From the NCBI GenBank assembly GCA_017554145.1, contig JAFZIZ010000005.1, positions 62,001 through 126,000 of the forward strand: DNA of 64,000 bases, in the 5' to 3' direction. A program made the position numbers and the translations under genes. The stretch comes from Prevotella sp. (GTDB lineage Bacteria; Bacteroidota; Bacteroidia; Bacteroidales; Bacteroidaceae). Positions 1 through 64,000 of the stretch are shown here, piece after piece. The notes beneath the pieces are model-generated. The model did no database searches and was not told where the DNA came from. It saw only the letters and a program-made list of their open reading frames with translations. Numbering within the stretch: the first letter of the stretch is position 1; each line of letters starts with the position of its first letter.

Positions 1-1
1 C

Positions 2-682
2 GTTCTCAAACCAAAACTCATGGAGGCAACGAAACAGTATGACAAGCCTGAGGACCAGATGAAGAAACAACAGGAAATGATGTCACTCTATTCGAAATAC
101 GGTGTAAGTCCGATGGGCGGTTGTCTACCGATGCTTATACAGATGCCTATCTGGATTGCGATGTTTTGGTTTGTGCCGAATGCCATCCAGTTACGTGGCC
201 AGTCATTCCTCTGGATGGACGACCTTTCTACCTACGATCCCATCATTGAGTGGACGAAGAACATCTGGGGTATTGGCGACCATCTGTCGTTGACCTGTAT
301 CCTCTTCTGTGCCGCCCAGTTGATCTACACATGGATCTCCATGCGTCAGCAGAAAGACCAGATGATCGGTGCACAGGCAGAGCAGATGAAGGTAATGCAG
401 TATATGATGTATATCATGCCGTTGATGTTCTTCTTTATCTTCAACGACTACAGTTCAGGCTTGAACTTCTATTATTTCATCTCTCTCTTCTTCTCCGCTG
501 CCATCATGTGGACACTCCGTAAGACAACCAATGATGAGAAGTTGCTCGCCATCCTCGAAGCCAACTATCAGGCGAATAAGAACAACCCGAAGAAGCAGAG
601 TGGTCTTGCTGCTCGCCTTGAGGCTATGCAGAAACAAGCAGATGACTTGAAGCGCCAGCGACAAAATGGATACAAAAAGTAA
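2..682 (+). CDS. yidC: Membrane protein insertase YidC, C-terminal part (5' end outside window)
   Basis: This is the C-terminal part of the YidC/Oxa1 insertase, which places membrane proteins into the inner membrane with or without SecYEG. The reading frame is already open at base 2, so the ATG at base 20 is internal and the true start lies to the left. The visible 227 residues begin with the cytoplasmic loop ([20 protein letters not shown]), followed by the family segment [24 protein letters not shown] and three further hydrophobic helices. They end in a basic tail ([10 protein letters not shown]) typical of a ribosome-facing C terminus. Bacteroidota YidC is usually a little over 600 residues, so roughly the last third is visible. 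The next gene follows after 40 bases. Confidence 0.95.
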
Positions 683-691
683 TTCTTTAAC

Positions 692-720
692 CTTTAAACG
701 TTAAACTTTAAACTTTACAA
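692..720 (+). repeat. Dispersed 29-base intergenic repeat, copy 1
   Basis: This AT-rich 29-base stretch is built from short TTTAAAC / TTAAAC units and ends two bases before the GTG start of the DUF1846 gene. The same 29 bases, with one C/T difference, occur on the minus strand at 12024-12052, again immediately before a start codon. It may serve as a leader or ribosome-entry region, or be a dispersed intergenic element; the function is unknown. Confidence 0.7.
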
Positions 721-722
721 TT

Positions 723-2186
723 GTGAGAATAGGTTTTGATAACGAAAAATATCTGAAGATACAGTCAGAGCATATCAAAGAGCGCATCGCCCAGTTTGAC
801 GGTAAACTCTATCTGGAGTTAGGAGGTAAACTCTTCGACGACCATCACGCCTCGCGTGTGTTGCCAGGTTTCAAGCCCGACTCTAAATTACGAATGTTCG
901 CCCAGTTGCGCGACAGTATAGAGATTATCATTGTCGTCAATGCTGAGGATATCGAGCGTAACAAGGTACGTGCCGACCTCGGTATCACTTACGACGAGGA
1001 TGTGCTGCGCCTGCGCGACGAGTTTATGAGTCGTGACTTCATGGTAGGCTCCGTTGTCATCACCCATTACAACGGTCAACAGGCTGCCGACCAGTTCCGT
1101 CGCCGCTTGGAGCGTATGGGCATTAAGTCCTATTTCCATTATATCATTGACGGCTATCCCCATAATGTCGAACTCATCGCCAGCGATGAAGGCTTCGGTA
1201 AGAACGACTATGTGGAGACCTCTCGTGAGTTGGTCATCGTCACTGCCCCAGGTCCTGGAAGTGGTAAGATGGCAGTTTGTCTCTCCCAACTCTATAACGA
1301 GAACAAACGAGGCATCCGTGCAGGATATGCGAAGTTCGAGACCTTCCCCGTATGGAACCTTCCCTTGAAACATCCTGTGAATATCGCCTACGAGGCTGCC
1401 ACTGCCGATCTGAATGATGTGAACATGATTGACCCGTTCCATCTGGAGGCCTACGGCAAGACCGCCATCAACTATAACCGTGATATCGAGATATTCCCTG
1501 TGCTTAATGCCCTCTTCGAAGGTATCTATGGTGAGAATCCCTATAAGTCACCAACGGATATGGGTGTGAATATGGTCGGCTTCTGCATCAGCGACGACGA
1601 GGTATGCTGTAAGGCCAGTCGCGACGAGATTATACGCCGCTACTATGATGCCACCAACAAACTCGCTAATGGGGCCGACAACGATAATGAGATCAACAAG
1701 ATTCTCATGCTGTTTAATCAGGCGAAAATTACCACTGCCGACCGTCGCACCACCGTTGCCGCTAATGAGCGCAAGGTAGAGACAGGGCAGCCTGCTTCTG
1801 CTATGGAACTGGAAGATGGTACGATTATCACTGCCAAGACCACCACACTCTTAGGATGCAGTGCCGCTTTGATTCTTAATGTCATCAAGCATCTTGCAGG
1901 CATTAGTCATGATGTGAAACTCATCCCACAAAGCATGATAGAACCGATACAGAAAACGAAGATAGAGTATCTCGGTGGTAACAATCCCCGACTGCATACC
2001 GACGAAGTCCTTGTGGCATTAAGTGTACTCTCACAGAACGACGACCAGTGTCGCCGTGCCTTGGAGCAACTGCCTCACCTTCGTGGCTGTCAGGTACACA
2101 CCACTATTATGCTCGGTGAAGTAGACCGTAAGATTTTCAAGAAACTCGGTTGCAACCTCACATGCGATCCAATAAAGAAAAAGTAA
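723..2186 (+). CDS. DUF1846 family protein
   Basis: A 487-residue cytoplasmic protein that matches the DUF1846 family over its whole length; the N terminus MRIGFDNEKYLKIQSEHIKE is typical. No signal peptide or membrane segment is present. A glycine-rich P-loop-like stretch, VTAPGPGSGKMAV, lies near residues 175-190 and suggests nucleotide or phosphate binding, but the Walker B partner is not obvious. The start is GTG, because the family-typical N terminus begins exactly there. The biochemical role of the family is not established to my knowledge. The gene follows yidC by 40 bases on the same strand and ends in a strong terminator, so it may be co-transcribed with yidC. Confidence 0.9.
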   Translation: MRIGFDNEKYLKIQSEHIKERIAQFDGKLYLELGGKLFDDHHASRVLPGFKPDSKLRMFAQLRDSIEIIIVVNAEDIERNKVRADLGITYDEDVLRLRDEFMSRDFMVGSVVITHYNGQQAADQFRRRLERMGIKSYFHYIIDGYPHNVELIASDEGFGKNDYVETSRELVIVTAPGPGSGKMAVCLSQLYNENKRGIRAGYAKFETFPVWNLPLKHPVNIAYEAATADLNDVNMIDPFHLEAYGKTAINYNRDIEIFPVLNALFEGIYGENPYKSPTDMGVNMVGFCISDDEVCCKASRDEIIRRYYDATNKLANGADNDNEINKILMLFNQAKITTADRRTTVAANERKVETGQPASAMELEDGTIITAKTTTLLGCSAALILNVIKHLAGISHDVKLIPQSMIEPIQKTKIEYLGGNNPRLHTDEVLVALSVLSQNDDQCRRALEQLPHLRGCQVHTTIMLGEVDRKIFKKLGCNLTCDPIKKK

Positions 2187-2190
2187 ACAA

Positions 2191-2219
2191 AAAGCCTGAG
2201 CAATCGCTCAGGCTTTTTT
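2191..2219 (+). terminator. Intrinsic terminator after the DUF1846 gene
   Basis: A perfect 10-base-pair stem, AAAGCCTGAG with CTCAGGCTTT, encloses a six-base loop and runs into a T tract. It starts four bases after the stop codon. The A-rich left arm could also help to end the converging phosphatase transcript. Confidence 0.92.
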
Positions 2220-2228
2220 CTATAACCA

Positions 2229-4295
2229 TTAACTGATCATCAAGCACATCATCGTCATGTCATCGTTCGGTTCAGCTCCGTTACGATGTTTATTCACCTC
2301 TTCCATCAGTCTCAGGACAACTTTCTTGGCACTGTCTAACGATTGGTCGTTCAATATCTCAATGATACGTTCGTCGCTGAACTGTTCCTGCTCCTTATTC
2401 TCCGCCTCGTTGAGTCCGTCAGTATAGAGGAACAACGGGATGCCTCTGATATCCTCGATAGTCTCACCCACAAAATCCAAACCAGGCCACAAGCCGATGG
2501 GTGCATTTGACTCTACCTCCATGAACTGGGGAGGATTGCCAAATACGGGAGGGTTATGTCCCGCGTTACAATAGTCCATTCGTCCCGTTTTCAGATCAAC
2601 CAGTCCCATAAACATCGTGACGAACATACCCTGTTCGTTATTCTCCGTCAGCGCATTATTCATACGCGTGGCAATAGCGGCAGGTTTCATGTGCTCCGAA
2701 CCGAGGGTACGGAACATACGGTTGGCCTGTGCCATAAACAGTGAGGCAGGTACGCCCTTGCCTGCTACATCACCCACACAGAAATAGAGTTCATCACCTA
2801 ACAACTGATAGCCGTAAAGGTCACCGCCCACTTCCTTAGCGGGTATCATGGCGGCATACATATCTACATCATTCCTTTCGGGGAAGACATTCGGCACCAT
2901 CGACATCTGGATGTCACGGGCGATACGCAACTCACTCTGGATACGCTCTTTGATCTGCGTCGTCTCTTCCAACTGGTCGTATGCAACCTTCAACTTATCG
3001 TGCGCATCCTCCAGTCGCTGGTGGGCGGCTGCGAGTTTTAGGGCAGCCTTACGCTTATGGAAGATATATATCATGAAGAAGACGATAATCAAGACGAGGG
3101 CAATACCCGTACTCCACAGTCGCTGCTGCGTGAGCTTCATCTCCTTCTGGGCTATCTCCGCCTCTTTGCCTTGCGTATCGTAAATGGTGGCAAGCTCTGC
3201 AGTTGCATTGATCTTCTGTCCGCTAATGGCCGAGTCGAGCATGAAGATGATGCGCTGTCCAATCATCATCGTCGAGTCAGTACGCCCTATTTTCGAGTTT
3301 GCCATGTATTTCGGCAACATATAGAGTTGGATATTATCCAACGAGAGGTCTGTACCCCAGTCGGCAAGGGCTTGGTCTAAGTAACGGTAGTTGTCAGCAG
3401 CCTCCTGATAGCGCTCTGCCAGCATCAGATAGTCGTTACCGTTGATGCGACCTGCAGGAGTCTTCGAATAAGCGGTCTTCTGGAATCGCTCATAGGCGTC
3501 ACCAGCTTTCTTCGTGCTGTCCAGACTCTCCATCGCCACAGCACGCATAATCTCGATACGTCCCTGATACTCATCGAAATATTCCGTACGGGCATCCTTA
3601 CACTGGCGATACATGTTCAACAGCATTTCCGTGCGATTGATCCAATAGATAGCATCGGCATAGTGATGCGTATTGATATAAGCCTGACTAGTATATACTG
3701 TTCCTAAAACGGCCTCTTGGAAACCACGACTCGTCGTATCGGTCTTCCATCGGTTTTCATAATGTCCACGGGCTTCCTCAAAACTCTCCTTCGCCTCTTC
3801 GTCACGACCGAGATTCAGCTGACAGCATCCGATATTATTCAACAGGATGGCATAGTCAATGTCTGAGCCTATCTTCGTATCATCTATCTTCTTCACGGCA
3901 GGAACGGCTACCTTCAAGGAACCCTCATAGTCGCCTCTTACCAACAGCAACTCCGAGAGACGACGGGCACATTTGTTATAGTTCTTCTGATCTTGGTTGG
4001 TCGTCACCTTACAATCCAGTGCCTGACGGTAGTACTTCTCCGAGGCATTAAATTGTTTCCGGTGGTAGGCAAGAGTTCCTCGCCATCGGTTCACATCCAT
4101 CTCGTTGAGATCACCTGTTTGCTCAAAACTGTCAATGAGTACTTCCATGCGTGCATAATTCATCACCGAACCTACATCAAACAAGACGCTGTCGGCATGT
4201 CCGGAACGTATCTCTTTGTTCTTTACTTCATGACACGACGACATCGTCAGCGCTATGCACAGGGTTAGAAATACAAATTGTTTTGCTTTATTCAT
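2229..4295 (-). CDS. TPR-containing membrane protein with SpoIIE/RsbU-type PP2C phosphatase domain
   Basis: This 688-residue protein is probably a phosphoserine phosphatase of a partner-switching signal pathway. The start was set at the ATG that gives MNKAKQFVFLTLC and a possible lipobox Cys at residue 21; an upstream in-frame ATG would spoil this signal. Residues 40-385 are TPR-like helical repeats, presumably periplasmic. One membrane helix follows at about 393-412, then a short coiled coil, then a PP2C/SpoIIE domain at about 455-688. All metal-site motifs are present: GGDLYGY, GDVAGKGVPAS, NAGHNPP, YTDGLNEA and NDDMT. This layout is common in Bacteroidota sensors that turn an envelope signal into dephosphorylation of a STAS-type partner. 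No STAS, anti-sigma or sigma gene is adjacent, so the partner is unknown. Confidence 0.88.
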   Translation of the reverse strand: MNKAKQFVFLTLCIALTMSSCHEVKNKEIRSGHADSVLFDVGSVMNYARMEVLIDSFEQTGDLNEMDVNRWRGTLAYHRKQFNASEKYYRQALDCKVTTNQDQKNYNKCARRLSELLLVRGDYEGSLKVAVPAVKKIDDTKIGSDIDYAILLNNIGCCQLNLGRDEEAKESFEEARGHYENRWKTDTTSRGFQEAVLGTVYTSQAYINTHHYADAIYWINRTEMLLNMYRQCKDARTEYFDEYQGRIEIMRAVAMESLDSTKKAGDAYERFQKTAYSKTPAGRINGNDYLMLAERYQEAADNYRYLDQALADWGTDLSLDNIQLYMLPKYMANSKIGRTDSTMMIGQRIIFMLDSAISGQKINATAELATIYDTQGKEAEIAQKEMKLTQQRLWSTGIALVLIIVFFMIYIFHKRKAALKLAAAHQRLEDAHDKLKVAYDQLEETTQIKERIQSELRIARDIQMSMVPNVFPERNDVDMYAAMIPAKEVGGDLYGYQLLGDELYFCVGDVAGKGVPASLFMAQANRMFRTLGSEHMKPAAIATRMNNALTENNEQGMFVTMFMGLVDLKTGRMDYCNAGHNPPVFGNPPQFMEVESNAPIGLWPGLDFVGETIEDIRGIPLFLYTDGLNEAENKEQEQFSDERIIEILNDQSLDSAKKVVLRLMEEVNKHRNGAEPNDDMTMMCLMIS

Positions 4296-4320
4296 TAGGT
4301 GTTTAGGTAGCTTTCTCGTG

Positions 4321-4328
4321 CAAAGATA
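4321..4328 (-). promoter_or_regulatory. -7 element for the TPR/SpoIIE gene
   Basis: Read on the minus strand this is TATCTTTG, the Bacteroidota -7 consensus, about 25 bases before the chosen ATG. The -33 position holds only GTTG (4347-4350) at 18 bases, so the upstream element is weak. Confidence 0.6.
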
Positions 4329-4369
4329 CGATTTTTTTCTTTTTTCCAACTATTTTCGACCGATTTTTT

Positions 4370-4393
4370 CTACTTTGGCTTCGCCGAAAGTAG
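4370..4393. other. Imperfect hairpin between divergent promoters
   Basis: CTACTTTGGC pairs with GCCGAAAGTAG around a TTC loop, with one bulged base. The T run beside it is on the wrong side for a minus-strand terminator and no T run follows on the plus strand. It may be a REP-like intergenic element or a regulatory structure between the promoters at 4321 and 4430. Confidence 0.5.
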
Positions 4394-4429
4394 GCTGCAC
4401 CTCAGAAATGAAAATAAATCCAGATTTAT

Positions 4430-4460
4430 TTTGCATTTCGCTCGGTTTGCACTACCTTTG
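4430..4460 (+). promoter_or_regulatory. Bacteroidota promoter of the S9 peptidase gene
   Basis: A TTTG -33 box (4430-4433), a 19-base spacer and a TACCTTTG -7 box (4453-4460) match the Bacteroidota housekeeping sigma consensus. The spacer carries CGCTCG at 4439-4444. The ATG lies only eight bases after the -7 box, so the transcript should be almost leaderless. Confidence 0.85.
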
Positions 4461-4468
4461 CACACATT

Positions 4469-6595
4469 ATGAAGAAATTACTGACTATTGTGGCATTGGC
4501 ATTGACACTCATGCCCGCCACAAGCAACGCACAAGAAGACGTGATTGGAAAAAGTAAGATTAAACTGTCGAGCCGTTTAATGACCCCCGAAGCCCTTTGG
4601 GCGATGGGACGTATCGGCACTTACGAAGTGTCGCCCGACGGCAAGCAGGTAGTCTATCAGGTAGGCTATTATAGTGTGAAAGCCAACAAAGGCCATCAGG
4701 TGCTCTGCATCATCGATGCCGATGGCAAGAACCAACGCCAGCTCACTACGGGCAGTAAGAACGAGACCGACCCAACATGGCTCGATAAAGAGACCATCGC
4801 CTTTCTCTGCGATGGTGAGATATGGACGATGAAGCCCGACGGAACGGAGCGCCATCAGGTGAGCAAGACCGACGGCAAGGTTGAGGGTTTTAAGTTCTCT
4901 CCCGACCGCACGAAGGTCATCCTCCTTCAGTCGATACCTTTCAATGAGATCATCCAGAAGAACCCCGATGACCTTCCCAAAGCTACTGGTCGCCGCGTTA
5001 CCGACCTCATGTATCGCCACTGGGACCACTATGTCGAGTCCATCCAGCATCCATTTGTTTGTTCAGTAAGTGGCGATTGTATCGCCACAGACATGACCGA
5101 CATCCTCAAGGGCGAGCCATACGAATGCCCGATGGAACCCTTCGGTGGTATCGAGCAACTGACGTGGAGCCCTGATTCGAAGACCATAGCTTATACCTGT
5201 CGCAAGAAGAAAGGTATCGACTACGCCACTTCCACCGATTCTGATATCTTCTTATATAATATAGGTACGCGACAGACTACGAATATCTGTAAGCCAGGTA
5301 ATCTGGGCTACGATGTCAACCCGCAATACTCCCCCGATGGCAAGTATATCGCATGGCTCTCCATGGAGCGCGACGGCTATGAAGCAGACCTCAACCGTCT
5401 GTGCATCTATACCCTTGCCGACGGCACCAAGCGCTATGTCAACTGGAAGAGCGATGTCGAGGACTTCGTCTGGAGCGATTCGAAGGATGCGCTGCTCTAT
5501 TTCATCAGTGTATGGGATGCCACCGAGAACCTCTATGCCGTCACCTCTAACCTCGAGGTGAAACAACTCTCCACGTACTTGTTACCTCAGTCAGGCAGTG
5601 GTGGTCAGGAGAAAAATACATGGGCAGACTTCGGGGCTATCCGTCTGATGAACAACGGTCGTCAATTGCTGATGGAACGCCACTCGTTTACGGCACCTGC
5701 CGATCTCTACGTGGTTACTCCTAATGTCAAGGAACCTGCGAATACCGTCGTCAGTCAACTCACCCGTGAGAACGAGCATATCCTCAATCAACTCGATAAG
5801 TCGGAGGTGCAGCTACGCTGGGTGAAGACCACAGACGGCAAGAACATGCTCACATGGTTCATCCTTCCCCCCAACTACGAGGAAGGAAAGAAATACCCCA
5901 CCCTGCTCTTCTGCGAGGGTGGTCCTCAGAGTGCCGTCAGCCAGTTCTGGTCATACCGTTGGAACTTCCAGATTATGGCAGCCCACGGCTATGTCATCGT
6001 TGCACCTAACCGCCACGGTGTTCCGGGCTTCGGTCAGGAATGGAAGGAAGAGGTCAGCGGTGACTGGACAGGACAGTGTATGGACGACTATCTCTCAGCC
6101 ATTGATTTTGCCGTTGAGAAGATGCCGTTTGTCGACAAAGACCGCCTCGGTGCCGTCGGTGCCTCGTTTGGTGGCTTCTCCGTCTACTGGCTTGCAGGTC
6201 ATCATAACAAACGCTTCAAGGCATTCATCGCCCACGACGGTGCTTTCAACCTCGAGTCGATGTACACCGATACCGAAGAGGTGTTCTTCTCCAACTGGGA
6301 GTATGATAACGCCTATTGGGACAAGAATGGCACAGAGCGCGCCAAGAGAACCTACGAGAACTCTCCCCATAAATTCGTTGACAAGTGGGACACTCCCATC
6401 CTCTGCATTCATGGCGAGAAGGACTATCGTATCGTCTACAACCAGGGTATGGGCGCCTATAATGCCGCCCGTCTGCGTGGCATTCCTGCCGAGCTGCTCA
6501 TCTTCCCCGATGAGAACCACTGGGTGCTGAAACCTCAGAACGGCATTCTATGGCAGCGCACGTTCTTCGATTTCCTCGGCAAATGGCTGAAATGA
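4469..6595 (+). CDS. Secreted S9 family prolyl-oligopeptidase-like peptidase (DPP5 / acylaminoacyl-peptidase type)
   Basis: This 708-residue serine peptidase should cleave dipeptides or acylated residues from short peptides in the periplasm. A signal peptide (MKKLLTIVALALTLMPATSNA) is followed by a beta-propeller with TolB-like repeats (about 50-430). An alpha/beta hydrolase domain follows (about 450-708). The catalytic triad is visible as Ser566 in GASFGGFS, Asp652 in GEKDYRIV and His684 in DENHWVLK. Family relatives include Porphyromonas dipeptidyl-peptidase 5, but exact specificity cannot be read from the sequence. The next gene, an MFS carrier, begins 30 bases downstream, so the two are probably co-transcribed from the promoter at 4430. 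Confidence 0.92.
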   Translation: MKKLLTIVALALTLMPATSNAQEDVIGKSKIKLSSRLMTPEALWAMGRIGTYEVSPDGKQVVYQVGYYSVKANKGHQVLCIIDADGKNQRQLTTGSKNETDPTWLDKETIAFLCDGEIWTMKPDGTERHQVSKTDGKVEGFKFSPDRTKVILLQSIPFNEIIQKNPDDLPKATGRRVTDLMYRHWDHYVESIQHPFVCSVSGDCIATDMTDILKGEPYECPMEPFGGIEQLTWSPDSKTIAYTCRKKKGIDYATSTDSDIFLYNIGTRQTTNICKPGNLGYDVNPQYSPDGKYIAWLSMERDGYEADLNRLCIYTLADGTKRYVNWKSDVEDFVWSDSKDALLYFISVWDATENLYAVTSNLEVKQLSTYLLPQSGSGGQEKNTWADFGAIRLMNNGRQLLMERHSFTAPADLYVVTPNVKEPANTVVSQLTRENEHILNQLDKSEVQLRWVKTTDGKNMLTWFILPPNYEEGKKYPTLLFCEGGPQSAVSQFWSYRWNFQIMAAHGYVIVAPNRHGVPGFGQEWKEEVSGDWTGQCMDDYLSAIDFAVEKMPFVDKDRLGAVGASFGGFSVYWLAGHHNKRFKAFIAHDGAFNLESMYTDTEEVFFSNWEYDNAYWDKNGTERAKRTYENSPHKFVDKWDTPILCIHGEKDYRIVYNQGMGAYNAARLRGIPAELLIFPDENHWVLKPQNGILWQRTFFDFLGKWLK

Positions 6596-6625
6596 AAGAA
6601 AAAAAGGTAAAAAAATAAAAATAAT

Positions 6626-8245
6626 ATGACAGAAGCAATTCAAAAAACACTTAGAGACTCTGCCGCAATGCGGTGGACGGCGTTGACACTCTTAGCCTTC
6701 GCCATGTTCTGTTCGTATATCTTCATGGATATACTCTCCCCCATCAAAGACCTCATGCAAGAGACACGCGACTGGGACTCCACCGCCTTCGGTACGATGC
6801 AAGGCTCCGAGGTCTTCCTTAACGTCTTCGTATTCTTCCTCATCTTTGCCGGTATCATCCTCGACAAGATGGGCGTACGTTTCACGGCGATACTCTCCGC
6901 AGCTGTGATGCTCGTCGGAGCCGTCATCAAGTGGTATGCCGTCACAGAATCGTTCATGGGCAGCGGTTTAGAGACATGGTTCACCAACAACCTCAACTAC
7001 ATCCCTATCTTCGATGAGTTGGGTGTGTCGCCCTTCTATCAGGGCATGCCTGCCTCCGCGAAGTTTGCAGCCTGTGGCTTTATGATTTTCGGATGCGGCT
7101 GTGAGATGGCAGGTATCACGGTGTCTCGTGGTATCGTGAAGTGGTTCAAGGGACGTGAGATGGCGTTGGCGATGGGTTCGGAGATGGCTTTGGCTCGCCT
7201 CGGTGTCGCTACGTGTATGATTTTCTCGCCGTTCTTCGCCAAGCTCGGTGGCTCCGTCAGTGTCAGCCGCAGTGTGGCCTTCGGTGTCGTACTGATGTGT
7301 ATCGCACTCATCATGACCATCGTCTATTTCTTCATGGATAAAAAACTCGATAGTCAGACGGGTGAGGCAGAAGAGAAAGACGACCCCTTCCGCATCAAGG
7401 ACCTCGGACAGATACTCACCTCCAGTGGTTTCTGGCTCGTTGCCCTGTTGTGCGTGCTCTACTATAGTGCTATCTTCCCCTTCCAGAAGTATGCCGTCAA
7501 TATGTTGCAGTGCAACCTCACGTTGACCGCACCCGCCGCAGATTCCTACTGGGCTACTGAATCTGTCACCATCGTACAGTATGTTATCATGCTCGTCGTT
7601 GCCGCCGCAGGTTTCGCCAGCAACTTCCAAAAGAAGAAAAGTCGCCAGTATGGTTTGTTGGCATTCTCTATCCTTGCCCTCATCACCTACTGTTATATGG
7701 GTTATATGCGTCAGTCGGCAGAGAGTATCTTCGCTGTCTTCCCCCTCCTCGCCGTACTTATCACGCCGATTCTCGGCTCGTATGTCGACCATAAGGGTAA
7801 GGCCGCCTCGATGCTGATTCTCGGTTCCCTGTTGCTGATAGCCTGCCACCTCACGTTTGCCTTCATCCTCCCGATGTTTAAAGGTAATGCTGTGGGCGGC
7901 ATCGTCATCGCCTACGCCACCATCCTCGTGCTGGGTTCCTCGTTCTCGTTGGTACCCGCCTCCCTGTGGCCGAGCGTTCCTAAGCTCGTCGATGCGAAGG
8001 TCATTGGTTCCGCCTATGCGTTGATTTTCTGGATTCAGAACATCGGTCTCTGGCTCTTCCCACTGTTGATCGGTAAGGTCTTGGATGCCACTAATCCGGG
8101 AGTCACCGATCCTACGAAGTTCGACTATACCGCTCCGCTCGTGATGCTCGCCTGCTTAGGTGTTGCAGCCCTGTTGCTCGGCTTCGTCCTGAAGGCTGTC
8201 GACAAGAAGAAAGGCATTGGATTGGAGGAACCGAACATTAAGTAG
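6626..8245 (+). CDS. MFS transporter, MFSD1-like
   Basis: A 539-residue inner-membrane carrier of the major facilitator superfamily with about twelve hydrophobic helices. A short basic N terminus leads into WTALTLLAFAMFCSYIFMD, and the loop 2-3 motif appears as GIILDKMGVRF. The stretch GFWLVALLCVLYYSAIFPF resembles the MFSD1 branch, whose animal member exports dipeptides from lysosomes. That resemblance is from memory and not from an alignment. Its position 30 bases after a secreted dipeptidyl-peptidase-like enzyme fits uptake of the released dipeptides. Other substrates, such as organic acids or sugars, cannot be excluded. Confidence 0.85.
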   Translation: MTEAIQKTLRDSAAMRWTALTLLAFAMFCSYIFMDILSPIKDLMQETRDWDSTAFGTMQGSEVFLNVFVFFLIFAGIILDKMGVRFTAILSAAVMLVGAVIKWYAVTESFMGSGLETWFTNNLNYIPIFDELGVSPFYQGMPASAKFAACGFMIFGCGCEMAGITVSRGIVKWFKGREMALAMGSEMALARLGVATCMIFSPFFAKLGGSVSVSRSVAFGVVLMCIALIMTIVYFFMDKKLDSQTGEAEEKDDPFRIKDLGQILTSSGFWLVALLCVLYYSAIFPFQKYAVNMLQCNLTLTAPAADSYWATESVTIVQYVIMLVVAAAGFASNFQKKKSRQYGLLAFSILALITYCYMGYMRQSAESIFAVFPLLAVLITPILGSYVDHKGKAASMLILGSLLLIACHLTFAFILPMFKGNAVGGIVIAYATILVLGSSFSLVPASLWPSVPKLVDAKVIGSAYALIFWIQNIGLWLFPLLIGKVLDATNPGVTDPTKFDYTAPLVMLACLGVAALLLGFVLKAVDKKKGIGLEEPNIK

Positions 8246-8282
8246 TTGATAGTTAAAAGTTAATAGTTAAGAGCTGATCGTT

Positions 8283-9368
8283 ATGAAGAGAATCCTTTTT
8301 TCAATATGCTGCCTGACGCTAATCAGTAGCGTGGCAATGGGACAGACGAAGGATGAGCAGCTAAAGCGCATCCGTGGTATCTATGCTCAGGCGAAACAGC
8401 AGGTTACCGACAATGGTAAGGACGGTCGGGCACCCCTCGACATGCATATCCACGTAAGCAATCCCAGTGAGGTGTCGGAAGACTTCGTCCTCGACGATGA
8501 CACCAGTGTCAACTACTATTTCACACGCTCGAAGAAGGAGGCCGACACCGACTTCTTAGAAGAGTTCTCGTGCTATCTCATCACTGAGTACTGGACATCA
8601 CACGGTCATGACCGTTCCCGCGAGTTCCTCCTCGATCCCGAAGACGGTCATCTGCTCTTTGCCTATATGAGAGGTGAGACCGATGGCGGTTTCGTCGTCG
8701 AGACACGTTACTACTACGATGCCAAGGGCAACCTCATCCACCAGATCCACAAGACAGGCAATGAGGAGTTCGGACTCAACGAGACTGGTCCCGACAGCCA
8801 TACGTGGAACAACAGTGACACTGAGCGCGCCCAGTATATCATCTATCTGGAAATCTTCAACCGCCTGATGAAGTCGCAGGGACTCCTTGGCACCTCCAAT
8901 GAGACCCACCGCCCCACTGCTTCGAAGGCCGACCGCCTGAAATACATCCGCAGCACCTATGCCGATGCTAAGAAGAAGATAGAACAAGACAAGAAGGGCG
9001 AGACAGCCCACTACATCCAGATTGTCCGCCACGACCAGATAATAGAGAACTATGCGCCTGAGACCATCGAGCTCAACTACTATTTTGACCAGGGTGAGAA
9101 GTCGAAATGCTACTTCATCTCCTACCACAAGAACAGCATGATGTTCGACGACTACGACGAATATCTCTTCGACCCGAAGACCCACGACCTCAGTTTCTCC
9201 TACAGCCGTGGTCGCGAGGAAGGCACGGAGCGTGAGTGGCGTTACTATTTCGACGAGAACGGCCGCTGCATCGAGCGTCTCAGCAATGCCGAAGAGATTG
9301 GTGACGGCTACTCCGAGAAAGTCGCCGCCGACGAATATCTCCAAGTTTTCAACATGCTGTTGAATTAA
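8283..9368 (+). CDS. Secreted protein of unknown function with two homologous halves
   Basis: I do not recognise the family. The 361-residue product starts with a signal peptide (MKRILFSICCLTLISSVAMG), so it should be periplasmic or outer-membrane associated. It is an internal duplication. Residues about 24-190 and about 215-361 both begin with a helix of the form ADRLKYIRSTYADAKKK. Both continue through a NYYF strand and a FLLDPEDGHLLFAYMRG / LFDPKTHDLSFSYSRG strand pair to a RYYYDAKGNLI / RYYFDENGRCI hairpin. The protein is acidic, without Cys pairs or a recognisable catalytic motif. It follows the MFS gene by 37 bases and is probably the last gene of the peptidase-carrier operon. Confidence 0.75.
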   Translation: MKRILFSICCLTLISSVAMGQTKDEQLKRIRGIYAQAKQQVTDNGKDGRAPLDMHIHVSNPSEVSEDFVLDDDTSVNYYFTRSKKEADTDFLEEFSCYLITEYWTSHGHDRSREFLLDPEDGHLLFAYMRGETDGGFVVETRYYYDAKGNLIHQIHKTGNEEFGLNETGPDSHTWNNSDTERAQYIIYLEIFNRLMKSQGLLGTSNETHRPTASKADRLKYIRSTYADAKKKIEQDKKGETAHYIQIVRHDQIIENYAPETIELNYYFDQGEKSKCYFISYHKNSMMFDDYDEYLFDPKTHDLSFSYSRGREEGTEREWRYYFDENGRCIERLSNAEEIGDGYSEKVAADEYLQVFNMLLN

Positions 9369-9385
9369 AAATGATAGATATTTCC

Positions 9386-9441
9386 TAGTACACGTAGGAG
9401 AAATTACTAGTACACGTAGGAGAAATTACTAGTACACGTAC
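9386..9441. repeat. 22-base tandem repeat, about 2.5 copies
   Basis: Two perfect 22-base units (9386-9407 and 9408-9429), each starting CTAGTACACGTAG, are followed by a 12-base partial third copy. They sit between two convergent genes, after the duplicated secreted protein and before the stop codon of the minus-strand nuclease-like gene. Each unit could form only a weak hairpin. There are no spacers, so this is not a CRISPR array. Confidence 0.9.
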
Positions 9442-9496
9442 CCGTAAATTTGTCCTTGCTGTAAAAATATTTTTTCTCATTAACCGATAACCGTTA

Positions 9497-10441
9497 TCAT
9501 CGCAGAATAGGTGGAAGACGGAACTGGACGACCAACGGGAGGTGGTCGCTGAAACCAGGCTGGTAGCGCATGCCACGATAGGTACGGAGGGGCTTGACTC
9601 CTCCGTATTTATTATCTTCTTCCAATAGGAAGGGGGAATCGTTCACGAAACTATGCTCGACGAAGGGAACCAACGGACGGCTGACCAGCACATGGTCGAT
9701 GCTACCCCACTCGCCCTGATAATAGTAGGTGCCCTCGGCACCATGTGAACCACGGGTGTCGGCTGTGACGTTATGCAGGTCGTGATTGGCAAGGAATAGC
9801 AGGGCGGGACTGGTTGCCTCGTCGTTGAAATCACCGACAATGATGATCTGAGCCTCGGGAGCTTCGCAGCGGATGGAGTCAACGGCCTGTGCCAATCTAT
9901 CGGCCACTAACTGGCGAAAAGGGCGCGTCTGCCGCTCTCCGCCATAGCGGCTGGGAGCATGGACCACGAAGACATGCAACGTATCGCCATGAAGGATTTC
10001 TCCCTTCACATAGAGGATGTCACGGGTAGGGCGCATGCCCTCCATGGGCGTGATGCGGAACGTCTCGTAACACAAAGGACGGAATGACATCGGCTGATAG
10101 AGTAGCGCCACATCAATGCCACGCTCATCGGGCGACTCGGTCATTAGATACTGATAGCCGGCATGGCACAACAAGGAGCGTCGCGTCAGGTCGAAGAGGC
10201 AAGAGTCATTCTCTACCTCTACCAAAGCAACAAGGTCAGGAACACTCTCTTCCTGACAGGAGAGGATGGTCTGCCCGATATGATTCACCTTACGCCAATA
10301 GCGGTCGGGCGTCCAATGACGAACTGAAGCAGGAGTCCATTCGGAATCCTGCTTCAGACTATCATGTTTACAGTCGAACAGATTCTCACAGTTGAGTTCC
10401 ACCAATGTCAGGAAACTCGAAAGAACAAGGCTGAGAATCAT
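9497..10441 (-). CDS. Endonuclease/exonuclease/phosphatase family protein
   Basis: A 314-residue member of the metal-dependent EEP fold, which includes DNase I, AP endonucleases and inositol phosphatases. Family motifs in order are FLTLVELNCENLFD near the N terminus, the metal-ligand segment ALVEVEND, HVFVVHAPSR, GDFNDEATSP and the C-terminal SDHLPLVVQF. The first residues are hydrophobic (MILSLVLSSFLTLVELN), which may be a short signal peptide, and bacterial secreted relatives exist. The substrate cannot be told from the sequence. The gene begins 18 bases after the POT transporter ends and is probably the last gene of a four-gene minus-strand operon starting at 14224. Confidence 0.85.
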   Translation of the reverse strand: MILSLVLSSFLTLVELNCENLFDCKHDSLKQDSEWTPASVRHWTPDRYWRKVNHIGQTILSCQEESVPDLVALVEVENDSCLFDLTRRSLLCHAGYQYLMTESPDERGIDVALLYQPMSFRPLCYETFRITPMEGMRPTRDILYVKGEILHGDTLHVFVVHAPSRYGGERQTRPFRQLVADRLAQAVDSIRCEAPEAQIIIVGDFNDEATSPALLFLANHDLHNVTADTRGSHGAEGTYYYQGEWGSIDHVLVSRPLVPFVEHSFVNDSPFLLEEDNKYGGVKPLRTYRGMRYQPGFSDHLPLVVQFRLPPILR

Positions 10442-10459
10442 TCGTACCTTATTATATTA

Positions 10460-12019
10460 TTACTTCGTCACTCTTTCGAGCCACTTCACCATGCCGAACA
10501 TGATGCCCATGGAAATGAGGCAGACGGCAAAGAACACTGCCCAACACTCCCAGATAGACCATTTGTTATACATCAACGGACCAATCCACAACAGGCCATT
10601 GCCGACAGCAGTGGCTCCGAGCCACAAGCCCTGACAGAGTCCCTGCAGGTTCTTGGGGGCTACCTTCGACACGAAGGAGAGTCCGAGCGGCGAGATGAAC
10701 AACTCGGCAACCGTCATGAAGAAATAGTAGATGATAAGTACCCATGCACCAGACTTCATGCCTGCGGCAACATTGGTATCAAGGGCAGTGAAGACCTCTG
10801 CAGAAGGATAGGACTGCGTATAGCAGAAGAATGTCATAAAGAGGTAGGCGATACCTGCAATACCCATACCATAGGCTATCTTACGAGGCGTAGAAATGGC
10901 ACGTCCTGCACGTTCCAGCGTGGAGAATATCCACATGATAATCGGTGTGAGGACGATGACAAAGAACGGATTGACGGCCTGCCATATCTCAGGTGGGAAG
11001 ATAGAGGTGTTGACGAAGTCACGCGCGAAGAGTGACATCGAGGTACCGTTCTGATGGAACGACCACCAGAAGAACACAGCAATACCGAGGACGGCAAAGA
11101 GGGCATACATACGCTGCTTAATCTCGGTAGCCATTGCCTTCTTCTCTTCTTCGGTGTAACTCTCTGACACAACGGCTTCTTTCTTACCCGGTGTGGGGAA
11201 CATCTTACGTGAGAAGACAAAGATAATCAATGAGATGAGCATGGCCACCACAGAGGCAATGAACGAATAATGGATACCGGTATTGAAAATATCGAGATAC
11301 TGAGAACAGAAAGCGGAGAGGTCGGCAGTGCTGCCTCCTACCTTCGTAGCGAGTTCGTTGAGGTTCTGCAGGGCGTCAGCAGAGATGGCGGCACCCTCAT
11401 TGATATACTTATGACAGAGAGCTGGTAGCGAGGCATCGTAGGTAAGGCCGTTGACCTTGAGCCACCAACCACGTAGCAGTGGAGCGATGAAAGGAGCGAT
11501 GAGTCCACCGATATTGATGAAGACATAGAATATCTGGAAACCAGAATCGCGCTTGCCTTGTACCTTACGCAACGCTTCCTCGCCTTGCTTGGCGGCCTCT
11601 GCCTCGAAATTGTCGTACATCTGTCCAACGATAGCCTGTAGGTTGCCCTTGAAGAGGCCGTTACCAAAAGCTATGAGGAACAATGCCAGACAGGTCAGTG
11701 GCAGCAGCCATGAGATATTACCTGCGGTGGCGAGGATGGGTACGGACAGGATGACATAGCCTGCAGCCATGATGATAAGTCCCGTCATGATGGTGCCCTT
11801 GTAGTTCTGTGAACGGTCGGCAATGATACCGCCTACCAGACTCAACACATAAATACCTGCATAGAAGCAGGAATAGATGATACCACTGGTTTCGTCGGAG
11901 AGTCCGAACTTAGAACAGAGGAACAATACGAGGACGGCATTCATAATATAATAGCCGAAACGCTCGCCCATGTTACTCAGAGCGGCCTGCAAAAGACCTT
12001 TAGGATGATTCTTGAACAT
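10460..12019 (-). CDS. POT family proton-dependent oligopeptide transporter
   Basis: This 519-residue inner-membrane carrier imports di- and tripeptides with protons. The POT/PTR signature NMGERFGYYIMNAVLVLF is present near residue 16, containing the proton-coupling ExxERFxYY element. About twelve to fourteen hydrophobic helices are seen, with a long soluble insertion between helices near residues 170-250 (CHKYINEGAAISADALQNLN). Such an extra segment is common in Bacteroidota POT members. The neighbouring S9 peptidase and MFSD1-like carrier on the other strand give the region a peptide-use theme. Confidence 0.92.
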   Translation of the reverse strand: MFKNHPKGLLQAALSNMGERFGYYIMNAVLVLFLCSKFGLSDETSGIIYSCFYAGIYVLSLVGGIIADRSQNYKGTIMTGLIIMAAGYVILSVPILATAGNISWLLPLTCLALFLIAFGNGLFKGNLQAIVGQMYDNFEAEAAKQGEEALRKVQGKRDSGFQIFYVFINIGGLIAPFIAPLLRGWWLKVNGLTYDASLPALCHKYINEGAAISADALQNLNELATKVGGSTADLSAFCSQYLDIFNTGIHYSFIASVVAMLISLIIFVFSRKMFPTPGKKEAVVSESYTEEEKKAMATEIKQRMYALFAVLGIAVFFWWSFHQNGTSMSLFARDFVNTSIFPPEIWQAVNPFFVIVLTPIIMWIFSTLERAGRAISTPRKIAYGMGIAGIAYLFMTFFCYTQSYPSAEVFTALDTNVAAGMKSGAWVLIIYYFFMTVAELFISPLGLSFVSKVAPKNLQGLCQGLWLGATAVGNGLLWIGPLMYNKWSIWECWAVFFAVCLISMGIMFGMVKWLERVTK

Positions 12020-12023
12020 ATCT

Positions 12024-12052
12024 TTGTAAAGTTTAAAGTTTAGCGTTTAAAG
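12024..12052 (-). repeat. Dispersed 29-base intergenic repeat, copy 2
   Basis: The reverse complement of this segment matches 692-720 at 28 of 29 positions. It ends five bases before the ATG of the POT transporter gene, as copy 1 ends just before a start codon. Confidence 0.7.
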
Positions 12053-12056
12053 ACAA

Positions 12057-12815
12057 CTATTTGATCTTGTCGTTTTTGGTTTTCACGATGTCGAAGAGGT
12101 AAGACATTTTGATAACAATCTGTCCGTAGTTAGACTTGCCGAAATAGTCGCTCTTCGTATTACCATAGATATTGCCGAGGCCATAATAGTAACGACCTTC
12201 AAGCAGGATATGTCCTGCGTTGGGGATGGAGAACTCGACACCCGCACCACCAGTGATACCATAGTCAAACTTCTTCTCAATGGGCATCAACTCCTGGGCA
12301 ACGATATTCGAAGTGCGCGGCGTAACAGTCGCCTTACCAGCAACGATATTAGTAGTGGTAGACTCATTCATATAGATACCGATCTGGGGGCCTACCTGAA
12401 TAAAGCCCTGCACGCCACGACGCTCCCTACCCCATCCCATACGGGCCAAGAGGGGAATCTGGAGATAGGTAGCATGACGCTCATAACGCAGGGCATCAGA
12501 GGCATCGTCGGTATAATACACAGGTTCGTTTTTGCTATCGAGAATCTTTTCCTTCCATCCAGTCTGTGCGATGTTCACCTCGGCAACGATGGCGCAGATA
12601 CTCTTGAAATACTTTTCACAGGTATAGCGCAACGTGATACCACCCGTAAAACCACCCAACATTTTCTGAGGGACAGAAGGCTGAAAACCAACATTGCTAA
12701 GCATATATCCGCCATTGACACCTACGGCAAAATCAGTACGGTATTCACCGACCTGGGCAAAACTCAGTAAAGGTAAAAAGGTGAAAAGGATAAGTAATCG
12801 ACGCATCATTATCAA
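12057..12815 (-). CDS. PorT-like outer-membrane beta-barrel protein
   Basis: A 252-residue secreted protein with a signal peptide (MRRLLILFTFLPLLSFAQ) and alternating strands typical of an eight-stranded barrel (FAVGVNGGYMLSNVGFQP, GGITLRYTCEKYF, YGITGGAGVEFSIP, ILLEGRYYYGLGN). It fits the broad PorT / outer-membrane beta-barrel group of Bacteroidota. Three in-frame ATGs (MIMM) precede the signal peptide, so the start may be up to nine bases shorter. It lies 14 bases after the LysM/binding-protein gene, suggesting a joint envelope role. It is not evidence by itself for a type IX secretion system. Confidence 0.8.
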   Translation of the reverse strand: MIMMRRLLILFTFLPLLSFAQVGEYRTDFAVGVNGGYMLSNVGFQPSVPQKMLGGFTGGITLRYTCEKYFKSICAIVAEVNIAQTGWKEKILDSKNEPVYYTDDASDALRYERHATYLQIPLLARMGWGRERRGVQGFIQVGPQIGIYMNESTTTNIVAGKATVTPRTSNIVAQELMPIEKKFDYGITGGAGVEFSIPNAGHILLEGRYYYGLGNIYGNTKSDYFGKSNYGQIVIKMSYLFDIVKTKNDKIK

Positions 12816-12831
12816 TTATCAATTGTCAATT
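12808..12831 (-). repeat. AATTGACAATTGATAATT-type intergenic repeat, copy 1
   Basis: Read on the minus strand, this AT-rich segment fills the gap before the beta-barrel gene and overlaps its triple ATG. It closely resembles the plus-strand segment at 50161-50184, with one or two differences. It may be a second family of dispersed intergenic elements. Confidence 0.55.
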
Positions 12832-14224
12832 AAAACGTGATCGTTTCTGTTTTCTTTTCCGGCAGGTAGTGGACAAAGACAACGGCACGGTTTTGCAGTC
12901 CTCCATTGCCGAGACGCTCGAAATGAAGGGGCGTCTGTATCGGTTTATAGCCCACAATACCAGCAGCCCCCGTGAAGTTCTTGCCGTAGATATGCAGTCC
13001 TTTCAAAAGGAAATAGGCATGGTCGAAACCAGTGATGGCAAAGCGCGGTAGTGAATTCATCAAGTCGGAATGGAAGTTCCAACGGTATTTCGTCTGGAAA
13101 CGCTTGGTACGCGGCGACTGAAGGTCGGTATGGAACGTGGCAGGGATATAGGTGTCGAACTTATAGAAGTTCTCCAACTGATGACGCGTAAGGAGCATCC
13201 ATTCGGTATAGCCAAAGACACTGATTTGGAGTTCAGGATGTGAAAGGCGGAGCCCATTGAGTTTCGCCATGGCAGCATTAAGTTCCTTGGAACGGGCAGT
13301 ATTGAGAATCACCATGTTACGCTTGTTGACATCGAACGACTTGAAGAACGCTGCTTCACTGGAATTGAGGTTGGTAATCTTATAGGCGATGTCCTTTGCC
13401 TCCAGGCGACGACGCAGTCCGAAGGTGAAGATACCTTTCTGACTGGTGGTGTCGTTGCAGTCAATGAACACAGGATGCGTATCACTGAAACTATCCATAA
13501 AATGACTGATGAACAACTCGTTTTGTTCGGAATGTGCCTGATAGACTTGGAAAATATTACGATTGACAAGTGTCTCGTGCGTATTAATAGAGAAAGGTAT
13601 GAACAAACGGATGTCGTTGTCGGTGGCGAAATCGCTGAGAGGCTTCACCATCTTCGAATAGAGGGGACCGATGATGACGTCACACTCGGCAGCCTTCGGG
13701 TCTTCGAGGAAAGTACGGATATCGCTATCCTCTGCCACATTCCAAGCACGGATATCAGTGGAGATGCCATTGGCACGCAAACTGTCACACGCCATGAGAA
13801 CACCACGGTAATACTCTATCATACGCTTGCCGTCGCCATTGACTTTATGAAGCGGCAACATAATTCCTACACGAATCTCACGATTGCGCACATCGGTTTT
13901 CTCGACTTTTGTCGTTTGGCTGCTGGGCGTTGGCTGCTCGGTGACGGCTGTCGGCTGTTGGGGCTGGTCGGACTGCGGTTGGTTGGCTGGCCAAGGGATG
14001 TTGATGACATCGCCCTTCTTCAGCTCATAGCCTGGGGTATTCATCACGGGGTTGGCATTGATGAGTTCCTGTATGGTGATGCCATACATACGGGAGATAC
14101 CGAAGATCGTCTCCTTACGTTTCACCTCATGCTGTTGGCGAATGTTCTGTTTCTGCGCCAATGCCGTCTCAGCGACAAAGACCATCAACGTCAGTAGTAG
14201 CACATATCTGAATAATCGCTTCAT
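12830..14224 (-). CDS. LysM domain protein fused to a type 1 periplasmic-binding (YraM/LpoA-like) domain
   Basis: A 464-residue secreted protein. A signal peptide (to about residue 23) is followed by one LysM domain (about 32-77; HEVKRKETIFGISRMYGI, then KKGDVINIPW), which should bind peptidoglycan. A Gln/Pro/Thr-rich linker (about 78-110) follows. The remaining 340 residues resemble the type 1 periplasmic-binding fold (IRVGIMLPLHKVNGDG, CDVIIGPLYSKMVKPLSDFA, HPVFIDCND). Binding-fold domains of this class also occur in LpoA, the outer-membrane activator of penicillin-binding protein 1A, so a cell-wall role is more likely than solute uptake. No ABC permease or ATPase is nearby. The downstream genes follow with gaps of 14, 37 and 18 bases. 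Confidence 0.85.
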   Translation of the reverse strand: MKRLFRYVLLLTLMVFVAETALAQKQNIRQQHEVKRKETIFGISRMYGITIQELINANPVMNTPGYELKKGDVINIPWPANQPQSDQPQQPTAVTEQPTPSSQTTKVEKTDVRNREIRVGIMLPLHKVNGDGKRMIEYYRGVLMACDSLRANGISTDIRAWNVAEDSDIRTFLEDPKAAECDVIIGPLYSKMVKPLSDFATDNDIRLFIPFSINTHETLVNRNIFQVYQAHSEQNELFISHFMDSFSDTHPVFIDCNDTTSQKGIFTFGLRRRLEAKDIAYKITNLNSSEAAFFKSFDVNKRNMVILNTARSKELNAAMAKLNGLRLSHPELQISVFGYTEWMLLTRHQLENFYKFDTYIPATFHTDLQSPRTKRFQTKYRWNFHSDLMNSLPRFAITGFDHAYFLLKGLHIYGKNFTGAAGIVGYKPIQTPLHFERLGNGGLQNRAVVFVHYLPEKKTETITF

Positions 14225-14250
14225 AATTCATTTTTTAGTCATTCTGTTTG

Positions 14251-14258
14251 CAAAATTA
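14251..14258 (-). promoter_or_regulatory. -7 element for the LysM/binding-protein operon
   Basis: On the minus strand this reads TAATTTTG, about 26 bases before the ATG. The -33 TTTG nearest to it is 25 bases away, too far for a consensus promoter. Confidence 0.45.
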
Positions 14259-14331
14259 CAAATAATTATCGTAATTTTGTCATCAAAGATGGCGAAATTA
14301 CTTTGTCTCGGCAAAAAAAGAAACGAGTTTC

Positions 14332-14362
14332 TTTGTTTTGCGCTCGACTTTTAGTAATTTTG
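14332..14362 (+). promoter_or_regulatory. Bacteroidota promoter of the CHU_C protein / uvrA unit
   Basis: A TTTG -33 box (14332-14335) and a TAATTTTG -7 box (14355-14362) are separated by exactly 19 bases. The spacer carries CGCTCG at 14341-14346, at the same place as in the promoter at 4430-4460. The ATG lies 24 bases after the -7 box. Confidence 0.82.
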
Positions 14363-14386
14363 CAAAGATAATTACGTTATAATTGT

Positions 14387-14833
14387 ATGAAAGCTTTTTT
14401 ATATACATTTCTGCTTCTGTTTGTCTTCATGGCAGTACCAACGACATCCTATGCCGACGATGACGATACCGATGAAGAGGAGCAGACGGACACCACAGCC
14501 TTGCAGGCCAGCCGATTGGAGATGCCCAATGCCTTCTCACCCAACGGTGACGGTATCAACGACTGGTATCAGGCGAAATCAGACTACCAGAACATCACTG
14601 AGTTCAGAGCGATGATCTTCAATCGCTGGGGGCAGTGTCTCTATACGTGGACAGAATGGACGGACGAGAAGAACGGATGGGACGGTACATATAAAGGCAA
14701 ACCCGTGAAGGACGGCGTCTACTTTGTCAGAGTAAGGGCAAAGGGCGGTGACGGCAAGGAGTTTGACATCAAAAGAGACGTGAACCTGCTGCGGAAATTC
14801 AACGAGATCACCAATACCACCTATGAGCAGTGA
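14387..14833 (+). CDS. Small secreted protein made almost only of a CHU_C (gliding-motility-type) C-terminal domain
   Basis: This 148-residue protein has a signal peptide (MKAFLYTFLLLFVFMAVPTTSYA), a very acidic stretch (DDDDTDEEEQTD) and then a full CHU_C domain. The domain shows the family landmarks PNAFSPNGDGINDWY, FRAMIFNRWGQCLYTW and GWDGTYKGKPVKDGVYFVRV. In larger proteins this domain is the type-B signal for the type IX secretion system, but here there is no N-terminal passenger. The protein may be a surface or periplasmic beta-sandwich in its own right. Its 3' end overlaps uvrA by 11 bases, which suggests translational coupling although no functional link is obvious. Confidence 0.85.
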   Translation: MKAFLYTFLLLFVFMAVPTTSYADDDDTDEEEQTDTTALQASRLEMPNAFSPNGDGINDWYQAKSDYQNITEFRAMIFNRWGQCLYTWTEWTDEKNGWDGTYKGKPVKDGVYFVRVRAKGGDGKEFDIKRDVNLLRKFNEITNTTYEQ

Positions 14834-17633
14834 CCAGCACATCCACGTATGGGGGGCAAGGGTCCACAACCTGAAAAACGTGGACGTGACGATACCACGC
14901 CATTCACTCACCGTGATGACCGGTCTGAGTGGCAGCGGTAAGTCGTCGTTGGCCTTCGACACCATCTTCGCAGAGGGGCAACGGCGGTATATCGAGACCT
15001 TCTCGGCCTACGCCCGTAACTTCCTTGGTGGTATGGAGCGCCCCGACGTGGATAAGATTACTGGACTCTCACCAGTCATCAGCATCGAACAGAAGACGAC
15101 GAACAAAAATCCCCGTTCTACCGTAGGTACGACAACGGAGATCTACGACTATATGCGTCTGCTTTTTGCCCGTGCCGGTAAGGCATATAGTTATATGACG
15201 GGCGAGCCGATGGTGAAATACACCGAAGAGAAGGTGATTGACATGATCCAGCACGACTATGCCGGACGGAAGATACTGATTCTCGCACCAGTGGTAAGGG
15301 GACGTAAAGGTCATTACCGTGATCTCTTCGAGAGCCTGCGTCGCAAAGGCTTCCTGCATGTCCGTGTGGACGGTGAGGTACAGGAAATCACACAGGGCAT
15401 GAAGGTGGACCGCTATAAGACGCATGATATTGAGGTGGTGGTAGATAGGATGATGGTTCCTTCCGAACGACTAAAGAAAAGCGTGCAGATGGCGATGAAG
15501 CAGGGTGAGGGACTGTTGATGATTATGGACTATGAGACAGGAGCGGTGAAGCATTTCTCCAGACGATTGATGTGTCCGACAACAGGTATCTCGTATGGCG
15601 ACCCTGCCCCGAACACCTTCTCATTTAACTCGCCTCAAGGTGCCTGTCCTCGTTGCAAGGGCTTGGGCTATATCAACGAGATAGACCTAGAAAAGGTGAT
15701 TCCGAATCGCAAACTGAGTATTCACGATGGTGCTATCGTGCCACTGGGAAAATACAAGAACCAGATGATTTTCTGGCAGATTGATGCTATCCTGAAGAAA
15801 TATGACTTTGATATCAAAACACCTATTGACGAGATTCCCGACGAAGCGCTGAACGAGATACTCTATGGCTCACTGGACAATGTGCGTATCGACAAGGAAC
15901 TGGTACACACATCAAGTGACTATTTCGTGAGTTTCGACGGTATCGTGAAGTACTTGCGTAACGTCATGGAGAACGATGATAGCAGTAGCGGACAGAAATG
16001 GGCCGACCAGTTTCTGGCAGAATGTTTCTGCCCGGAATGCAAGGGGCAACGACTAAACCGCGAGGCCCTTTCGTATAAGATATGGAACAAGAATATCTCG
16101 GAGTTGGCTTCAATGGATTTGTCGGAGTTGAGGGAATGGCTGGATGAGGCCGAAAAGCATTTAGAGAACCAGCAACGGCAGATTGCTACGGAGATTCTAA
16201 AGGAAATCAGGACACGCTTGGACTTCCTGTTGGATGTCGGTCTCGACTACCTCGCTCTAAACCGTCCGTCGGCTTCACTGTCGGGAGGTGAGAGTCAGCG
16301 CATCCGTCTGGCCACACAGATCGGTTCACAACTTGTCAACGTGTTGTATATCCTCGACGAACCGAGCATCGGGCTGCATCAACGGGATAACGAACGACTG
16401 ATTCATTCGTTGAAGGAGTTGCGCGACTTGGGGAATACCGTCATCGTGGTGGAACATGACCGCGATATGATGGTGAATGCCGACTATATCGTGGATATCG
16501 GTCCGAAAGCGGGACGCAAAGGCGGTGAAGTAGTGTTCCAAGGGACACCCGAAGAGATGCTGAAAACGGATACTATCACGGCACAATATCTGAACGGCAG
16601 ACTCAAAATCGAGATTCCTTCCAAACGACGCAAAGGCAACACACAGAGCCTCGTTCTGAAAGGCTGCAAGGGTAATAACCTGAAGAATATCGATGTGGAA
16701 TTCCCATTAGGCAAACTCATCGTAGTGACGGGTGTGTCAGGATCAGGAAAATCGACACTCATCAACGAGACGCTCTACCCTATCCTCTCGAAGCATTTCT
16801 ACCGTTCCCTGCAACAACCGATGCCGTATGACTCGATAGAGGGACTGGAATATATAGATAAGGTAGTAAATGTTGATCAGAGTCCTATCGGTCGCACACC
16901 GCGTTCAAACCCTGCCACCTATACGGGTGTATTCTCGGATATCCGAAACCTATTCGTCCATTTGCCAGAGGCTCAGATTCGCGGCTATAAGCCCGGTCGC
17001 TTCTCGTTCAACGTGAAAGGAGGTCGCTGTGAGACATGTGGCGGCAACGGTTATAAGACGATTGAGATGAACTTCCTACCCGATATCCAGGTGCCTTGTG
17101 AGGAATGTCACGGCAAGCGCTATAACCGTGAGACGCTGGAAGTTCGTTTCAAAGGAAAATCCATTGCCGATGTGCTTGATATGACCATCAATCAGGCGGT
17201 AGAGTTCTTCGAGAACGTGCCTGATATCCTGCGGAGAATCAAGACCCTACAGGACGTAGGTCTGGGATACGTGAAACTCGGACAACCTTCTACGACACTT
17301 TCGGGTGGAGAGAGTCAGCGTGTGAAACTCGCCACTGAACTCGCCAAGAAAGATACCGGTAAGACATTGTATATCCTCGACGAACCTACCACGGGGCTAC
17401 ATTTTGAGGACATCCGCATCCTGATGGATGTACTTCAGAAACTCGTAGATCGAGGCAATACCGTCATCGTCATCGAGCATAACCTCGACGTCATCAAGCT
17501 CGCCGACTACATTATCGACATGGGGCCTGAAGGCGGTCGCAAGGGCGGTACCATCCTTTCTACTGGTACTCCTGAAGAGATTGCGAAATCGAAAAAAGGC
17601 TATACGCCCAAATTCCTCAAAAGAGAATTCTAA
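14823..17633 (+). CDS. uvrA: Excinuclease ABC subunit A
   Basis: UvrA is the damage-sensing ATPase of nucleotide excision repair and loads UvrB at lesions. The 936-residue product has two ABC ATPase halves: Walker A motifs GLSGSGKSSLAF (near residue 33) and GVSGSGKSTLIN (near 640), and signatures SGGESQRIRLAT and SGGESQRVKLAT. The C-terminal zinc module is intact (CETCGGNGYKT and CEECHGKRYN). The N-terminal zinc module has only one full CxxC pair (CPRCKGLG), because its partner reads CPTTGI; I recall this as usual in Bacteroidota UvrA. The ATG overlaps the preceding gene by 11 bases and gives the expected MSSDQHIHVWGARVHNLKN start. Confidence 0.97.
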   Translation: MSSDQHIHVWGARVHNLKNVDVTIPRHSLTVMTGLSGSGKSSLAFDTIFAEGQRRYIETFSAYARNFLGGMERPDVDKITGLSPVISIEQKTTNKNPRSTVGTTTEIYDYMRLLFARAGKAYSYMTGEPMVKYTEEKVIDMIQHDYAGRKILILAPVVRGRKGHYRDLFESLRRKGFLHVRVDGEVQEITQGMKVDRYKTHDIEVVVDRMMVPSERLKKSVQMAMKQGEGLLMIMDYETGAVKHFSRRLMCPTTGISYGDPAPNTFSFNSPQGACPRCKGLGYINEIDLEKVIPNRKLSIHDGAIVPLGKYKNQMIFWQIDAILKKYDFDIKTPIDEIPDEALNEILYGSLDNVRIDKELVHTSSDYFVSFDGIVKYLRNVMENDDSSSGQKWADQFLAECFCPECKGQRLNREALSYKIWNKNISELASMDLSELREWLDEAEKHLENQQRQIATEILKEIRTRLDFLLDVGLDYLALNRPSASLSGGESQRIRLATQIGSQLVNVLYILDEPSIGLHQRDNERLIHSLKELRDLGNTVIVVEHDRDMMVNADYIVDIGPKAGRKGGEVVFQGTPEEMLKTDTITAQYLNGRLKIEIPSKRRKGNTQSLVLKGCKGNNLKNIDVEFPLGKLIVVTGVSGSGKSTLINETLYPILSKHFYRSLQQPMPYDSIEGLEYIDKVVNVDQSPIGRTPRSNPATYTGVFSDIRNLFVHLPEAQIRGYKPGRFSFNVKGGRCETCGGNGYKTIEMNFLPDIQVPCEECHGKRYNRETLEVRFKGKSIADVLDMTINQAVEFFENVPDILRRIKTLQDVGLGYVKLGQPSTTLSGGESQRVKLATELAKKDTGKTLYILDEPTTGLHFEDIRILMDVLQKLVDRGNTVIVIEHNLDVIKLADYIIDMGPEGGRKGGTILSTGTPEEIAKSKKGYTPKFLKREF

Positions 17634-17635
17634 AA

Positions 17636-17672
17636 AACAAAAGGGCATCCGTTTGGATGCCCTTTTTGTTTT
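17636..17672. terminator. Bidirectional terminator between uvrA and nuoN
   Basis: The stem AAAGGGCATCC / GGATGCCCTTT around a GTTT loop is flanked by an A run on the left and a T run on the right. It can therefore end both the uvrA transcript and the converging nuo transcript. Confidence 0.92.
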
Positions 17673-17688
17673 AGATATATGCTGTTTC

Positions 17689-19119
17689 CTACAACGCAGA
17701 GGCTGCGAAAAGCCAATCATAGATGCAGGAGCAGATGCCGAAGAGGGCAATACCCACAGTGCAGACTGCCAACGCTACACGAGTGGTCATCTCAGTGCGG
17801 AATGCAGGCAGCGGACTGTCGGACGGTTTGATATACATCGCCTTCACTATCAGCAGATAGTAGTAGAGTGACACCACTGTATTAATCAATGCCACGAATA
17901 CTACGAAGTAAGCCCAGAATGAACCTTGCTCGGCAGCGGCCATGAACACGAAGAACTTCGAGAACATACCAGCGAACGGAGGAATACCTGCCAATGAGAA
18001 GAGTGCCAGCGTCATCAGAAACGACAGCTTGGGATTGGTCTGATAAAGACCATTGTAGGTTGACATCAGTGTCGAACCACTCTTCTGTTCTACCGCACTA
18101 ATGACGGTGAAGACTGCCATATTAGCTACGACATATACCAGTATATAGTACATCAGTGCCGTCATACCCGTCTGCGAAACACCGATGACTGCCAACATGA
18201 TATAACCTGCCTGAGAGATAGAACTGAACGCCATGAAGCGCTTCAACTCCGACTGTCGGATAGCAAACAGGTTGGCAATCGTGATGCTCAACACGATGAC
18301 GATATAGAGCATATACTCTCCATAGGCCACCAGCGGTGTGAAGGCCTTCGCCAAGATAACCATCAGCGCAAAAGCAGCGGCACCCTTCGAGCAGACACTC
18401 AGATAACCCGTGACGGGCGTCGGGGCTCCCTCGTAAGTATCAGCCGTCCAGAAATGGAACGGAACGAGCGAGAGCTTGAAGCCCAGTCCGCTAAAGAAGA
18501 ATACCAGTCCCATGATGGCTAGAGGACTCACGGTGAGTACCTGAGCGACATCATTGAAATAGAGCGTGCCCGCAGCGGCATAGACAAAGGAAAGACCAAA
18601 GAGCATTATACCACTTGAGAATGTGGCAATGAGCACATACTTGGCTCCAGCCTCAGCAGAATTCTTTTTCCACTTATCAAGTGCTACCAAGCAAGCCATC
18701 GGCACACTAGCCATCTCCAATCCCAAGAAGAACATCAGGAAGTTACCGCTGGAAGTCATAATAAACATACCCAGCAACGTGGAGAGTACAAGCATATAAA
18801 ACTCGCCCTCATTCCTTTTGACCTCGTTCTTCAGCCAAGGCTCTGCCATAATCAGCACAATGAGCGTACCGACACTCAGGATGATCTTCATGACATTAGA
18901 AGCCTGAGATGCAACATACATACCTCCGAAAGCCTCAGCAGGTTCGGACAGCAAAGCGATGCGGACTGGCAACACAACCATCAGAGCAACAGTCACTGCA
19001 AAGAGGACATCATGCTTCTTCTCACTACGATGTGCGATGAAGTCTACTACGAAAACAGCTAACAAGATGATAACGAGATAAAACTCGGGAATCATATTTA
19101 AGAATTGTCCGTAATTCAT
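17689..19119 (-). CDS. nuoN: NADH-quinone oxidoreductase subunit N
   Basis: NuoN is one of three antiporter-like proton-pumping subunits of respiratory complex I in the inner membrane. The 476-residue product has about fourteen hydrophobic helices. The conserved helix-5 glutamate region is [21 protein letters not shown], and a lysine-bearing helix follows ([15 protein letters not shown], then [20 protein letters not shown]). It is the last gene of the nuo operon, 18 bases after nuoM, and ends before the shared terminator at 17636. Confidence 0.96.
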
Positions 19120-19137
19120 ATCTTTCGTCCTCCTTTA

Positions 19138-20619
19138 TTAAATGATATTAGCAAGAATAGGTCCTACGGCATCACTGATGACATTGCTTGCCCACAAGGG
19201 GAATAAACCGAGACCTGCCACACAAGCGATGAGGCAGATGACAGCAACGCGCTCGTCCCATGTCGCATCGGTCAACTCAAGATAATGCTTGTTCTTCACC
19301 TCGCCATACAGTATCTTACCTACAACGCGGAGGATATAGACTGCCGTCACAACGATAGAGGTACAAGCAATGATTGTTGCCACACGATGGAAATTGTCGG
19401 GATTCTCGAAAGAGCCCACAAAGATAGTCATCTCAGCAATGAAACCTGAGAAGCCAGGCAAGCCGAGGTTGGCCAAACCTGCTACGACATAACCCACAGC
19501 AAGGAAAGGCATAATCTTCATCAAACCATCCAAATAGCGGATATCACGAGTATGGGTACGACCATAGATCATACCGATGAGGGCAAAGAAGAGAGCCGTC
19601 ATCAAACCATGAGACAACATCTGAAGGATAGCACCTGTACAAGATGTCTTGGTCATCATCAACAGTGCAAAGAGCACCAAGCCGCAGTGAGACACCGACG
19701 AGTAAGCGTTGATGTACTTCAAGTCTGTTTGTACACAAGCGGAGAAGGCACCATAGACTACCGAGATGGTAGTGAGAATCAGAAATATCCAAGCTAACTC
19801 ATTGGCAGCGTCAGGCAACAGATACATAGCCACACGGAAACAGCCATAGCCTCCCAGTTTCATCAACACACCAGCGTGAAGCATTGATACAGCCGTAGGC
19901 GCTGAAGCATGACCATCGGGTGACCATGTGTGGAAAGGGAACAGCGCACCCAACACTCCGAAACCAATGAAGATGAAGGGGAAGAACACCTTCTGTGTCT
20001 CTACAGGGATATTATTCAGGGAGGCAATCTCAATGACATTCATCGTGGTGGCACCACTATAATAATAGATGCCTAAGATACCGATTATCAAGAGGGCGGA
20101 ACCTCCCATCAGCATCAACGTCAACTTCATGGCGGCATATTCCTTATTACCACTACCCCACACACCAATCAACAGGTACATGGGAATAAGGGCTACCTCA
20201 TAGAACATGAACATAGTGAACATATCAGTGCAGATGAAGAAGCCATAGACCCCCGTAGAAAGAAGGGTGAACCAAAGGAAGTACTCCTTCGTCAACGGTT
20301 TGAGTTGCCAAGAGGCAAACGTTCCCGTGAAAACGATGATGCTCGACAGCAATAACATCACGACGGATATACCGTCTACACCTACTGAATATGCGATATT
20401 AAGAGGCTTGAACCAAGGCATTGAAGCCGTCAACAACATCACATCAGTATTACCTGCCGCACGTTGCTGAACGAAATAGATGGTCAGCCATACTGACAGG
20501 GCCAGCAAACAAGAAGCGCCAGCCACCATCACACCACGCACCTGATTGAGACTCTTGGCCAACCAAAGGCCAAGAAGCATTAGGGCGGGGATTACTACGA
20601 ATAATGTTAATATACTCAT
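19138..20619 (-). CDS. nuoM: NADH-quinone oxidoreductase subunit M
   Basis: NuoM is the second antiporter-like subunit of complex I. The 493-residue, strongly hydrophobic product carries the helix-5 glutamate segment MFMFYEVALIPMYLLIGVWG. The pump loop reads FPFHTWSPDGHASAPTAVSMLHAGVLMKLGGYG and a conserved later segment reads LPGFSGFIAEMTIF. Length and order, between nuoL and nuoN with gaps of 17 and 18 bases, are those of the family. Confidence 0.97.
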   Translation of the reverse strand: MSILTLFVVIPALMLLGLWLAKSLNQVRGVMVAGASCLLALSVWLTIYFVQQRAAGNTDVMLLTASMPWFKPLNIAYSVGVDGISVVMLLLSSIIVFTGTFASWQLKPLTKEYFLWFTLLSTGVYGFFICTDMFTMFMFYEVALIPMYLLIGVWGSGNKEYAAMKLTLMLMGGSALLIIGILGIYYYSGATTMNVIEIASLNNIPVETQKVFFPFIFIGFGVLGALFPFHTWSPDGHASAPTAVSMLHAGVLMKLGGYGCFRVAMYLLPDAANELAWIFLILTTISVVYGAFSACVQTDLKYINAYSSVSHCGLVLFALLMMTKTSCTGAILQMLSHGLMTALFFALIGMIYGRTHTRDIRYLDGLMKIMPFLAVGYVVAGLANLGLPGFSGFIAEMTIFVGSFENPDNFHRVATIIACTSIVVTAVYILRVVGKILYGEVKNKHYLELTDATWDERVAVICLIACVAGLGLFPLWASNVISDAVGPILANII

Positions 20620-20636
20620 AATTGTATCTTTCTATT

Positions 20637-22634
20637 TTAGATTGCAAGCAGGATTAAAGTGATGGCCACAGAACCCGTCAGGAACCAGACAGCATACTGA
20701 CGGATATCACCACTCTGCCAGGGACGAATACTCTCACCGGCCTCGTTAGCGCTCCATGCCATGAAGTTGAACGTACCGTCAACCACATGACGGTCGAACC
20801 AAGCAACGGGCTTAGAAATGCAACGGAAAATGATGCGATGGGTGACATACTGCCATATCTCATCCTGATAGAAACGCTTATAAGCTGCCTGATGCAACTT
20901 CGGGAACGTCTTATACAGACGATCAGCAATAGGCTGACGCTCACCTTTATAGATATAGGTGGCGAGACAGATGCTCAGGATAGCGATAATCGTAGAAGTC
21001 AAAGCAATCTGTGTATCAAAATGAATGGTGTAATTGGTACTTTCGGCATTGACAAACTGACCGAAAGAGCCTCCCCATCCTGCAAAGCCAGCAATGGTAG
21101 AGTATATACCTACACCCATCGTGATAACACAAAGCACAATCAGAGGAACAGTCATCGTAGCAGGAGCCTCATGAGGAGTATGGTGTGCATGAGCCTCTTT
21201 GTTCTCCGTACCCCAGAAGATTCCGTAATACAGGCGGAACATATAGAAAGCAGTCATAGCAGCGATACCCGTCATGATCCAACCGACCACTGGGCTGTAG
21301 GCAAAGCAAGCTGTGATGATCTCATCCTTCGAGCTGAAGCCTGAGAAGAACGGAATACCTGCGATGGCGAAACAAGAAATCAAGAATGTGATATTCGTAA
21401 TCGGCATATATTTACGCAGACCTCCCATCATTGCCATTTCATTGCTGTGGACAGCATGGATGATACAACCAGCACCCAAGAACAGGCAAGCCTTGAACAT
21501 AGCGTGGGTAAACAGGTGGAACATACCAGCCATGAAACCAAGTTGTGCATGATTATCAAGAACACCATGCTCACCTGGCAATGAAACACCCAGTGCTACC
21601 ATCATGAAGGCAATTTGCGAAATCGTCGAGAAGGCCAACACACGTTTGATATCACTCTGTGCACATGCTACAGCAGCGGCATAAAAAGCGGTGAACACAC
21701 CCACCCAAACCACAATACTCAACTGTGGTTGTGCATATTCTACCCAAAGAGGGAACATACGGGCAATTTGGAACACACCAGCTACCACCATCGTTGCAGC
21801 GTGGATCAAGGCCGATACAGGTGTTGGACCCTCCATAGCATCAGGCAACCAAATGTGCAAGGGGAACATCGCACTCTTACCAGCACCACCAATGAACATC
21901 AGCACCAATGCAGTAGGAATAATCATCGCACCGAATGACATTGCCTTGGCTGCATTACCTGCAATAAACGGAGTTGTGCCCTCGCCCATCACGATTTCAC
22001 CGGCAAACGAGAAACTGAACGAATCAGTATAATAGCCGAAGAGCAGAATACCAATCAGGAAGAACATATCCGCAAAGCGCGTCACGATGAAAGCCTTCTT
22101 AGAGGCGGCGATAGCTGGCTTCAACGGATAGTAGAATCCAATCAGCAGATAGGAAGAAACACCTACCAACTCCCAAAAAGTATACATCTGGAAGATATTC
22201 GTAGCTAATACTAATCCAAGCATTGACATGGTGAAGAGACTCAGGAATGCGTAGTAACGCTGGAAGCCTTTCTCGCCATGCATATAGCCGAATGAATAGA
22301 TATGTACCATAAACGATACCGTCGAGATGACAATCAGCATCATCACTGAGATAGGATCCAGCAGGATACCCATATCGAAATGCAGATTACCCAACGGCAA
22401 CCATGTGTAGTTATAAGGAACTAATGTGGCATAAGTACCATCAGCCAGACGGTCGGCTGTGAAATAAGCGAATGCCGTCAGGTAGGACAATGCCGTTACC
22501 AGTCCCAATGATGTAGTGCCGATAAGACCTGCCGTCTTATGGGACATCTTCATACCCGCCAACGCAAGAATCACAAAGGAAAGCGCAGGCAGCAGAAGAA
22601 TCAGAAATGAATAACTATATATCTCCATAACCAT
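20637..22634 (-). CDS. nuoL: NADH-quinone oxidoreductase subunit L
   Basis: NuoL is the largest and most distal pump subunit and carries the long lateral helix of complex I. The 665-residue product has FWELVGVSSYLLIGFYY (helix-5 glutamate), FPLHIWLPDAMEGPTPVSALIHAATMVVAG (pump loop) and a C-terminal amphipathic stretch that includes KGERQPIADRLYKTFPKLH. The ATG at 22634 directly abuts the nuoK stop; a second in-frame ATG six bases downstream (MEIYSYSF) is an equally good start. Confidence 0.97.
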   Translation of the reverse strand: MVMEIYSYSFLILLLPALSFVILALAGMKMSHKTAGLIGTTSLGLVTALSYLTAFAYFTADRLADGTYATLVPYNYTWLPLGNLHFDMGILLDPISVMMLIVISTVSFMVHIYSFGYMHGEKGFQRYYAFLSLFTMSMLGLVLATNIFQMYTFWELVGVSSYLLIGFYYPLKPAIAASKKAFIVTRFADMFFLIGILLFGYYTDSFSFSFAGEIVMGEGTTPFIAGNAAKAMSFGAMIIPTALVLMFIGGAGKSAMFPLHIWLPDAMEGPTPVSALIHAATMVVAGVFQIARMFPLWVEYAQPQLSIVVWVGVFTAFYAAAVACAQSDIKRVLAFSTISQIAFMMVALGVSLPGEHGVLDNHAQLGFMAGMFHLFTHAMFKACLFLGAGCIIHAVHSNEMAMMGGLRKYMPITNITFLISCFAIAGIPFFSGFSSKDEIITACFAYSPVVGWIMTGIAAMTAFYMFRLYYGIFWGTENKEAHAHHTPHEAPATMTVPLIVLCVITMGVGIYSTIAGFAGWGGSFGQFVNAESTNYTIHFDTQIALTSTIIAILSICLATYIYKGERQPIADRLYKTFPKLHQAAYKRFYQDEIWQYVTHRIIFRCISKPVAWFDRHVVDGTFNFMAWSANEAGESIRPWQSGDIRQYAVWFLTGSVAITLILLAI

Positions 22635-22943
22635 TTACCATTTCATATTCTTAATACTGTCAACGCTATCGCTCCGGAAGTTACGATAGACATTGATGAT
22701 AATTGCAATAGCTACTGCCGATTCTGCCGCTGCTACACCTATCACAAAGAGGGTCATAAACATACCTTCCATCCCGTTGGGATAAAGCAGACGGTTGATA
22801 GCAGCGAAATTGATGTCCACTGCATTGAGAACTAACTCTACAGAGATGAGCATAGCGATTAAGTTGCGACGAGTCACAAAGCCATAGACGCCAATGAAGA
22901 ACAACAGCGCACTCAGCGCGAAATAACATTCAATAGGTATCAT
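22635..22943 (-). CDS. nuoK: NADH-quinone oxidoreductase subunit K
   Basis: NuoK is a three-helix membrane subunit (MrpC-like) of the complex I arm. I set the start at the ATG giving MIPIECYFALSALLFFIG, which makes a 102-residue protein of the usual size and a 4-base ATGA overlap with nuoJ. A longer frame would add 15 untypical residues inside nuoJ. The two conserved membrane glutamates are visible in MLISVELVLNAVDINF and GVAAAESAVAIAII. Confidence 0.95.
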   Translation of the reverse strand: MIPIECYFALSALLFFIGVYGFVTRRNLIAMLISVELVLNAVDINFAAINRLLYPNGMEGMFMTLFVIGVAAAESAVAIAIIINVYRNFRSDSVDSIKNMKW

Positions 22944-23455
22944 TGTTTCTCCTCCTTTCTTGCTATAACCAAACCACCAATAATACATGCCAGTAGGAAC
23001 ACTGAGATAAACTCAAAGGGAAGTACATATTGATACTTTCCACTACCTACTAGCGCCATACCAATCTCCTTCATAGGAAGTTCCGTATTGGAAATCTCCT
23101 GAGTGACAAAACCAGTCTTCAACAGAATCAAACCGACAACTACCAGTCCTGCTAAGGCAGCCAGACCACCCGTAATCATCTTACTGGCTTTCACTCTTTC
23201 TTCCATTCCCTGGAGTGAACGTTTGCTCACTAACTGGATGGCAAAGACGAAAATCATCGTCACACCTCCAGCATAAACGGCTATCTGAGCAGCACCTAAG
23301 AAGGTATAGTCTAACAAGAAATAAATGCCTGCTACTCCTAAGAGTACAAACAACATATATGTCGCAGCACGCATGATTCGTGTCGTCGTCACACAAAGCA
23401 ACGCCGATATAACAATGACTGCTGCAAAAATCGTAAACATTACTATATTACCCAT
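22940..23455 (-). CDS. nuoJ: NADH-quinone oxidoreductase subunit J
   Basis: NuoJ is a five-helix membrane subunit next to the quinone site. The 171-residue product has the conserved helix-3 region YTFLGAAQIAVYAGGVTMIFVFAI. The rest is hydrophobic except for a basic loop, SKRSLQGMEERVKASK. It overlaps nuoK by four bases and follows nuoI by six. Confidence 0.95.
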   Translation of the reverse strand: MGNIVMFTIFAAVIVISALLCVTTTRIMRAATYMLFVLLGVAGIYFLLDYTFLGAAQIAVYAGGVTMIFVFAIQLVSKRSLQGMEERVKASKMITGGLAALAGLVVVGLILLKTGFVTQEISNTELPMKEIGMALVGSGKYQYVLPFEFISVFLLACIIGGLVIARKEEKQ

Positions 23456-23461
23456 AACTGT

Positions 23462-24007
23462 TTACTTCGTTTTAGTATTAAACTTACCGATTTCCTGAGG
23501 AGCACCACCGTCAATCAGATGAGGCAGTGAACCACCCTTGTAAATCTCCTTGTCAAGATGAAGCACCAAGGCACCACGATCAAAAACACTGTTTTCAAAA
23601 TCGTTAGTGAACTCAATGGCATCAAAGTTGCAGGCATTCGTACAGAGCTGGCAGAACATACAGTCGCCCAAGTCGTACTGATAGTCATCGAGTACTTTCT
23701 TTTTCTTACCAGTCTCAGGATCCTCTTCCATGTGGGAAGTAATCTTAATAGTGCCATTCGGACAAGTTTTCTCGCACAATGTACAAGCCGTACACTTATA
23801 ACTACCATCCTCATTACGCTTGAAAACCAAACGTCCACGATGACGCTTTGCCACATGAAGTGTCGTCTTGCGGTTCTCAGGATATTGCTCTGTCGACTTG
23901 TTGGTAAAGAAATCTTTGAAATATTCCTTCCAAGTAATCTTCATACCTGTAGCCAGCGTCTTCAGACCATGTCCTATTTCTCCGAAATATGATTTATTAT
24001 CTTCCAT
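23462..24007 (-). CDS. nuoI: NADH-quinone oxidoreductase subunit I (2x[4Fe-4S])
   Basis: NuoI carries electrons to the terminal cluster of complex I. In its 181 residues both ferredoxin motifs are complete: CTACTLCEKTCPNG near residues 79-90 and CMFCQLCTNACNFDAIEF near 124-140. Because nuoE, nuoF and nuoG are absent from the cluster, this subunit is the probable electron entry point for an unknown donor such as ferredoxin. It lies between nuoH and nuoJ with gaps under ten bases. Confidence 0.96.
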   Translation of the reverse strand: MEDNKSYFGEIGHGLKTLATGMKITWKEYFKDFFTNKSTEQYPENRKTTLHVAKRHRGRLVFKRNEDGSYKCTACTLCEKTCPNGTIKITSHMEEDPETGKKKKVLDDYQYDLGDCMFCQLCTNACNFDAIEFTNDFENSVFDRGALVLHLDKEIYKGGSLPHLIDGGAPQEIGKFNTKTK

Positions 24008-24016
24008 TGCTACACC

Positions 24017-25105
24017 TTATTTAATATATAAGCCCAAAGCCACTATCACCGTCATCAATACGAGATTAATGAGACCTAGTGGCATCAAGTACTTCCACTC
24101 CAGTTTCAGGATCTGGTCAATACGCAAACGGGGGAATGTCCATTTAATCCACATCAGAATCCATACCAAGAAGAAAGCCTTACCCATAAACCATACAATA
24201 CCTGGGATGTAATTCATCACCTCATCAAAAGCCTCAATGCCGATGTTCACAGGAGCCCAACCACCAAGAAATACCGTAGCGGCAATACCTGCGATGATAA
24301 AGAGATTCAAGAACTCTGCAAGGTAGAAGAAACCAAAGCCCATACCAGAATACTCCGTATGATGACCTGCCGTCAACTCACTCTCAGCCTCTGCCATATC
24401 GAACGGACCACGGTTAGCCTCTGCATTACCTGCAACGAGGAATACCAAGAAAGCAATGATAGCAGGAATATGACCTTGGAAAATGAGCCATTTCCATGGA
24501 CCCGTCTGAGCCTCAACGATACCACTCATCTGCATCGTACCTGTCAGGATTACAGCAGTAATCAAGCACAGACAAAGTGACATCTCATAAGAAATCATCT
24601 GCACAGCAGCACGCATGGCCGAAACCACAGAGTACTTGTTGTTAGAGCCCCAACCTGCGAGAAAGATACCTATTACGCCTATCGAAGAGATGGCAGTAAG
24701 CAGGAATACGCCCACATTGAAATCAAGTACTGTAGCACCATTGTTCCAAGGAAGGAAGGAGAAAGCACCAACAGAACCGATAATCACCAATAATGGAGCC
24801 ACAATATAGAGGAATTTATCCGCCTTATCAACGAAGAAAATCTCTTTGATGAGCATCTTCAAGACATCAGCAAACACCTGTAGCAACCCCCAGTATCCAA
24901 CACGCATAGGGCCTAAACGACACTGGAAATAAGCACATACTTTACGCTCCATGAATATCAGTGCTATAGCAATCAGTGCATATCCTACAAGGATACCAAC
25001 ACCAACCAATATACACTCTATCAATATCGACCAGAAATCTCCTAAACCGAGCGTATCGCGAAGGAGAGCGTCGAACCATTGTGTAACTATACTAAAATCA
25101 AACAT
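24017..25105 (-). CDS. nuoH: NADH-quinone oxidoreductase subunit H
   Basis: NuoH forms much of the quinone chamber at the junction of the two arms. The 362-residue membrane protein has the landmarks MERKVCAYFQCRLGPMRVGYWGLLQVFAD, GNAEANRGPFDMAEAESELTAGHHTEYSGM and a C-terminal WTFPRLRIDQILKLEWK. The glutamates of the E-channel loop are present. It follows nuoCD by 12 bases. Confidence 0.97.
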   Translation of the reverse strand: MFDFSIVTQWFDALLRDTLGLGDFWSILIECILVGVGILVGYALIAIALIFMERKVCAYFQCRLGPMRVGYWGLLQVFADVLKMLIKEIFFVDKADKFLYIVAPLLVIIGSVGAFSFLPWNNGATVLDFNVGVFLLTAISSIGVIGIFLAGWGSNNKYSVVSAMRAAVQMISYEMSLCLCLITAVILTGTMQMSGIVEAQTGPWKWLIFQGHIPAIIAFLVFLVAGNAEANRGPFDMAEAESELTAGHHTEYSGMGFGFFYLAEFLNLFIIAGIAATVFLGGWAPVNIGIEAFDEVMNYIPGIVWFMGKAFFLVWILMWIKWTFPRLRIDQILKLEWKYLMPLGLINLVLMTVIVALGLYIK

Positions 25106-25117
25106 AATCCTTCGCTT

Positions 25118-26728
25118 TTATCTGTCAATATCAGGAATTACAAAATCAATAGCAGCACCCGTAGCCACGAGGTCGGCAATCTTCTGACCACGCAACATCG
25201 GATCAAGCGCACCTGTAAGAGAGAGTCCCATCGGACGCATCTTCAGACGATATGGGCTCTTGTCACCACGAGAGTCAAGATAAACACCGAACTCACCGCT
25301 GGCGCCTTCGACAGAGAAGTACCACTGTCCTTCAGGTACCTTGATAATCGGTTTCTGCTTCACATAGAAATCACCCTCTGGGATATTGTCAATGAGCTGT
25401 TCGATAATATGCAGACTCTGATACATCTCGTTGATATGGCAGGTATAGCGGTCCATCGTATCACAACCAGTCATTGTAATCTGCTCCCACTCTACCTTGT
25501 CATACATATCATAAGGATGATTCTTACGTACATCATTCTGCCAACCAGAAGCACGTCCGGCAGGACCTGTAACGGCATAGCTGATACAATCCTCCAGATT
25601 CATCGGTCCGACTTTCTCGAAACGCTTGTGAGTGATAATATTGTCACCAAAGACATCCACATATTCTTGGATGATAGGCTTCATATACTTCACCAGATTC
25701 TTGACATTCTTTACGAAGTTCGGATCGATATCATCCTGTAGTCCGCCTATTCTATAATAATTCTGAATCAGTCGACCGCCAGTAGTTTCCTCCATACAGT
25801 TGAGCACATGCTCACGGTCACGCATCGAATAGAGGAATGCCGTCAGGGCGCCCATATCCTGAGCACAGCAACCAACATATAGCAAGTGAGAGTCGATACG
25901 TTGCAACTCATCCATAATAGTACGGATATACTTGATACGGTCAGTCAACTCTACACCCAGTCCTTCCTCGATGACACCTACCAATGCATGACGATGCATC
26001 ATCGCCGAGAGGTAGTTCAGACGATCGGTCAGAGCCAACGACTGTGGATAAGTCAACGACTCACACATCTTCTCAATACCACGATGGATATAGCCAAGGT
26101 GCGGATAAACACGTTTCACAATCTCTCCGTCAAGAACGGTCTGCAAACGGAGTACACCATGAGTAGAAGGATGCTGAGGACCGATATTGATAACATATTC
26201 GTCAGAGGTAAACAACTTATTACGCTTTGACTGCAGGTTACCATATTTATCTATATAGTACTCTAAGCCATAATCAGGCTCAACGTCATCTTCCAGAGTA
26301 TAGGAATCATTGAACTCCCAGTTCTTGCGGAAAGGGAATCCCTTGAAGTCACTACGCAGGAAGAGTCGGCGCATATCTGGATGCCCCAAGAACACAATAC
26401 CATAGAAGTCATAAACCTCACGCTCCAACAAATCGGCAACACGCCAAATCTTTGATACAGTTGGAAGATACGGAATAACCTGACCATCAGTCTCTCCTGT
26501 ACCATTGATAGCGATACCGTCACCGCAGACCTGTGTCTTGGCTATCATCTTTACAGAGCAACGCTCATGGGTGTTGGTATTCTCAAGGATATAGATACAG
26601 CCTAATCCTTCTTCGCCGAAGTCCTCGCCAACAATCGTTACAAGATAGTCAAAACCTTTCTTGTCCTTCAAGTTCTGCATCTCAGCAGTAAACTTGTCAA
26701 AATCAAATGATAAGAACTCTAATTTCAT
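25118..26728 (-). CDS. nuoCD: Fused NADH-quinone oxidoreductase subunits C and D
   Basis: This 536-residue protein joins the NuoC (about 1-150) and NuoD (about 165-536) parts of the peripheral arm. The NuoC part is recognised by DLLEREVYDFYGIVFLGHPDMRRLF. The NuoD part has INIGPQHPSTHGVLRLQTVLDGE, GYIHRGIEKMCES and LAVTG-type loops near the quinone site, ending PGLSLTGALDPMLRG-like in form. Such fusions are known in Bacteroidota and enterobacteria. The ATG overlaps the nuoB stop by four bases (ATGA). Confidence 0.95.
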   Translation of the reverse strand: MKLEFLSFDFDKFTAEMQNLKDKKGFDYLVTIVGEDFGEEGLGCIYILENTNTHERCSVKMIAKTQVCGDGIAINGTGETDGQVIPYLPTVSKIWRVADLLEREVYDFYGIVFLGHPDMRRLFLRSDFKGFPFRKNWEFNDSYTLEDDVEPDYGLEYYIDKYGNLQSKRNKLFTSDEYVINIGPQHPSTHGVLRLQTVLDGEIVKRVYPHLGYIHRGIEKMCESLTYPQSLALTDRLNYLSAMMHRHALVGVIEEGLGVELTDRIKYIRTIMDELQRIDSHLLYVGCCAQDMGALTAFLYSMRDREHVLNCMEETTGGRLIQNYYRIGGLQDDIDPNFVKNVKNLVKYMKPIIQEYVDVFGDNIITHKRFEKVGPMNLEDCISYAVTGPAGRASGWQNDVRKNHPYDMYDKVEWEQITMTGCDTMDRYTCHINEMYQSLHIIEQLIDNIPEGDFYVKQKPIIKVPEGQWYFSVEGASGEFGVYLDSRGDKSPYRLKMRPMGLSLTGALDPMLRGQKIADLVATGAAIDFVIPDIDR

Positions 26729-27495
26729 ACGGCGGCCTCCTCTTCTTTAGCTGTTGGCTGTTGGCTGTTAGCCTCTAGCTCTTCTGTAAACTCTTTAGGA
26801 ACATCTGTTACCACAATAGGCATTCCCGACGTTCCGTCGCCTACCCGTGGCCTTTCTCTACGATGGTCACCCAACTTATTACGGAATGTCAGTTCTTCAT
26901 TCGAAACGCCCAACTCTTTCTCTGCGGCCGTCTGCTTGTGGTTAGCCCCACCGAAGAACTTCTCAATCTTCACCTTACGCTGCAACTGCATCATACCATA
27001 CATGATAGCCTCAGGACGAGGAGGACAACCAGGAATGAATACATCAACAGGAACAATCTCCTCGATACCCTTTACGACATGGTAACTCGATTTGAAAGGA
27101 CCACCACTGATGGCACAACCACCTACGGCAATCACATACTTCGGCTCTGCCATCTCATCATACAAACGCTTCAAGGCTGGTGCCATCTTATGGGTTATCG
27201 TACCAGCACACATAATCAGGTCTGCCTGACGAGGAGAGTTACGAGTCACTTCAAAACCAAAACGGGCAAAGTCATAACGGGAGCAACCGCATGCCATAAA
27301 CTCAATACCACAACACGATGTGGCAAACGTCAACGACCACAGGGAGTTGGCACGTCCCCAGTTGATGAGCTGATCCAACGAGCCCGTCACCACATTGACA
27401 CCACCCTTGTGAAGTTCATCAACAATCTTTTCCAACGAGGCGTTATCATTCCACTCCTCGTAGGGAATACTCTTGATTTTCGGCTTTATTCCCAT
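26725..27495 (-). CDS. nuoB: NADH-quinone oxidoreductase subunit B, with long C-terminal tail
   Basis: NuoB holds cluster N2, which reduces quinone. The cluster ligands are visible as TSCCGIEFMACG, LIMCAGTITHKMAP and FIPGCPPRPEA. The start was set at the ATG giving MGIKPKIKSIPYEEW, a 256-residue protein that overlaps nuoA by ten bases. After the core ends near residue 175 there is an unusual polar tail of about 80 residues. Its last part (NSQQPTAKEEE) is encoded by a heptad DNA repeat at 26751-26778. Confidence 0.95.
   Translation of the reverse strand: MGIKPKIKSIPYEEWNDNASLEKIVDELHKGGVNVVTGSLDQLINWGRANSLWSLTFATSCCGIEFMACGCSRYDFARFGFEVTRNSPRQADLIMCAGTITHKMAPALKRLYDEMAEPKYVIAVGGCAISGGPFKSSYHVVKGIEEIVPVDVFIPGCPPRPEAIMYGMMQLQRKVKIEKFFGGANHKQTAAEKELGVSNEELTFRNKLGDHRRERPRVGDGTSGMPIVVTDVPKEFTEELEANSQQPTAKEEEAAV
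26751..26778. repeat. Heptad tandem repeat within the nuoB 3' end
   Basis: Four consecutive 7-base units, CTGTTGG, CTGTTGG, CTGTTAG and CCTCTAG, encode part of the NuoB tail. Similar short repeats are, from memory, common between genes in this group of bacteria, so the tail may have grown by capture of such DNA. Confidence 0.6.
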
Positions 27496-27836
27496 TCTAA
27501 GTCTCCTTTCCGCCAGGCATATGCCAAGCCTAATACCAGAACTACCAAGAAAAAGCCGATGCTCAACAATGCCATCACACCGAAGTCTTTTACGACGACA
27601 GCCCAAGGATACAGGAACACCGTCTCCACATCAAACATGAGAAACAGGATTGCAAACAGATAGAATCCGATGCCAACAGGGATCCATGACGTACCATGAG
27701 TAGGAATACCACACTCGTAGGGTTCGCCCTTTACCTTGTTATAGGACCGTGGTCCTATCAGTTTTGCAACAACATATGCTCCTGCTACCAATGTAATAGC
27801 CGTCAACAAGACGGTAATTAACAAAGTAAAGTTCAT
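27486..27836 (-). CDS. nuoA: NADH-quinone oxidoreductase subunit A
   Basis: NuoA is a three-helix subunit and the first gene of the nuo operon. The start at MNFTLLITVLLTAITLV gives 116 residues, the normal size; an upstream ATG would add residues before the first helix. The family segments KGEPYECGIPTHGTSW and FLMFDVETVFLYPWAVV are present, including the conserved Cys of the switch loop. It overlaps nuoB by ten bases. Confidence 0.95.
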   Translation of the reverse strand: MNFTLLITVLLTAITLVAGAYVVAKLIGPRSYNKVKGEPYECGIPTHGTSWIPVGIGFYLFAILFLMFDVETVFLYPWAVVVKDFGVMALLSIGFFLVVLVLGLAYAWRKGDLEWE

Positions 27837-27878
27837 AAAGTTATATACTATTATTATTTTAATATGCTTAAGCGAGTG

Positions 27879-27886
27879 CAAAGGTA
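27879..27886 (-). promoter_or_regulatory. -7 element of the nuo operon
   Basis: On the minus strand this reads TACCTTTG, about 42 bases before the nuoA ATG. A TTTG lies only 12 bases upstream, so no properly spaced -33 box is visible. Confidence 0.6.
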
Positions 27887-27936
27887 CAAAAAAAATAGCA
27901 AAGAAATGGTATAAATATCAAAAACTTTGCACAAAA

Positions 27937-27965
27937 AAAGCCGTTACCTCTGAAGCAACGGCTTT
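27937..27965 (-). terminator. Intrinsic terminator of the small HTH gene
   Basis: AAAGCCGTT and AACGGCTTT form a nine-base-pair stem; on the minus strand a run of seven T follows. It lies just after the HTH gene stop and separates that gene from the nuo promoter. Confidence 0.88.
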
Positions 27966-27968
27966 AAT

Positions 27969-28181
27969 TTATTTGTTCTTAGGAAATGCTTCTTCGGACA
28001 ATTCCTTAAAGAAATCATACTGTAAAATTGTACTAATACGCATTAACAATCGTACATCCAGACTCTTACGCTTAAAAATGTTATAAACATTTGTACGCTC
28101 ACAGGGAATCTGAGTTGCTAACCAGGCAGCAGACTTACCCTGCTTCCTTAGAATTTCTTCAATGTGCTTACCAATATTCAT
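27969..28181 (-). CDS. Small helix-turn-helix protein
   Basis: A 70-residue protein that is essentially one XRE-like helix-turn-helix: GKHIEEILRKQGKSAAWLA, then QIPCERTNVYNIFKRKSLD, then LLMRISTILQYDFFKELS. It has no other domain, so it may act as a small DNA-binding regulator or as a partner of one. It has its own -7 element and terminator and lies between the nuo operon and the mannan locus. Nothing in the sequence ties it to either. Confidence 0.8.
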   Translation of the reverse strand: MNIGKHIEEILRKQGKSAAWLATQIPCERTNVYNIFKRKSLDVRLLMRISTILQYDFFKELSEEAFPKNK

Positions 28182-28225
28182 CGTTTCGTTAGTGTTGGTT
28201 TATCAAACTTTTAATTTATCGTTGG

Positions 28226-28233
28226 CAAAGGTA
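28226..28233 (-). promoter_or_regulatory. -7 element of the small HTH gene
   Basis: On the minus strand this reads TACCTTTG, about 44 bases before the ATG. No TTTG is found at the correct -33 distance. Confidence 0.5.
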
Positions 28234-28306
28234 CACAATAAAATCCAATATATCAGTACATTATTGTAGAATATGTTTACTCAATATGCTATAAAATGAA
28301 AGAAAA

Positions 28307-29587
28307 TCACGTAAATCTCTCAATTATCTCCAAACACATACGGCTATTATGATAAGGACACTTCCAGAAACCAGCCTTATCATCAACCATATTCAAGGTT
28401 CCGTCAGCATGGCGACTCCAATACCACTCACCATTCTCATGGTCTATCAAGTTTCGTTTAATATAGTCCCAACAACACAGAGATTTGTCAAGAGCATTAT
28501 CATCTCCGAAATACTGATAGATATTGGCAAAGCCCACTACTGCCTCAGCCTGTACCCACCAGTGTAAGTCATCATCCACATGTCCTGTATCCAGATTTGC
28601 CTCATGAATCATTGAGCCATCAGCATTGAGTCCTTTCTCTGAAGCCTTGGCGACCATCTGTACTATCGGCTCCATCTTTTTTAGAATCTCTGCGTCATTT
28701 AGTACCAAAGCTGCCTCATGCATCAGCCATGAGCATTCGATATCATGCCCGTAACTCTCTAATTGTCCTGCCCCACGTGTCCAGTCCATCTCAAAGAAGA
28801 GGTCGAGGTGATGCGTTTCTGGATTCAATATGCGGTCTGTAAAAATATCTATCAGATTACGCAACGAAGCCTCTACGGCAACGATGGTCTCTGCAGGAAT
28901 AGTAACACCCACGGGTAATACCGACCCGATAGTGGGTACATAGTCACATGATTCCTGAGCATGCAGTTCTTTCAGACACCTTAGCAGATTGGTATAAGGT
29001 TCTATTATATGCAGATGAGTATTTTGCGACTTGGGATAATTAGCATCCAACTCCGATAATCTCATATCCGCTATCTCATCCCATTCTCGCGTACAGGCCT
29101 CAATATAGCCGTTATACTTTCTATCCAGCGCATGTTCCTCTATACAATCATAAAGTTGCAAGGCATACTCCAATGCTTCCCGATTACCTGTAGCACGAGC
29201 ATATTCCGACAATCCATAGATAGCAAAGCCAATGGCGTAGAACTGCTTACGGGTATTCAAAGGATTACCCTTGTCATCGACACTCCAATACACACCTCCA
29301 TATTCTGGATCGAAAAAGTGCGCTATAAAATAGTCTTTGGCATATGTCGCTATTTTCAGGTATTTAGGATTCCTCAATACCCGATAGGCAGCAGAGAACG
29401 ACCAAAGAATACGGGCATTGAGGATAGCGCCTTTTTCTGCCTCAGAATGCAACACTCCGTGCCCATCTATACGCCCATAAAAGCCACCATGCTCATGGTC
29501 AACCATCTTATCCAGCCAAAAACGCAGGATGTTGTTTTCAAGAACATCCTGCATTTCCTGTTTCATCAGCCTTATACGCTCATTCAT
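28307..29587 (-). CDS. Mannobiose / cellobiose 2-epimerase (AGE family)
   Basis: The 426-residue cytoplasmic enzyme belongs to the N-acylglucosamine 2-epimerase (alpha/alpha barrel) family, cellobiose 2-epimerase branch. Expected His-rich catalytic segments are seen: NTHLHIIEPYTNLLR, SYGHDIECSWLMHEAAL and DDDLHWWVQAEAVVGF. In this locus it should turn beta-1,4-mannobiose into mannosylglucose for the neighbouring GH130 phosphorylase, the pathway known from Bacteroides fragilis. It overlaps the carrier gene by four bases (ATGA) and is the last gene of the locus. Confidence 0.92.
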   Translation of the reverse strand: MNERIRLMKQEMQDVLENNILRFWLDKMVDHEHGGFYGRIDGHGVLHSEAEKGAILNARILWSFSAAYRVLRNPKYLKIATYAKDYFIAHFFDPEYGGVYWSVDDKGNPLNTRKQFYAIGFAIYGLSEYARATGNREALEYALQLYDCIEEHALDRKYNGYIEACTREWDEIADMRLSELDANYPKSQNTHLHIIEPYTNLLRCLKELHAQESCDYVPTIGSVLPVGVTIPAETIVAVEASLRNLIDIFTDRILNPETHHLDLFFEMDWTRGAGQLESYGHDIECSWLMHEAALVLNDAEILKKMEPIVQMVAKASEKGLNADGSMIHEANLDTGHVDDDLHWWVQAEAVVGFANIYQYFGDDNALDKSLCCWDYIKRNLIDHENGEWYWSRHADGTLNMVDDKAGFWKCPYHNSRMCLEIIERFT

Positions 29588-30933
29588 TTCTTAATCGGAT
29601 AGATATAAGTAAGAAGAATGATGATACCGGCAATAATAGCGGGGAAGATCGAGAAGATCGACCATACCATATTCTTCACAGCCTCCATATCTGTGATAGT
29701 CACTATGGTCTCACCCGTATTCGGGTCCGTTCCTGATATAAAGCCAGCAGCACCCAACAGCAATGCTACGAGTGAACCAGAGATAGCCGTACCAAACTTC
29801 TGTGCCATCGTTCCTGACGAGAAGATCAGACCTGTAGAGGAAGTACCATTCTTCTCTGTAGCATAGTCTGCCACATCGGCATACATTGACCACAGTAGCG
29901 GAGAATAAAGACCGATGCCCACAGAGGTGAGTATCACAATACCAATCAATGCCCAGATATAGGCGGCATCCTGAGGCATGAAAAAGAAGAGGATGGAGAA
30001 GATAACGCAAATCAATGCAGCCACCATGAAAGCCTTACGCTTGGAGCCCATCCATTGGGTGAACTTAGGTGACAAGCCACCAAAGATCATACAGGTCACC
30101 TCACCAAAAGTCATGAATACCGTATAATTGATGATCAGTCCACTAATCGTAATCTCCTTACCTAAGATATAATCGAACATATAGGCGGCAACAGCATAGC
30201 GGAATCCGTTGAAGAAGTTCGTGCAGATACCAATCAGCGTCAGGTATATCCATGGTTTGTTCTTAAACAAATCGGCAAAAGGTTTAAACGAGAATTTCTC
30301 TGCACGTACTGGTTTCTGGCGTTCCTTGGTCAGCAAGCCACAGGCAAGTGTTCCTGCTGCTGCCAATATACCAAAGAAGGCACCAAGGACAGCATACTGA
30401 TGCTGCTCCGTTCCTCCCACCATCTTCTGCAGATAAGGGAATGACAATAGGGTGATAAATCCCATTGCATAAGCACCTACCATACGGAAAGAGGAGAACT
30501 GATTCTTTTCGTTGTCATCATCTGTCATCACACCCAGCAATGAACCATATGGTACATTGACAGCAGTATAGACAACCATCATGAGTAGATAGAAGGAATA
30601 CGCCCAGATGCGCTTGCCTACAGGACCGAAGTCAGGTGTGTAGAGCAACAGAGCAAAGATCAGTCCAAAGGGAATAGCACCATAGATAAGCCAAGGACGA
30701 TAAGTACCGAAACGCGACTGTGTTCTGTCTGCCAATGAACCCATCAACGGGTCAGTCACCACGTCGAACATACGGGCAATCAGCATTAGTAACGCTGTGT
30801 CTGCCACCGTCAAACCAAAGATATTGGTAAAGAACACAGGAAAAGCAATAGACATCACCTTCCACGTAATACCTCCAGCCGCTGCATCACCTAATGCGTA
30901 GCCGATTTTCTCTGATAGTTTTGTTTTAGCCAT
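29584..30933 (-). CDS. GPH-family sugar:cation symporter (probable mannobiose carrier)
   Basis: A 449-residue inner-membrane carrier with twelve predicted helices. It shows the glycoside-pentoside-hexuronide family features KIGYALGDAAAGGITWK at the N terminus, DVVTDPLMGSLADRTQSRFGTYRPW after helix 2 and VPYGSLLGVMTDD. The gene overlaps both its neighbours, GH130 (8 bases) and epimerase (4 bases), so the three are surely co-expressed. The inferred substrate is beta-1,4-mannobiose or a short mannan fragment from the periplasm. Confidence 0.92.
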   Translation of the reverse strand: MAKTKLSEKIGYALGDAAAGGITWKVMSIAFPVFFTNIFGLTVADTALLMLIARMFDVVTDPLMGSLADRTQSRFGTYRPWLIYGAIPFGLIFALLLYTPDFGPVGKRIWAYSFYLLMMVVYTAVNVPYGSLLGVMTDDDNEKNQFSSFRMVGAYAMGFITLLSFPYLQKMVGGTEQHQYAVLGAFFGILAAAGTLACGLLTKERQKPVRAEKFSFKPFADLFKNKPWIYLTLIGICTNFFNGFRYAVAAYMFDYILGKEITISGLIINYTVFMTFGEVTCMIFGGLSPKFTQWMGSKRKAFMVAALICVIFSILFFFMPQDAAYIWALIGIVILTSVGIGLYSPLLWSMYADVADYATEKNGTSSTGLIFSSGTMAQKFGTAISGSLVALLLGAAGFISGTDPNTGETIVTITDMEAVKNMVWSIFSIFPAIIAGIIILLTYIYPIKK

Positions 30934-32095
30934 TTTTCTTATTTTTATGAATGAGTTTCTTAATCGTCTCTACAGAGGCTGCCGTTGTCAGCCTGTCCTC
31001 TGGGGTATTCATGCAATAGTCGATAAGTCTATCGATAGTAGAGGTAGCTACATGCATCCGAGTATCTGCTGACGCATAGTAGATGAACACCTTGCCGTCC
31101 GCATCAGCAATCCAACCATTGGCAAAAGCCACATTCATCACATCGCCAAGATACTCGTCACCCTCAGGCACAAGGAAGTATCCGCCTGGTTGCGCAATGA
31201 CCTTTTTCGGATCCTCCAGAGCTGTCATATACATATATAATACATATCGCAATCCGTCTGCTGTAGCACGAACACCATGAGCAAGATGCAACCATCCCTT
31301 ATGCGTTTTGATAGGATGAGGACCTTCCCCGTTCTTTACCTCCGTGATAGTGTGATAGTGACGGGGATTGATAATCCTCTCGTCCTTCACCTCCGCATTC
31401 GTGATATCATCCACCAGTGCCCAGCCGATACCTCCACCAGAACCGGTATCGATAAATCCGTCCTGCGGACGCGTATAGAGAGCATACTTGCCATCGACAA
31501 ATTCTGGATGCAGCACTACGTTACGCTGTTGCGACTTCGTTTTCAGATCAGGCAGACGCTCCCAAGTTTTCAAGTCTTTCGTACGAGCGATACCAGCAGT
31601 AGCAGTAGCAGCACTGAGGTTACCAGGTTGTGAGTCATCATGACGCTCTGCGCAGAACACGCCATAGATCCAGCCGTCCTCATGCGCCGTGATGCGCATA
31701 TCGTAGATATTCGTCGCAGGAATCACATCGTCAGGCATGGTGATAGGTTCTTCCCAAAAGCGGAAGTTATCTACACCATTGGGACTCTCTGCCACTGCAA
31801 AGAATGATTTCCTGTCTGCGCCTTCCACACGAACAATCAGCACATATTTACCGTTCCATTTGATTGCCCCTGAGTTCAGTGTAGCATTCATCATGATACG
31901 CTGCATTAGGTAGGGGTTGTCCTGCTCATTGAAGTCATAACGCCACTCTAAGGGAGTATGCTCAGCAGTCAAAACAGGATTCTTCCATTTCTCATAGATA
32001 CCATTGCCCCACTCTTTGGGTTCATTTTTACGACTCAGCAGTTCCTCGTGGCGAACACGTAATGCTGATAGTTTTTTCTGATAGTCGCTCATCAT
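30926..32095 (-). CDS. 4-O-beta-D-mannosyl-D-glucose phosphorylase (GH130)
   Basis: This 389-residue cytoplasmic enzyme should split mannosyl-1,4-glucose with phosphate into mannose 1-phosphate and glucose. GH130 subfamily 1 features are clear: RIMMNATLNSGAIKWNGKY, RVEGADRKSFFAVAESPNG, the general-acid region NIYDMRITAHEDG (Asp132 from the first Met), KSQQRNVVLHPEFVDGKYALYTRPQDGF and GEGPHPIKTHKGWLHLAHG. A second Met directly follows the first and may be the real start. It takes the product of the epimerase gene two positions downstream. Confidence 0.95.
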   Translation of the reverse strand: MMSDYQKKLSALRVRHEELLSRKNEPKEWGNGIYEKWKNPVLTAEHTPLEWRYDFNEQDNPYLMQRIMMNATLNSGAIKWNGKYVLIVRVEGADRKSFFAVAESPNGVDNFRFWEEPITMPDDVIPATNIYDMRITAHEDGWIYGVFCAERHDDSQPGNLSAATATAGIARTKDLKTWERLPDLKTKSQQRNVVLHPEFVDGKYALYTRPQDGFIDTGSGGGIGWALVDDITNAEVKDERIINPRHYHTITEVKNGEGPHPIKTHKGWLHLAHGVRATADGLRYVLYMYMTALEDPKKVIAQPGGYFLVPEGDEYLGDVMNVAFANGWIADADGKVFIYYASADTRMHVATSTIDRLIDYCMNTPEDRLTTAASVETIKKLIHKNKKNG

Positions 32096-32117
32096 ATATT
32101 ATGTATGGTTTTAGTAT

Positions 32118-33239
32118 TTATCTGTCCGTTATCTCTTTCAAAAACAGGATATTCTTTTTTTGATACATCTCCTTGAAATAGGGAGCATCGGGTTTGACAG
32201 GAGATGGTCCGAACCACTCTTCCTTATAGTTACGCCATGTCAACAGATAACTGATGGGGAATCCTTCTACTGCAGGATACAGCGTAGATGTCCACCATGT
32301 AGGCTCTGTCAGATTCTTCATACCACACTCTGTCAGTGCAGGAATCAGGTTATGCGCCTTTGCTACCTCACAAAGGACAGTCAGGTTCTGTTTGCATCGC
32401 ACGATAAACTGGTCTTTCTCTTCAGGCACCCATTGATAGCCGTCAAGACCTATCATGTCCACACGGTCGTCACCAGGATAGCGCACCAGCAGTTGCTCTG
32501 CCGTCAGGTTGTCCTGCATACCAGGGGAATATGACCATACCAGATTATCAAAGCCGTCTGCCCTCAATTTGTCTTGCAGCATATTCCATAGTGCTTTATA
32601 CTCCTCAACGGTACATAGTTTCTCACCCCACCAGAACCAAGAACCGGAGTTCTCATGCCAAGGACGGAAGATAACAGGAATCTTCTCTCCGTCATCATCA
32701 GTCAATGTAGCAAGGAAGTCGGATACACGCTGCATCCATACCTCAAACTTCTCATGATATGCTCCGCTAGCCAGTATCTTCTTCACAATGGTAGAGTCGG
32801 TGACATCCCATGCTGTTCCCTCCGGGAACTTCTGTCCTGCATTGCCACCACCTTCGATGGTGGACACAGGGTTACGCGGATGCCAACTGATAGTGATGAT
32901 ACCGCCACGACGATAATGGTTCTTGATCTCTTGCGTCATACGGGTAAAGGGAACGCTGTCCAGATTTTTGGCATCGCCCATCTCTATACCACCTAAGTCA
33001 AAGCCCATGATAGCAGGATAGTCGCCACAGACATTCTTCACATCGCTGGAATCTTTGTCATACTCCCATGTCAATCCATACATCGGATCATCCTGATGTC
33101 CGTACATGATACCCTTCTGACGGAGAGAATCTAAACGCTCTAACAACTTCTGAGCCACTGTCTTCTGAGGCTCTGCCTGTTTTGAGGTGCATGCAACCGT
33201 TATCATTGCGACTGCTGTCAATACTAATACTTTCTTCAT
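32118..33239 (-). CDS. GH26 endo/exo-beta-mannanase, lipoprotein
   Basis: The start at MKKVLVLTAVAMITVACTSK gives a 373-residue lipoprotein (lipobox Cys18); a longer frame would place 31 untypical residues before the signal. The GH26 barrel is complete. The acid/base is Glu196 in RPWHENSGSWFWWG, the nucleophile is Glu304 in ALTECGMK, and the substrate-binding segment SWHPRNP is present. It should cut beta-1,4-mannan to short oligosaccharides or mannobiose at the outer membrane or in the periplasm. It follows the CE7 esterase by 17 bases and precedes GH130 by 22 bases. Confidence 0.93.
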   Translation of the reverse strand: MKKVLVLTAVAMITVACTSKQAEPQKTVAQKLLERLDSLRQKGIMYGHQDDPMYGLTWEYDKDSSDVKNVCGDYPAIMGFDLGGIEMGDAKNLDSVPFTRMTQEIKNHYRRGGIITISWHPRNPVSTIEGGGNAGQKFPEGTAWDVTDSTIVKKILASGAYHEKFEVWMQRVSDFLATLTDDDGEKIPVIFRPWHENSGSWFWWGEKLCTVEEYKALWNMLQDKLRADGFDNLVWSYSPGMQDNLTAEQLLVRYPGDDRVDMIGLDGYQWVPEEKDQFIVRCKQNLTVLCEVAKAHNLIPALTECGMKNLTEPTWWTSTLYPAVEGFPISYLLTWRNYKEEWFGPSPVKPDAPYFKEMYQKKNILFLKEITDR

Positions 33240-33256
33240 ATATGCTAATAATGGTT

Positions 33257-34558
33257 TTAGTTTCTCAAGTGCATCTGTCTGAGCATCCACTCTTCCCATT
33301 CGTCCCATTGCTCCTGAAACCAGAAGTGCCAAGTGGCTTGATAGGGCTGGATGGTCTTCGGACCTTTCACTATATTATACGTAGCCCACGCAGTAGTGGG
33401 AGGAACGACGTCATCGTTATAGCCAAAAGAGAACCAGCCAGTCTGTTTGTCCGTAATCAGGCGTGCGAAGTTCACACCGTCATAGTAGCGAGATACTTCA
33501 ATCTGTTTCTCTTGTCCCTTACCTTTATTATAATAGAAGTAATGAGGCCATCCGCAGGCAATACCCTGAAGGGATGCCGTATGGTCGCAAAGGGCGGCAT
33601 GTACGGGTGCATAGTAGGTAATGCGTTTATCGAGTCCTGCTGTGACAAGGGTTAGGAAACCTCCCTGACTTGAACCAGATACTCCCATCTCCTGATGGTT
33701 CCATGGCGTATATTCCTCGATATAGTCGAGAGCACGGATACATCCCAAGACGACTCGCTTATAGTAGTTCTTATCACGATCGTCAGTATAGAACTCCCAA
33801 TACCAGTTCAACGCACCATGGAAGATATCATCATAGACTTTCTGTTCCATTGTCACAGGAATGCCATGAATACCGATTTCCAAGGTGATGGCACCTTGTG
33901 ATGCCGTATAGATGTCACCCCCATAAGGACGCACACCTGCACCTGGCACACGAAGCAAGGCAGGATATTTCCCCTCTTTTACAGGTACACAGAGAATACC
34001 ATATGTACGATAGTCCTGCTGCATATTCTGGAACGACACCTCATAGACATTCACGTCTTTTGTGCAACGCTCAGGCAACAGGCGCTTGGTAGGATTCAAG
34101 TCTATCTTGCGTGCCTCGGCAATGGCATTCTTCCAGAAACTCTCAAAATCGTTAGGCATAACCGTTGTCGGCACCAATTTCTCTGGCGAGAAGGCAGCGC
34201 CACAAGCGCCCTTATATTCTTTACCACCAACATATGCCTTGACATCGACACGATAGAAGCCGGGCTTCATCATCTTGCCCTTCAACGTCATCGTGCCATC
34301 TTTGAGTACCACGCCCTGCTTCTTGACGTCCTGATACATCTCGGGACCTGCCTCATAGTCGATAGTTACGTTGTCTATCAGCGTGGCTGAACGCGTCACA
34401 CTGATCTTGAAGGTAGCCGTCTCACCCACTTGATAGTTCCAGTCTTGGTGGTCAGGCACTACATTCACCTGTATCTCACTGCCTCTAATCTGAGCTTGCA
34501 AAGGCAACACGCAGACAAGCGTGAGCAATAGCCCGATGAATCCTTTACGTCTTATCAT
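33257..34558 (-). CDS. CE7 family acetyl (xylan) esterase
   Basis: This 433-residue secreted esterase should remove acetyl groups from mannan oligosaccharides. A signal peptide (to about residue 22) and an immunoglobulin-like N-terminal domain (about 25-125) precede the alpha/beta hydrolase domain. The triad is Ser297 in GVSGSSQGGF, an Asp in GYNDDVVPPT and a His in ATWHFWFQ. The CE7 signature RPYGGDIYTASQG with GIHG is also visible. It is the first gene of the five-gene block that ends with the epimerase and has its own -7 element upstream. Cephalosporin-C deacetylase activity is usual for the family too. Confidence 0.9.
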   Translation of the reverse strand: MIRRKGFIGLLLTLVCVLPLQAQIRGSEIQVNVVPDHQDWNYQVGETATFKISVTRSATLIDNVTIDYEAGPEMYQDVKKQGVVLKDGTMTLKGKMMKPGFYRVDVKAYVGGKEYKGACGAAFSPEKLVPTTVMPNDFESFWKNAIAEARKIDLNPTKRLLPERCTKDVNVYEVSFQNMQQDYRTYGILCVPVKEGKYPALLRVPGAGVRPYGGDIYTASQGAITLEIGIHGIPVTMEQKVYDDIFHGALNWYWEFYTDDRDKNYYKRVVLGCIRALDYIEEYTPWNHQEMGVSGSSQGGFLTLVTAGLDKRITYYAPVHAALCDHTASLQGIACGWPHYFYYNKGKGQEKQIEVSRYYDGVNFARLITDKQTGWFSFGYNDDVVPPTTAWATYNIVKGPKTIQPYQATWHFWFQEQWDEWEEWMLRQMHLRN

Positions 34559-34592
34559 ATTGTATGCAATAGTCAGTATTAATATCCGCTTG

Positions 34593-34600
34593 CAAAGGTA
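34593..34600 (-). promoter_or_regulatory. -7 element before the CE7 gene
   Basis: On the minus strand this reads TACCTTTG, about 35 bases before the CE7 ATG, with no clear -33 box. It suggests separate transcription of the CE7-GH26-GH130-carrier-epimerase block. Confidence 0.55.
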
Positions 34601-34663
34601 GCACTATTTTTCTGAAAACTATAATACTTTATTGCCTATCTCACATACTTTCTAATACAATTA

Positions 34664-35956
34664 TCACTTTACGTGGCTCATCCTATCTACCTGACTACGA
34701 ATCACAGCCAATGTAGAGGTATCGCTAGCAAAAACAGAGTTTAGTCCCTGTGCTTCCTGGGCAGGATCATTGGTATAGTCATCGCCAACTTGCCATTGCT
34801 CATGCTTGGGAACCGCAAAGCCTCCCCAGCCCCAGAAATTACAGCCAGCGAACTTGCCTCCCTGCTCTGCATTGTCTGCCACAAGGGAGAATACATATTC
34901 ATAATAGCCATCGCGCCCCTTGGTGGGAGTACCTATCTCGAACTTAAAGCCATCACGGGGATAACCGAACTCTTCCATCACAAGCGGCTTGTTCAGTTTG
35001 TCGCAGATGGCAAGATGCTTGTCGATATACTCCTTCGTATTCTGACAGGAACGCTCTAAATGCTCTATCAACGAGTCAGGCTTAGCCCATCCCCAGTTAT
35101 AGGGCCACAAGTGTACATTACAATAGTCGATATTCTTGTCAGCACAGATGCGTTCATAACTCTCATTGTCGTTCTCACAACCCCATGAGCCTTCACTGCC
35201 TACAGAGATCAAGTGATTCTTATCGAGTGAGCGAATCAGGGCAGAAGTCTCTGCAAGCCATTTCTCGAAAGCAGGCAGTGCCTCTTTAGAGAAAGCACGC
35301 GGCTCATTGCCTATCTGCCACGACATGATGGTCGGGTCTTCCGTATATTTCTTGCCTGTATAGCGATTGGTACGACCAATGATGAAGCGCACATAGTCAT
35401 AGAACAACTGATGTGCCTTCTCGTTGGTGGCATATTTCGACATCGCCTCCATAAAGGCAGGATAACCAACGTCGTCAGGGCGAGGCTGCTTACCAGCACC
35501 TGCCTGTTCCAAATAGAAGCCATAGCCACCACTCCATTCCCATGAATTGTTCAGGTAGAGCACAGCCACCATCTCGCGTTTCCCCATCTCCATCAGCAGA
35601 TAATCGAGACCTGCAAGGATGGTATCGTTATAGACACCAGGTGCTATCTGTAGCGTAGGCTCTACCTTGGTCTTTACGCCACGTTCTCCATCCGAGCCAA
35701 CGAGGATACGCAGGTTATCAATACCCATGCGCTTCATCTCATCCAGTTCGCGACCTAAGCGTTCGCGATTGCCACCCTGTCCTTCAGAACCTAAAATGGC
35801 GCCATACCAGAAGTTAGTACCTACATAATAATAAGGTACGCCTGCGCGCACGAAGTGTCCATTCTCTACGCGGATAAAGTCGGAAGTATCGTTTTGTTGT
35901 TGGCATGCCACAAAGAAGGCAGCCATGATAGTTAGTAGAAATAATATTTTTTTCAT
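34664..35956 (-). CDS. GH5_7-type endo-beta-1,4-mannanase, lipoprotein
   Basis: A 430-residue lipoprotein (MKKILFLLTIMAAFFVAC) with a GH5 barrel of the mannanase subfamily 7 type. Landmarks are YYVGTNFWYGAILGS at the start of the barrel, DNLRILVGSDGE, the acid/base Glu218 in WQIGNEPRAF, the HLWPYNWGW aromatic site and the nucleophile Glu329 in VMEEFGYPRDG. It should cut beta-mannan internally at the cell surface or in the periplasm. The gap to the upstream gene holds a hairpin that may reduce read-through. Confidence 0.92.
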   Translation of the reverse strand: MKKILFLLTIMAAFFVACQQQNDTSDFIRVENGHFVRAGVPYYYVGTNFWYGAILGSEGQGGNRERLGRELDEMKRMGIDNLRILVGSDGERGVKTKVEPTLQIAPGVYNDTILAGLDYLLMEMGKREMVAVLYLNNSWEWSGGYGFYLEQAGAGKQPRPDDVGYPAFMEAMSKYATNEKAHQLFYDYVRFIIGRTNRYTGKKYTEDPTIMSWQIGNEPRAFSKEALPAFEKWLAETSALIRSLDKNHLISVGSEGSWGCENDNESYERICADKNIDYCNVHLWPYNWGWAKPDSLIEHLERSCQNTKEYIDKHLAICDKLNKPLVMEEFGYPRDGFKFEIGTPTKGRDGYYEYVFSLVADNAEQGGKFAGCNFWGWGGFAVPKHEQWQVGDDYTNDPAQEAQGLNSVFASDTSTLAVIRSQVDRMSHVK

Positions 35957-35976
35957 TTGTTGATGAGAAAAAGAAT

Positions 35977-35998
35977 GGCTGCTCTATCGGGCAGCCAC
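35977..35998 (-). terminator. Intergenic hairpin between the secreted protein and GH5_7 genes
   Basis: TGGCTGC and GCAGCCA form a seven-base-pair stem with an eight-base loop. On the minus strand it is followed by ATTCTTTTTCTC, an interrupted T run. It may be a partial terminator or an mRNA-stabilising structure. Confidence 0.6.
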
Positions 35999-36029
35999 TC
36001 TTATAATAGTTTAAACCTTAAGTCTTGGA

Positions 36030-37232
36030 TTACTTCTGGATGAACTTCTTACCGTTCTCGATAACGAGACCCTTGTAAGACTTGTCAACCTTCTGACCAG
36101 CGAGGTTGTAACGTACCCAACCATTCTTAGTCAGTTTGTAAGTCTCTACGATACCAGTCTCCATTCTTGCTACCATAGCAAACATGTCCTTGAAGTAGAT
36201 GGTGTTCTGGAACTCGCCATTGTTCAAGCAGATAGCGATATGATCCACGCTCTCTTTCTCATATGTCTCGGTCGTGATAGTATTCCATTCTGTTGTAACA
36301 TTAGGAAGACTTGCTCCGATACCGCACCAGCCACCCTGTCCAATTTGGGGCTGCATGCTTGCTGCCTGCTCTACTTTAGCCTTCCAGTCCCATACCCAAT
36401 AAACCTGATCACCCTTGCCGAGTGCATTTTCAAAGGCGATAAAGAACTGAAGTTGCCAATCCTCGGGTCCACCTGCACTTGCCGGATCAATGTCAACCTT
36501 GTATGCACCTTCAGACTCATCAAACTCAAGAGTAGCACCTGTCGCAGAACACTTGAAAGAAGTAGAAGGATCCTGACCCTCTAACTGATCCGTGAACTCG
36601 CCTAACTCTGTCCAAGCAATTCCCTCAGCTTCATAAGCAGCCTTCAGATCATCCAGTGTACCAACAGCAATGCTCTTGATAGTCATAGTACCACCTGCGC
36701 CAGACATTTCCTGAATGGTAATCTCTCTTGGATGCTCAATCCAGAAATCGCCAACAAAAGAATCATCAAAAGTCATATTACCGTCGTCGTCTTTGGCTGT
36801 CAACTCACCATTCTCAACGGTAGCATCCTGATCAAGCTCGATGGCAATAATACCCTTATCATCAATTGTCTTGCTCTGGCTTTGGTATACTTCACCCCAC
36901 TGACCGGTCTCTTTCCAGTCATTATAATTGATGGTGAAGGTTACGTTGTTAGCCCTTGGCTTTTGGGTAGTTTCACCAGTGTCAGGATCTACTACTTCCT
37001 CTGGTGTTGTTTCAATAGACTCAACTACAATCCACAGATACTCTTTTCCGTACCAGTCCTGTCCTTTGACATTAATACCGCCACCTTTCCAACCTGCTCC
37101 GAAAGTGAAGGTGTTTCCATCCAGAGTACAGTTGTCCCAAGGAGCAAACGTACTGTAGTCAATCTCTACGGCCTGTGCATTAGCACCAATAGCCATAAAT
37201 ACCGTTGCGATTAAAGTAAAAAACTTTTTCAT
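36030..37232 (-). CDS. Secreted protein of the mannan locus, possible carbohydrate-binding protein with sorting-like C terminus
   Basis: I do not recognise the central domains. The 400-residue product has a signal peptide (MKKFFTLIATVFMAIGANAQ). Two beta-rich halves follow (about 25-200 and 215-350), with many Trp and acidic residues that look like jelly-roll carbohydrate-binding modules. The C terminus (WVRYNLAGQKVDKSYKGLV, then IENGKKFIQK) is a motif seen at the ends of many Prevotella secreted proteins and resembles a degenerate type-A type IX sorting signal. No catalytic pair of acids is evident. It is the first gene after a separate -7 element and is followed by GH5_7, so a role as mannan-binding helper is the best inference. 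Confidence 0.75.
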   Translation of the reverse strand: MKKFFTLIATVFMAIGANAQAVEIDYSTFAPWDNCTLDGNTFTFGAGWKGGGINVKGQDWYGKEYLWIVVESIETTPEEVVDPDTGETTQKPRANNVTFTINYNDWKETGQWGEVYQSQSKTIDDKGIIAIELDQDATVENGELTAKDDDGNMTFDDSFVGDFWIEHPREITIQEMSGAGGTMTIKSIAVGTLDDLKAAYEAEGIAWTELGEFTDQLEGQDPSTSFKCSATGATLEFDESEGAYKVDIDPASAGGPEDWQLQFFIAFENALGKGDQVYWVWDWKAKVEQAASMQPQIGQGGWCGIGASLPNVTTEWNTITTETYEKESVDHIAICLNNGEFQNTIYFKDMFAMVARMETGIVETYKLTKNGWVRYNLAGQKVDKSYKGLVIENGKKFIQK

Positions 37233-37311
37233 ACGCTTTAATTTGTTTTTTTGGTTAATAATATGAATTTAATTAATTAATATAAAGATTCAGATTTTCA
37301 ATAATCCGATG

Positions 37312-37319
37312 CAAAGATA
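37312..37319 (-). promoter_or_regulatory. -7 element before the secreted mannan-locus protein
   Basis: TATCTTTG on the minus strand, about 80 bases before the ATG, within the longest gene-free stretch of the window (37233-37497). No -33 TTTG at the right distance was found, and I see no small gene or RNA in this gap. Confidence 0.55.
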
Positions 37320-37497
37320 AGGGGTTTCTTTGAAATACGGTTTAGAAATCATCCCAAAAACTTTCTTTTTTGTAACATTTAACATATAAACAACTGTTTT
37401 CTCTTAAATTTCTGTCGAATGGACCTATAATTTCAGACAGGAGGAACCTATTATGATATAAAAAGAGACAAATTCCGTTGCCCAGATGTTGCCATTA

Positions 37498-38517
37498 TCA
37501 TCGAACGTGATACAGCCCATTGACATCATGCAGGAACAACGTCTTCTTGTCGTTGTAGAAACGCACAAAATCGGAAGAAGACTGTTGTCCTGGATAGGGA
37601 GCAAAATAATATTCTTGTTGGTTATGGGCATTACGCCATACCATGACATAACAAATGGGGTATTTTGCCAATACAGGAGCCAAGGTCTTCGTCCACCAAT
37701 CTTTGGTTTTGATACGTTCATAGCCCGTTTCTGTCAGAGCCAGTGCTTTCTGGCGTTTCTTTGCTACTGCACTCAACATCGCAAGGTTCTTGTCCAACAA
37801 AGTAGCATATCCCGCAATCTGCGTCGAGTCTGCCTCCAGTGCATCACAATAGCATTCAACGCCAATGAGGTCGATAATATCATCCCCAGGGTATTGAGCC
37901 AAAAACTCCGCTTCGTTGCCTTCAGCATTTGCCTCTGCAGAGTAAGCGTAGAGCACATTGTTCACCCTTTTCTCTTTCATTCGGTCAACCACCATGGCCC
38001 AAAGTTCCTTGGTCTGATCTTTTCGCAGTCGCAGCACAACAGGTACTTTCACTCCGTAAGGCGTCTCCAGGGAGTTCAGGAAGTCTGCCACAAGGTCGAC
38101 ATCCCCTTGTATACCATCATCAATAGTCCAAGACAGCGACACCATGCCTCCATGGTCATATTGTCGGATAACCTCTTGACGAATACGTTCAAAGGGCACA
38201 CCATCGATATTGACAGAGTCACCTTTTTCAATATTTCCAAGATCAAAACCCAACAAGGCAGGATAGTCATTACATACGCCCTTCACATCGGAATGATCAT
38301 CTTCGTATTCCCATCCAACTCCATATACGGTGTCGTCTTGGTGCCCAAACAGATATACACCACTGTCGCCCAACACTTTCAGATTAGTCAACAGATTCTC
38401 TGTACGTTGAGTACGGCCAGTGTCTGCAAGCGGATCGTCCGCTTTACGTTGATTGCCACCACACGAGGCAAGAACCAGTGTGGTGGCAATAATCATGATG
38501 AATTTCAAATTTTTCAA
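37498..38517 (-). CDS. GH26-like lipoprotein lacking the catalytic acid/base region
   Basis: A 339-residue lipoprotein (lipobox VLASC) clearly related to the GH26 at 32118: both share YGHQDD/FGHQDD, WEYD, CGDYPA/CNDYPA, GFDLG, YPGDD and the YLLTWRN/YVMVWRN end. The nucleophile Glu263 remains in ALTETGYE. The segment SWHPRNP is replaced by SWTIDDG, about 30 residues are missing after it, and the acid/base motif RPWHENSGSWFWWG is replaced by LRLRKDQTKELW. The reading frame is intact. It therefore should not be a normal retaining mannanase; it may be a glycan-binding protein or have a different chemistry. It follows the GH5_4-like gene by 18 bases in the susC operon. Confidence 0.88.
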   Translation of the reverse strand: MKNLKFIMIIATTLVLASCGGNQRKADDPLADTGRTQRTENLLTNLKVLGDSGVYLFGHQDDTVYGVGWEYEDDHSDVKGVCNDYPALLGFDLGNIEKGDSVNIDGVPFERIRQEVIRQYDHGGMVSLSWTIDDGIQGDVDLVADFLNSLETPYGVKVPVVLRLRKDQTKELWAMVVDRMKEKRVNNVLYAYSAEANAEGNEAEFLAQYPGDDIIDLIGVECYCDALEADSTQIAGYATLLDKNLAMLSAVAKKRQKALALTETGYERIKTKDWWTKTLAPVLAKYPICYVMVWRNAHNQQEYYFAPYPGQQSSSDFVRFYNDKKTLFLHDVNGLYHVR

Positions 38518-38535
38518 TTATCCAATTCTTTAGTT

Positions 38536-40080
38536 CTACTCTTCTTCAGTTGCTGGTGTTTCTGGTGAGTGTGTCCAAATAGTTTCAAAATCATAGTAGG
38601 AATCATCCGTACATGCCTTAACCATCATAGGAACAACGGTCTCACTGTCATTCAACCAAGCACCATTGGCATGGTCAATAAAACCATTAGCCTCGTTTCC
38701 GCTACCCTTTGCGTTATTATCCCAGACGAACATGGGGATGCCTGCCAAGTGTGCAGCACGGCAGTAGTACTCCAGATAATACTTACGGAAGGCGTTAGCA
38801 CTCTCTGTACTCTGCCATACGCAACCATACTCACCCAGATAGCAAGGGATTCCCTTTTCTATATAGGCAGTACGCAGTTTATAGAGTTGGGCGAGGACAT
38901 ACTCCTCATTGGCACCCGATATTGACTTTTTAGGATCTGCATTATGTCCCCAACTATTAACAGCCACAGAGCCATCATCATTCATTGGATGCAAACAGAA
39001 AGCATACGGGTCGTAGCAGTGAACAGCTACCATCACATGGTCGTCAGCAGGAATTGTCAGATGAGCAATGGTCAAATCAATATTGGCTGCATAACCACTG
39101 ATACCAATCCAACGGGTAGCATTGTTACCACCAGTACTACGGATGGCATCAATGGCAAGCTGATTCCAGTTGTTCAGCATTGCAAATTGGGGATCAGAAC
39201 CCGTGCTCCAGTCGTCTCCTGAATGAACCTCGTTGAAGGTCTCAAATATCAGTTGGTCTCCATAGTTAGCAAACTTAGTGGCAACCTGTGTCCAAAGAGT
39301 TGTAATCAAAGCAGCATATTCTTCTGCTTTATCAGGAATCAAAGCAGCACTGCCAATTTCTGTCTCGAAAGAGTCATGATGCGTATTCAGAATGACATTC
39401 AGACCAGCAGCAATTGCTAAGTCAACGACACCGGCCACCTCGTCAAGGTAAGCTGCGTCTATCACATTGTTCTCATCCATATGGATAGTCCATGTCACAG
39501 GAATACGTACTGTCTTAGCACCTGCTGCAGCAAGAGCTTCAAAGGTTGCGGCTGTTGGTGTCGCACCGTCCCAGTAGCCATAATCCATGTTACTGGTATC
39601 GAAGTGGTTACCTAAGTTCCATCCCCATCCCAACTTCTGAGTCATCTCTGTAGCCTTGTTGGCAGGCAGATCCTTGACAACCCAAGTTACATTGATGTCC
39701 TTATCATAGGGATCACCCTGAGAACCAGTAATAAGTCCTGCAGGAATCACCAGGTTCTGCGTTTTGCTGAAAGACACATCAGCATAGATGGTCAGCACGG
39801 AGTCAGCACCCAAAACCAATGCTTTCTTCACAGGTACACCATTCAGTGTAATTTTGCTGGTATTTTTTGTCATGAAGTTGACCTTCTTGTCAAACTTCAC
39901 CTTAATGACCTTGTCTCCAAAGAGCAACACGTCACTCTCCGCGGGTGTGATTGAGACATACTCTGGAGCACCCACCTCTGGAATGCTATACTGGGCATCC
40001 GTGTCTTGGCAGGCTGTGGCAAAGAATGCCACAGCTGCTATCGACAGTGTATTAAATATCTTATTCAGTTTCATATTCAA
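38536..40080 (-). CDS. GH5 (subfamily 4-like) endoglucanase/glucomannanase lipoprotein
   Basis: A 514-residue lipoprotein (lipobox FATAC). Residues about 30-140 form an Ig-like domain (SITPAESDVLLFGDKVIKVK), then comes a GH5 barrel. Its landmarks are LGWGWNLGNHFD, TVRIPVTWTIH, VILNTHHDSF, the acid/base Glu284 in FETFNEVHSG, HCYDPYAF and the nucleophile Glu417 in YLGEYGCVW. This pattern is closest to subfamily 4, which acts on beta-1,4-glucans, xyloglucan or glucomannan. Placed next to SusC/SusD in a mannan locus, glucomannan is the likely surface substrate. Subfamily assignment is by eye. Confidence 0.88.
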   Translation of the reverse strand: MNMKLNKIFNTLSIAAVAFFATACQDTDAQYSIPEVGAPEYVSITPAESDVLLFGDKVIKVKFDKKVNFMTKNTSKITLNGVPVKKALVLGADSVLTIYADVSFSKTQNLVIPAGLITGSQGDPYDKDINVTWVVKDLPANKATEMTQKLGWGWNLGNHFDTSNMDYGYWDGATPTAATFEALAAAGAKTVRIPVTWTIHMDENNVIDAAYLDEVAGVVDLAIAAGLNVILNTHHDSFETEIGSAALIPDKAEEYAALITTLWTQVATKFANYGDQLIFETFNEVHSGDDWSTGSDPQFAMLNNWNQLAIDAIRSTGGNNATRWIGISGYAANIDLTIAHLTIPADDHVMVAVHCYDPYAFCLHPMNDDGSVAVNSWGHNADPKKSISGANEEYVLAQLYKLRTAYIEKGIPCYLGEYGCVWQSTESANAFRKYYLEYYCRAAHLAGIPMFVWDNNAKGSGNEANGFIDHANGAWLNDSETVVPMMVKACTDDSYYDFETIWTHSPETPATEEE

Positions 40081-40097
40081 TAATTTTTAAAAAATCT

Positions 40098-42524
40098 TTA
40101 TGGTAGAATAGCAATTTTCTTTACTCCAGCCAAGTCGCTTTGTATCCAGAAACCACCCCCATTGAGAGCTTCTATCATAGCATCATCAAAGACTTGTTCA
40201 AGAACTTCTTTATCAGGTGCCCAGTCTGCTATAGTATAAACTTGAACCCATGAAGAATTGTTGATTTGAACTTGTCCTTTATTAGAAGCATCTTTGTAAA
40301 CCAAGAACTTAGACCCCTTCTTAACACCAATCTCATTAAGCATTGCCTTTGTCAAGTTTATCTGTCCAACTGCACTCCAAGTAAAGGTGAAAGGATAAGT
40401 AATTGCATCGCCATTATTAGTCTTAGCGAAAGTTGCGATATCTATTTCTTGAGGTATTTCTATGACCAGTTCAATCTTATTTAATGTAACGTTCTGACCA
40501 TTGATGAACATACTTCCACCCCAATCAAGAATTGACGGATCAGTCAGATGATTAATATCTGCAGTCGAAAGTGGTATGTATGCCTTTGTCTCGTTAGGAT
40601 CAAACTCGAAGAAGTATTCACTTTCTCCAACACATCCTGCTAGTTTTATATTCTTCCAGTGACCATCATTAAACTTAACCTTTGCAACAGCAGCCTCAAC
40701 AGCATAAGAAATAACCATAGTAACCTCTCCTTCTGGCAGATCCTTGAAGGCATCAACAGGAATGGTCAAGTTATTTGTCCACGAGCCAACACTAGCTGGA
40801 CCAGTAAAGATAACCTTCGATATAGAAGTTGAAGGTTTAACTGTTATATTGTAAGATATCTCACCATTAGAAGAGACCAATTTCACTACAGATTTGGCCT
40901 TAGCTTTTTCAGGTATACCAAAAGTCAGATTTGAGTTTTTCTCTGAATATACATATTTCACCTCAATATCATTGACATAGACATTGGTCAGTTTGTCTGC
41001 ATTCTTAACAGGGACAGTAAAGACATCACCTGCAGCAGGAATATTGTCCTCAATTTCGAAATCAGGCATTTGGGTGATATAACAGAATACGGCCTCATTG
41101 ATTGTCAGCTCTGGAGCTTCAACAGAAGTACCATTGGCAAGATCCAGTTTAGGTTTGCCAGAAGTAGCCTCCATCGGAACGGTAACTGTAAGAGTCGTAC
41201 CATCTGCAGAGACAGCGCCCTCCTCCAATGTGGCTGTAGCTTCACCGAAAGTAACACTCTTCACGAGGTCGAGGTTCGTACCTGTAATCTTCAATTCTGC
41301 ACCTGCACTGACAGGATTGGCATTATAAGCGGTAGCAACAGGCTTCACCAATGTGAATGCTACCTCAACGGTCTCACCATTAGCCATGACAAGCTTCAGA
41401 GTTCCCTCCGTTGCTGTTTCAGGTACAAGTGCAACGACCACCTTGTCGGCAGCCACATTAAGATTATCACCTGTAACAGCATCGGCACCTTCAAACTGAA
41501 CAGCTGTTACCAGATCCATATCTTTACCCGTAATGGTCAGTTTACCAAGAGCTTTTACAGGATTAGGAGCAGCAACACACTCACTTGGCTTCACTGTAAC
41601 CAATGAGGCAACAGGCACCTCTTCTCCAGACTTGCAGACGAGGTTGAATACTCCTGCAGGTGCCTCTGCTGGCAACTTAAACTTCAAGGCTGTTCCATCC
41701 TCACTCATCGAGAAGTCTGTCACCTCAACGTCACCGAACTTGATGGCGCTTACAACATTAAAGTAATCACCATTGAGGGTAATCTCCTCACCTGATTTCA
41801 CCGTGATTTCACCTTCTGCCTCTGCCTCTCCGCGTGGAGACACAATCTTACTGATAGAGGGAAGACCAACACTCAGAGCCTTCTCAGAAACGATAGTTTG
41901 ATAGGTTAACTCATCCTCCTCTTTAGCAGTACGCTGGATAGTCAGGTCAGCAGTATAGAACTCCAGTTTACCCGTCTTAGCTTCCTCAGGAACCTTCACT
42001 TCGATGTAGTAACGATCCTGTGATACGAAATCATTGAAAGAAACGAGTACACCATCGGCAAAAGCCATAGAGTTGATTAAGTCCAAATAGTCACCCTCAA
42101 TCTTGATAGTCTCACCTGGCATTACCGTCTCCTCAGGAATCTTTGTAACCTCAACACCCTCGATGTACTCCAACTGAGTCTTGGTCGTAATGGTCTGGTC
42201 GGTTTTGGTCTTCAGGGTAACATAACCCACCTTAGGACCATCCTTTGGAACTGTAATACGAATCTCACTGGGAACACCCGCCTTAAGCACATCGAAGTTT
42301 GTAATCTCACCCACACCAGGAATGGTGATACTGGCGATCTGGTCAAGATTGCTACCCACGAAGCGCAACTGTCCACCACGCATCACTGGGTTTGGACCAT
42401 AAGCATTGAGACTGACACCGCCTTGATACTGATTAGTGCCTAAGTCATCATTGCTGCACGCTGTCAGGGATAGCCCAACAAGGGCTACCACTAACAAAGC
42501 GAATATATTCTTTATTTTTTTCAT
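40098..42524 (-). CDS. Surface lipoprotein with six IPT/TIG-like domains and C-terminal beta domain (SGBP-like)
   Basis: An 808-residue lipoprotein; the start at MKKIKNIFALLVVALVGLSLTAC is preferred over an ATG four codons upstream. Six immunoglobulin-like IPT modules of about 85-100 residues follow each other, each with a pattern like PVMRGGQLRFVGSNLDQI or PVSAGAELKITGTNLDLV. The last about 230 residues (from STSISKVIFTGP) differ and have exposed aromatics (GSWTNNL, GHWKNIKL, LDWGGSMF). By position after SusC, SusD and a glycan-binding protein it should be an extended surface protein that holds glycan away from the membrane. It is acidic and has no enzyme motif. Confidence 0.82.
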   Translation of the reverse strand: MKKIKNIFALLVVALVGLSLTACSNDDLGTNQYQGGVSLNAYGPNPVMRGGQLRFVGSNLDQIASITIPGVGEITNFDVLKAGVPSEIRITVPKDGPKVGYVTLKTKTDQTITTKTQLEYIEGVEVTKIPEETVMPGETIKIEGDYLDLINSMAFADGVLVSFNDFVSQDRYYIEVKVPEEAKTGKLEFYTADLTIQRTAKEEDELTYQTIVSEKALSVGLPSISKIVSPRGEAEAEGEITVKSGEEITLNGDYFNVVSAIKFGDVEVTDFSMSEDGTALKFKLPAEAPAGVFNLVCKSGEEVPVASLVTVKPSECVAAPNPVKALGKLTITGKDMDLVTAVQFEGADAVTGDNLNVAADKVVVALVPETATEGTLKLVMANGETVEVAFTLVKPVATAYNANPVSAGAELKITGTNLDLVKSVTFGEATATLEEGAVSADGTTLTVTVPMEATSGKPKLDLANGTSVEAPELTINEAVFCYITQMPDFEIEDNIPAAGDVFTVPVKNADKLTNVYVNDIEVKYVYSEKNSNLTFGIPEKAKAKSVVKLVSSNGEISYNITVKPSTSISKVIFTGPASVGSWTNNLTIPVDAFKDLPEGEVTMVISYAVEAAVAKVKFNDGHWKNIKLAGCVGESEYFFEFDPNETKAYIPLSTADINHLTDPSILDWGGSMFINGQNVTLNKIELVIEIPQEIDIATFAKTNNGDAITYPFTFTWSAVGQINLTKAMLNEIGVKKGSKFLVYKDASNKGQVQINNSSWVQVYTIADWAPDKEVLEQVFDDAMIEALNGGGFWIQSDLAGVKKIAILP

Positions 42525-42538
42525 ATCTGTATACATTT

Positions 42539-43975
42539 TTATTTATTCGGAATTACACGGATATTGTCAATCTTGATGATAGGCTGACATTCAGTACCGT
42601 TGACACCACCGCCAATGACGAAAATCGTCAGACTGGCAAAATCTCTTTCTTTCAGATTGAAGGTCAGACCAGAACCATCGAAAGCGTAGACGAAGCTAGA
42701 TGCAATAGGTATGGTAACTGTCTGCCATTTACCACCAGTATCATAAGAGCCTGTGGTTGTCCATGGGCGATAGAGGGCACGTGGCAATGGTTCTTTATCT
42801 TTGAAATAATCATCGCCATCCCAGTCAGATATACCAGGACCACGGAAGAAGATGTTGTTGGCGCCATGCACTTTTTCACCATAGGTGTCTGGAGAATTAC
42901 CGCTCAACGTCACATAATCAGTCGGAGCAAAGATAATCTGCATAGCACCTGCCTTCCAAGCATTGCTTGAAGGGATAAACATCTCAAACTTGAGAATCAT
43001 CTTTTCAGGTTTCGACAAGTCAACGCCATCGATATCGAACAAACGGATACCTTGTGGATCTGGGTAGGTCTGCGGAGTTTTCCAGTCACCACACCAGTAC
43101 TCGAAGGAGAAGTTATTGTCATCCCAACCACCATCTTCCGACATCGTGGCAGAACCATCTCCAAGCTGATAGTAGTTACCCTTGATACCACCTTCTGAAC
43201 CGATAGCATAAGCTGACTTGTGCCAACCTTGTACGTCACGACCGTTGTCGAAATCAAACATCAAACCACGATCGTCAAGATAGTAGAATGCAGAGGTTGA
43301 AGAGCCATAAATAGAAGTCATGGCAATCGGGCCCTTAGCTGCACCCTCTGGGATTGTTACCTCCACAGAGGTGTAATCATCAGCAATGCTGACAATCTCT
43401 GCTGGAATCTGATTACCACTAGCATTCGTAAAGAACACCTCCAATGGCGAATCCTCATAATTCACGAAATAGTCACCAGAGAATGTGACTCGGTCACCAA
43501 TGGCCGCATACTCACAAGACATTTCAGAGATATTAGGAGCAGGTATCTCAACACGGAAGTCGTGCTCTACAGTCTCACCATCACGCGTAACCAGATAAAT
43601 CTTATTGGTCACCTGCTTGGGAACACTCTTTGGCACATCCACTATCAGGGTGTTATCAGTAATATAGCTAGTATTCAACACTGCCTTACAATCGTTGAAA
43701 TAAAGCTCATAGACGCTGCGCAGGTTCTCACCTACCAGACACAAAGTGCTCTGTGGTGATGCGCTCTCCACCAATTCACCGTTGGTGTAATGGGTATCGC
43801 TTGCATCATTGTTGTTCTTAATCTCAGTAGAGAGGCAGCGGACATAGTTGACGGAAGGAGTACCATCAGCCACCTCGTATTTGTCTGGCTGGTCTTTACA
43901 GGAAGTCATTGTCAGTCCTGCCACGGCAAATGCCATGAAAAGCAACCCTTTTGTATATTGATTCATCTTATTCAT
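42539..43975 (-). CDS. Surface glycan-binding lipoprotein (SGBP-B / XBD-like)
   Basis: A 478-residue lipoprotein (lipobox TMTSC). Two IPT-like modules (about 70-145 and 150-230) precede a C-terminal beta-sandwich of about 240 residues with many Trp and Tyr (VQGWHKSAY, FSFEYWCGDWKTPQTY, ISDWDGDDYF). This layout matches surface glycan-binding proteins with the domain described for xyloglucan-binding SGBP-B. Here the ligand is inferred to be glucomannan or mannan. It lies directly after SusD, the usual place of SusE-like proteins. Confidence 0.88.
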   Translation of the reverse strand: MNKMNQYTKGLLFMAFAVAGLTMTSCKDQPDKYEVADGTPSVNYVRCLSTEIKNNNDASDTHYTNGELVESASPQSTLCLVGENLRSVYELYFNDCKAVLNTSYITDNTLIVDVPKSVPKQVTNKIYLVTRDGETVEHDFRVEIPAPNISEMSCEYAAIGDRVTFSGDYFVNYEDSPLEVFFTNASGNQIPAEIVSIADDYTSVEVTIPEGAAKGPIAMTSIYGSSTSAFYYLDDRGLMFDFDNGRDVQGWHKSAYAIGSEGGIKGNYYQLGDGSATMSEDGGWDDNNFSFEYWCGDWKTPQTYPDPQGIRLFDIDGVDLSKPEKMILKFEMFIPSSNAWKAGAMQIIFAPTDYVTLSGNSPDTYGEKVHGANNIFFRGPGISDWDGDDYFKDKEPLPRALYRPWTTTGSYDTGGKWQTVTIPIASSFVYAFDGSGLTFNLKERDFASLTIFVIGGGVNGTECQPIIKIDNIRVIPNK

Positions 43976-43996
43976 ATGATAATCTTCTTTAGATGA

Positions 43997-45763
43997 TTAA
44001 TAACTATAGGTATTACGAATATCCACATGCACACCCTCTACATTGGAACCTAAATTCGGATTGAAAAGGACATCCTCTGCAGACATTGGCAATGCGAAGT
44101 AACCCTTGTTGGAAACCTCAGAATCTGTGCGTAGCATCACGTTCACATTAGGAGCAGCTACAGAGCCGTCATAACCTTGCTTAGAAGGATCAACGCTCCA
44201 AGTTCCACTCTGGAAATAAGCCTTATAGAGGGCATCCAGTCCCCAAAAAGCATTACGTTTCTGAGCAGTTAATTCCTTCACGCAATAGTCTGGATCATAG
44301 TAGCTCACACGTACATAGTCATACCAACGGTCACCCTCCATGGCAAACTCCAGACGACGCTCTTTCCAAATGTCATCCCAAGAGACACTTGTTGGATAGG
44401 TGCTAGTAGGTACTGCACGGTGGTGAACAGCATAGAATGCATCCAGCACCTCGGCATTGGTAGAAGTGGTACGACCAGTTCCCAACATTGCCTCTGCATA
44501 GATCAAATAGACATCAGCAAGGCGCAGGATGTGAGTCGGCAAGGCGTATGACATACGGGCTGGTGCAATATTCAAAGCATCCTTATGGTCAGCTGTGTTA
44601 CCATAGAGGTGTTTCGCACAGTTGGCACCTGTAGGAGCCTGTAAAGAACCAGTAGCAGCCTCATTATAAGTATTGTCATAGATGAATTTCAGATAGTCAT
44701 ATCCACCATGGTCTTTCCACAGATAGTCATAGGTATAGCCTGGCAGAAACATCGTAGCCTTCAAACGGGTATCCACGTTATTCAGCCATGCATCCGGTGT
44801 GTTCTCCAACAACTTGATGCCGAAGGCCTCCTGCAAGTCTACAGAGCAACCATTCCAGCCACCCCAGTCGTCACCGAACTCATCCATACCTTCCATGGCA
44901 AGGTCGCTCTGAAGGGTATTCTGGCAGGTCCAGTTGGCACCTACAGTCCAGCGCCAAGCTATCAGGCTCTCATCAGCAAGTCCTTCTGTCAGTTTCCAGA
45001 TGTCTCCATAGTTCTCTGTCAGTTTACGTCCAGAGTTAACCATGACATCCTTGGCATATGAAGCAGCCTTGGCAAGATCACTGGCGTTCAGCGAACCCGT
45101 CACGCCTGCTTTGGTCAGATAAACCTTTGCCAGCAAGGCTTCAGCACAGTAATAGTCGATACGGCCCTTCTGCGGAGCTTCCTTCATCAACAGCTCCATG
45201 GCTTTCTCCAAGGTCATGATGATATACTCATAGACATCCGAGCGTTTCACCTTCAAAGTGGAGGTATAGGCACCAGAGTTCAGTTCTTCCGCCGTATTAT
45301 GGATGATGGGAACATCACCGAAGGAACGAACCAGGAAGAAATAGGCAAAGGCTTTCCATGTCAGACACTCACCCATACACTGGTTGATGGCAGCCTGCGA
45401 TGCAGAAGCGCCCTTCAGGTTCTCGTAGACCGTATTGGCATGGCCAATCACTGCCCAAAGAGAGTATGACATGTTCACCAAATCCTGGTCAGAACCATTT
45501 ACCGAGAAGTTCAGATAAGGAGAAGAACCCCAGTAATAGTTGCCAGAGAAGACCTCACCAACCTTGATGAATCCACGCTGGAAGTCATACCATGGTGAGT
45601 TATATAGATAGTTGACACCAGAGTAGCACTGGTCGTCTGTCTTGTAATAGTTGTCAACGTTGTAAGCATCCTCATTCGGTCTCTCCAGAAAATCAGAGCA
45701 TGATGCCATGGTGAATCCCAACAACGTCGCAACTGCCATGTATTTGATATTTGATAGTTTCAT
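43997..45763 (-). CDS. susD: SusD/RagB family nutrient-binding outer-membrane lipoprotein
   Basis: The 588-residue lipoprotein (lipobox FTMASC) forms the lid of the SusC transporter and binds the glycan. Family features are CSDFLERPNEDAYNVDNYY after the signal, the TPR-like helices (AINQCMGECLTWKAFAYFFLVRSFGDVPII) and the C-terminal VSWDDIWKERRLEFAMEGDRWYDYVR. It follows SusC by 21 bases and forms the canonical pair with it. Confidence 0.96.
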   Translation of the reverse strand: MKLSNIKYMAVATLLGFTMASCSDFLERPNEDAYNVDNYYKTDDQCYSGVNYLYNSPWYDFQRGFIKVGEVFSGNYYWGSSPYLNFSVNGSDQDLVNMSYSLWAVIGHANTVYENLKGASASQAAINQCMGECLTWKAFAYFFLVRSFGDVPIIHNTAEELNSGAYTSTLKVKRSDVYEYIIMTLEKAMELLMKEAPQKGRIDYYCAEALLAKVYLTKAGVTGSLNASDLAKAASYAKDVMVNSGRKLTENYGDIWKLTEGLADESLIAWRWTVGANWTCQNTLQSDLAMEGMDEFGDDWGGWNGCSVDLQEAFGIKLLENTPDAWLNNVDTRLKATMFLPGYTYDYLWKDHGGYDYLKFIYDNTYNEAATGSLQAPTGANCAKHLYGNTADHKDALNIAPARMSYALPTHILRLADVYLIYAEAMLGTGRTTSTNAEVLDAFYAVHHRAVPTSTYPTSVSWDDIWKERRLEFAMEGDRWYDYVRVSYYDPDYCVKELTAQKRNAFWGLDALYKAYFQSGTWSVDPSKQGYDGSVAAPNVNVMLRTDSEVSNKGYFALPMSAEDVLFNPNLGSNVEGVHVDIRNTYSY

Positions 45764-45784
45764 AATTTGAAATCTTTAGTTGGT

Positions 45785-48700
45785 TTAGAATGATACGTTA
45801 AGACCGAATGAATAAGTAGTTGGAGAAGGATAACGGGCGTTGTCCAGTCCCATCACGTTAGCACTCTGCGTAGAGGCACCGATTTCAGGATCATAACCGT
45901 CATACTTGGTGATGGTTAAAAGATTCTGGAAATTGGCATAGACGCGCAGACTCTCCAGACCCCATTTGGTGATCCATTTTTTGGGGAATGTATATCCTAA
46001 TGAGATATTCTTCAGACGTACGTATGATCCGTCTTCGATATAACGGTCGCTCCAGCGGTCGTTGTCGTTCGGGTCGTTGATAGATGCACGAGGCATGGTT
46101 GTCTCTGGATTCTTCAAGCGTACATTATGAATATCGTCGTACCAGTTATAAATCAACTGTCCGTCACCACGGTCGATACCGCCAGAATAATCCTTATTAG
46201 GATCAATAGGCTCCAGGATGGCACGATTGTTGACATCCACCAACTGGTTGGTCCATGTAGAATTCATATGGGTCATCTTCATCTTCAGATAGTTACCTAC
46301 CTTGTTACCGATAGAACCGTTAATGAAGATATTCAGATCAAAGTTATTCCAACGGAAAGTATTGTTCCAACCGAAGGTCCACTTAGGCAGTGGAGAACCG
46401 ATGTTGGTACGGTCTTTCTCGTCGATGACACCGTCACCATTCAGGTCCTTATACTTGATGTCGCCTACATAGACAGTAGAGTTCTTGGTGAACACACCGT
46501 TAGAAGGATAGGCGCTGGGCTTTGGTGAGCTCTCGATATCTTCCAGAGAGGTGTAGACTCCGTCGCATACATATCCATAGAAGTTGAAGAGGCTCTCACC
46601 GACCAAAGTACGGCTGACAACATCCGTCCACTGTCCATAGCCAATCAGCTGTCCTGTATCAGAACCGTCTGAGAGGGCTACCAGCTTGTTCCTATTGATA
46701 GAGAACTGGAGTTCAGAATCCCACTGGAACTTACCAACAAGCGGATGGGTATTCAAAGTGATCTCGACACCCGTATTGCGGATGTGTCCGAAGTTACCCC
46801 AAGGTGCGGCAAGCGCTGAAGAGCCGTTACCGCTAGTACCCATATAGGAAGGAAGCTGCATCTGCATCAGCATGTCCCTAGACTCTTTGTTATACCAATC
46901 GACTGTCAGGTTGATACGGTCGTTCAGGAAGCCGAGGTCCAAACCAATGTTCCACTGTTCCTGACTCTCCCACTTGATATCCTTGTTGGCAATCTGTGCT
47001 GGACGATAGCTCATACCCAGCGCTGTCTCCATACGGGACAGAGGAGAGCCCCACTTGTAACCACCGATAGAGGCATTACCTGTCTGACCCCAACCGACAC
47101 GGAGCTTACCATTGCTCAACCACTTACCAGCCCAGCTTTCAATGAAATTCTCATTGGAGAAGCGCCAAGAGGCAGCAAAAGAGTGGAATCCTGCCCAACG
47201 CTTATTGGGACCGAAGTTAGAACTACCATCATAACGATAGGTGTAGGTGGCGTTATAGCGATTGTCATAGCTATATGTCCAACGGGTGAAGAACGAAGCC
47301 ATGGAGCTGCTACCAAAACCTGCGCCGATTTGTGGAGTACCAGTACCCAGTGAAGGGTTGTGTACCTCATCTGAGGGCAGTCCTGTATTATATATAGAGG
47401 TATAGTCGTACTTAGACTCCCAGCACTCCTGTCCGATCATGGCTGTAGCAGAGTGCTTGCCGAAGGTACGACTATAGGTCAGGTAGTTCTTCAACTGCCA
47501 GAAAGTGCTACTATTCTTCTGGATGCGGCTCTCGTTGCTAGCGCGCTTCCATGTACCGAGGTCTACCATCGGCTCATAGGTCTCAGCCCTGTTCCAACCG
47601 AAGTCGAAACCAAGCTCGGTATGCCATACGAGGTTCTGGATAGGTGTGACCTCGAAGTATACGTTACCATTCAGTTTCTGACGTTTCAACAGGATATCGT
47701 CCATCATTGCCATGGCAATGGGGTTCGGATTAGTATAACCCTCCTGTGATACAGAAGAATAGGTACCGTCTATATTATAAATAGGTATAGAAGGGATTGT
47801 AGTCAGAGAATATCCAATCAGACCCTCATCAGAGTCAGCCAGCTTCAGGTCATCCTTGGTATCAGAATAGGTGACACTCACACTCATCTTCAACCATTTC
47901 TTCAACTGGGCATCAAGGTTTGTACGGAAGGACATACGCTTGAACTCAGAACCGATAATAGTACCTTCCTGATCCATATAGCTTCCACTGACATAATACT
48001 GTATCTTGTCAGAACCACCTTGTGCACTGACTTGGTGAGAGTGCTGGAGGGCTGTCTGGAACACAGCGTCCTGCCAATTTGTACCCTTACCCAACAGGGA
48101 GGGATCAGAGAGGGCACCTGTATACTGTGCTTCACCCACTGCTGCATAGGAGTTGTAATACTCTGCATACTCACGCAGGTTCATCAAATCCAGTCGCTTG
48201 GCCTGACGGTTCAAGGCAAACATACCGTTATAGTTAAACTTGGCATCACCAGCCTTACCACGCTTGGTAGTAATCAGCACGACACCATTAGCACCCTGTG
48301 CACCATAAATAGCGGTGGCAGAGGCATCCTTCAATATCTCCATACTAACGATGTCAGAAGGATCGATAGTAGACAATGGAGAAATAGTAGAGTTCGTACC
48401 ATTACCCAGCGCATCACCCAAACCATAGTCAGCACCAGACTTGCCACCACTCTGGATGGGCACACCATCAATCACATACAACGGTTCAGCGTTAGCATTG
48501 ATGGTTGCGGTACCACGAACGCGGATACTAGATGAAGAACCGGGGGCACCTGAAGTCGTTACAGCGGTCACACCTGCTGCACGTCCTTGCAGTGACTGGT
48601 CGAGAGAAGTGATGATCGAGCCCTTCACAGCGCTCTCACCGAGTGAGACAGAGGCTCCAGAGATATCACTCTTCTTCATCGTACCATAGCCAACGACAAC

Positions 48701-49045
48701 GACTTGCTCCAGCATATTGACATCCTCAGCAATCTGAATGTCGAGCTGACCGCCCGTCGTCACCTTGATTTGCTTGGTCTGATAACCTACATACGAGACC
48801 TCAATAGTAGCACCAGGCATTACTGACATCTTGTAATTACCCATGGCATCGGTAATCGTACCACCTTCGGCACCTTTTACCTTTACCGTTGCACCAATGA
48901 CTTCCTCGCCAGTATTGGCATCCGTCACTGTTCCTGAGATGTTCACGTTCTGTGCTAAGGCACATAGTGGGAACATCGTCAAAAAGAGGACTATGCATCT
49001 GATTTTACCACATGCATAGCTTACTGTTTTGAAAGCTTTGTTCAT
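45785..49045 (-). CDS. susC: SusC/RagA family TonB-dependent outer-membrane transporter
   Basis: A 1086-residue outer-membrane channel for oligosaccharides. After a signal peptide (to about residue 31) come a carboxypeptidase-D regulatory-like domain (ISGTVTDANTGEEVIGATVKVKG), the TonB-box/plug region (MLEQVVVVGYGTMKKSDISG, AQGANGVVLITTKRGK) and the beta-barrel, ending in FGLNVSF. It is the first gene of the mannan operon and is preceded by a well-formed promoter at 49119-49150. No N-terminal signalling extension for an anti-sigma factor is seen. Confidence 0.97.
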   Translation of the reverse strand: MNKAFKTVSYACGKIRCIVLFLTMFPLCALAQNVNISGTVTDANTGEEVIGATVKVKGAEGGTITDAMGNYKMSVMPGATIEVSYVGYQTKQIKVTTGGQLDIQIAEDVNMLEQVVVVGYGTMKKSDISGASVSLGESAVKGSIITSLDQSLQGRAAGVTAVTTSGAPGSSSSIRVRGTATINANAEPLYVIDGVPIQSGGKSGADYGLGDALGNGTNSTISPLSTIDPSDIVSMEILKDASATAIYGAQGANGVVLITTKRGKAGDAKFNYNGMFALNRQAKRLDLMNLREYAEYYNSYAAVGEAQYTGALSDPSLLGKGTNWQDAVFQTALQHSHQVSAQGGSDKIQYYVSGSYMDQEGTIIGSEFKRMSFRTNLDAQLKKWLKMSVSVTYSDTKDDLKLADSDEGLIGYSLTTIPSIPIYNIDGTYSSVSQEGYTNPNPIAMAMMDDILLKRQKLNGNVYFEVTPIQNLVWHTELGFDFGWNRAETYEPMVDLGTWKRASNESRIQKNSSTFWQLKNYLTYSRTFGKHSATAMIGQECWESKYDYTSIYNTGLPSDEVHNPSLGTGTPQIGAGFGSSSMASFFTRWTYSYDNRYNATYTYRYDGSSNFGPNKRWAGFHSFAASWRFSNENFIESWAGKWLSNGKLRVGWGQTGNASIGGYKWGSPLSRMETALGMSYRPAQIANKDIKWESQEQWNIGLDLGFLNDRINLTVDWYNKESRDMLMQMQLPSYMGTSGNGSSALAAPWGNFGHIRNTGVEITLNTHPLVGKFQWDSELQFSINRNKLVALSDGSDTGQLIGYGQWTDVVSRTLVGESLFNFYGYVCDGVYTSLEDIESSPKPSAYPSNGVFTKNSTVYVGDIKYKDLNGDGVIDEKDRTNIGSPLPKWTFGWNNTFRWNNFDLNIFINGSIGNKVGNYLKMKMTHMNSTWTNQLVDVNNRAILEPIDPNKDYSGGIDRGDGQLIYNWYDDIHNVRLKNPETTMPRASINDPNDNDRWSDRYIEDGSYVRLKNISLGYTFPKKWITKWGLESLRVYANFQNLLTITKYDGYDPEIGASTQSANVMGLDNARYPSPTTYSFGLNVSF

Positions 49046-49118
49046 AAAATTATTAAATTAGTAGTGATTTTACTTTACTGTTATGCCCCCTAATTAGTAT
49101 GAGAGCTTTATTTGATTG

Positions 49119-49150
49119 CAAAAATAAGCAAAAAAAATTATACTTGCAAA
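49119..49150 (-). promoter_or_regulatory. Promoter of the susC operon
   Basis: On the minus strand a TTTG -33 box (49147-49150), a 20-base spacer and a TATTTTTG -7 box (49119-49126) are seen. The leader to the ATG is about 70 bases, long enough for regulation. The surrounding 49046-49224 is very AT-rich and holds no gene. Confidence 0.72.
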
Positions 49151-49224
49151 TAAATAATCAAAAAAAAATCAAGACTAGCAACAATAGTATCACAAATAAT
49201 CATCAAAGTATCATTCGTGATGAT

Positions 49225-50121
49225 TTACTGATGGTACTGAATCAATCCTTCCATAGGAGTTCGGAGTATCTGTCCCATGTGAAATCCTTCCAGTTCTGCT
49301 GCCTCATGCAGTTCGTCTTTATAATACCAAGCGACACTTCCTACAGCATGAATAGGCAGGTCTGGTCGCTGATATTGCACGATGTTATGTTGGAAGAAAG
49401 TACGGAAATTGTTAATCACTAATTGCCGCAATAACGGATGGTCAAGATGCTGACAGATGAAAGAAGAAGTGGAGGCAAGGAAGCGGTTGGCAAGTGGTTC
49501 CCTATACACCTTATTTATAATAATAGGCATCGTAAGCCCTGTTTCCTGCAGATATGCATCACGAATATCCGCAAACTGAGGATTCTTAAAGATAACATTG
49601 ATAAAGAGACGTCCCAAGACAGCACCACTTCCCTCATCACCTAAGATATAGCCGAGTGGTGGTGTATTCTGTATGATTTTTTCACCGTCATACAGACAAG
49701 AGTTGGCACCCGTTCCAAGGATACATGCTATTCCCTCTTCCTTTCCGCATAATGCACGTGCCGCCGCCATCAAATCACTATAAACCTCCACTTTCTGCGA
49801 TGAGAAGACCTCACCCAGCATCTGTTTCATCATGGGAACATGCGCAGGGGTACAGCCACTTCCATAGAAGAAAATCTGGATATTAGTGAGTAACGGACTT
49901 TCAAGAATTTTCGAATTGACAAGTTGGGCACGAGAAAAAGTGGACAACTGGGACATCAACTCCTGTGCCAATATCTGTCGAATATCCGCTGGAGACTGGT
50001 GTATCGGGGAAATACCCTGTGTCTTGAAAGTTGCCATGAAAACCTGATCTGTGCGCTGACCCGAGTCATGGAGCAATGTCCAATCTGTTTTAGTGCTTCC
50101 GCTATCTGCAATTAGTATCAT
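49225..50121 (-). CDS. BadF/BadG/BcrA/BcrD ATPase family sugar kinase (GlcNAc-kinase-like)
   Basis: The start at MILIADSGSTKTDWTLLHD gives a 298-residue cytoplasmic protein; a longer frame adds 43 unrelated residues. The actin-like ATPase fold is shown by the phosphate-1 loop DSGSTKTDW and by ACILGTGANSCLYDG and GYILGDEGSGAVLG. Relatives are N-acetylglucosamine kinases and other small-sugar kinases. It is on the same strand as susC, 180 bases upstream, but has its own -7 element, so membership of the mannan locus is open. It may phosphorylate an amino sugar from wall recycling, or a hexose. Confidence 0.85.
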   Translation of the reverse strand: MILIADSGSTKTDWTLLHDSGQRTDQVFMATFKTQGISPIHQSPADIRQILAQELMSQLSTFSRAQLVNSKILESPLLTNIQIFFYGSGCTPAHVPMMKQMLGEVFSSQKVEVYSDLMAAARALCGKEEGIACILGTGANSCLYDGEKIIQNTPPLGYILGDEGSGAVLGRLFINVIFKNPQFADIRDAYLQETGLTMPIIINKVYREPLANRFLASTSSFICQHLDHPLLRQLVINNFRTFFQHNIVQYQRPDLPIHAVGSVAWYYKDELHEAAELEGFHMGQILRTPMEGLIQYHQ

Positions 50122-50139
50122 AATTCTTATAATTTTCTG

Positions 50140-50169
50140 CAAAGGTACTAAATAATTGAAAATGACAAT
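50140..50169 (-). promoter_or_regulatory. Promoter of the BadF-type kinase
   Basis: On the minus strand the -7 box is TACCTTTG (50140-50147) and the -33 position is ATTG (50166-50169) at 18 bases. The -33 box lies in the palindrome CAATTG (50166-50171), which the divergent promoter also uses. Confidence 0.6.
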
Positions 50170-50184
50170 TGGTAATTGATAATT
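50161..50184 (+). repeat. AATTGACAATTGATAATT-type intergenic repeat, copy 2
   Basis: The plus-strand segment resembles the reverse complement of 12808-12831 with one or two differences. Here it forms the middle of a divergent promoter region. Confidence 0.5.
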
Positions 50185-50198
50185 ATTTTTTATCTTTG
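50168..50198 (+). promoter_or_regulatory. Promoter of the MscS-family gene
   Basis: ATTG (50168-50171), a 19-base spacer and TATCTTTG (50191-50198) form a good -33/-7 pair with one -33 mismatch. The ATG follows 23 bases later. Confidence 0.68.
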
Positions 50199-50221
50199 TG
50201 CCCAAATTAGAAAAAACGACA

Positions 50222-52546
50222 ATGAAGAAACTGCTCATTATATTAGGCATGCTGATGGGTACACTCCATGCACATGCCGTATTGAAAGAGAAAGACCTCC
50301 CTCAGACTTTGCATATCCTGCGTTCTGAACTGACGACATATCATCGTGAGTTAACACAAATGCTGGAAATGAACAAGAAGCAAAGCGAAAATGTGAGAAA
50401 CCAGATGATAGCCACCATGAGGTTGGCTAACCAAAACTCACTGATGCTTTATTCTCAAAAGCAGGACTATGTGTTTGACCTTACCTATGCGTGCCATGAA
50501 GCGACGGAACAGTTTCATGCCTTCCAGCGACAGAAAATTCCCTTCAAGAACTTCCTGACTAAAGCCGATATAGACATCGCCCGCTATGACTCCCTGATTG
50601 GCTCCTTGAAGTCCATGCCTACCCGCTCTTTGGACGAGCAAGCACAAATCGACCGTAACGTCTGCCTGACATTGGCAACTAACATTAGGAACTCGTTGGA
50701 CGAGAACCGTTCTACGATGCAGGACTATATCCGTGTCTATAACATGACCGAGACGCGGCTTTCGCACCTAAACGACTATGCGCAGAAGCGATATAACGAC
50801 ATTCAGACCAGTATCTTCAAGAACGGAGGCGATAGTTATCTCAGTATCTTAAAAAATTGGAAGAACCAATGGCAATTGATGGTTCGGACAGTCCAAAAGA
50901 AGTACAAGCCCAACGCACATTCACAATGGGACAGCCGGTGGATATTCGGACTACTCATCTCCATCATTATCTATGCCATCATCGCCTCCATCATCAATTT
51001 CACCGCCATCCGCTATGTTGTCCCGAAACGATTCCGTACGGAAGAATTCATGAAAAAACGCACCTGCATCACGCTGGCAACCACTACTGTCACTTTTGCC
51101 ATCATCCTCGGTATCGCATTGGCACTGGCAAAACAGCACTTCATTATCATGGCAAGTAACCTATTGGTGAACTTTGCCTGGCTGATGGGTGTCATCCTAA
51201 TATCCTTGTTGTTACGTGTCAAAGGCGATCAGATCAAAAGTGCTTTCCGTATTTATACGCCATTACTGACTGTGAGTTTTCTGGTCATCGTCTTTCGCAT
51301 CATCCTGATACCGAACGAACTGGTAAACATGCTTTTCCCGCCAATTCTGCTTATTTGTGCATTGTGGCAATGGAGCGTCATCGGTCGACATAACCAGAAC
51401 ATCCCACGCTCGGACGTGTTCTACAGTTACATCTCCCTGATTGTCTTTATCGCTTCCGTCATCTGCTCATGGATTGGCTACACGCTGATGGCAGTACAGA
51501 TGCTTATCTGGTGGACCATGCAGTTGACCTGCATACTGACGATTACCTGTGCACTGCAATACCTGAAATACTATGGTATCAGACACCATCTTGCGGAGAA
51601 GCCTATCACTCAAACGTGGGCGTACGACCTACTCTATCAGGTTATCTTACCTATTGCAGGCGTTATCTCCGTCATGGTCAGCATCTATTGGGCTGCCGAC
51701 GTCTTCAATCTCAGTGACCTCTGCTGGAAAATCTTCAAAACCAAATATATCGACCTCAAGAACTTGAAACTCAGCATCCTGACGCTGGCTATCGTGGTTA
51801 GCTTGTGGTTCCTGTTCTCGTATGCCAGCAAAACCATCCTGCAACTGATGCGAATGCACTATCAGATTAGTGATCCCTCTACGGCAGCCAGCCGTGAGGT
51901 GATGGGACGAAACGTCATACAAGTCATCATTTGGGGTGCTTGGTTCCTCATTACCTTGGGTATTCTGGGCGTGTCGTTACAATGGCTGTTGGTTGTCTCT
52001 GGTGGCTTGTCTACTGGTATCGGTTTTGCTTCGAAAGACATTATCGAGAACATCTACTATGGTATTACCCTGATGGCAGGACGCATCAAGGTGGGCGATT
52101 GGATTCAAGTAGACGGTACGATGGGTAAAGTCACAAAAATCAGCTATACCTCTACCGTTGTAGAATCGCTCTACGGAGAGGTTATCACCTTCCAGAACTC
52201 ACAACTGTTCACGAAAAACTACAAAAACCTGACCCGCAATCACGGCTATGTACTTGCCGTTGTCAACTATAGTGTAGCTTATGGTAGCAATCTGCAACAA
52301 GTTATCGACTTGGTTGACACTGCTGTCAACCAAATGAAGCATAAGTGGATTGACCGTTCAAAGAAAGCGAAATCAGTAGTAGGAGAACTGGCTGATTCTG
52401 GCGTCAACCTCAAAATGTTCGTCTGGGCAGATGCTCCCAAACAAGCATACGTCATCAGTGATGTGCTGGACACCATATACAACACACTCAACCAGAACAA
52501 TATCGTCATCCCTTTCCCACAACAGGATGTACATATCAAACAATAA
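50222..52546 (+). CDS. Large MscS-family mechanosensitive channel
   Basis: A 774-residue inner-membrane channel that should release solutes on hypo-osmotic shock. The start at MKKLLIILGMLMGTLHAHA gives a signal peptide; an ATG eight codons upstream lies in the promoter. Residues about 25-235 form a helical periplasmic domain. About ten membrane helices follow, then the MscS pore helix and beta domain (about 565-690; LVVSGGLSTGIGFASKDIIEN, KVGDWIQVDGTMGKVTKISY, FTKNYKNLTRNH). The size is in the MscK-like class. The gene stands alone and ends in a strong terminator. Confidence 0.9.
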   Translation: MKKLLIILGMLMGTLHAHAVLKEKDLPQTLHILRSELTTYHRELTQMLEMNKKQSENVRNQMIATMRLANQNSLMLYSQKQDYVFDLTYACHEATEQFHAFQRQKIPFKNFLTKADIDIARYDSLIGSLKSMPTRSLDEQAQIDRNVCLTLATNIRNSLDENRSTMQDYIRVYNMTETRLSHLNDYAQKRYNDIQTSIFKNGGDSYLSILKNWKNQWQLMVRTVQKKYKPNAHSQWDSRWIFGLLISIIIYAIIASIINFTAIRYVVPKRFRTEEFMKKRTCITLATTTVTFAIILGIALALAKQHFIIMASNLLVNFAWLMGVILISLLLRVKGDQIKSAFRIYTPLLTVSFLVIVFRIILIPNELVNMLFPPILLICALWQWSVIGRHNQNIPRSDVFYSYISLIVFIASVICSWIGYTLMAVQMLIWWTMQLTCILTITCALQYLKYYGIRHHLAEKPITQTWAYDLLYQVILPIAGVISVMVSIYWAADVFNLSDLCWKIFKTKYIDLKNLKLSILTLAIVVSLWFLFSYASKTILQLMRMHYQISDPSTAASREVMGRNVIQVIIWGAWFLITLGILGVSLQWLLVVSGGLSTGIGFASKDIIENIYYGITLMAGRIKVGDWIQVDGTMGKVTKISYTSTVVESLYGEVITFQNSQLFTKNYKNLTRNHGYVLAVVNYSVAYGSNLQQVIDLVDTAVNQMKHKWIDRSKKAKSVVGELADSGVNLKMFVWADAPKQAYVISDVLDTIYNTLNQNNIVIPFPQQDVHIKQ

Positions 52547-52550
52547 AAAA

Positions 52551-52570
52551 AGGAGCGCAGTTGCGCTCCT
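52551..52570. terminator. Terminator after the MscS-family gene
   Basis: AGGAGCGCA and TGCGCTCCT form a nine-base-pair stem, with an A run before and a T run after. It can serve both the channel gene and the converging beta-barrel gene. Confidence 0.92.
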
Positions 52571-52591
52571 TTTTTATTTTTGCGACCTGAT

Positions 52592-53167
52592 TTAGAGATC
52601 GAACTTGTAACCTACAGAGAACAAGAATACGCTGTTCTTGCTGCTACCACCATCGAAGATATTGGTCAGACCCAACTGATAACGAGCGTCAATTACGAAG
52701 TCTGAGAACTCATAGGAGATTCCGAAAGGAATAGAGAGGTCAACTGACTTTCCACCATTGATATCAGCCTCATGCTTCTGACCTCCAGCTTCCTCCTTAT
52801 ATTTTCCACGAAGTTTGAAACCTGGCTGCAAACCTGCCTTAATAGCAAGACCTGGGATGACATAATAGTTAGCCAAAACGGGGATGTTCAGATAATCTAG
52901 ATTATAAGTAACATCAACACTATTTGAAGAGCCTTTAGCACCCTGCATAGAATAAATAAGGCCACCAGTCAAAGCAAACTGAGGAGCTAATACATACTCA
53001 ACCTCAGCACCTGCAGCCAAGCCTACTTTCATGTCCAAATTACCACCAGTAATAGTAGAAAGGGTCATACCAACCATCGGCTTTAAAGTCAAGCCACCTA
53101 CTGAACGCTGTGCACTTACTGTCAACGTTGCAATCATTGCGATTGCCAATAAAATAACTTTCTTCAT
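52592..53167 (-). CDS. Small outer-membrane beta-barrel (porin-family) protein
   Basis: A 191-residue protein with a signal peptide (MKKVILLAIAMIATLTVSAQ) and about eight amphipathic strands (LTLKPMVGMTLSTITGG, VGLAAGAEVEYVLAPQFALTGGLIYSM, FVIDARYQLGLTNIF). It ends in VGYKFDL, a C-terminal strand ending in a large hydrophobic residue as in outer-membrane barrels. The consensus promoter and the small size point to an abundant OmpA/OmpX-like barrel, but the function is unknown. It stands alone. Confidence 0.85.
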   Translation of the reverse strand: MKKVILLAIAMIATLTVSAQRSVGGLTLKPMVGMTLSTITGGNLDMKVGLAAGAEVEYVLAPQFALTGGLIYSMQGAKGSSNSVDVTYNLDYLNIPVLANYYVIPGLAIKAGLQPGFKLRGKYKEEAGGQKHEADINGGKSVDLSIPFGISYEFSDFVIDARYQLGLTNIFDGGSSKNSVFLFSVGYKFDL

Positions 53168-53230
53168 AATTTTAAATTTTTAGTGAATAAAATGTTATTT
53201 AAAAAAAATAAATGTTTAATTTCAACGTGT

Positions 53231-53262
53231 CAAAGATAGACAAAAAAACTGATACGACCAAA
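53231..53262 (-). promoter_or_regulatory. Promoter of the small beta-barrel gene
   Basis: On the minus strand TTTG (53259-53262), a 20-base spacer and TATCTTTG (53231-53238) match the consensus fully. The leader is about 60 bases and AT-rich, as expected for a highly expressed outer-membrane protein. Confidence 0.8.
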
Positions 53263-53307
53263 TTTTATTGACACTTTTATTATTTTAATACAAAAAAATG
53301 TTGATTT

Positions 53308-53339
53308 CTTGCAAATATCGAAGATTTTCTCTATCTTTG
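53308..53339 (+). promoter_or_regulatory. Promoter of the kdsA operon
   Basis: CTTG (53308-53311), a 20-base spacer and TATCTTTG (53332-53339) form the -33/-7 pair; the -33 box has one mismatch. The kdsA ATG follows 28 bases after the -7 box. Confidence 0.7.
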
Positions 53340-53367
53340 CAAGGAATTATGTACCTCTTTATAAAAT

Positions 53368-54126
53368 ATGAAAAGTACGTTTATTGCAGGACCATGTGTC
53401 ATTGAATCCACAGAACTGCTCAATACCGTAGCAGCCAAACTGGTGGAAATCAACAAGAAACTTGGAACTGACATCATATTCAAAGCCTCTTTCGACAAGG
53501 CTAACCGCACGTCAATCAGTTCTTTCCGCGGACCTGGTATTGACCATGGATTGCTGATGCTGAGTGATGTAAAACAGAAATATGGTCTTAAAATACTGAC
53601 TGATATCCACGAGGCATGGCAGGCTGAGCCGGCAGGTCAAGTAGTAGACATTCTTCAGATACCTGCCTTCCTCTGCCGACAGACTGATTTGCTGATTGCT
53701 GCAGCCAAGACAGGCAAGACGGTCAATATCAAGAAAGCGCAGTTCCTCAGTGGCAGTGACATGCGTTATCCTGTAGAAAAAGCAAGAGACGTTGGTGCTG
53801 CTGACGTATGGCTGACAGAACGCGGTAATATGATGGGGTATAACAACCTCGTGGTAGACTTCCGTAATATTCCTGACATGCTGGAGATTGTTCCTACCGT
53901 CATTATGGATTGTACGCATAGTGTCCAACGTCCTGGAGGTGCAGACGGGAAGACAGGAGGCGACCGTCGCTTCGTACCACAGATGGCATTAGCTGCTAAG
54001 GCTTTCGGGGCTACCGGTTGGTTCTTTGAAGTTCATCCGAATCCCGACCAAGGACTCAGTGATGCTGCCAACATGTTAGAACTAGATAAACTGGAAGGAC
54101 TGATAGAGAGAATCCTAAAGGAATGA
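53368..54126 (+). CDS. kdsA: 3-deoxy-8-phosphooctulonate synthase (KDO-8-P synthase)
   Basis: KdsA joins phosphoenolpyruvate and arabinose 5-phosphate to make KDO 8-phosphate for the lipopolysaccharide core. The 252-residue product has FIAGPCVIES at the N terminus, FKASFDKANRTSISSFRGPG, NIKKAQFLSG and FFEVHPNPDQGLSDAAN. Cys10 in GPC is the metal ligand of the metal-dependent class, in contrast to the Asn of the E. coli enzyme. The stop overlaps the kdsD start by four bases (ATGA), so substrate-supplying isomerase and synthase are coupled. Confidence 0.96.
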   Translation: MKSTFIAGPCVIESTELLNTVAAKLVEINKKLGTDIIFKASFDKANRTSISSFRGPGIDHGLLMLSDVKQKYGLKILTDIHEAWQAEPAGQVVDILQIPAFLCRQTDLLIAAAKTGKTVNIKKAQFLSGSDMRYPVEKARDVGAADVWLTERGNMMGYNNLVVDFRNIPDMLEIVPTVIMDCTHSVQRPGGADGKTGGDRRFVPQMALAAKAFGATGWFFEVHPNPDQGLSDAANMLELDKLEGLIERILKE

Positions 54127-55070
54127 CTGCAAGAGAATACGCCATACAATGTATCAAGGATGAGGCACAAGCAGTACTTGACCTCATACCAAAGATTGAC
54201 GATAATTTTGATCGTGCCATCGACCTGATGATGAATTGTCAGGGTAAGGTCATTGTGACGGGTGTGGGGAAGAGCGGACATATCGGTGCTAAAATTGCCG
54301 CCACTCTTGCATCCACAGGAACCCCTTCATTCTTCATCAATCCATTGGACGTGTTCCATGGTGACTTAGGGGTGATGTCCAAAGGAGACGTCGTTATTGC
54401 CATCTCTAACTCAGGACAGACGGACGAACTGCTCCGTTTCATCCCGATGGTACTCCACATGGAGATTCCTATCATTGCCATGAGTGGCAATCCACAGTCT
54501 CTGCTGGCGAAGTACTCTACCTGTCATTTGAATGTCAGCGTAAAGAAAGAGGCATGTCCGCTTAACCTTGCCCCGACAAGCAGTACTACTGCAACACTGG
54601 CGATGGGCGATGCATTAGCAGTAGCATTAATGGAAAAGCGTCATTTCCAGCCACAGGACTTTGCCATGTTCCATCCTGGCGGAGAAATTGGAAAGCGCCT
54701 GCTCACCACTGCTCAGGATGTCATGATTACAGAGAATTTGCCATTGCTATCTCCGGAAATGCATTTAGGAGAAGCCATTATCTTGGTCAGCAAGGGGAAA
54801 CTGGGACTTGGAGTTGCCGTTAAGGAAGACCGTATCGCTGGAATGATTACGGACGGAGATATCCGTCGTGCCATGGAGCAATGGCAAGCCGATTTCTTCA
54901 ACCGTATAGTAGACGACATCATGACACGTACGCCCAAGACGGTCACTCCTCAGACGAAAATCTCTGAGATACAGAAGATGATGAACAAATACAAAATACA
55001 TAATGTATTGGTGACGGACGACACCCACAAGCTACTGGGTATTGTCGACCGATATGCATGTATCCTATAA
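54123..55070 (+). CDS. kdsD: Arabinose-5-phosphate isomerase (KpsF/GutQ family)
   Basis: KdsD turns ribulose 5-phosphate into arabinose 5-phosphate, the KdsA substrate. The 315-residue product has an N-terminal SIS domain (about 35-180; VIVTGVGKSGHIGAKIAATLASTGTPS, HGDLGVM, ISNSGQTDELL). Two CBS domains follow (about 205-315; MITENLPLL, then MTRTPKTVTPQTKISEIQKMM). Length and order are those of the family. The next gene starts 28 bases downstream. Confidence 0.95.
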   Translation: MTAREYAIQCIKDEAQAVLDLIPKIDDNFDRAIDLMMNCQGKVIVTGVGKSGHIGAKIAATLASTGTPSFFINPLDVFHGDLGVMSKGDVVIAISNSGQTDELLRFIPMVLHMEIPIIAMSGNPQSLLAKYSTCHLNVSVKKEACPLNLAPTSSTTATLAMGDALAVALMEKRHFQPQDFAMFHPGGEIGKRLLTTAQDVMITENLPLLSPEMHLGEAIILVSKGKLGLGVAVKEDRIAGMITDGDIRRAMEQWQADFFNRIVDDIMTRTPKTVTPQTKISEIQKMMNKYKIHNVLVTDDTHKLLGIVDRYACIL

Positions 55071-55098
55071 AACATAAAAACAGAAAACTACACAGGAT

Positions 55099-58000
55099 AT
55101 GAAAGGACTGAAGAAAATATTATTAATGGTGATGCTGGCACTTCCACTGGCAGTAGCAGGTGTCTATCTGTTTAAAACACTGGATATCAAGAACGGACTT
55201 TCCAGTAGTCAGATCAACTGCATTCTCAAAGATGCACGTGGATATGTCTGGTTTGGAACACCTTCTGGACTTTACCGTTATGACGGCTATACCTTCAGGA
55301 ACTTCCAAAGTAACTCAAAAGACGGTTCCTCTCTTCCTGACAGCTACATTCTGAGTTTACAAGAATCGCTAGACGGCAACCTATGGGTACTGACATCAGC
55401 AGGCTATTGCGTCTACCACCCACAGACAGAAACCTTTGAACGTGACATGAAGCAGGTCTATGCCCGTATGGGTATTGAAGGACAACCTAATGTCGTTTAT
55501 ATTGACCGCCATAAGAACTTATGGGCAGCTATTCCGAACAAAGGTGTTGTTGCCTATAACATGCAACAACAATTACTTTATGAATTCGGTTATACCGACG
55601 ACAGTCATGGCGTCCCTCAAGGAAACATCTGTTCTATTAGTGAGTGTCGTGATGGTGCCATCATTGTCTATGATGACGGAAGAATGATCTGCTGTGATAT
55701 CATACACCAGCAGCATACCGTCTGGGCAACAGAGCATATCTCCCAAAACAAGCTTCGCAAGAGTCCTTCCTTAAAAGTCTTTGCTGACCAGAAGGACAAT
55801 ATATGGTTGTACGGACAGGGAACCCTCATGATGTATAATAAAAGTACTAACCAGTGGGACACAACAATCGGTAATTCGTTAGGTCTGACAAGCATTGCCG
55901 TAGACCATAGTGTCAACGGCATGGTAAGTGACAGCAATGGAAACATCTGGATTGGTACCGACCGTATGGGACTAATCCGTATGAATTCTGAAACGCATGA
56001 GATGGAGTTTGTACAACCAATTAGTGATAACAAGCAACAAACTCAGGAGACCATCGGAATACAAAGCGTCTATGTGGATGATACAGACCTTTTATGGGTA
56101 GGAACAGAGAAATCTGGTGTCGCTTTCTATGGTAATAACATCTATAAGTTCGAGGCATCGTTCTATGGTGATGTCACCGCCCTCGCACAAGACACAGAAG
56201 GTAAAATCTGGTATGGAACCAGTGACAAGGGAGTTGTTGGCTATGAGGGGCCTCTTGCCAGCCAGAAAGTTTCTTGTATGACGGCAACTACGGACGGAAG
56301 CATTTGGGTAGGGTCTCGCCAGAATGGTCTGACACGAATCAAAGGTGGTTCTTCACAAATCTTTTCTGCTGCAAGAGACAGTATGAAGACGCTGATTGAC
56401 GATCATATCAACGCCCTCACCCACGACCGAGCTGGAAACCTATGGATTGCAACCAATGGTGGTCTGCAAGTCTACAATCCTAAAATGAACACGTTCTCTT
56501 CTTACACCAGAGAAAACGGAATGCTGAATACCAATAATATCACCTGTCTCTTCTATGGGAAAAATAACATGTTATATGTCGGTACATCAGAAGGAATGGT
56601 CATGTTAAACCTCTCTAACCGGGAAAAGACCGTGCTGACAGGTAATTCCACTAACATTAACACATTTACCAACAACTATATCACTCAAATCTATGAAGAC
56701 TCCCGTGGTCTTATTTGGATTGGCACACGAGAAGGATTGAATGTTCTGAATATCATGAGTGATGCTCTGAACTATATCACGGAGAAGGACGGATTATGCA
56801 GTAACTCCATCTGCGGTATTACCGAAGACAAAAACAATAATATCTGGGTGACTACAAGTAATGGAGTCAGCCGTATTGTCATCCAACGAGCCCGAGATGA
56901 AGAAGATGGCAGTTTCGGATATGGTCTGTATAACTATAACATCAGTGATGGACTACAAAGTAACGAGTTCAACACTGGTGCCATTTTGAGGAAAACCGAT
57001 GGTGATGTAATCTTTGGAGGACTCTATGGTGTTAACTGGGTACGAAATGCAGGTAAAGTGGAACAGTCTTCTTTGCCTCGTGTAATGCTAACCCAACTAT
57101 TCATTGGAGAAGAAGAGATTATGACCGGGCATGAATATGACGGAAATGTCATCCTACCACAGGCACTCAATGAAAGCAGAAAGATAGAACTGAATAACAA
57201 TCAGAACTCCTTCACCATCAAATTTGCCGCTGGAAACTACAATCAGGGAGAACGATTGCTCTTCATGTACTGGATGGAAGGAAGGGATCATGACTGGCGT
57301 AATGGAGACGCTCTATTGCATGGTGTCAGGTTCCGCAACTTAAGCAGTGGCAATTATACCCTTCACGTGAAGGCTGTCAGTGCCGACGGCGCAGTAAGTA
57401 ATCAGGAACGTACACTGGATATTTTTATTGAACGCCCATGGTGGCTGACCTGGTGGATGCTCTCTGCGTATGTATTAATCGCCATTGTTATCTTAATCCT
57501 CTGGCGTTATGGTTATAAGAGATTCAAGAATTTCATGACCAGAAAGCGTACTGTTGTCAACGAACTAAAACGTCAACGTGAGGAAATCAAACTGACCAGT
57601 GATGAGTTGCGCCAGCCGATGGCTCGTATGACAACAATTATCGGAAACCTTGCAGAGAAAGAAAATGACTTGGAAGGACGTGAGCAATTGAACTCATTAC
57701 ACTTCCAGATGCTACAGATCATCACCCGAATCTCTGAGATGCAGACTATTTTGGAAAATCCAGAAGCAAAGGCGGAATCAACGGCAAAAGACCGTCTGGA
57801 ACTCAACGACCAAGGAGAAATCACTCTTCCTGCCATTGCCAGTGCAGAGCTTTCTGCAGATATCCAGCCGTTGCGTTTGGACAAGAAGACACAGAAGTTC
57901 AACGTCGTATTTATCGACGACAATCAGGAATTCTGTAACTTCATGAATGCCCACTTGCGTGAGATTTATGATTTCCACGTCTACAACGATGTCAAGATTG

Positions 58001-58857
58001 CCCTCGAAGACATTGAGTCTATGATGGCTGACCTCGTCATTTGTAAACAGGTCATGAAACGCATGACAGGTAGTGACCTGTGTAACAAACTCAAGTCCAA
58101 CCCAAGGACTGAGAAGATCAAGTTTGTCCTAATGACCGATACCGTATTAACCCCTGAGATGATGACAGACTTGAATATCACGATGGCTGCTGATGACTAT
58201 CTGGCTAAACCTTTCAATGTCCAAGAAGCTGTTATGCGTTTCAACAAACTGATGGGATTAGGTCCTGTTGATGTAGAGCAGAATGTTATTGAAGGTCATG
58301 AGACACGTAAGTTGGAAGGTCATAACGCAAGTATGACGACTGCTACGATGGTCTATGACGACGAGGGTGCTAAGGTGGTAGACAACAATACTGAAGAGCT
58401 TCAGCAAGAAGAGCAACAGCAGGAACAACAACCTGTTGAAAACGCACCAACCACACAAGGCGATATGCTGGCAACCCAGTTCTATGGAGAAGACGAGACC
58501 GTTGGCAATTACTCTATGAGTAACATGATGGATCAGCGTCTGATGAAAAACGTTGAGCAGTATGTCCTGCAGAATATGAGTCGTGGACAGATTAGTTTGG
58601 AAGAGATGGCATCGGCGATGGGTATGGGTCGTGTTCCGTTCTTCCATAAGATTCGCAATATCACGACAAAGACGCCTGCAGAGATTGTACGTGAGATTAG
58701 ACTGAAACATGCATGCATACTCCTAACCAAGACGAATATTAACATGAGTGAGCTTGCCATCAATATTGGATTCTCTACCGCGGAGAACTTCATCAATATC
58801 TTCAAGGAGAAATTTGGCATGACACCGCTTGAGTATCGTCTTAAGAATAAAAAGTAA
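55099..58857 (+). CDS. HTCS-like membrane regulator with AraC domain but no phosphotransfer residues
   Basis: A 1252-residue regulator. An N-terminal signal/anchor is followed by periplasmic propeller repeats (about 28-660; DARGYVWFGTPSGLYRYDGYTF, RGLIWIGTREGLNVL), a Y_Y_Y domain (about 685-775) and one membrane helix (about 783-805). A HisKA-like coiled coil (about 815-885), a receiver-like domain (about 932-1050), a Gln-rich linker and a C-terminal AraC HTH (about 1140-1252) follow. In the H-box the His is Asp835 (SDELRQP instead of SHELRTP). The HATPase domain is absent, with only about 50 residues in its place. In the receiver the phospho-acceptor Asp is Lys983 (LVICKQVMK). The gene follows kdsD by 28 bases, so it may control envelope genes. 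Confidence 0.9.
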   Translation: MKGLKKILLMVMLALPLAVAGVYLFKTLDIKNGLSSSQINCILKDARGYVWFGTPSGLYRYDGYTFRNFQSNSKDGSSLPDSYILSLQESLDGNLWVLTSAGYCVYHPQTETFERDMKQVYARMGIEGQPNVVYIDRHKNLWAAIPNKGVVAYNMQQQLLYEFGYTDDSHGVPQGNICSISECRDGAIIVYDDGRMICCDIIHQQHTVWATEHISQNKLRKSPSLKVFADQKDNIWLYGQGTLMMYNKSTNQWDTTIGNSLGLTSIAVDHSVNGMVSDSNGNIWIGTDRMGLIRMNSETHEMEFVQPISDNKQQTQETIGIQSVYVDDTDLLWVGTEKSGVAFYGNNIYKFEASFYGDVTALAQDTEGKIWYGTSDKGVVGYEGPLASQKVSCMTATTDGSIWVGSRQNGLTRIKGGSSQIFSAARDSMKTLIDDHINALTHDRAGNLWIATNGGLQVYNPKMNTFSSYTRENGMLNTNNITCLFYGKNNMLYVGTSEGMVMLNLSNREKTVLTGNSTNINTFTNNYITQIYEDSRGLIWIGTREGLNVLNIMSDALNYITEKDGLCSNSICGITEDKNNNIWVTTSNGVSRIVIQRARDEEDGSFGYGLYNYNISDGLQSNEFNTGAILRKTDGDVIFGGLYGVNWVRNAGKVEQSSLPRVMLTQLFIGEEEIMTGHEYDGNVILPQALNESRKIELNNNQNSFTIKFAAGNYNQGERLLFMYWMEGRDHDWRNGDALLHGVRFRNLSSGNYTLHVKAVSADGAVSNQERTLDIFIERPWWLTWWMLSAYVLIAIVILILWRYGYKRFKNFMTRKRTVVNELKRQREEIKLTSDELRQPMARMTTIIGNLAEKENDLEGREQLNSLHFQMLQIITRISEMQTILENPEAKAESTAKDRLELNDQGEITLPAIASAELSADIQPLRLDKKTQKFNVVFIDDNQEFCNFMNAHLREIYDFHVYNDVKIALEDIESMMADLVICKQVMKRMTGSDLCNKLKSNPRTEKIKFVLMTDTVLTPEMMTDLNITMAADDYLAKPFNVQEAVMRFNKLMGLGPVDVEQNVIEGHETRKLEGHNASMTTATMVYDDEGAKVVDNNTEELQQEEQQQEQQPVENAPTTQGDMLATQFYGEDETVGNYSMSNMMDQRLMKNVEQYVLQNMSRGQISLEEMASAMGMGRVPFFHKIRNITTKTPAEIVREIRLKHACILLTKTNINMSELAINIGFSTAENFINIFKEKFGMTPLEYRLKNKK

Positions 58858-58858
58858 T

Positions 58859-60118
58859 ATGCTGCGAGTCTTTATCATCGCATTACTGGCAATTATATCA
58901 CAATCAGCGAGCCCTCAAACGAGCGACTCGCTGATTGTTCGTACATTACGTGCCAAAGGTATCACTTTTTCAAATGATAATAAGGTGACACTCTTACTAT
59001 CCGGACAAGCCAAATTCGATGATATGTTTTGTGCCATCCGACAGGCCAAGAGCAGTATCCATCTCGAGTACTTTAACTTCCGCAACGACTCCATCGCCTC
59101 TTTGCTCTTCGACCTACTTCGGGAGAAACGGAAAGAAGGAGTAGAGGTAAGAGCAATGTTTGACGGTTTTGGTAACGACTCCAACAACCAGCCTTTAAAG
59201 AAGTATCATCTGAAGGCACTGCGTGACGACAGTATCGACATTGTGGAATACGACCCTATCCGTTTCCCTTGGGTTAATAAGATATTCGGTCGTGATCACC
59301 GTAAGATTGTCGTCATCGACGGACAAATAGCCTATACAGGTGGAATGAATGTCGCTGACTATTATATCAAAGGTACTGAACAGGTCGGTGAGTGGCGTGA
59401 TATGCATTGCCGCATTGAAGGCGATGCCGTCAACGAACTCCAGAAGATATTCATAAGAATATGGAACCGTGTGACAGGCGAGAATGTCAGCGGTATGAAA
59501 TACTATCGCGGAGGAACGTTGACGAAGTTTGAGGGACTCAAACCCGATACGACGTCTACGGCAGGGCAAAAGATGGTGGGTATCATCAACCGTGAACCTC
59601 ACTACACACCAGCAATCATGCGCGATTTCTATATCAATGCCATTGATCAGGCACAAGACTCCATCAAGATTATCAACCCCTACTTCACGCTGATACCTAA
59701 AGTGACACGTGCCCTGACACGTGCCATTCGCCGTGGCGTGAAAGTAGAGATTATGCTGTCTGCCAAGAGTGATATCCCTCTGACACCCGACTGCGCCTAT
59801 TACCAGGCACACAAACTTATGAAGCGAGGTGCTATCGTTTGGATGTATAAACCCGGTTTCCATCATTCCAAGATTATGATGGTCGATGGACTCTACTGTA
59901 CTGTCGGGAGTACGAACCTTGATGCACGCAGTCTGAAATGCGACTTTGAAGAGAATGCCGTGATTATCGATAAGGCAACCACCAAGGAACTGGATGATAT
60001 GTTTGCCCGTGACACACAAAAGAGTTTCCTGCTGACACCCGAATCATGGGATGAGTTCCGTACTGGTTGGCAGAAGTTCCGCGGCTGGTTCGCCCATCTG
60101 TTAGCCCCCTTCCTATAG
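58859..60118 (+). CDS. Phospholipase D-family protein, cardiolipin synthase-like
   Basis: A 419-residue protein starting one base after the regulator stop (MLRVFIIALLAIISQSASPQ). An earlier ATG would lie inside the regulator. Both HKD motifs are complete: HRKIVVIDGQIAYTGGMN and HSKIMMVDGLYCTVGSTN. Unlike E. coli ClsA it has a single N-terminal signal-like helix and not two membrane helices, so the catalytic part may face the periplasm. Cardiolipin or another phosphatidyl transfer is likely; a nuclease or phospholipase cannot be excluded. The acyltransferase gene follows after three bases. Confidence 0.88.
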   Translation: MLRVFIIALLAIISQSASPQTSDSLIVRTLRAKGITFSNDNKVTLLLSGQAKFDDMFCAIRQAKSSIHLEYFNFRNDSIASLLFDLLREKRKEGVEVRAMFDGFGNDSNNQPLKKYHLKALRDDSIDIVEYDPIRFPWVNKIFGRDHRKIVVIDGQIAYTGGMNVADYYIKGTEQVGEWRDMHCRIEGDAVNELQKIFIRIWNRVTGENVSGMKYYRGGTLTKFEGLKPDTTSTAGQKMVGIINREPHYTPAIMRDFYINAIDQAQDSIKIINPYFTLIPKVTRALTRAIRRGVKVEIMLSAKSDIPLTPDCAYYQAHKLMKRGAIVWMYKPGFHHSKIMMVDGLYCTVGSTNLDARSLKCDFEENAVIIDKATTKELDDMFARDTQKSFLLTPESWDEFRTGWQKFRGWFAHLLAPFL

Positions 60119-60121
60119 TAC

Positions 60122-61240
60122 ATGCAACGCAATACTGTCATCTCTATCTGTAAGGCACTCGCCATCATCCTGATGGTCATTGGACATGCCGATGCACCAG
60201 ACGTGCTCAGCGCGTTCCTCTATGAATTCCACATGCCCGTATTCTTCATCACCGCAGGTTATTTCTTTTCCTTGCGTTATCTCAACGACGAGGCAACGTT
60301 TGTAAAGAAGAGATTCAAAGGGCTATACGTCCCTTTCCTTACATGGGCAGTATTCTTCCTGCTTATCCACAACTGGATGTTTGACTTGGGCATCCTCAAC
60401 GAGCAATATGGCAACTGGTCAGGCGGTGTCACTCACCCCTACTCTTGGCATCAGATGCAACAGAACTTCTGGAACATGGTGACAGCGATGGGTGGTTACG
60501 ACCAGTTCCTATGCGGTGCCTTCTGGTTTTTCCGTGGTCTCTTGGTAGCCAGTATCGCCTACCTTATTATATATAAAGGTATAGACTATCTGGTGAGGAA
60601 GTCGGAGAAATGGTCTGGCTATCGCGAGACCATCACACCGATTGGTGTCTGTGTGCTGATGCTGCTGATTGCCGCCTGGAAGACATCCGAAGGACTGCGC
60701 ATCATCACGCTCATCCAAGGTGGTTACCGTGAAATCATGGGCACATTCTTTTTCGGTATCGGTTTCCTATTCCGAAAAGGCGAACAACACTATCGTGCTA
60801 CGTGGTGGATGACCATTCTCTTTGCCATCATTGTCTACCTCTTCTCTAAGTATCTCACTGCCAACATGAACTGGCGCTCCACCTATGTTCAGTTCCTCTC
60901 ACTCCCCATTCCTGCCATCTGCGGTTTCCTGATGACGTATAATATCGCACGCTGGTTGGATGGCCACGACGGATGGGTGAAACGTTTTCTCGTGTTCTGT
61001 GGTGACAACACCCTACCCATCTTTGTCTTCCATATCATCAGTTATAAGGTAGTAAGCCTGCTGAAGATATGGTATTATGATATGGACTTCGCACAGATAG
61101 GATGCCACATGGTGATTCATGAGCACGCCAAGGAAGATTGGTTCTGGGTATTATATACTATTGCCGGTGTCGGTATTCCGTTGGGATGGACGTGGTGCTA
61201 TCAACGCATCAAGAAGCGACTAAAGCCCGCATCAGCCTAA
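60122..61240 (+). CDS. Acyltransferase family 3 membrane protein
   Basis: A 372-residue protein with about ten membrane helices of the acyltransferase-3 (OafA/NodX-like) family. It begins ISICKALAIILMVIGHADAP, which has the conserved helix-1 His, then FLYEFHMPVFFITAGYFFSL with the conserved motif in helix 2. Such enzymes transfer acetyl or similar groups to surface sugars, for example of lipopolysaccharide. It is the last gene of the kdsA group and its 3' end overlaps the converging TPR gene by 32 bases. Confidence 0.88.
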   Translation: MQRNTVISICKALAIILMVIGHADAPDVLSAFLYEFHMPVFFITAGYFFSLRYLNDEATFVKKRFKGLYVPFLTWAVFFLLIHNWMFDLGILNEQYGNWSGGVTHPYSWHQMQQNFWNMVTAMGGYDQFLCGAFWFFRGLLVASIAYLIIYKGIDYLVRKSEKWSGYRETITPIGVCVLMLLIAAWKTSEGLRIITLIQGGYREIMGTFFFGIGFLFRKGEQHYRATWWMTILFAIIVYLFSKYLTANMNWRSTYVQFLSLPIPAICGFLMTYNIARWLDGHDGWVKRFLVFCGDNTLPIFVFHIISYKVVSLLKIWYYDMDFAQIGCHMVIHEHAKEDWFWVLYTIAGVGIPLGWTWCYQRIKKRLKPASA

Positions 61241-63353
61241 TTTGGGTATCGCTGATGCCTCGCTCTCTCAGAAAACTTTCATCCAACACATACAGACGAC
61301 CGTCTTCTGGTCCTACAATGGATATGAATTGACGGAAACTATGGGCAGCCTCATCAATCCTTCCTAACAACCAACAGCAATAGCCATAATTCTGCCAGTC
61401 TTCTGCCGAAGGCTTTTCTGCTACCGTCAACTGCTGGTAAATTTTCTCCGCCTGCTCTATCTTTCCACTACAGAGATGCGTCCAAGCCAACACACGATTG
61501 ATACGATCATCTTCCGGATGGTCGTAGTTCAACTTATACAACAGTTTCAGAGCCTCTTCATAGTCCTTCATATTAACAAGACAAACCGACTTGTTTAACA
61601 GATAGTTGGTATTCTCAGGATGAAGCAAAAGTAGGTCGTCATACATCTCAACAGCCTCTTCGTAACTTCCCAATTCGAAGCACTCACGGGCATAACCTCT
61701 CATGGCTTGCTCGTTATGTGGATCTATGTCCAATGCCTTCGCATAGAGTCCAGACCAGAGATAATACTGAAGGGTATGATGATCTTCACTGTAGGTATCT
61801 AACAAACGCTGAGCACTCTCTTCCATTTTCTGGCGTTTCAACAGTCGCACAATCTTATCCTTATAAGGTTCCAACGGAGAACCTTTAAACAGCCATGCGC
61901 TGAAGAACTCACAGGATCCTAACTGACTGAGAGTAACATCAAACGGATTTTGGAACTCATGACGACTGGGATACAGGCGATAGAAACGATACAAGTCCAT
62001 CAGATAGATACGGCGGATAAAAGCCGGTGAATTCAACTCCTCCTCGGCAATCTCCCCTCCCATTGATGCCTCACCTTGATTCAACATGTTGCGCAGGTTT
62101 TCTGGAATACGGTCTATCACCTGTTGGAAAGCGATGATAAACGAATACTTGTCGCTATTGCAGAAAGGACCTATCGTCAGCATCTTCTCCATAAACTTGT
62201 TGCCGTCCATCCTGCGGACGAAATGAGCGATGTCCGGATGTTGCATATAAAACGGCACTAGCCAGTTGCTGATATCATAGAAGAAGGGGAAACGCTTCAT
62301 CTGCGAGAAACCACCGAAATAAATGTCCGACCCCTGCTTCTGCATGTCCATCATACGACCGAAGGTAGCCTCCATTTTCTCCATACGCTCTTCGGAAGCC
62401 TCTGGATGCAGGATGTCCTCCATCGGGTCATCCTCCTTCTCTTCAATACTGAAAGGTCCTATCTTAAAGGAATTATTCTTCAGTAAGTCTGGCATGATTT
62501 CCTGTTGGATAGTATGAGTGTCACGCTCTGCATTCACGCAGAATACCAATTGCATCTGCAACTCTGTAAGTTCCTCACATACTTTCTCCGACGAGAGAAG
62601 TGACAACACTATCTGTTCCTGTTCGGGATAGACCTGTCGCACCTCTTCCTTGAGTGCTAATACCCAACCCACCAGCGCACGCTGGCGTACAGTCTCTTCC
62701 TGTGCACGGCAATAGACGTTCACCAGTACACGAAACTTAACGATATCATATTGGTTCAGTAATGACAATGTAATGGCAGCGACCAGCAACTGTTGGTCTA
62801 TACTGTCAATGGTCGGTGATATCAGTATCTCCTCGAAATCATTCCCCACTCCATCCGTCCACATACGGGAAGTCAGGACATATGAGAAAAGACTGCTCAT
62901 CTGTGTCTGATGGTCCTTATAGAGTGCCTCACTTTTCTCCTGACGCTGCTGTTCCGGTTCCAGTTCCAGCATAGCTACATTGCTAACAAAGTCTTCCATC
63001 TCCTGACGGATTTCCGACAACGACCGGTCATGATGTTCCTGCCGTGCCCTGCTGTAGATACCTGCCAGCGTAGGAAAAGACTGCATGCGACTGAATGTTG
63101 CCACGTTCGCATAGAGTACATACACACGCTGCAAGATATGTTGATAGAGTTGGTCCATCTGCGGATCTGGCACGCCACGCCGCCAGTAGTCCACCATCAA
63201 TTCGTATTCCGCCTTGATACCATTCAATCGTTCTAAGGTCTGCTGTTGCGGATAGGCAGCGAGATAGGTTTCCATCTCAGCAATGGCAAGTCCTGCGTTA
63301 CCTGTATGCAACGCTACTGCCACTCTATCCAACTGCATTTGTGTTCCTGTCAT
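61209..63353 (-). CDS. Tetratricopeptide-repeat protein
   Basis: A 714-residue soluble protein without a signal peptide. The N-terminal half is helical and of unknown family. The C-terminal part (about 530-690) has clear TPR units (ALDIDPHNEQAMRGYARECFELGSYEEAVEMY, then DDLLLLHPENTNYLLNKSVCLVNMKDYEEALKLL). I recall conserved cytosolic TPR proteins of this size in Bacteroidales but no function. It begins five bases after the substrate-binding gene ends, so the two are probably co-transcribed. The last 32 bases overlap the opposite acyltransferase gene. Confidence 0.82.
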   Translation of the reverse strand: MTGTQMQLDRVAVALHTGNAGLAIAEMETYLAAYPQQQTLERLNGIKAEYELMVDYWRRGVPDPQMDQLYQHILQRVYVLYANVATFSRMQSFPTLAGIYSRARQEHHDRSLSEIRQEMEDFVSNVAMLELEPEQQRQEKSEALYKDHQTQMSSLFSYVLTSRMWTDGVGNDFEEILISPTIDSIDQQLLVAAITLSLLNQYDIVKFRVLVNVYCRAQEETVRQRALVGWVLALKEEVRQVYPEQEQIVLSLLSSEKVCEELTELQMQLVFCVNAERDTHTIQQEIMPDLLKNNSFKIGPFSIEEKEDDPMEDILHPEASEERMEKMEATFGRMMDMQKQGSDIYFGGFSQMKRFPFFYDISNWLVPFYMQHPDIAHFVRRMDGNKFMEKMLTIGPFCNSDKYSFIIAFQQVIDRIPENLRNMLNQGEASMGGEIAEEELNSPAFIRRIYLMDLYRFYRLYPSRHEFQNPFDVTLSQLGSCEFFSAWLFKGSPLEPYKDKIVRLLKRQKMEESAQRLLDTYSEDHHTLQYYLWSGLYAKALDIDPHNEQAMRGYARECFELGSYEEAVEMYDDLLLLHPENTNYLLNKSVCLVNMKDYEEALKLLYKLNYDHPEDDRINRVLAWTHLCSGKIEQAEKIYQQLTVAEKPSAEDWQNYGYCCWLLGRIDEAAHSFRQFISIVGPEDGRLYVLDESFLRERGISDTQIRLMRALVAS

Positions 63354-63358
63354 CCTGT

Positions 63359-64000
63359 TTATTTCTTACTAAGCCAGTTCTGGGCACGCTCGATATCCTT
63401 CTGTCTGGGACCAATCGCGTGCTGATACTTGATATCCTTCGGAAGTGAATCGACCACTGCAGCCTCCACACCACAGTTCTTCACAATCAGGTCGCGATAG
63501 TGTCTGAAACCATATTTATTGATGGAGTCGCAAGCCGCATTATATGCCTTCACAAAGAGTTCTAATTGCTTGTGGCGTTCCGGTCGACGCATCTCTTTGT
63601 CACGGAAGGCAATCACACCCATCTGCATATCGGGTTTTCTGGTATCAAATACCACGATGTTCTTCCCCATCCGTGCTTTTGTTGCCCAAGGCTCTGGGAA
63701 GAAGAGTGCATCCATCTCGTTGTTCTGTAACATCTGCATACGGACACTCAGGTCGTTAATCTGAACGCGGAATACATGTTCCTCCCTCAGTTTCAGCGAG
63801 TCGACAATGAGGTCGCTCAACATGTCCGTCACCGAAAAACGTGCCATCGCAATCATCTTGTCGTCCAACTGTTTCAGTTGATGCACACGTGAATGGCGGT
63901 TGGTAATCAGTTGCCAGTATGTATTCGTCGCGGCCACATAGCGTAGGGGGATACCTCGCTTTGTCATCCGCAACGCCCTGACCAGATCGGTCACCGTTCC
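63359..64000 (-). CDS. Periplasmic substrate-binding protein of the NMT1/SsuA type, 5' end outside window
   Basis: The C-terminal 213 residues of a binding protein of an ABC importer for nitrate-, sulfonate- or thiamine-precursor-like ligands. The frame is open to the right window edge, so the true start and signal peptide are not visible. Typical features are LDDKMIAMARFSVTDMLSDLI, MLQNNEMDALFFPEPWATKAR and a helical C terminus ending QNWLSKK. The ABC permease and ATPase are expected to the right. The ligand cannot be told. Confidence 0.8.
   Translation of the reverse strand, partial: GTVTDLVRALRMTKRGIPLRYVAATNTYWQLITNRHSRVHQLKQLDDKMIAMARFSVTDMLSDLIVDSLKLREEHVFRVQINDLSVRMQMLQNNEMDALFFPEPWATKARMGKNIVVFDTRKPDMQMGVIAFRDKEMRRPERHKQLELFVKAYNAACDSINKYGFRHYRDLIVKNCGVEAAVVDSLPKDIKYQHAIGPRQKDIERAQNWLSKK

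Follow-up and report, generated by a model that had tools for sequence, protein, structure and literature searches.

How does a regulator built like a hybrid two-component system (HTCS) carry a signal from the periplasm to DNA when its phosphotransfer elements are gone? One gene raises this question in the window, the whole stretch of 64,000 nucleotides of Prevotella sp. DNA analyzed here. A first-pass annotation had read its product as an HTCS protein keeping propeller, Y_Y_Y, membrane helix, H-box coil, receiver and AraC parts, and as a direct, phosphorylation-free link between a periplasmic ligand and DNA binding.

An HTCS-derived regulator in a probable envelope operon

The gene, its parts and its neighbors are as follows.

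53368..54126, + strand: kdsA (3-deoxy-8-phosphooctulonate synthase), first gene of the probable operon (NCBIfam)
54123..55070, + strand: kdsD-type KpsF/GutQ family sugar-phosphate isomerase (TIGR00393 above cut-off; KdsD equivalog model below cut-off)
55099..58857, + strand: kinase-less HTCS-derived membrane regulator, whole gene (ORF, 1252 aa)
55168..57198, + strand: periplasmic Reg_prop propeller region, residues ~24-700 (eight Pfam Reg_prop stretches, 4a2l relative; borders by inspection)
57235..57429, + strand: Y_Y_Y domain, residues 713-777 (Pfam)
57439..57522, + strand: putative transmembrane segment, residues ~781-808 (hydrophobic stretch by eye, no TM program)
57586..57756, + strand: pseudo-DHp hairpin, residues ~830-886, Asp835 (codon 57601) replacing the phosphorylated His (HisKA matches, hhalign, structure model)
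57901..58254, + strand: pseudo-receiver, residues ~935-1052, Lys983 (codon 58045) replacing the phospho-Asp; T1013, Y1034 and K1037 kept (Pfam, alignment, model, fold match)
58288..58344, + strand: conserved motif IEGxETRxLExxNxSMTTA, residues 1064-1082, in the receiver-AraC linker (alignment; pLDDT <50)
58522..58851, + strand: AraC-type DNA-binding domain, residues ~1142-1251 (Pfam HTH_18 1170-1247)
58859..60118, + strand: PLD-type cardiolipin-synthase-like gene (Pfam PLDc_2; TIGR04265 276 bits, just under the 290 cut-off)
60122..61240, + strand: Acyl_transf_3 protein, downstream neighbor (present in part of the related loci only)

Pfam finds eight Reg_prop stretches, Y_Y_Y (713-777), Response_reg (936-1044) and HTH_18 (1170-1247) in the protein, which bears out the annotated layout, the membrane helix being read by eye. 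Two marks of an HTCS, the Reg_prop/Y_Y_Y sensor and the C-terminal AraC domain, are present, and among solved structures the sensor of an HTCS is the nearest in sequence (4a2l, E 2.5e-68). Neither HisKA nor HATPase_c is listed for the protein at E<=1, a listing from which HMMER filters remove most matches above ~0.1. The regulator is HTCS-derived, yet it does not qualify as a working HTCS.

The gene likely belongs to one operon, because kdsA and kdsD overlap, kdsD ends 28 bp before the regulator and an ATG of the PLD-type gene follows one base past the regulator stop. This arrangement recurs: kdsD lies at most 200 bp upstream in 61/64 loci (55/58 distinct by protein) and the PLD-type gene at most 300 bp downstream in 64/64 (58/58 distinct by protein). 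Three loci have no kdsD upstream, namely L039, which meets a contig end, and L048 and L177, which carry psd, pssA and a DUF4834 gene instead (families tested in L177 only). In 13 genomes of the same genus without the regulator, kdsD adjoins the PLD-type gene, with match borders 9-234 bp apart. The region upstream of kdsA holds a conserved TATCTTTGC-like box, and inspection of 13 sequences by eye revealed no clear direct-repeat operator there. Likely candidate targets lie among the envelope genes, kdsA-kdsD and cardiolipin synthase, and not in a polysaccharide utilization locus.

Phosphotransfer sites are lost throughout the lineage

We examined whether the losses extend beyond the window. Scanning public genomes with six peptide patterns of the query returned, among the best 80 of 101 relatives, 23 full or near-full ones at 57-84% identity, followed by relatives at 20-28%, a sharp drop that is partly made by the method. 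The closer group comprises records of Prevotella, Prevotellaceae, Bacteroidales and Xylanibacter. In the window's genus, a match at E<=1e-150 occurs in 78/200 sampled genomes, and in 22/85 of the more complete ones. In family samples of 121 and 399 genomes, matches of at least 59% identity are confined to this genus and all others listed reach at most 39%; in an order sample of 295 genomes, only the window's own genome gives a match of at least 59%. These three sets overlap and are samples of the genomes available. The orthologue set started from 105 frames scoring >1000 bits, and removal of 8 that duplicated another frame over the final 900 residues gave 97; loci L192-L195, fetched later, are left out of the counts. 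Frames measure 1251-1366 residues in 94/97, the three shorter ones having 985, 1148 and 1176, and the same architecture is seen in isolate and MAG records; the isolates Xylanibacter rodentium PROD (L040) and Prevotella sp. tf2-5 (L032) each have an orthologue.

The codon at 57601 is GAT (Asp835) and that at 58045 is AAA (Lys983), confirming both substitutions that the annotation had assigned to the H-box His and the receiver Asp. Among the 97 orthologues the H-box position is Asp in 81, Glu in 14, Asn in 2 and His in none, so the Asp itself is not shared by all. The receiver phospho-site is Lys in 96 (AAG 65, AAA 31), Met in one (L160) and Asp in none; all 18 rows of the canonical comparison set have Asp there. 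The window receiver retains D940/D941, T1013, Y1034 and K1037, as had been noted for its pocket acids, Thr and Lys. Across the lineage this holds for the first acid (Asp in 97/97), the Lys (97/97), the Thr (96/97) and the switch-position Tyr (94/97); the second acid is Asp in 63, Ser in 18, Asn in 12, Thr in 3 and Lys in 1.

The absence of the HATPase domain stands as well. A Pfam scan of 24 cytoplasmic parts gave no HATPase_c among the 25 of 43 families listed, and a spacing comparison was added beside it. The H-box site and the first pocket acid are separated by 103-108 residues in 97/97 orthologues, versus 254-363 in 18 canonical HTCS proteins (the H-box pattern matched 17/18 of these rows, L106 giving no match), so none of the orthologues has room for an ATPase domain. 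Homologues at the same locus with an intact His, HATPase or Asp, which would have spoken against the annotation, do not occur among the 97, and a sequence error is likewise unsupported.

With no ATPase, no His and no phospho-Asp, phosphotransfer within the chain and at the receiver is excluded by these sequences, and the loss is fixed in the lineage. A kinase in trans using Lys983 as it would Asp is rejected, since Lys is not phosphorylatable as Asp; this rejection covers Lys983 only, not other residues. The kinase-less layout holds for the whole lineage, in rumen and gut Prevotella, and the loss pattern is more general than the annotation had seen. Because all phosphate-transfer parts are lost, yet the protein is well conserved, an outside signal probably reaches DNA without phosphorylation; phosphorylation-free signaling by the regulator is, at the level of sequence, well supported.

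The hairpin and the receiver persist under purifying selection

The region that had been called an H-box coil is present, but it is not a bare coil. The structure model places a DHp-like helical hairpin here, with predicted helices at 799-853 and 858-886. HisKA matches 15/24 cytoplasmic parts weakly (best E 0.0045, under the Pfam cut-off) and the sister protein L188 at E 0.0078, and hhalign pairs the hairpin with the canonical HTCS DHp, S-D over S-H, over 39 columns (E 6.7e-05, probability 63.7%). The hairpin thus shows, by weak signals, the HisKA/DHp homology and the lost His of a pseudo-histidine kinase. The receiver fold is kept in the model, as had been anticipated: a VIA-align 2 fold list, which covers the receiver part and hardly touches the hairpin and AraC, finds the receiver fold in the model, with matches spanning model residues ~132-262 and one row reaching 346.

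Both parts are constrained. The mean frequency of the major residue is 0.81 in the pseudo-DHp, 0.69 in the pseudo-receiver, 0.81 in AraC and 0.46 in the receiver-AraC linker, and near-invariant columns are proportionally most frequent in the pseudo-DHp. For 62 pairs from 37 rows, pN is 0.046 in the pseudo-DHp, 0.066 in the pseudo-receiver and 0.038 in AraC, against pS of 0.66-0.68; the propeller (0.065) and Y_Y_Y (0.055) behave similarly, so that pN lies far under pS in every domain. Since dS is saturated (pS ~0.64-0.72), dN/dS values are indicative only. The pattern clearly points to purifying selection on the hairpin and the receiver, which argues against both decay and assembly error.

Within the receiver, the pocket and parts of beta4, beta5 and alpha5 are strongly conserved and alpha1 is variable (0.59). 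Alpha1 is a usual kinase-docking face of receivers, so its variability disfavors docking of the classical DHp type. In the linker, each fixed position of IEGxETRxLExxNxSMTTA is kept in 82-96 of the 97 orthologues.

The REC-AraC contact of Bacteroides HTCS proteins, with its motif S/CHIP-DK, represses DNA binding until phosphorylation; the motif is conserved in most, not all, HTCS proteins of that work (PMC11253607). We located it through the D-K distance of 39 residues reported in the same work, and D1145 and K1184 match this distance. The S/CHIP half is lost (Pro replaced by Lys in 92 of the 97 orthologues, His kept in 1) and the other half is kept (D in 97/97, K or R in 96/97), which may leave some of the contact between REC and AraC in place. 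In near canonical relatives S/C and H are already variable and Pro is kept, so only the Pro-to-Lys change is specific.

Kinase loss in related HTCS lineages

We placed the regulator among its relatives in a quick tree of 41 proteins, leaving out the hairpin and receiver columns. Seven Prevotella rows join two Glu-bearing relatives (L187, L188) with support 100. A wider clade of 17 kinase-less rows adds the Asp-bearing L186 and seven Ser-bearing proteins (SH-aLRT 94, below the starred level), so that the phospho-site in this clade is variously Asp, Ser, Glu or Lys. Two more kinase-less groups lie elsewhere, L189/L190, which give no receiver match, and L223/L224, of which L223 matches neither receiver nor kinase. 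Kinase presence needs three changes on the tree, and the test of a single origin shared by the 21 kinase-less rows rejects it (p-AU 7.75e-102). As placed on this tree, kinase loss has recurred in other HTCS lineages. In the regulator's clade we infer that the kinase was lost before the phospho-Asp, because L186 keeps the Asp without a kinase.

Some of these relatives also share one neighbor. The PLD-type gene lies downstream of L186 and of L188, in the latter with a XylE-like sugar porter between, and ~9 kb away from L187 (genome G090); none is seen in the stretches fetched for L189, L190 and L216-L224. One history, less likely than not, runs as follows. In a single HTCS lineage the kinase may have been lost first, after which the idle phospho-site became Lys, Glu or Ser depending on the descendant, and the receiver, together with the hairpin in the Lys and Glu branches, was retained to serve as a docking switch. 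The branch in Prevotella would then have moved from polysaccharide loci to envelope operons (kdsA-kdsD or psd-pssA, always just before the cardiolipin-synthase-like gene), where a periplasmic envelope signal could reach transcription without phosphate.

A proposed docking switch without phosphate

We consider it fairly probable that the protein acts as a one-component transcription factor, derived from an HTCS, tethered to the membrane and independent of phosphorylation, with a docking contact of the pseudo-receiver as its probable switch. HTCS sensors of this kind bind oligosaccharides (PMC3878776) and signal via a ligand-induced change inside the dimer (PMC11253607). Here a propeller/Y_Y_Y dimer would sense a periplasmic ligand, and the membrane helix would continue into the pseudo-DHp hairpin, which would hold the dimer and shift conformation with the ligand. 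The change in the hairpin could alter a docking contact that the pseudo-receiver makes through its conserved beta4, beta5 and alpha5 parts, and the altered docking could free the two AraC domains or pair them on DNA. Lys at the phospho-site probably fixes the charge of the pocket without metal or phosphate.

The word "direct" in the annotated link fares less well than its phosphorylation-free part. The hairpin, receiver and AraC domain of the predicted model (pTM 0.34) are joined by low-confidence linkers of ~30-45 and ~85 residues, so relative domain placement is not predicted. Given such linkers, rigid direct coupling from membrane to AraC is unsupported and a rigid push is unlikely; long, apparently disordered linkers would favor a docking switch over rigid transmission.

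Among the alternatives, the pseudo-receiver may itself sense a cytoplasmic ligand or protein, so that periplasmic and internal signals are integrated. Ligand-binding pseudo-receivers are known (PMC12632262), and the strongly conserved pocket and beta4, beta5 and alpha5 parts agree with this, but such conservation equally fits plain folding or dimerization, and we regard this reading as unlikely. It is improbable, too, that the protein acts as a modulator whose pseudo-DHp would heterodimerize with an intact HTCS or another kinase as a brake or scaffold, by analogy with the pseudo-histidine kinase DivL, which regulates CckA (PMC9430884). The near-invariant columns concentrated in the pseudo-DHp suit such a role and the same genome has a canonical HTCS, L004; however, L004 is only ~22% identical, no kinase gene is seen among the genes neighboring the regulator, and AraC, unneeded in a pure modulator, is as conserved as any part.

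A constitutive DNA binder is equally doubtful. The sensor would then be a mere membrane anchor and expression would govern activity, an arrangement proposed for certain atypical response regulators (PMC12632262). The lost S/CHIP lock and a probable operon with housekeeping genes would fit, but the propeller and Y_Y_Y, unneeded in an anchor, are under purifying selection. A decaying HTCS remnant or assembly artefact could explain the patchy presence in the genus, but given the full frame lengths in 94/97, the low pN in all domains, an identical architecture in isolates and MAGs and the agreement of 97 orthologues, a sequence error or pseudogene is rejected and this explanation is effectively refuted.

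Comparison with known systems

SusR is not known to have a kinase domain, and none was found in the regulator by Pfam or by spacing. In SusR-like regulators one protein does both periplasmic sensing and gene activation (PMC3878776), and the regulator is predicted to do the same. The DNA-binding part of SusR is described as unlike that of other known factors (PMC3878776); the regulator, unlike SusR, has an AraC domain (HTH_18) and an inherited pseudo-DHp and pseudo-receiver.

Like the aspartate-less receivers RitR and HP1043, the regulator has a receiver fold lacking the phospho-Asp, and shares with such receivers a kept first acid and Lys and a variable second acid (PMC4395418). Lys is a rare occupant of the site in such receivers, Arg, Lys and His together making up 4% of substitutions (PMC4395418); the receiver of the regulator has Lys and belongs to a membrane sensor chain, next to a pseudo-DHp. 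Loss of the phospho-Asp affects 2.0% of sampled receivers and loss of the His 0.9% of HisKA domains; the same 2025 review describes the on-off switching of pseudo-receivers as a mystery (PMC12632262).

One-component regulators that sit in the membrane and carry two-component domains have been catalogued under the name of hybrid TTRs (PMC10269533). A two-component core and a DNA-binding domain, which enter that definition, are present here, with the membrane segment read by eye, and no kinase-dead HTCS lineage appears in the passages covered of that survey. Pseudo-receivers and membrane regulators without a kinase are already known; a doubly dead HTCS lineage, with both His and phospho-Asp lost, was not found in searches of the open-licence PMC literature.

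HTCS proteins such as BT4663 and BT4124 share with the regulator a single chain that combines a Reg_prop/Y_Y_Y sensor and a membrane helix with a DHp-like hairpin, a receiver and an AraC domain. Unlike them, the regulator has no HATPase, His, phospho-Asp or S/CHIP and is located in a probable envelope-gene operon, an HTCS derivative set there instead of in glycan use. HTCS-like annotation need not imply phosphorylation. The family forms a natural series: within a single architecture that lacks the kinase, the phospho-site is occupied by Asp, Glu, Ser or Lys, and intact HTCS relatives stand beside it, which makes kinase-free signaling through the HTCS scaffold directly testable.

Kinase-less and reduced relatives of the regulator

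Seven kinase-less relatives from a different genus (L216-L222) carry Ser at the phospho-site, the position of the normal receiver Asp. Only 39-44 residues separate their H-box position from the receiver position, indicating that the DHp hairpin is absent from these proteins. Two further proteins that resemble each other, L223 and L224 (~1010 aa each), join propeller and Y_Y_Y to AraC, and searches of L223 returned zero matches to DHp, kinase or receiver. L223 and L224 appear to be an independent HTCS derivative, reduced even further.

L223:6930-9956, propeller-Y_Y_Y-AraC protein

The genome of the window itself holds other propeller proteins. On contig 3, L005 (818 aa) combines Reg_prop repeats with an AraC HTH_18 domain and has zero receiver or kinase matches at E<=0.01, the apparent layout of a further one-component design within this genome. 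Contig 14 encodes two adjoining propeller proteins (L002 and L003); one has Y_Y_Y and zero signalling domain matches, and the other matched HATPase_c and not HisKA.

Within the regulator's linker one motif is kept, while the remainder varies.

Window 58288-58344, linker motif IEGxETRxLExxNxSMTTA

Gene neighborhood

At two loci with regulator orthologues (L177 and L048), psd-pssA-DUF4834 genes replace kdsA-kdsD upstream of the regulator, and the cardiolipin-synthase-like gene still lies downstream.

L177:4408-6277, locus with psd-pssA-DUF4834 genes ahead of the regulator

In the window a beta-barrel-like gene separates the mscS-like gene (named by eye) from kdsA. The mscS-like match of 12 close relatives stops ~100 bp ahead of kdsA.

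Window 52592-53167, minus strand, small outer-membrane beta-barrel-like protein gene (named by eye)

HTCS-like proteins lacking a receiver

L225 (by Pfam) and L226 (judged by sequence) are HTCS-like proteins that possess a kinase and lack a receiver ahead of the AraC domain. Their domain content points to a kinase without its own phospho-acceptor.

L225:6251-10219, HTCS-like protein, kinase present, receiver absent
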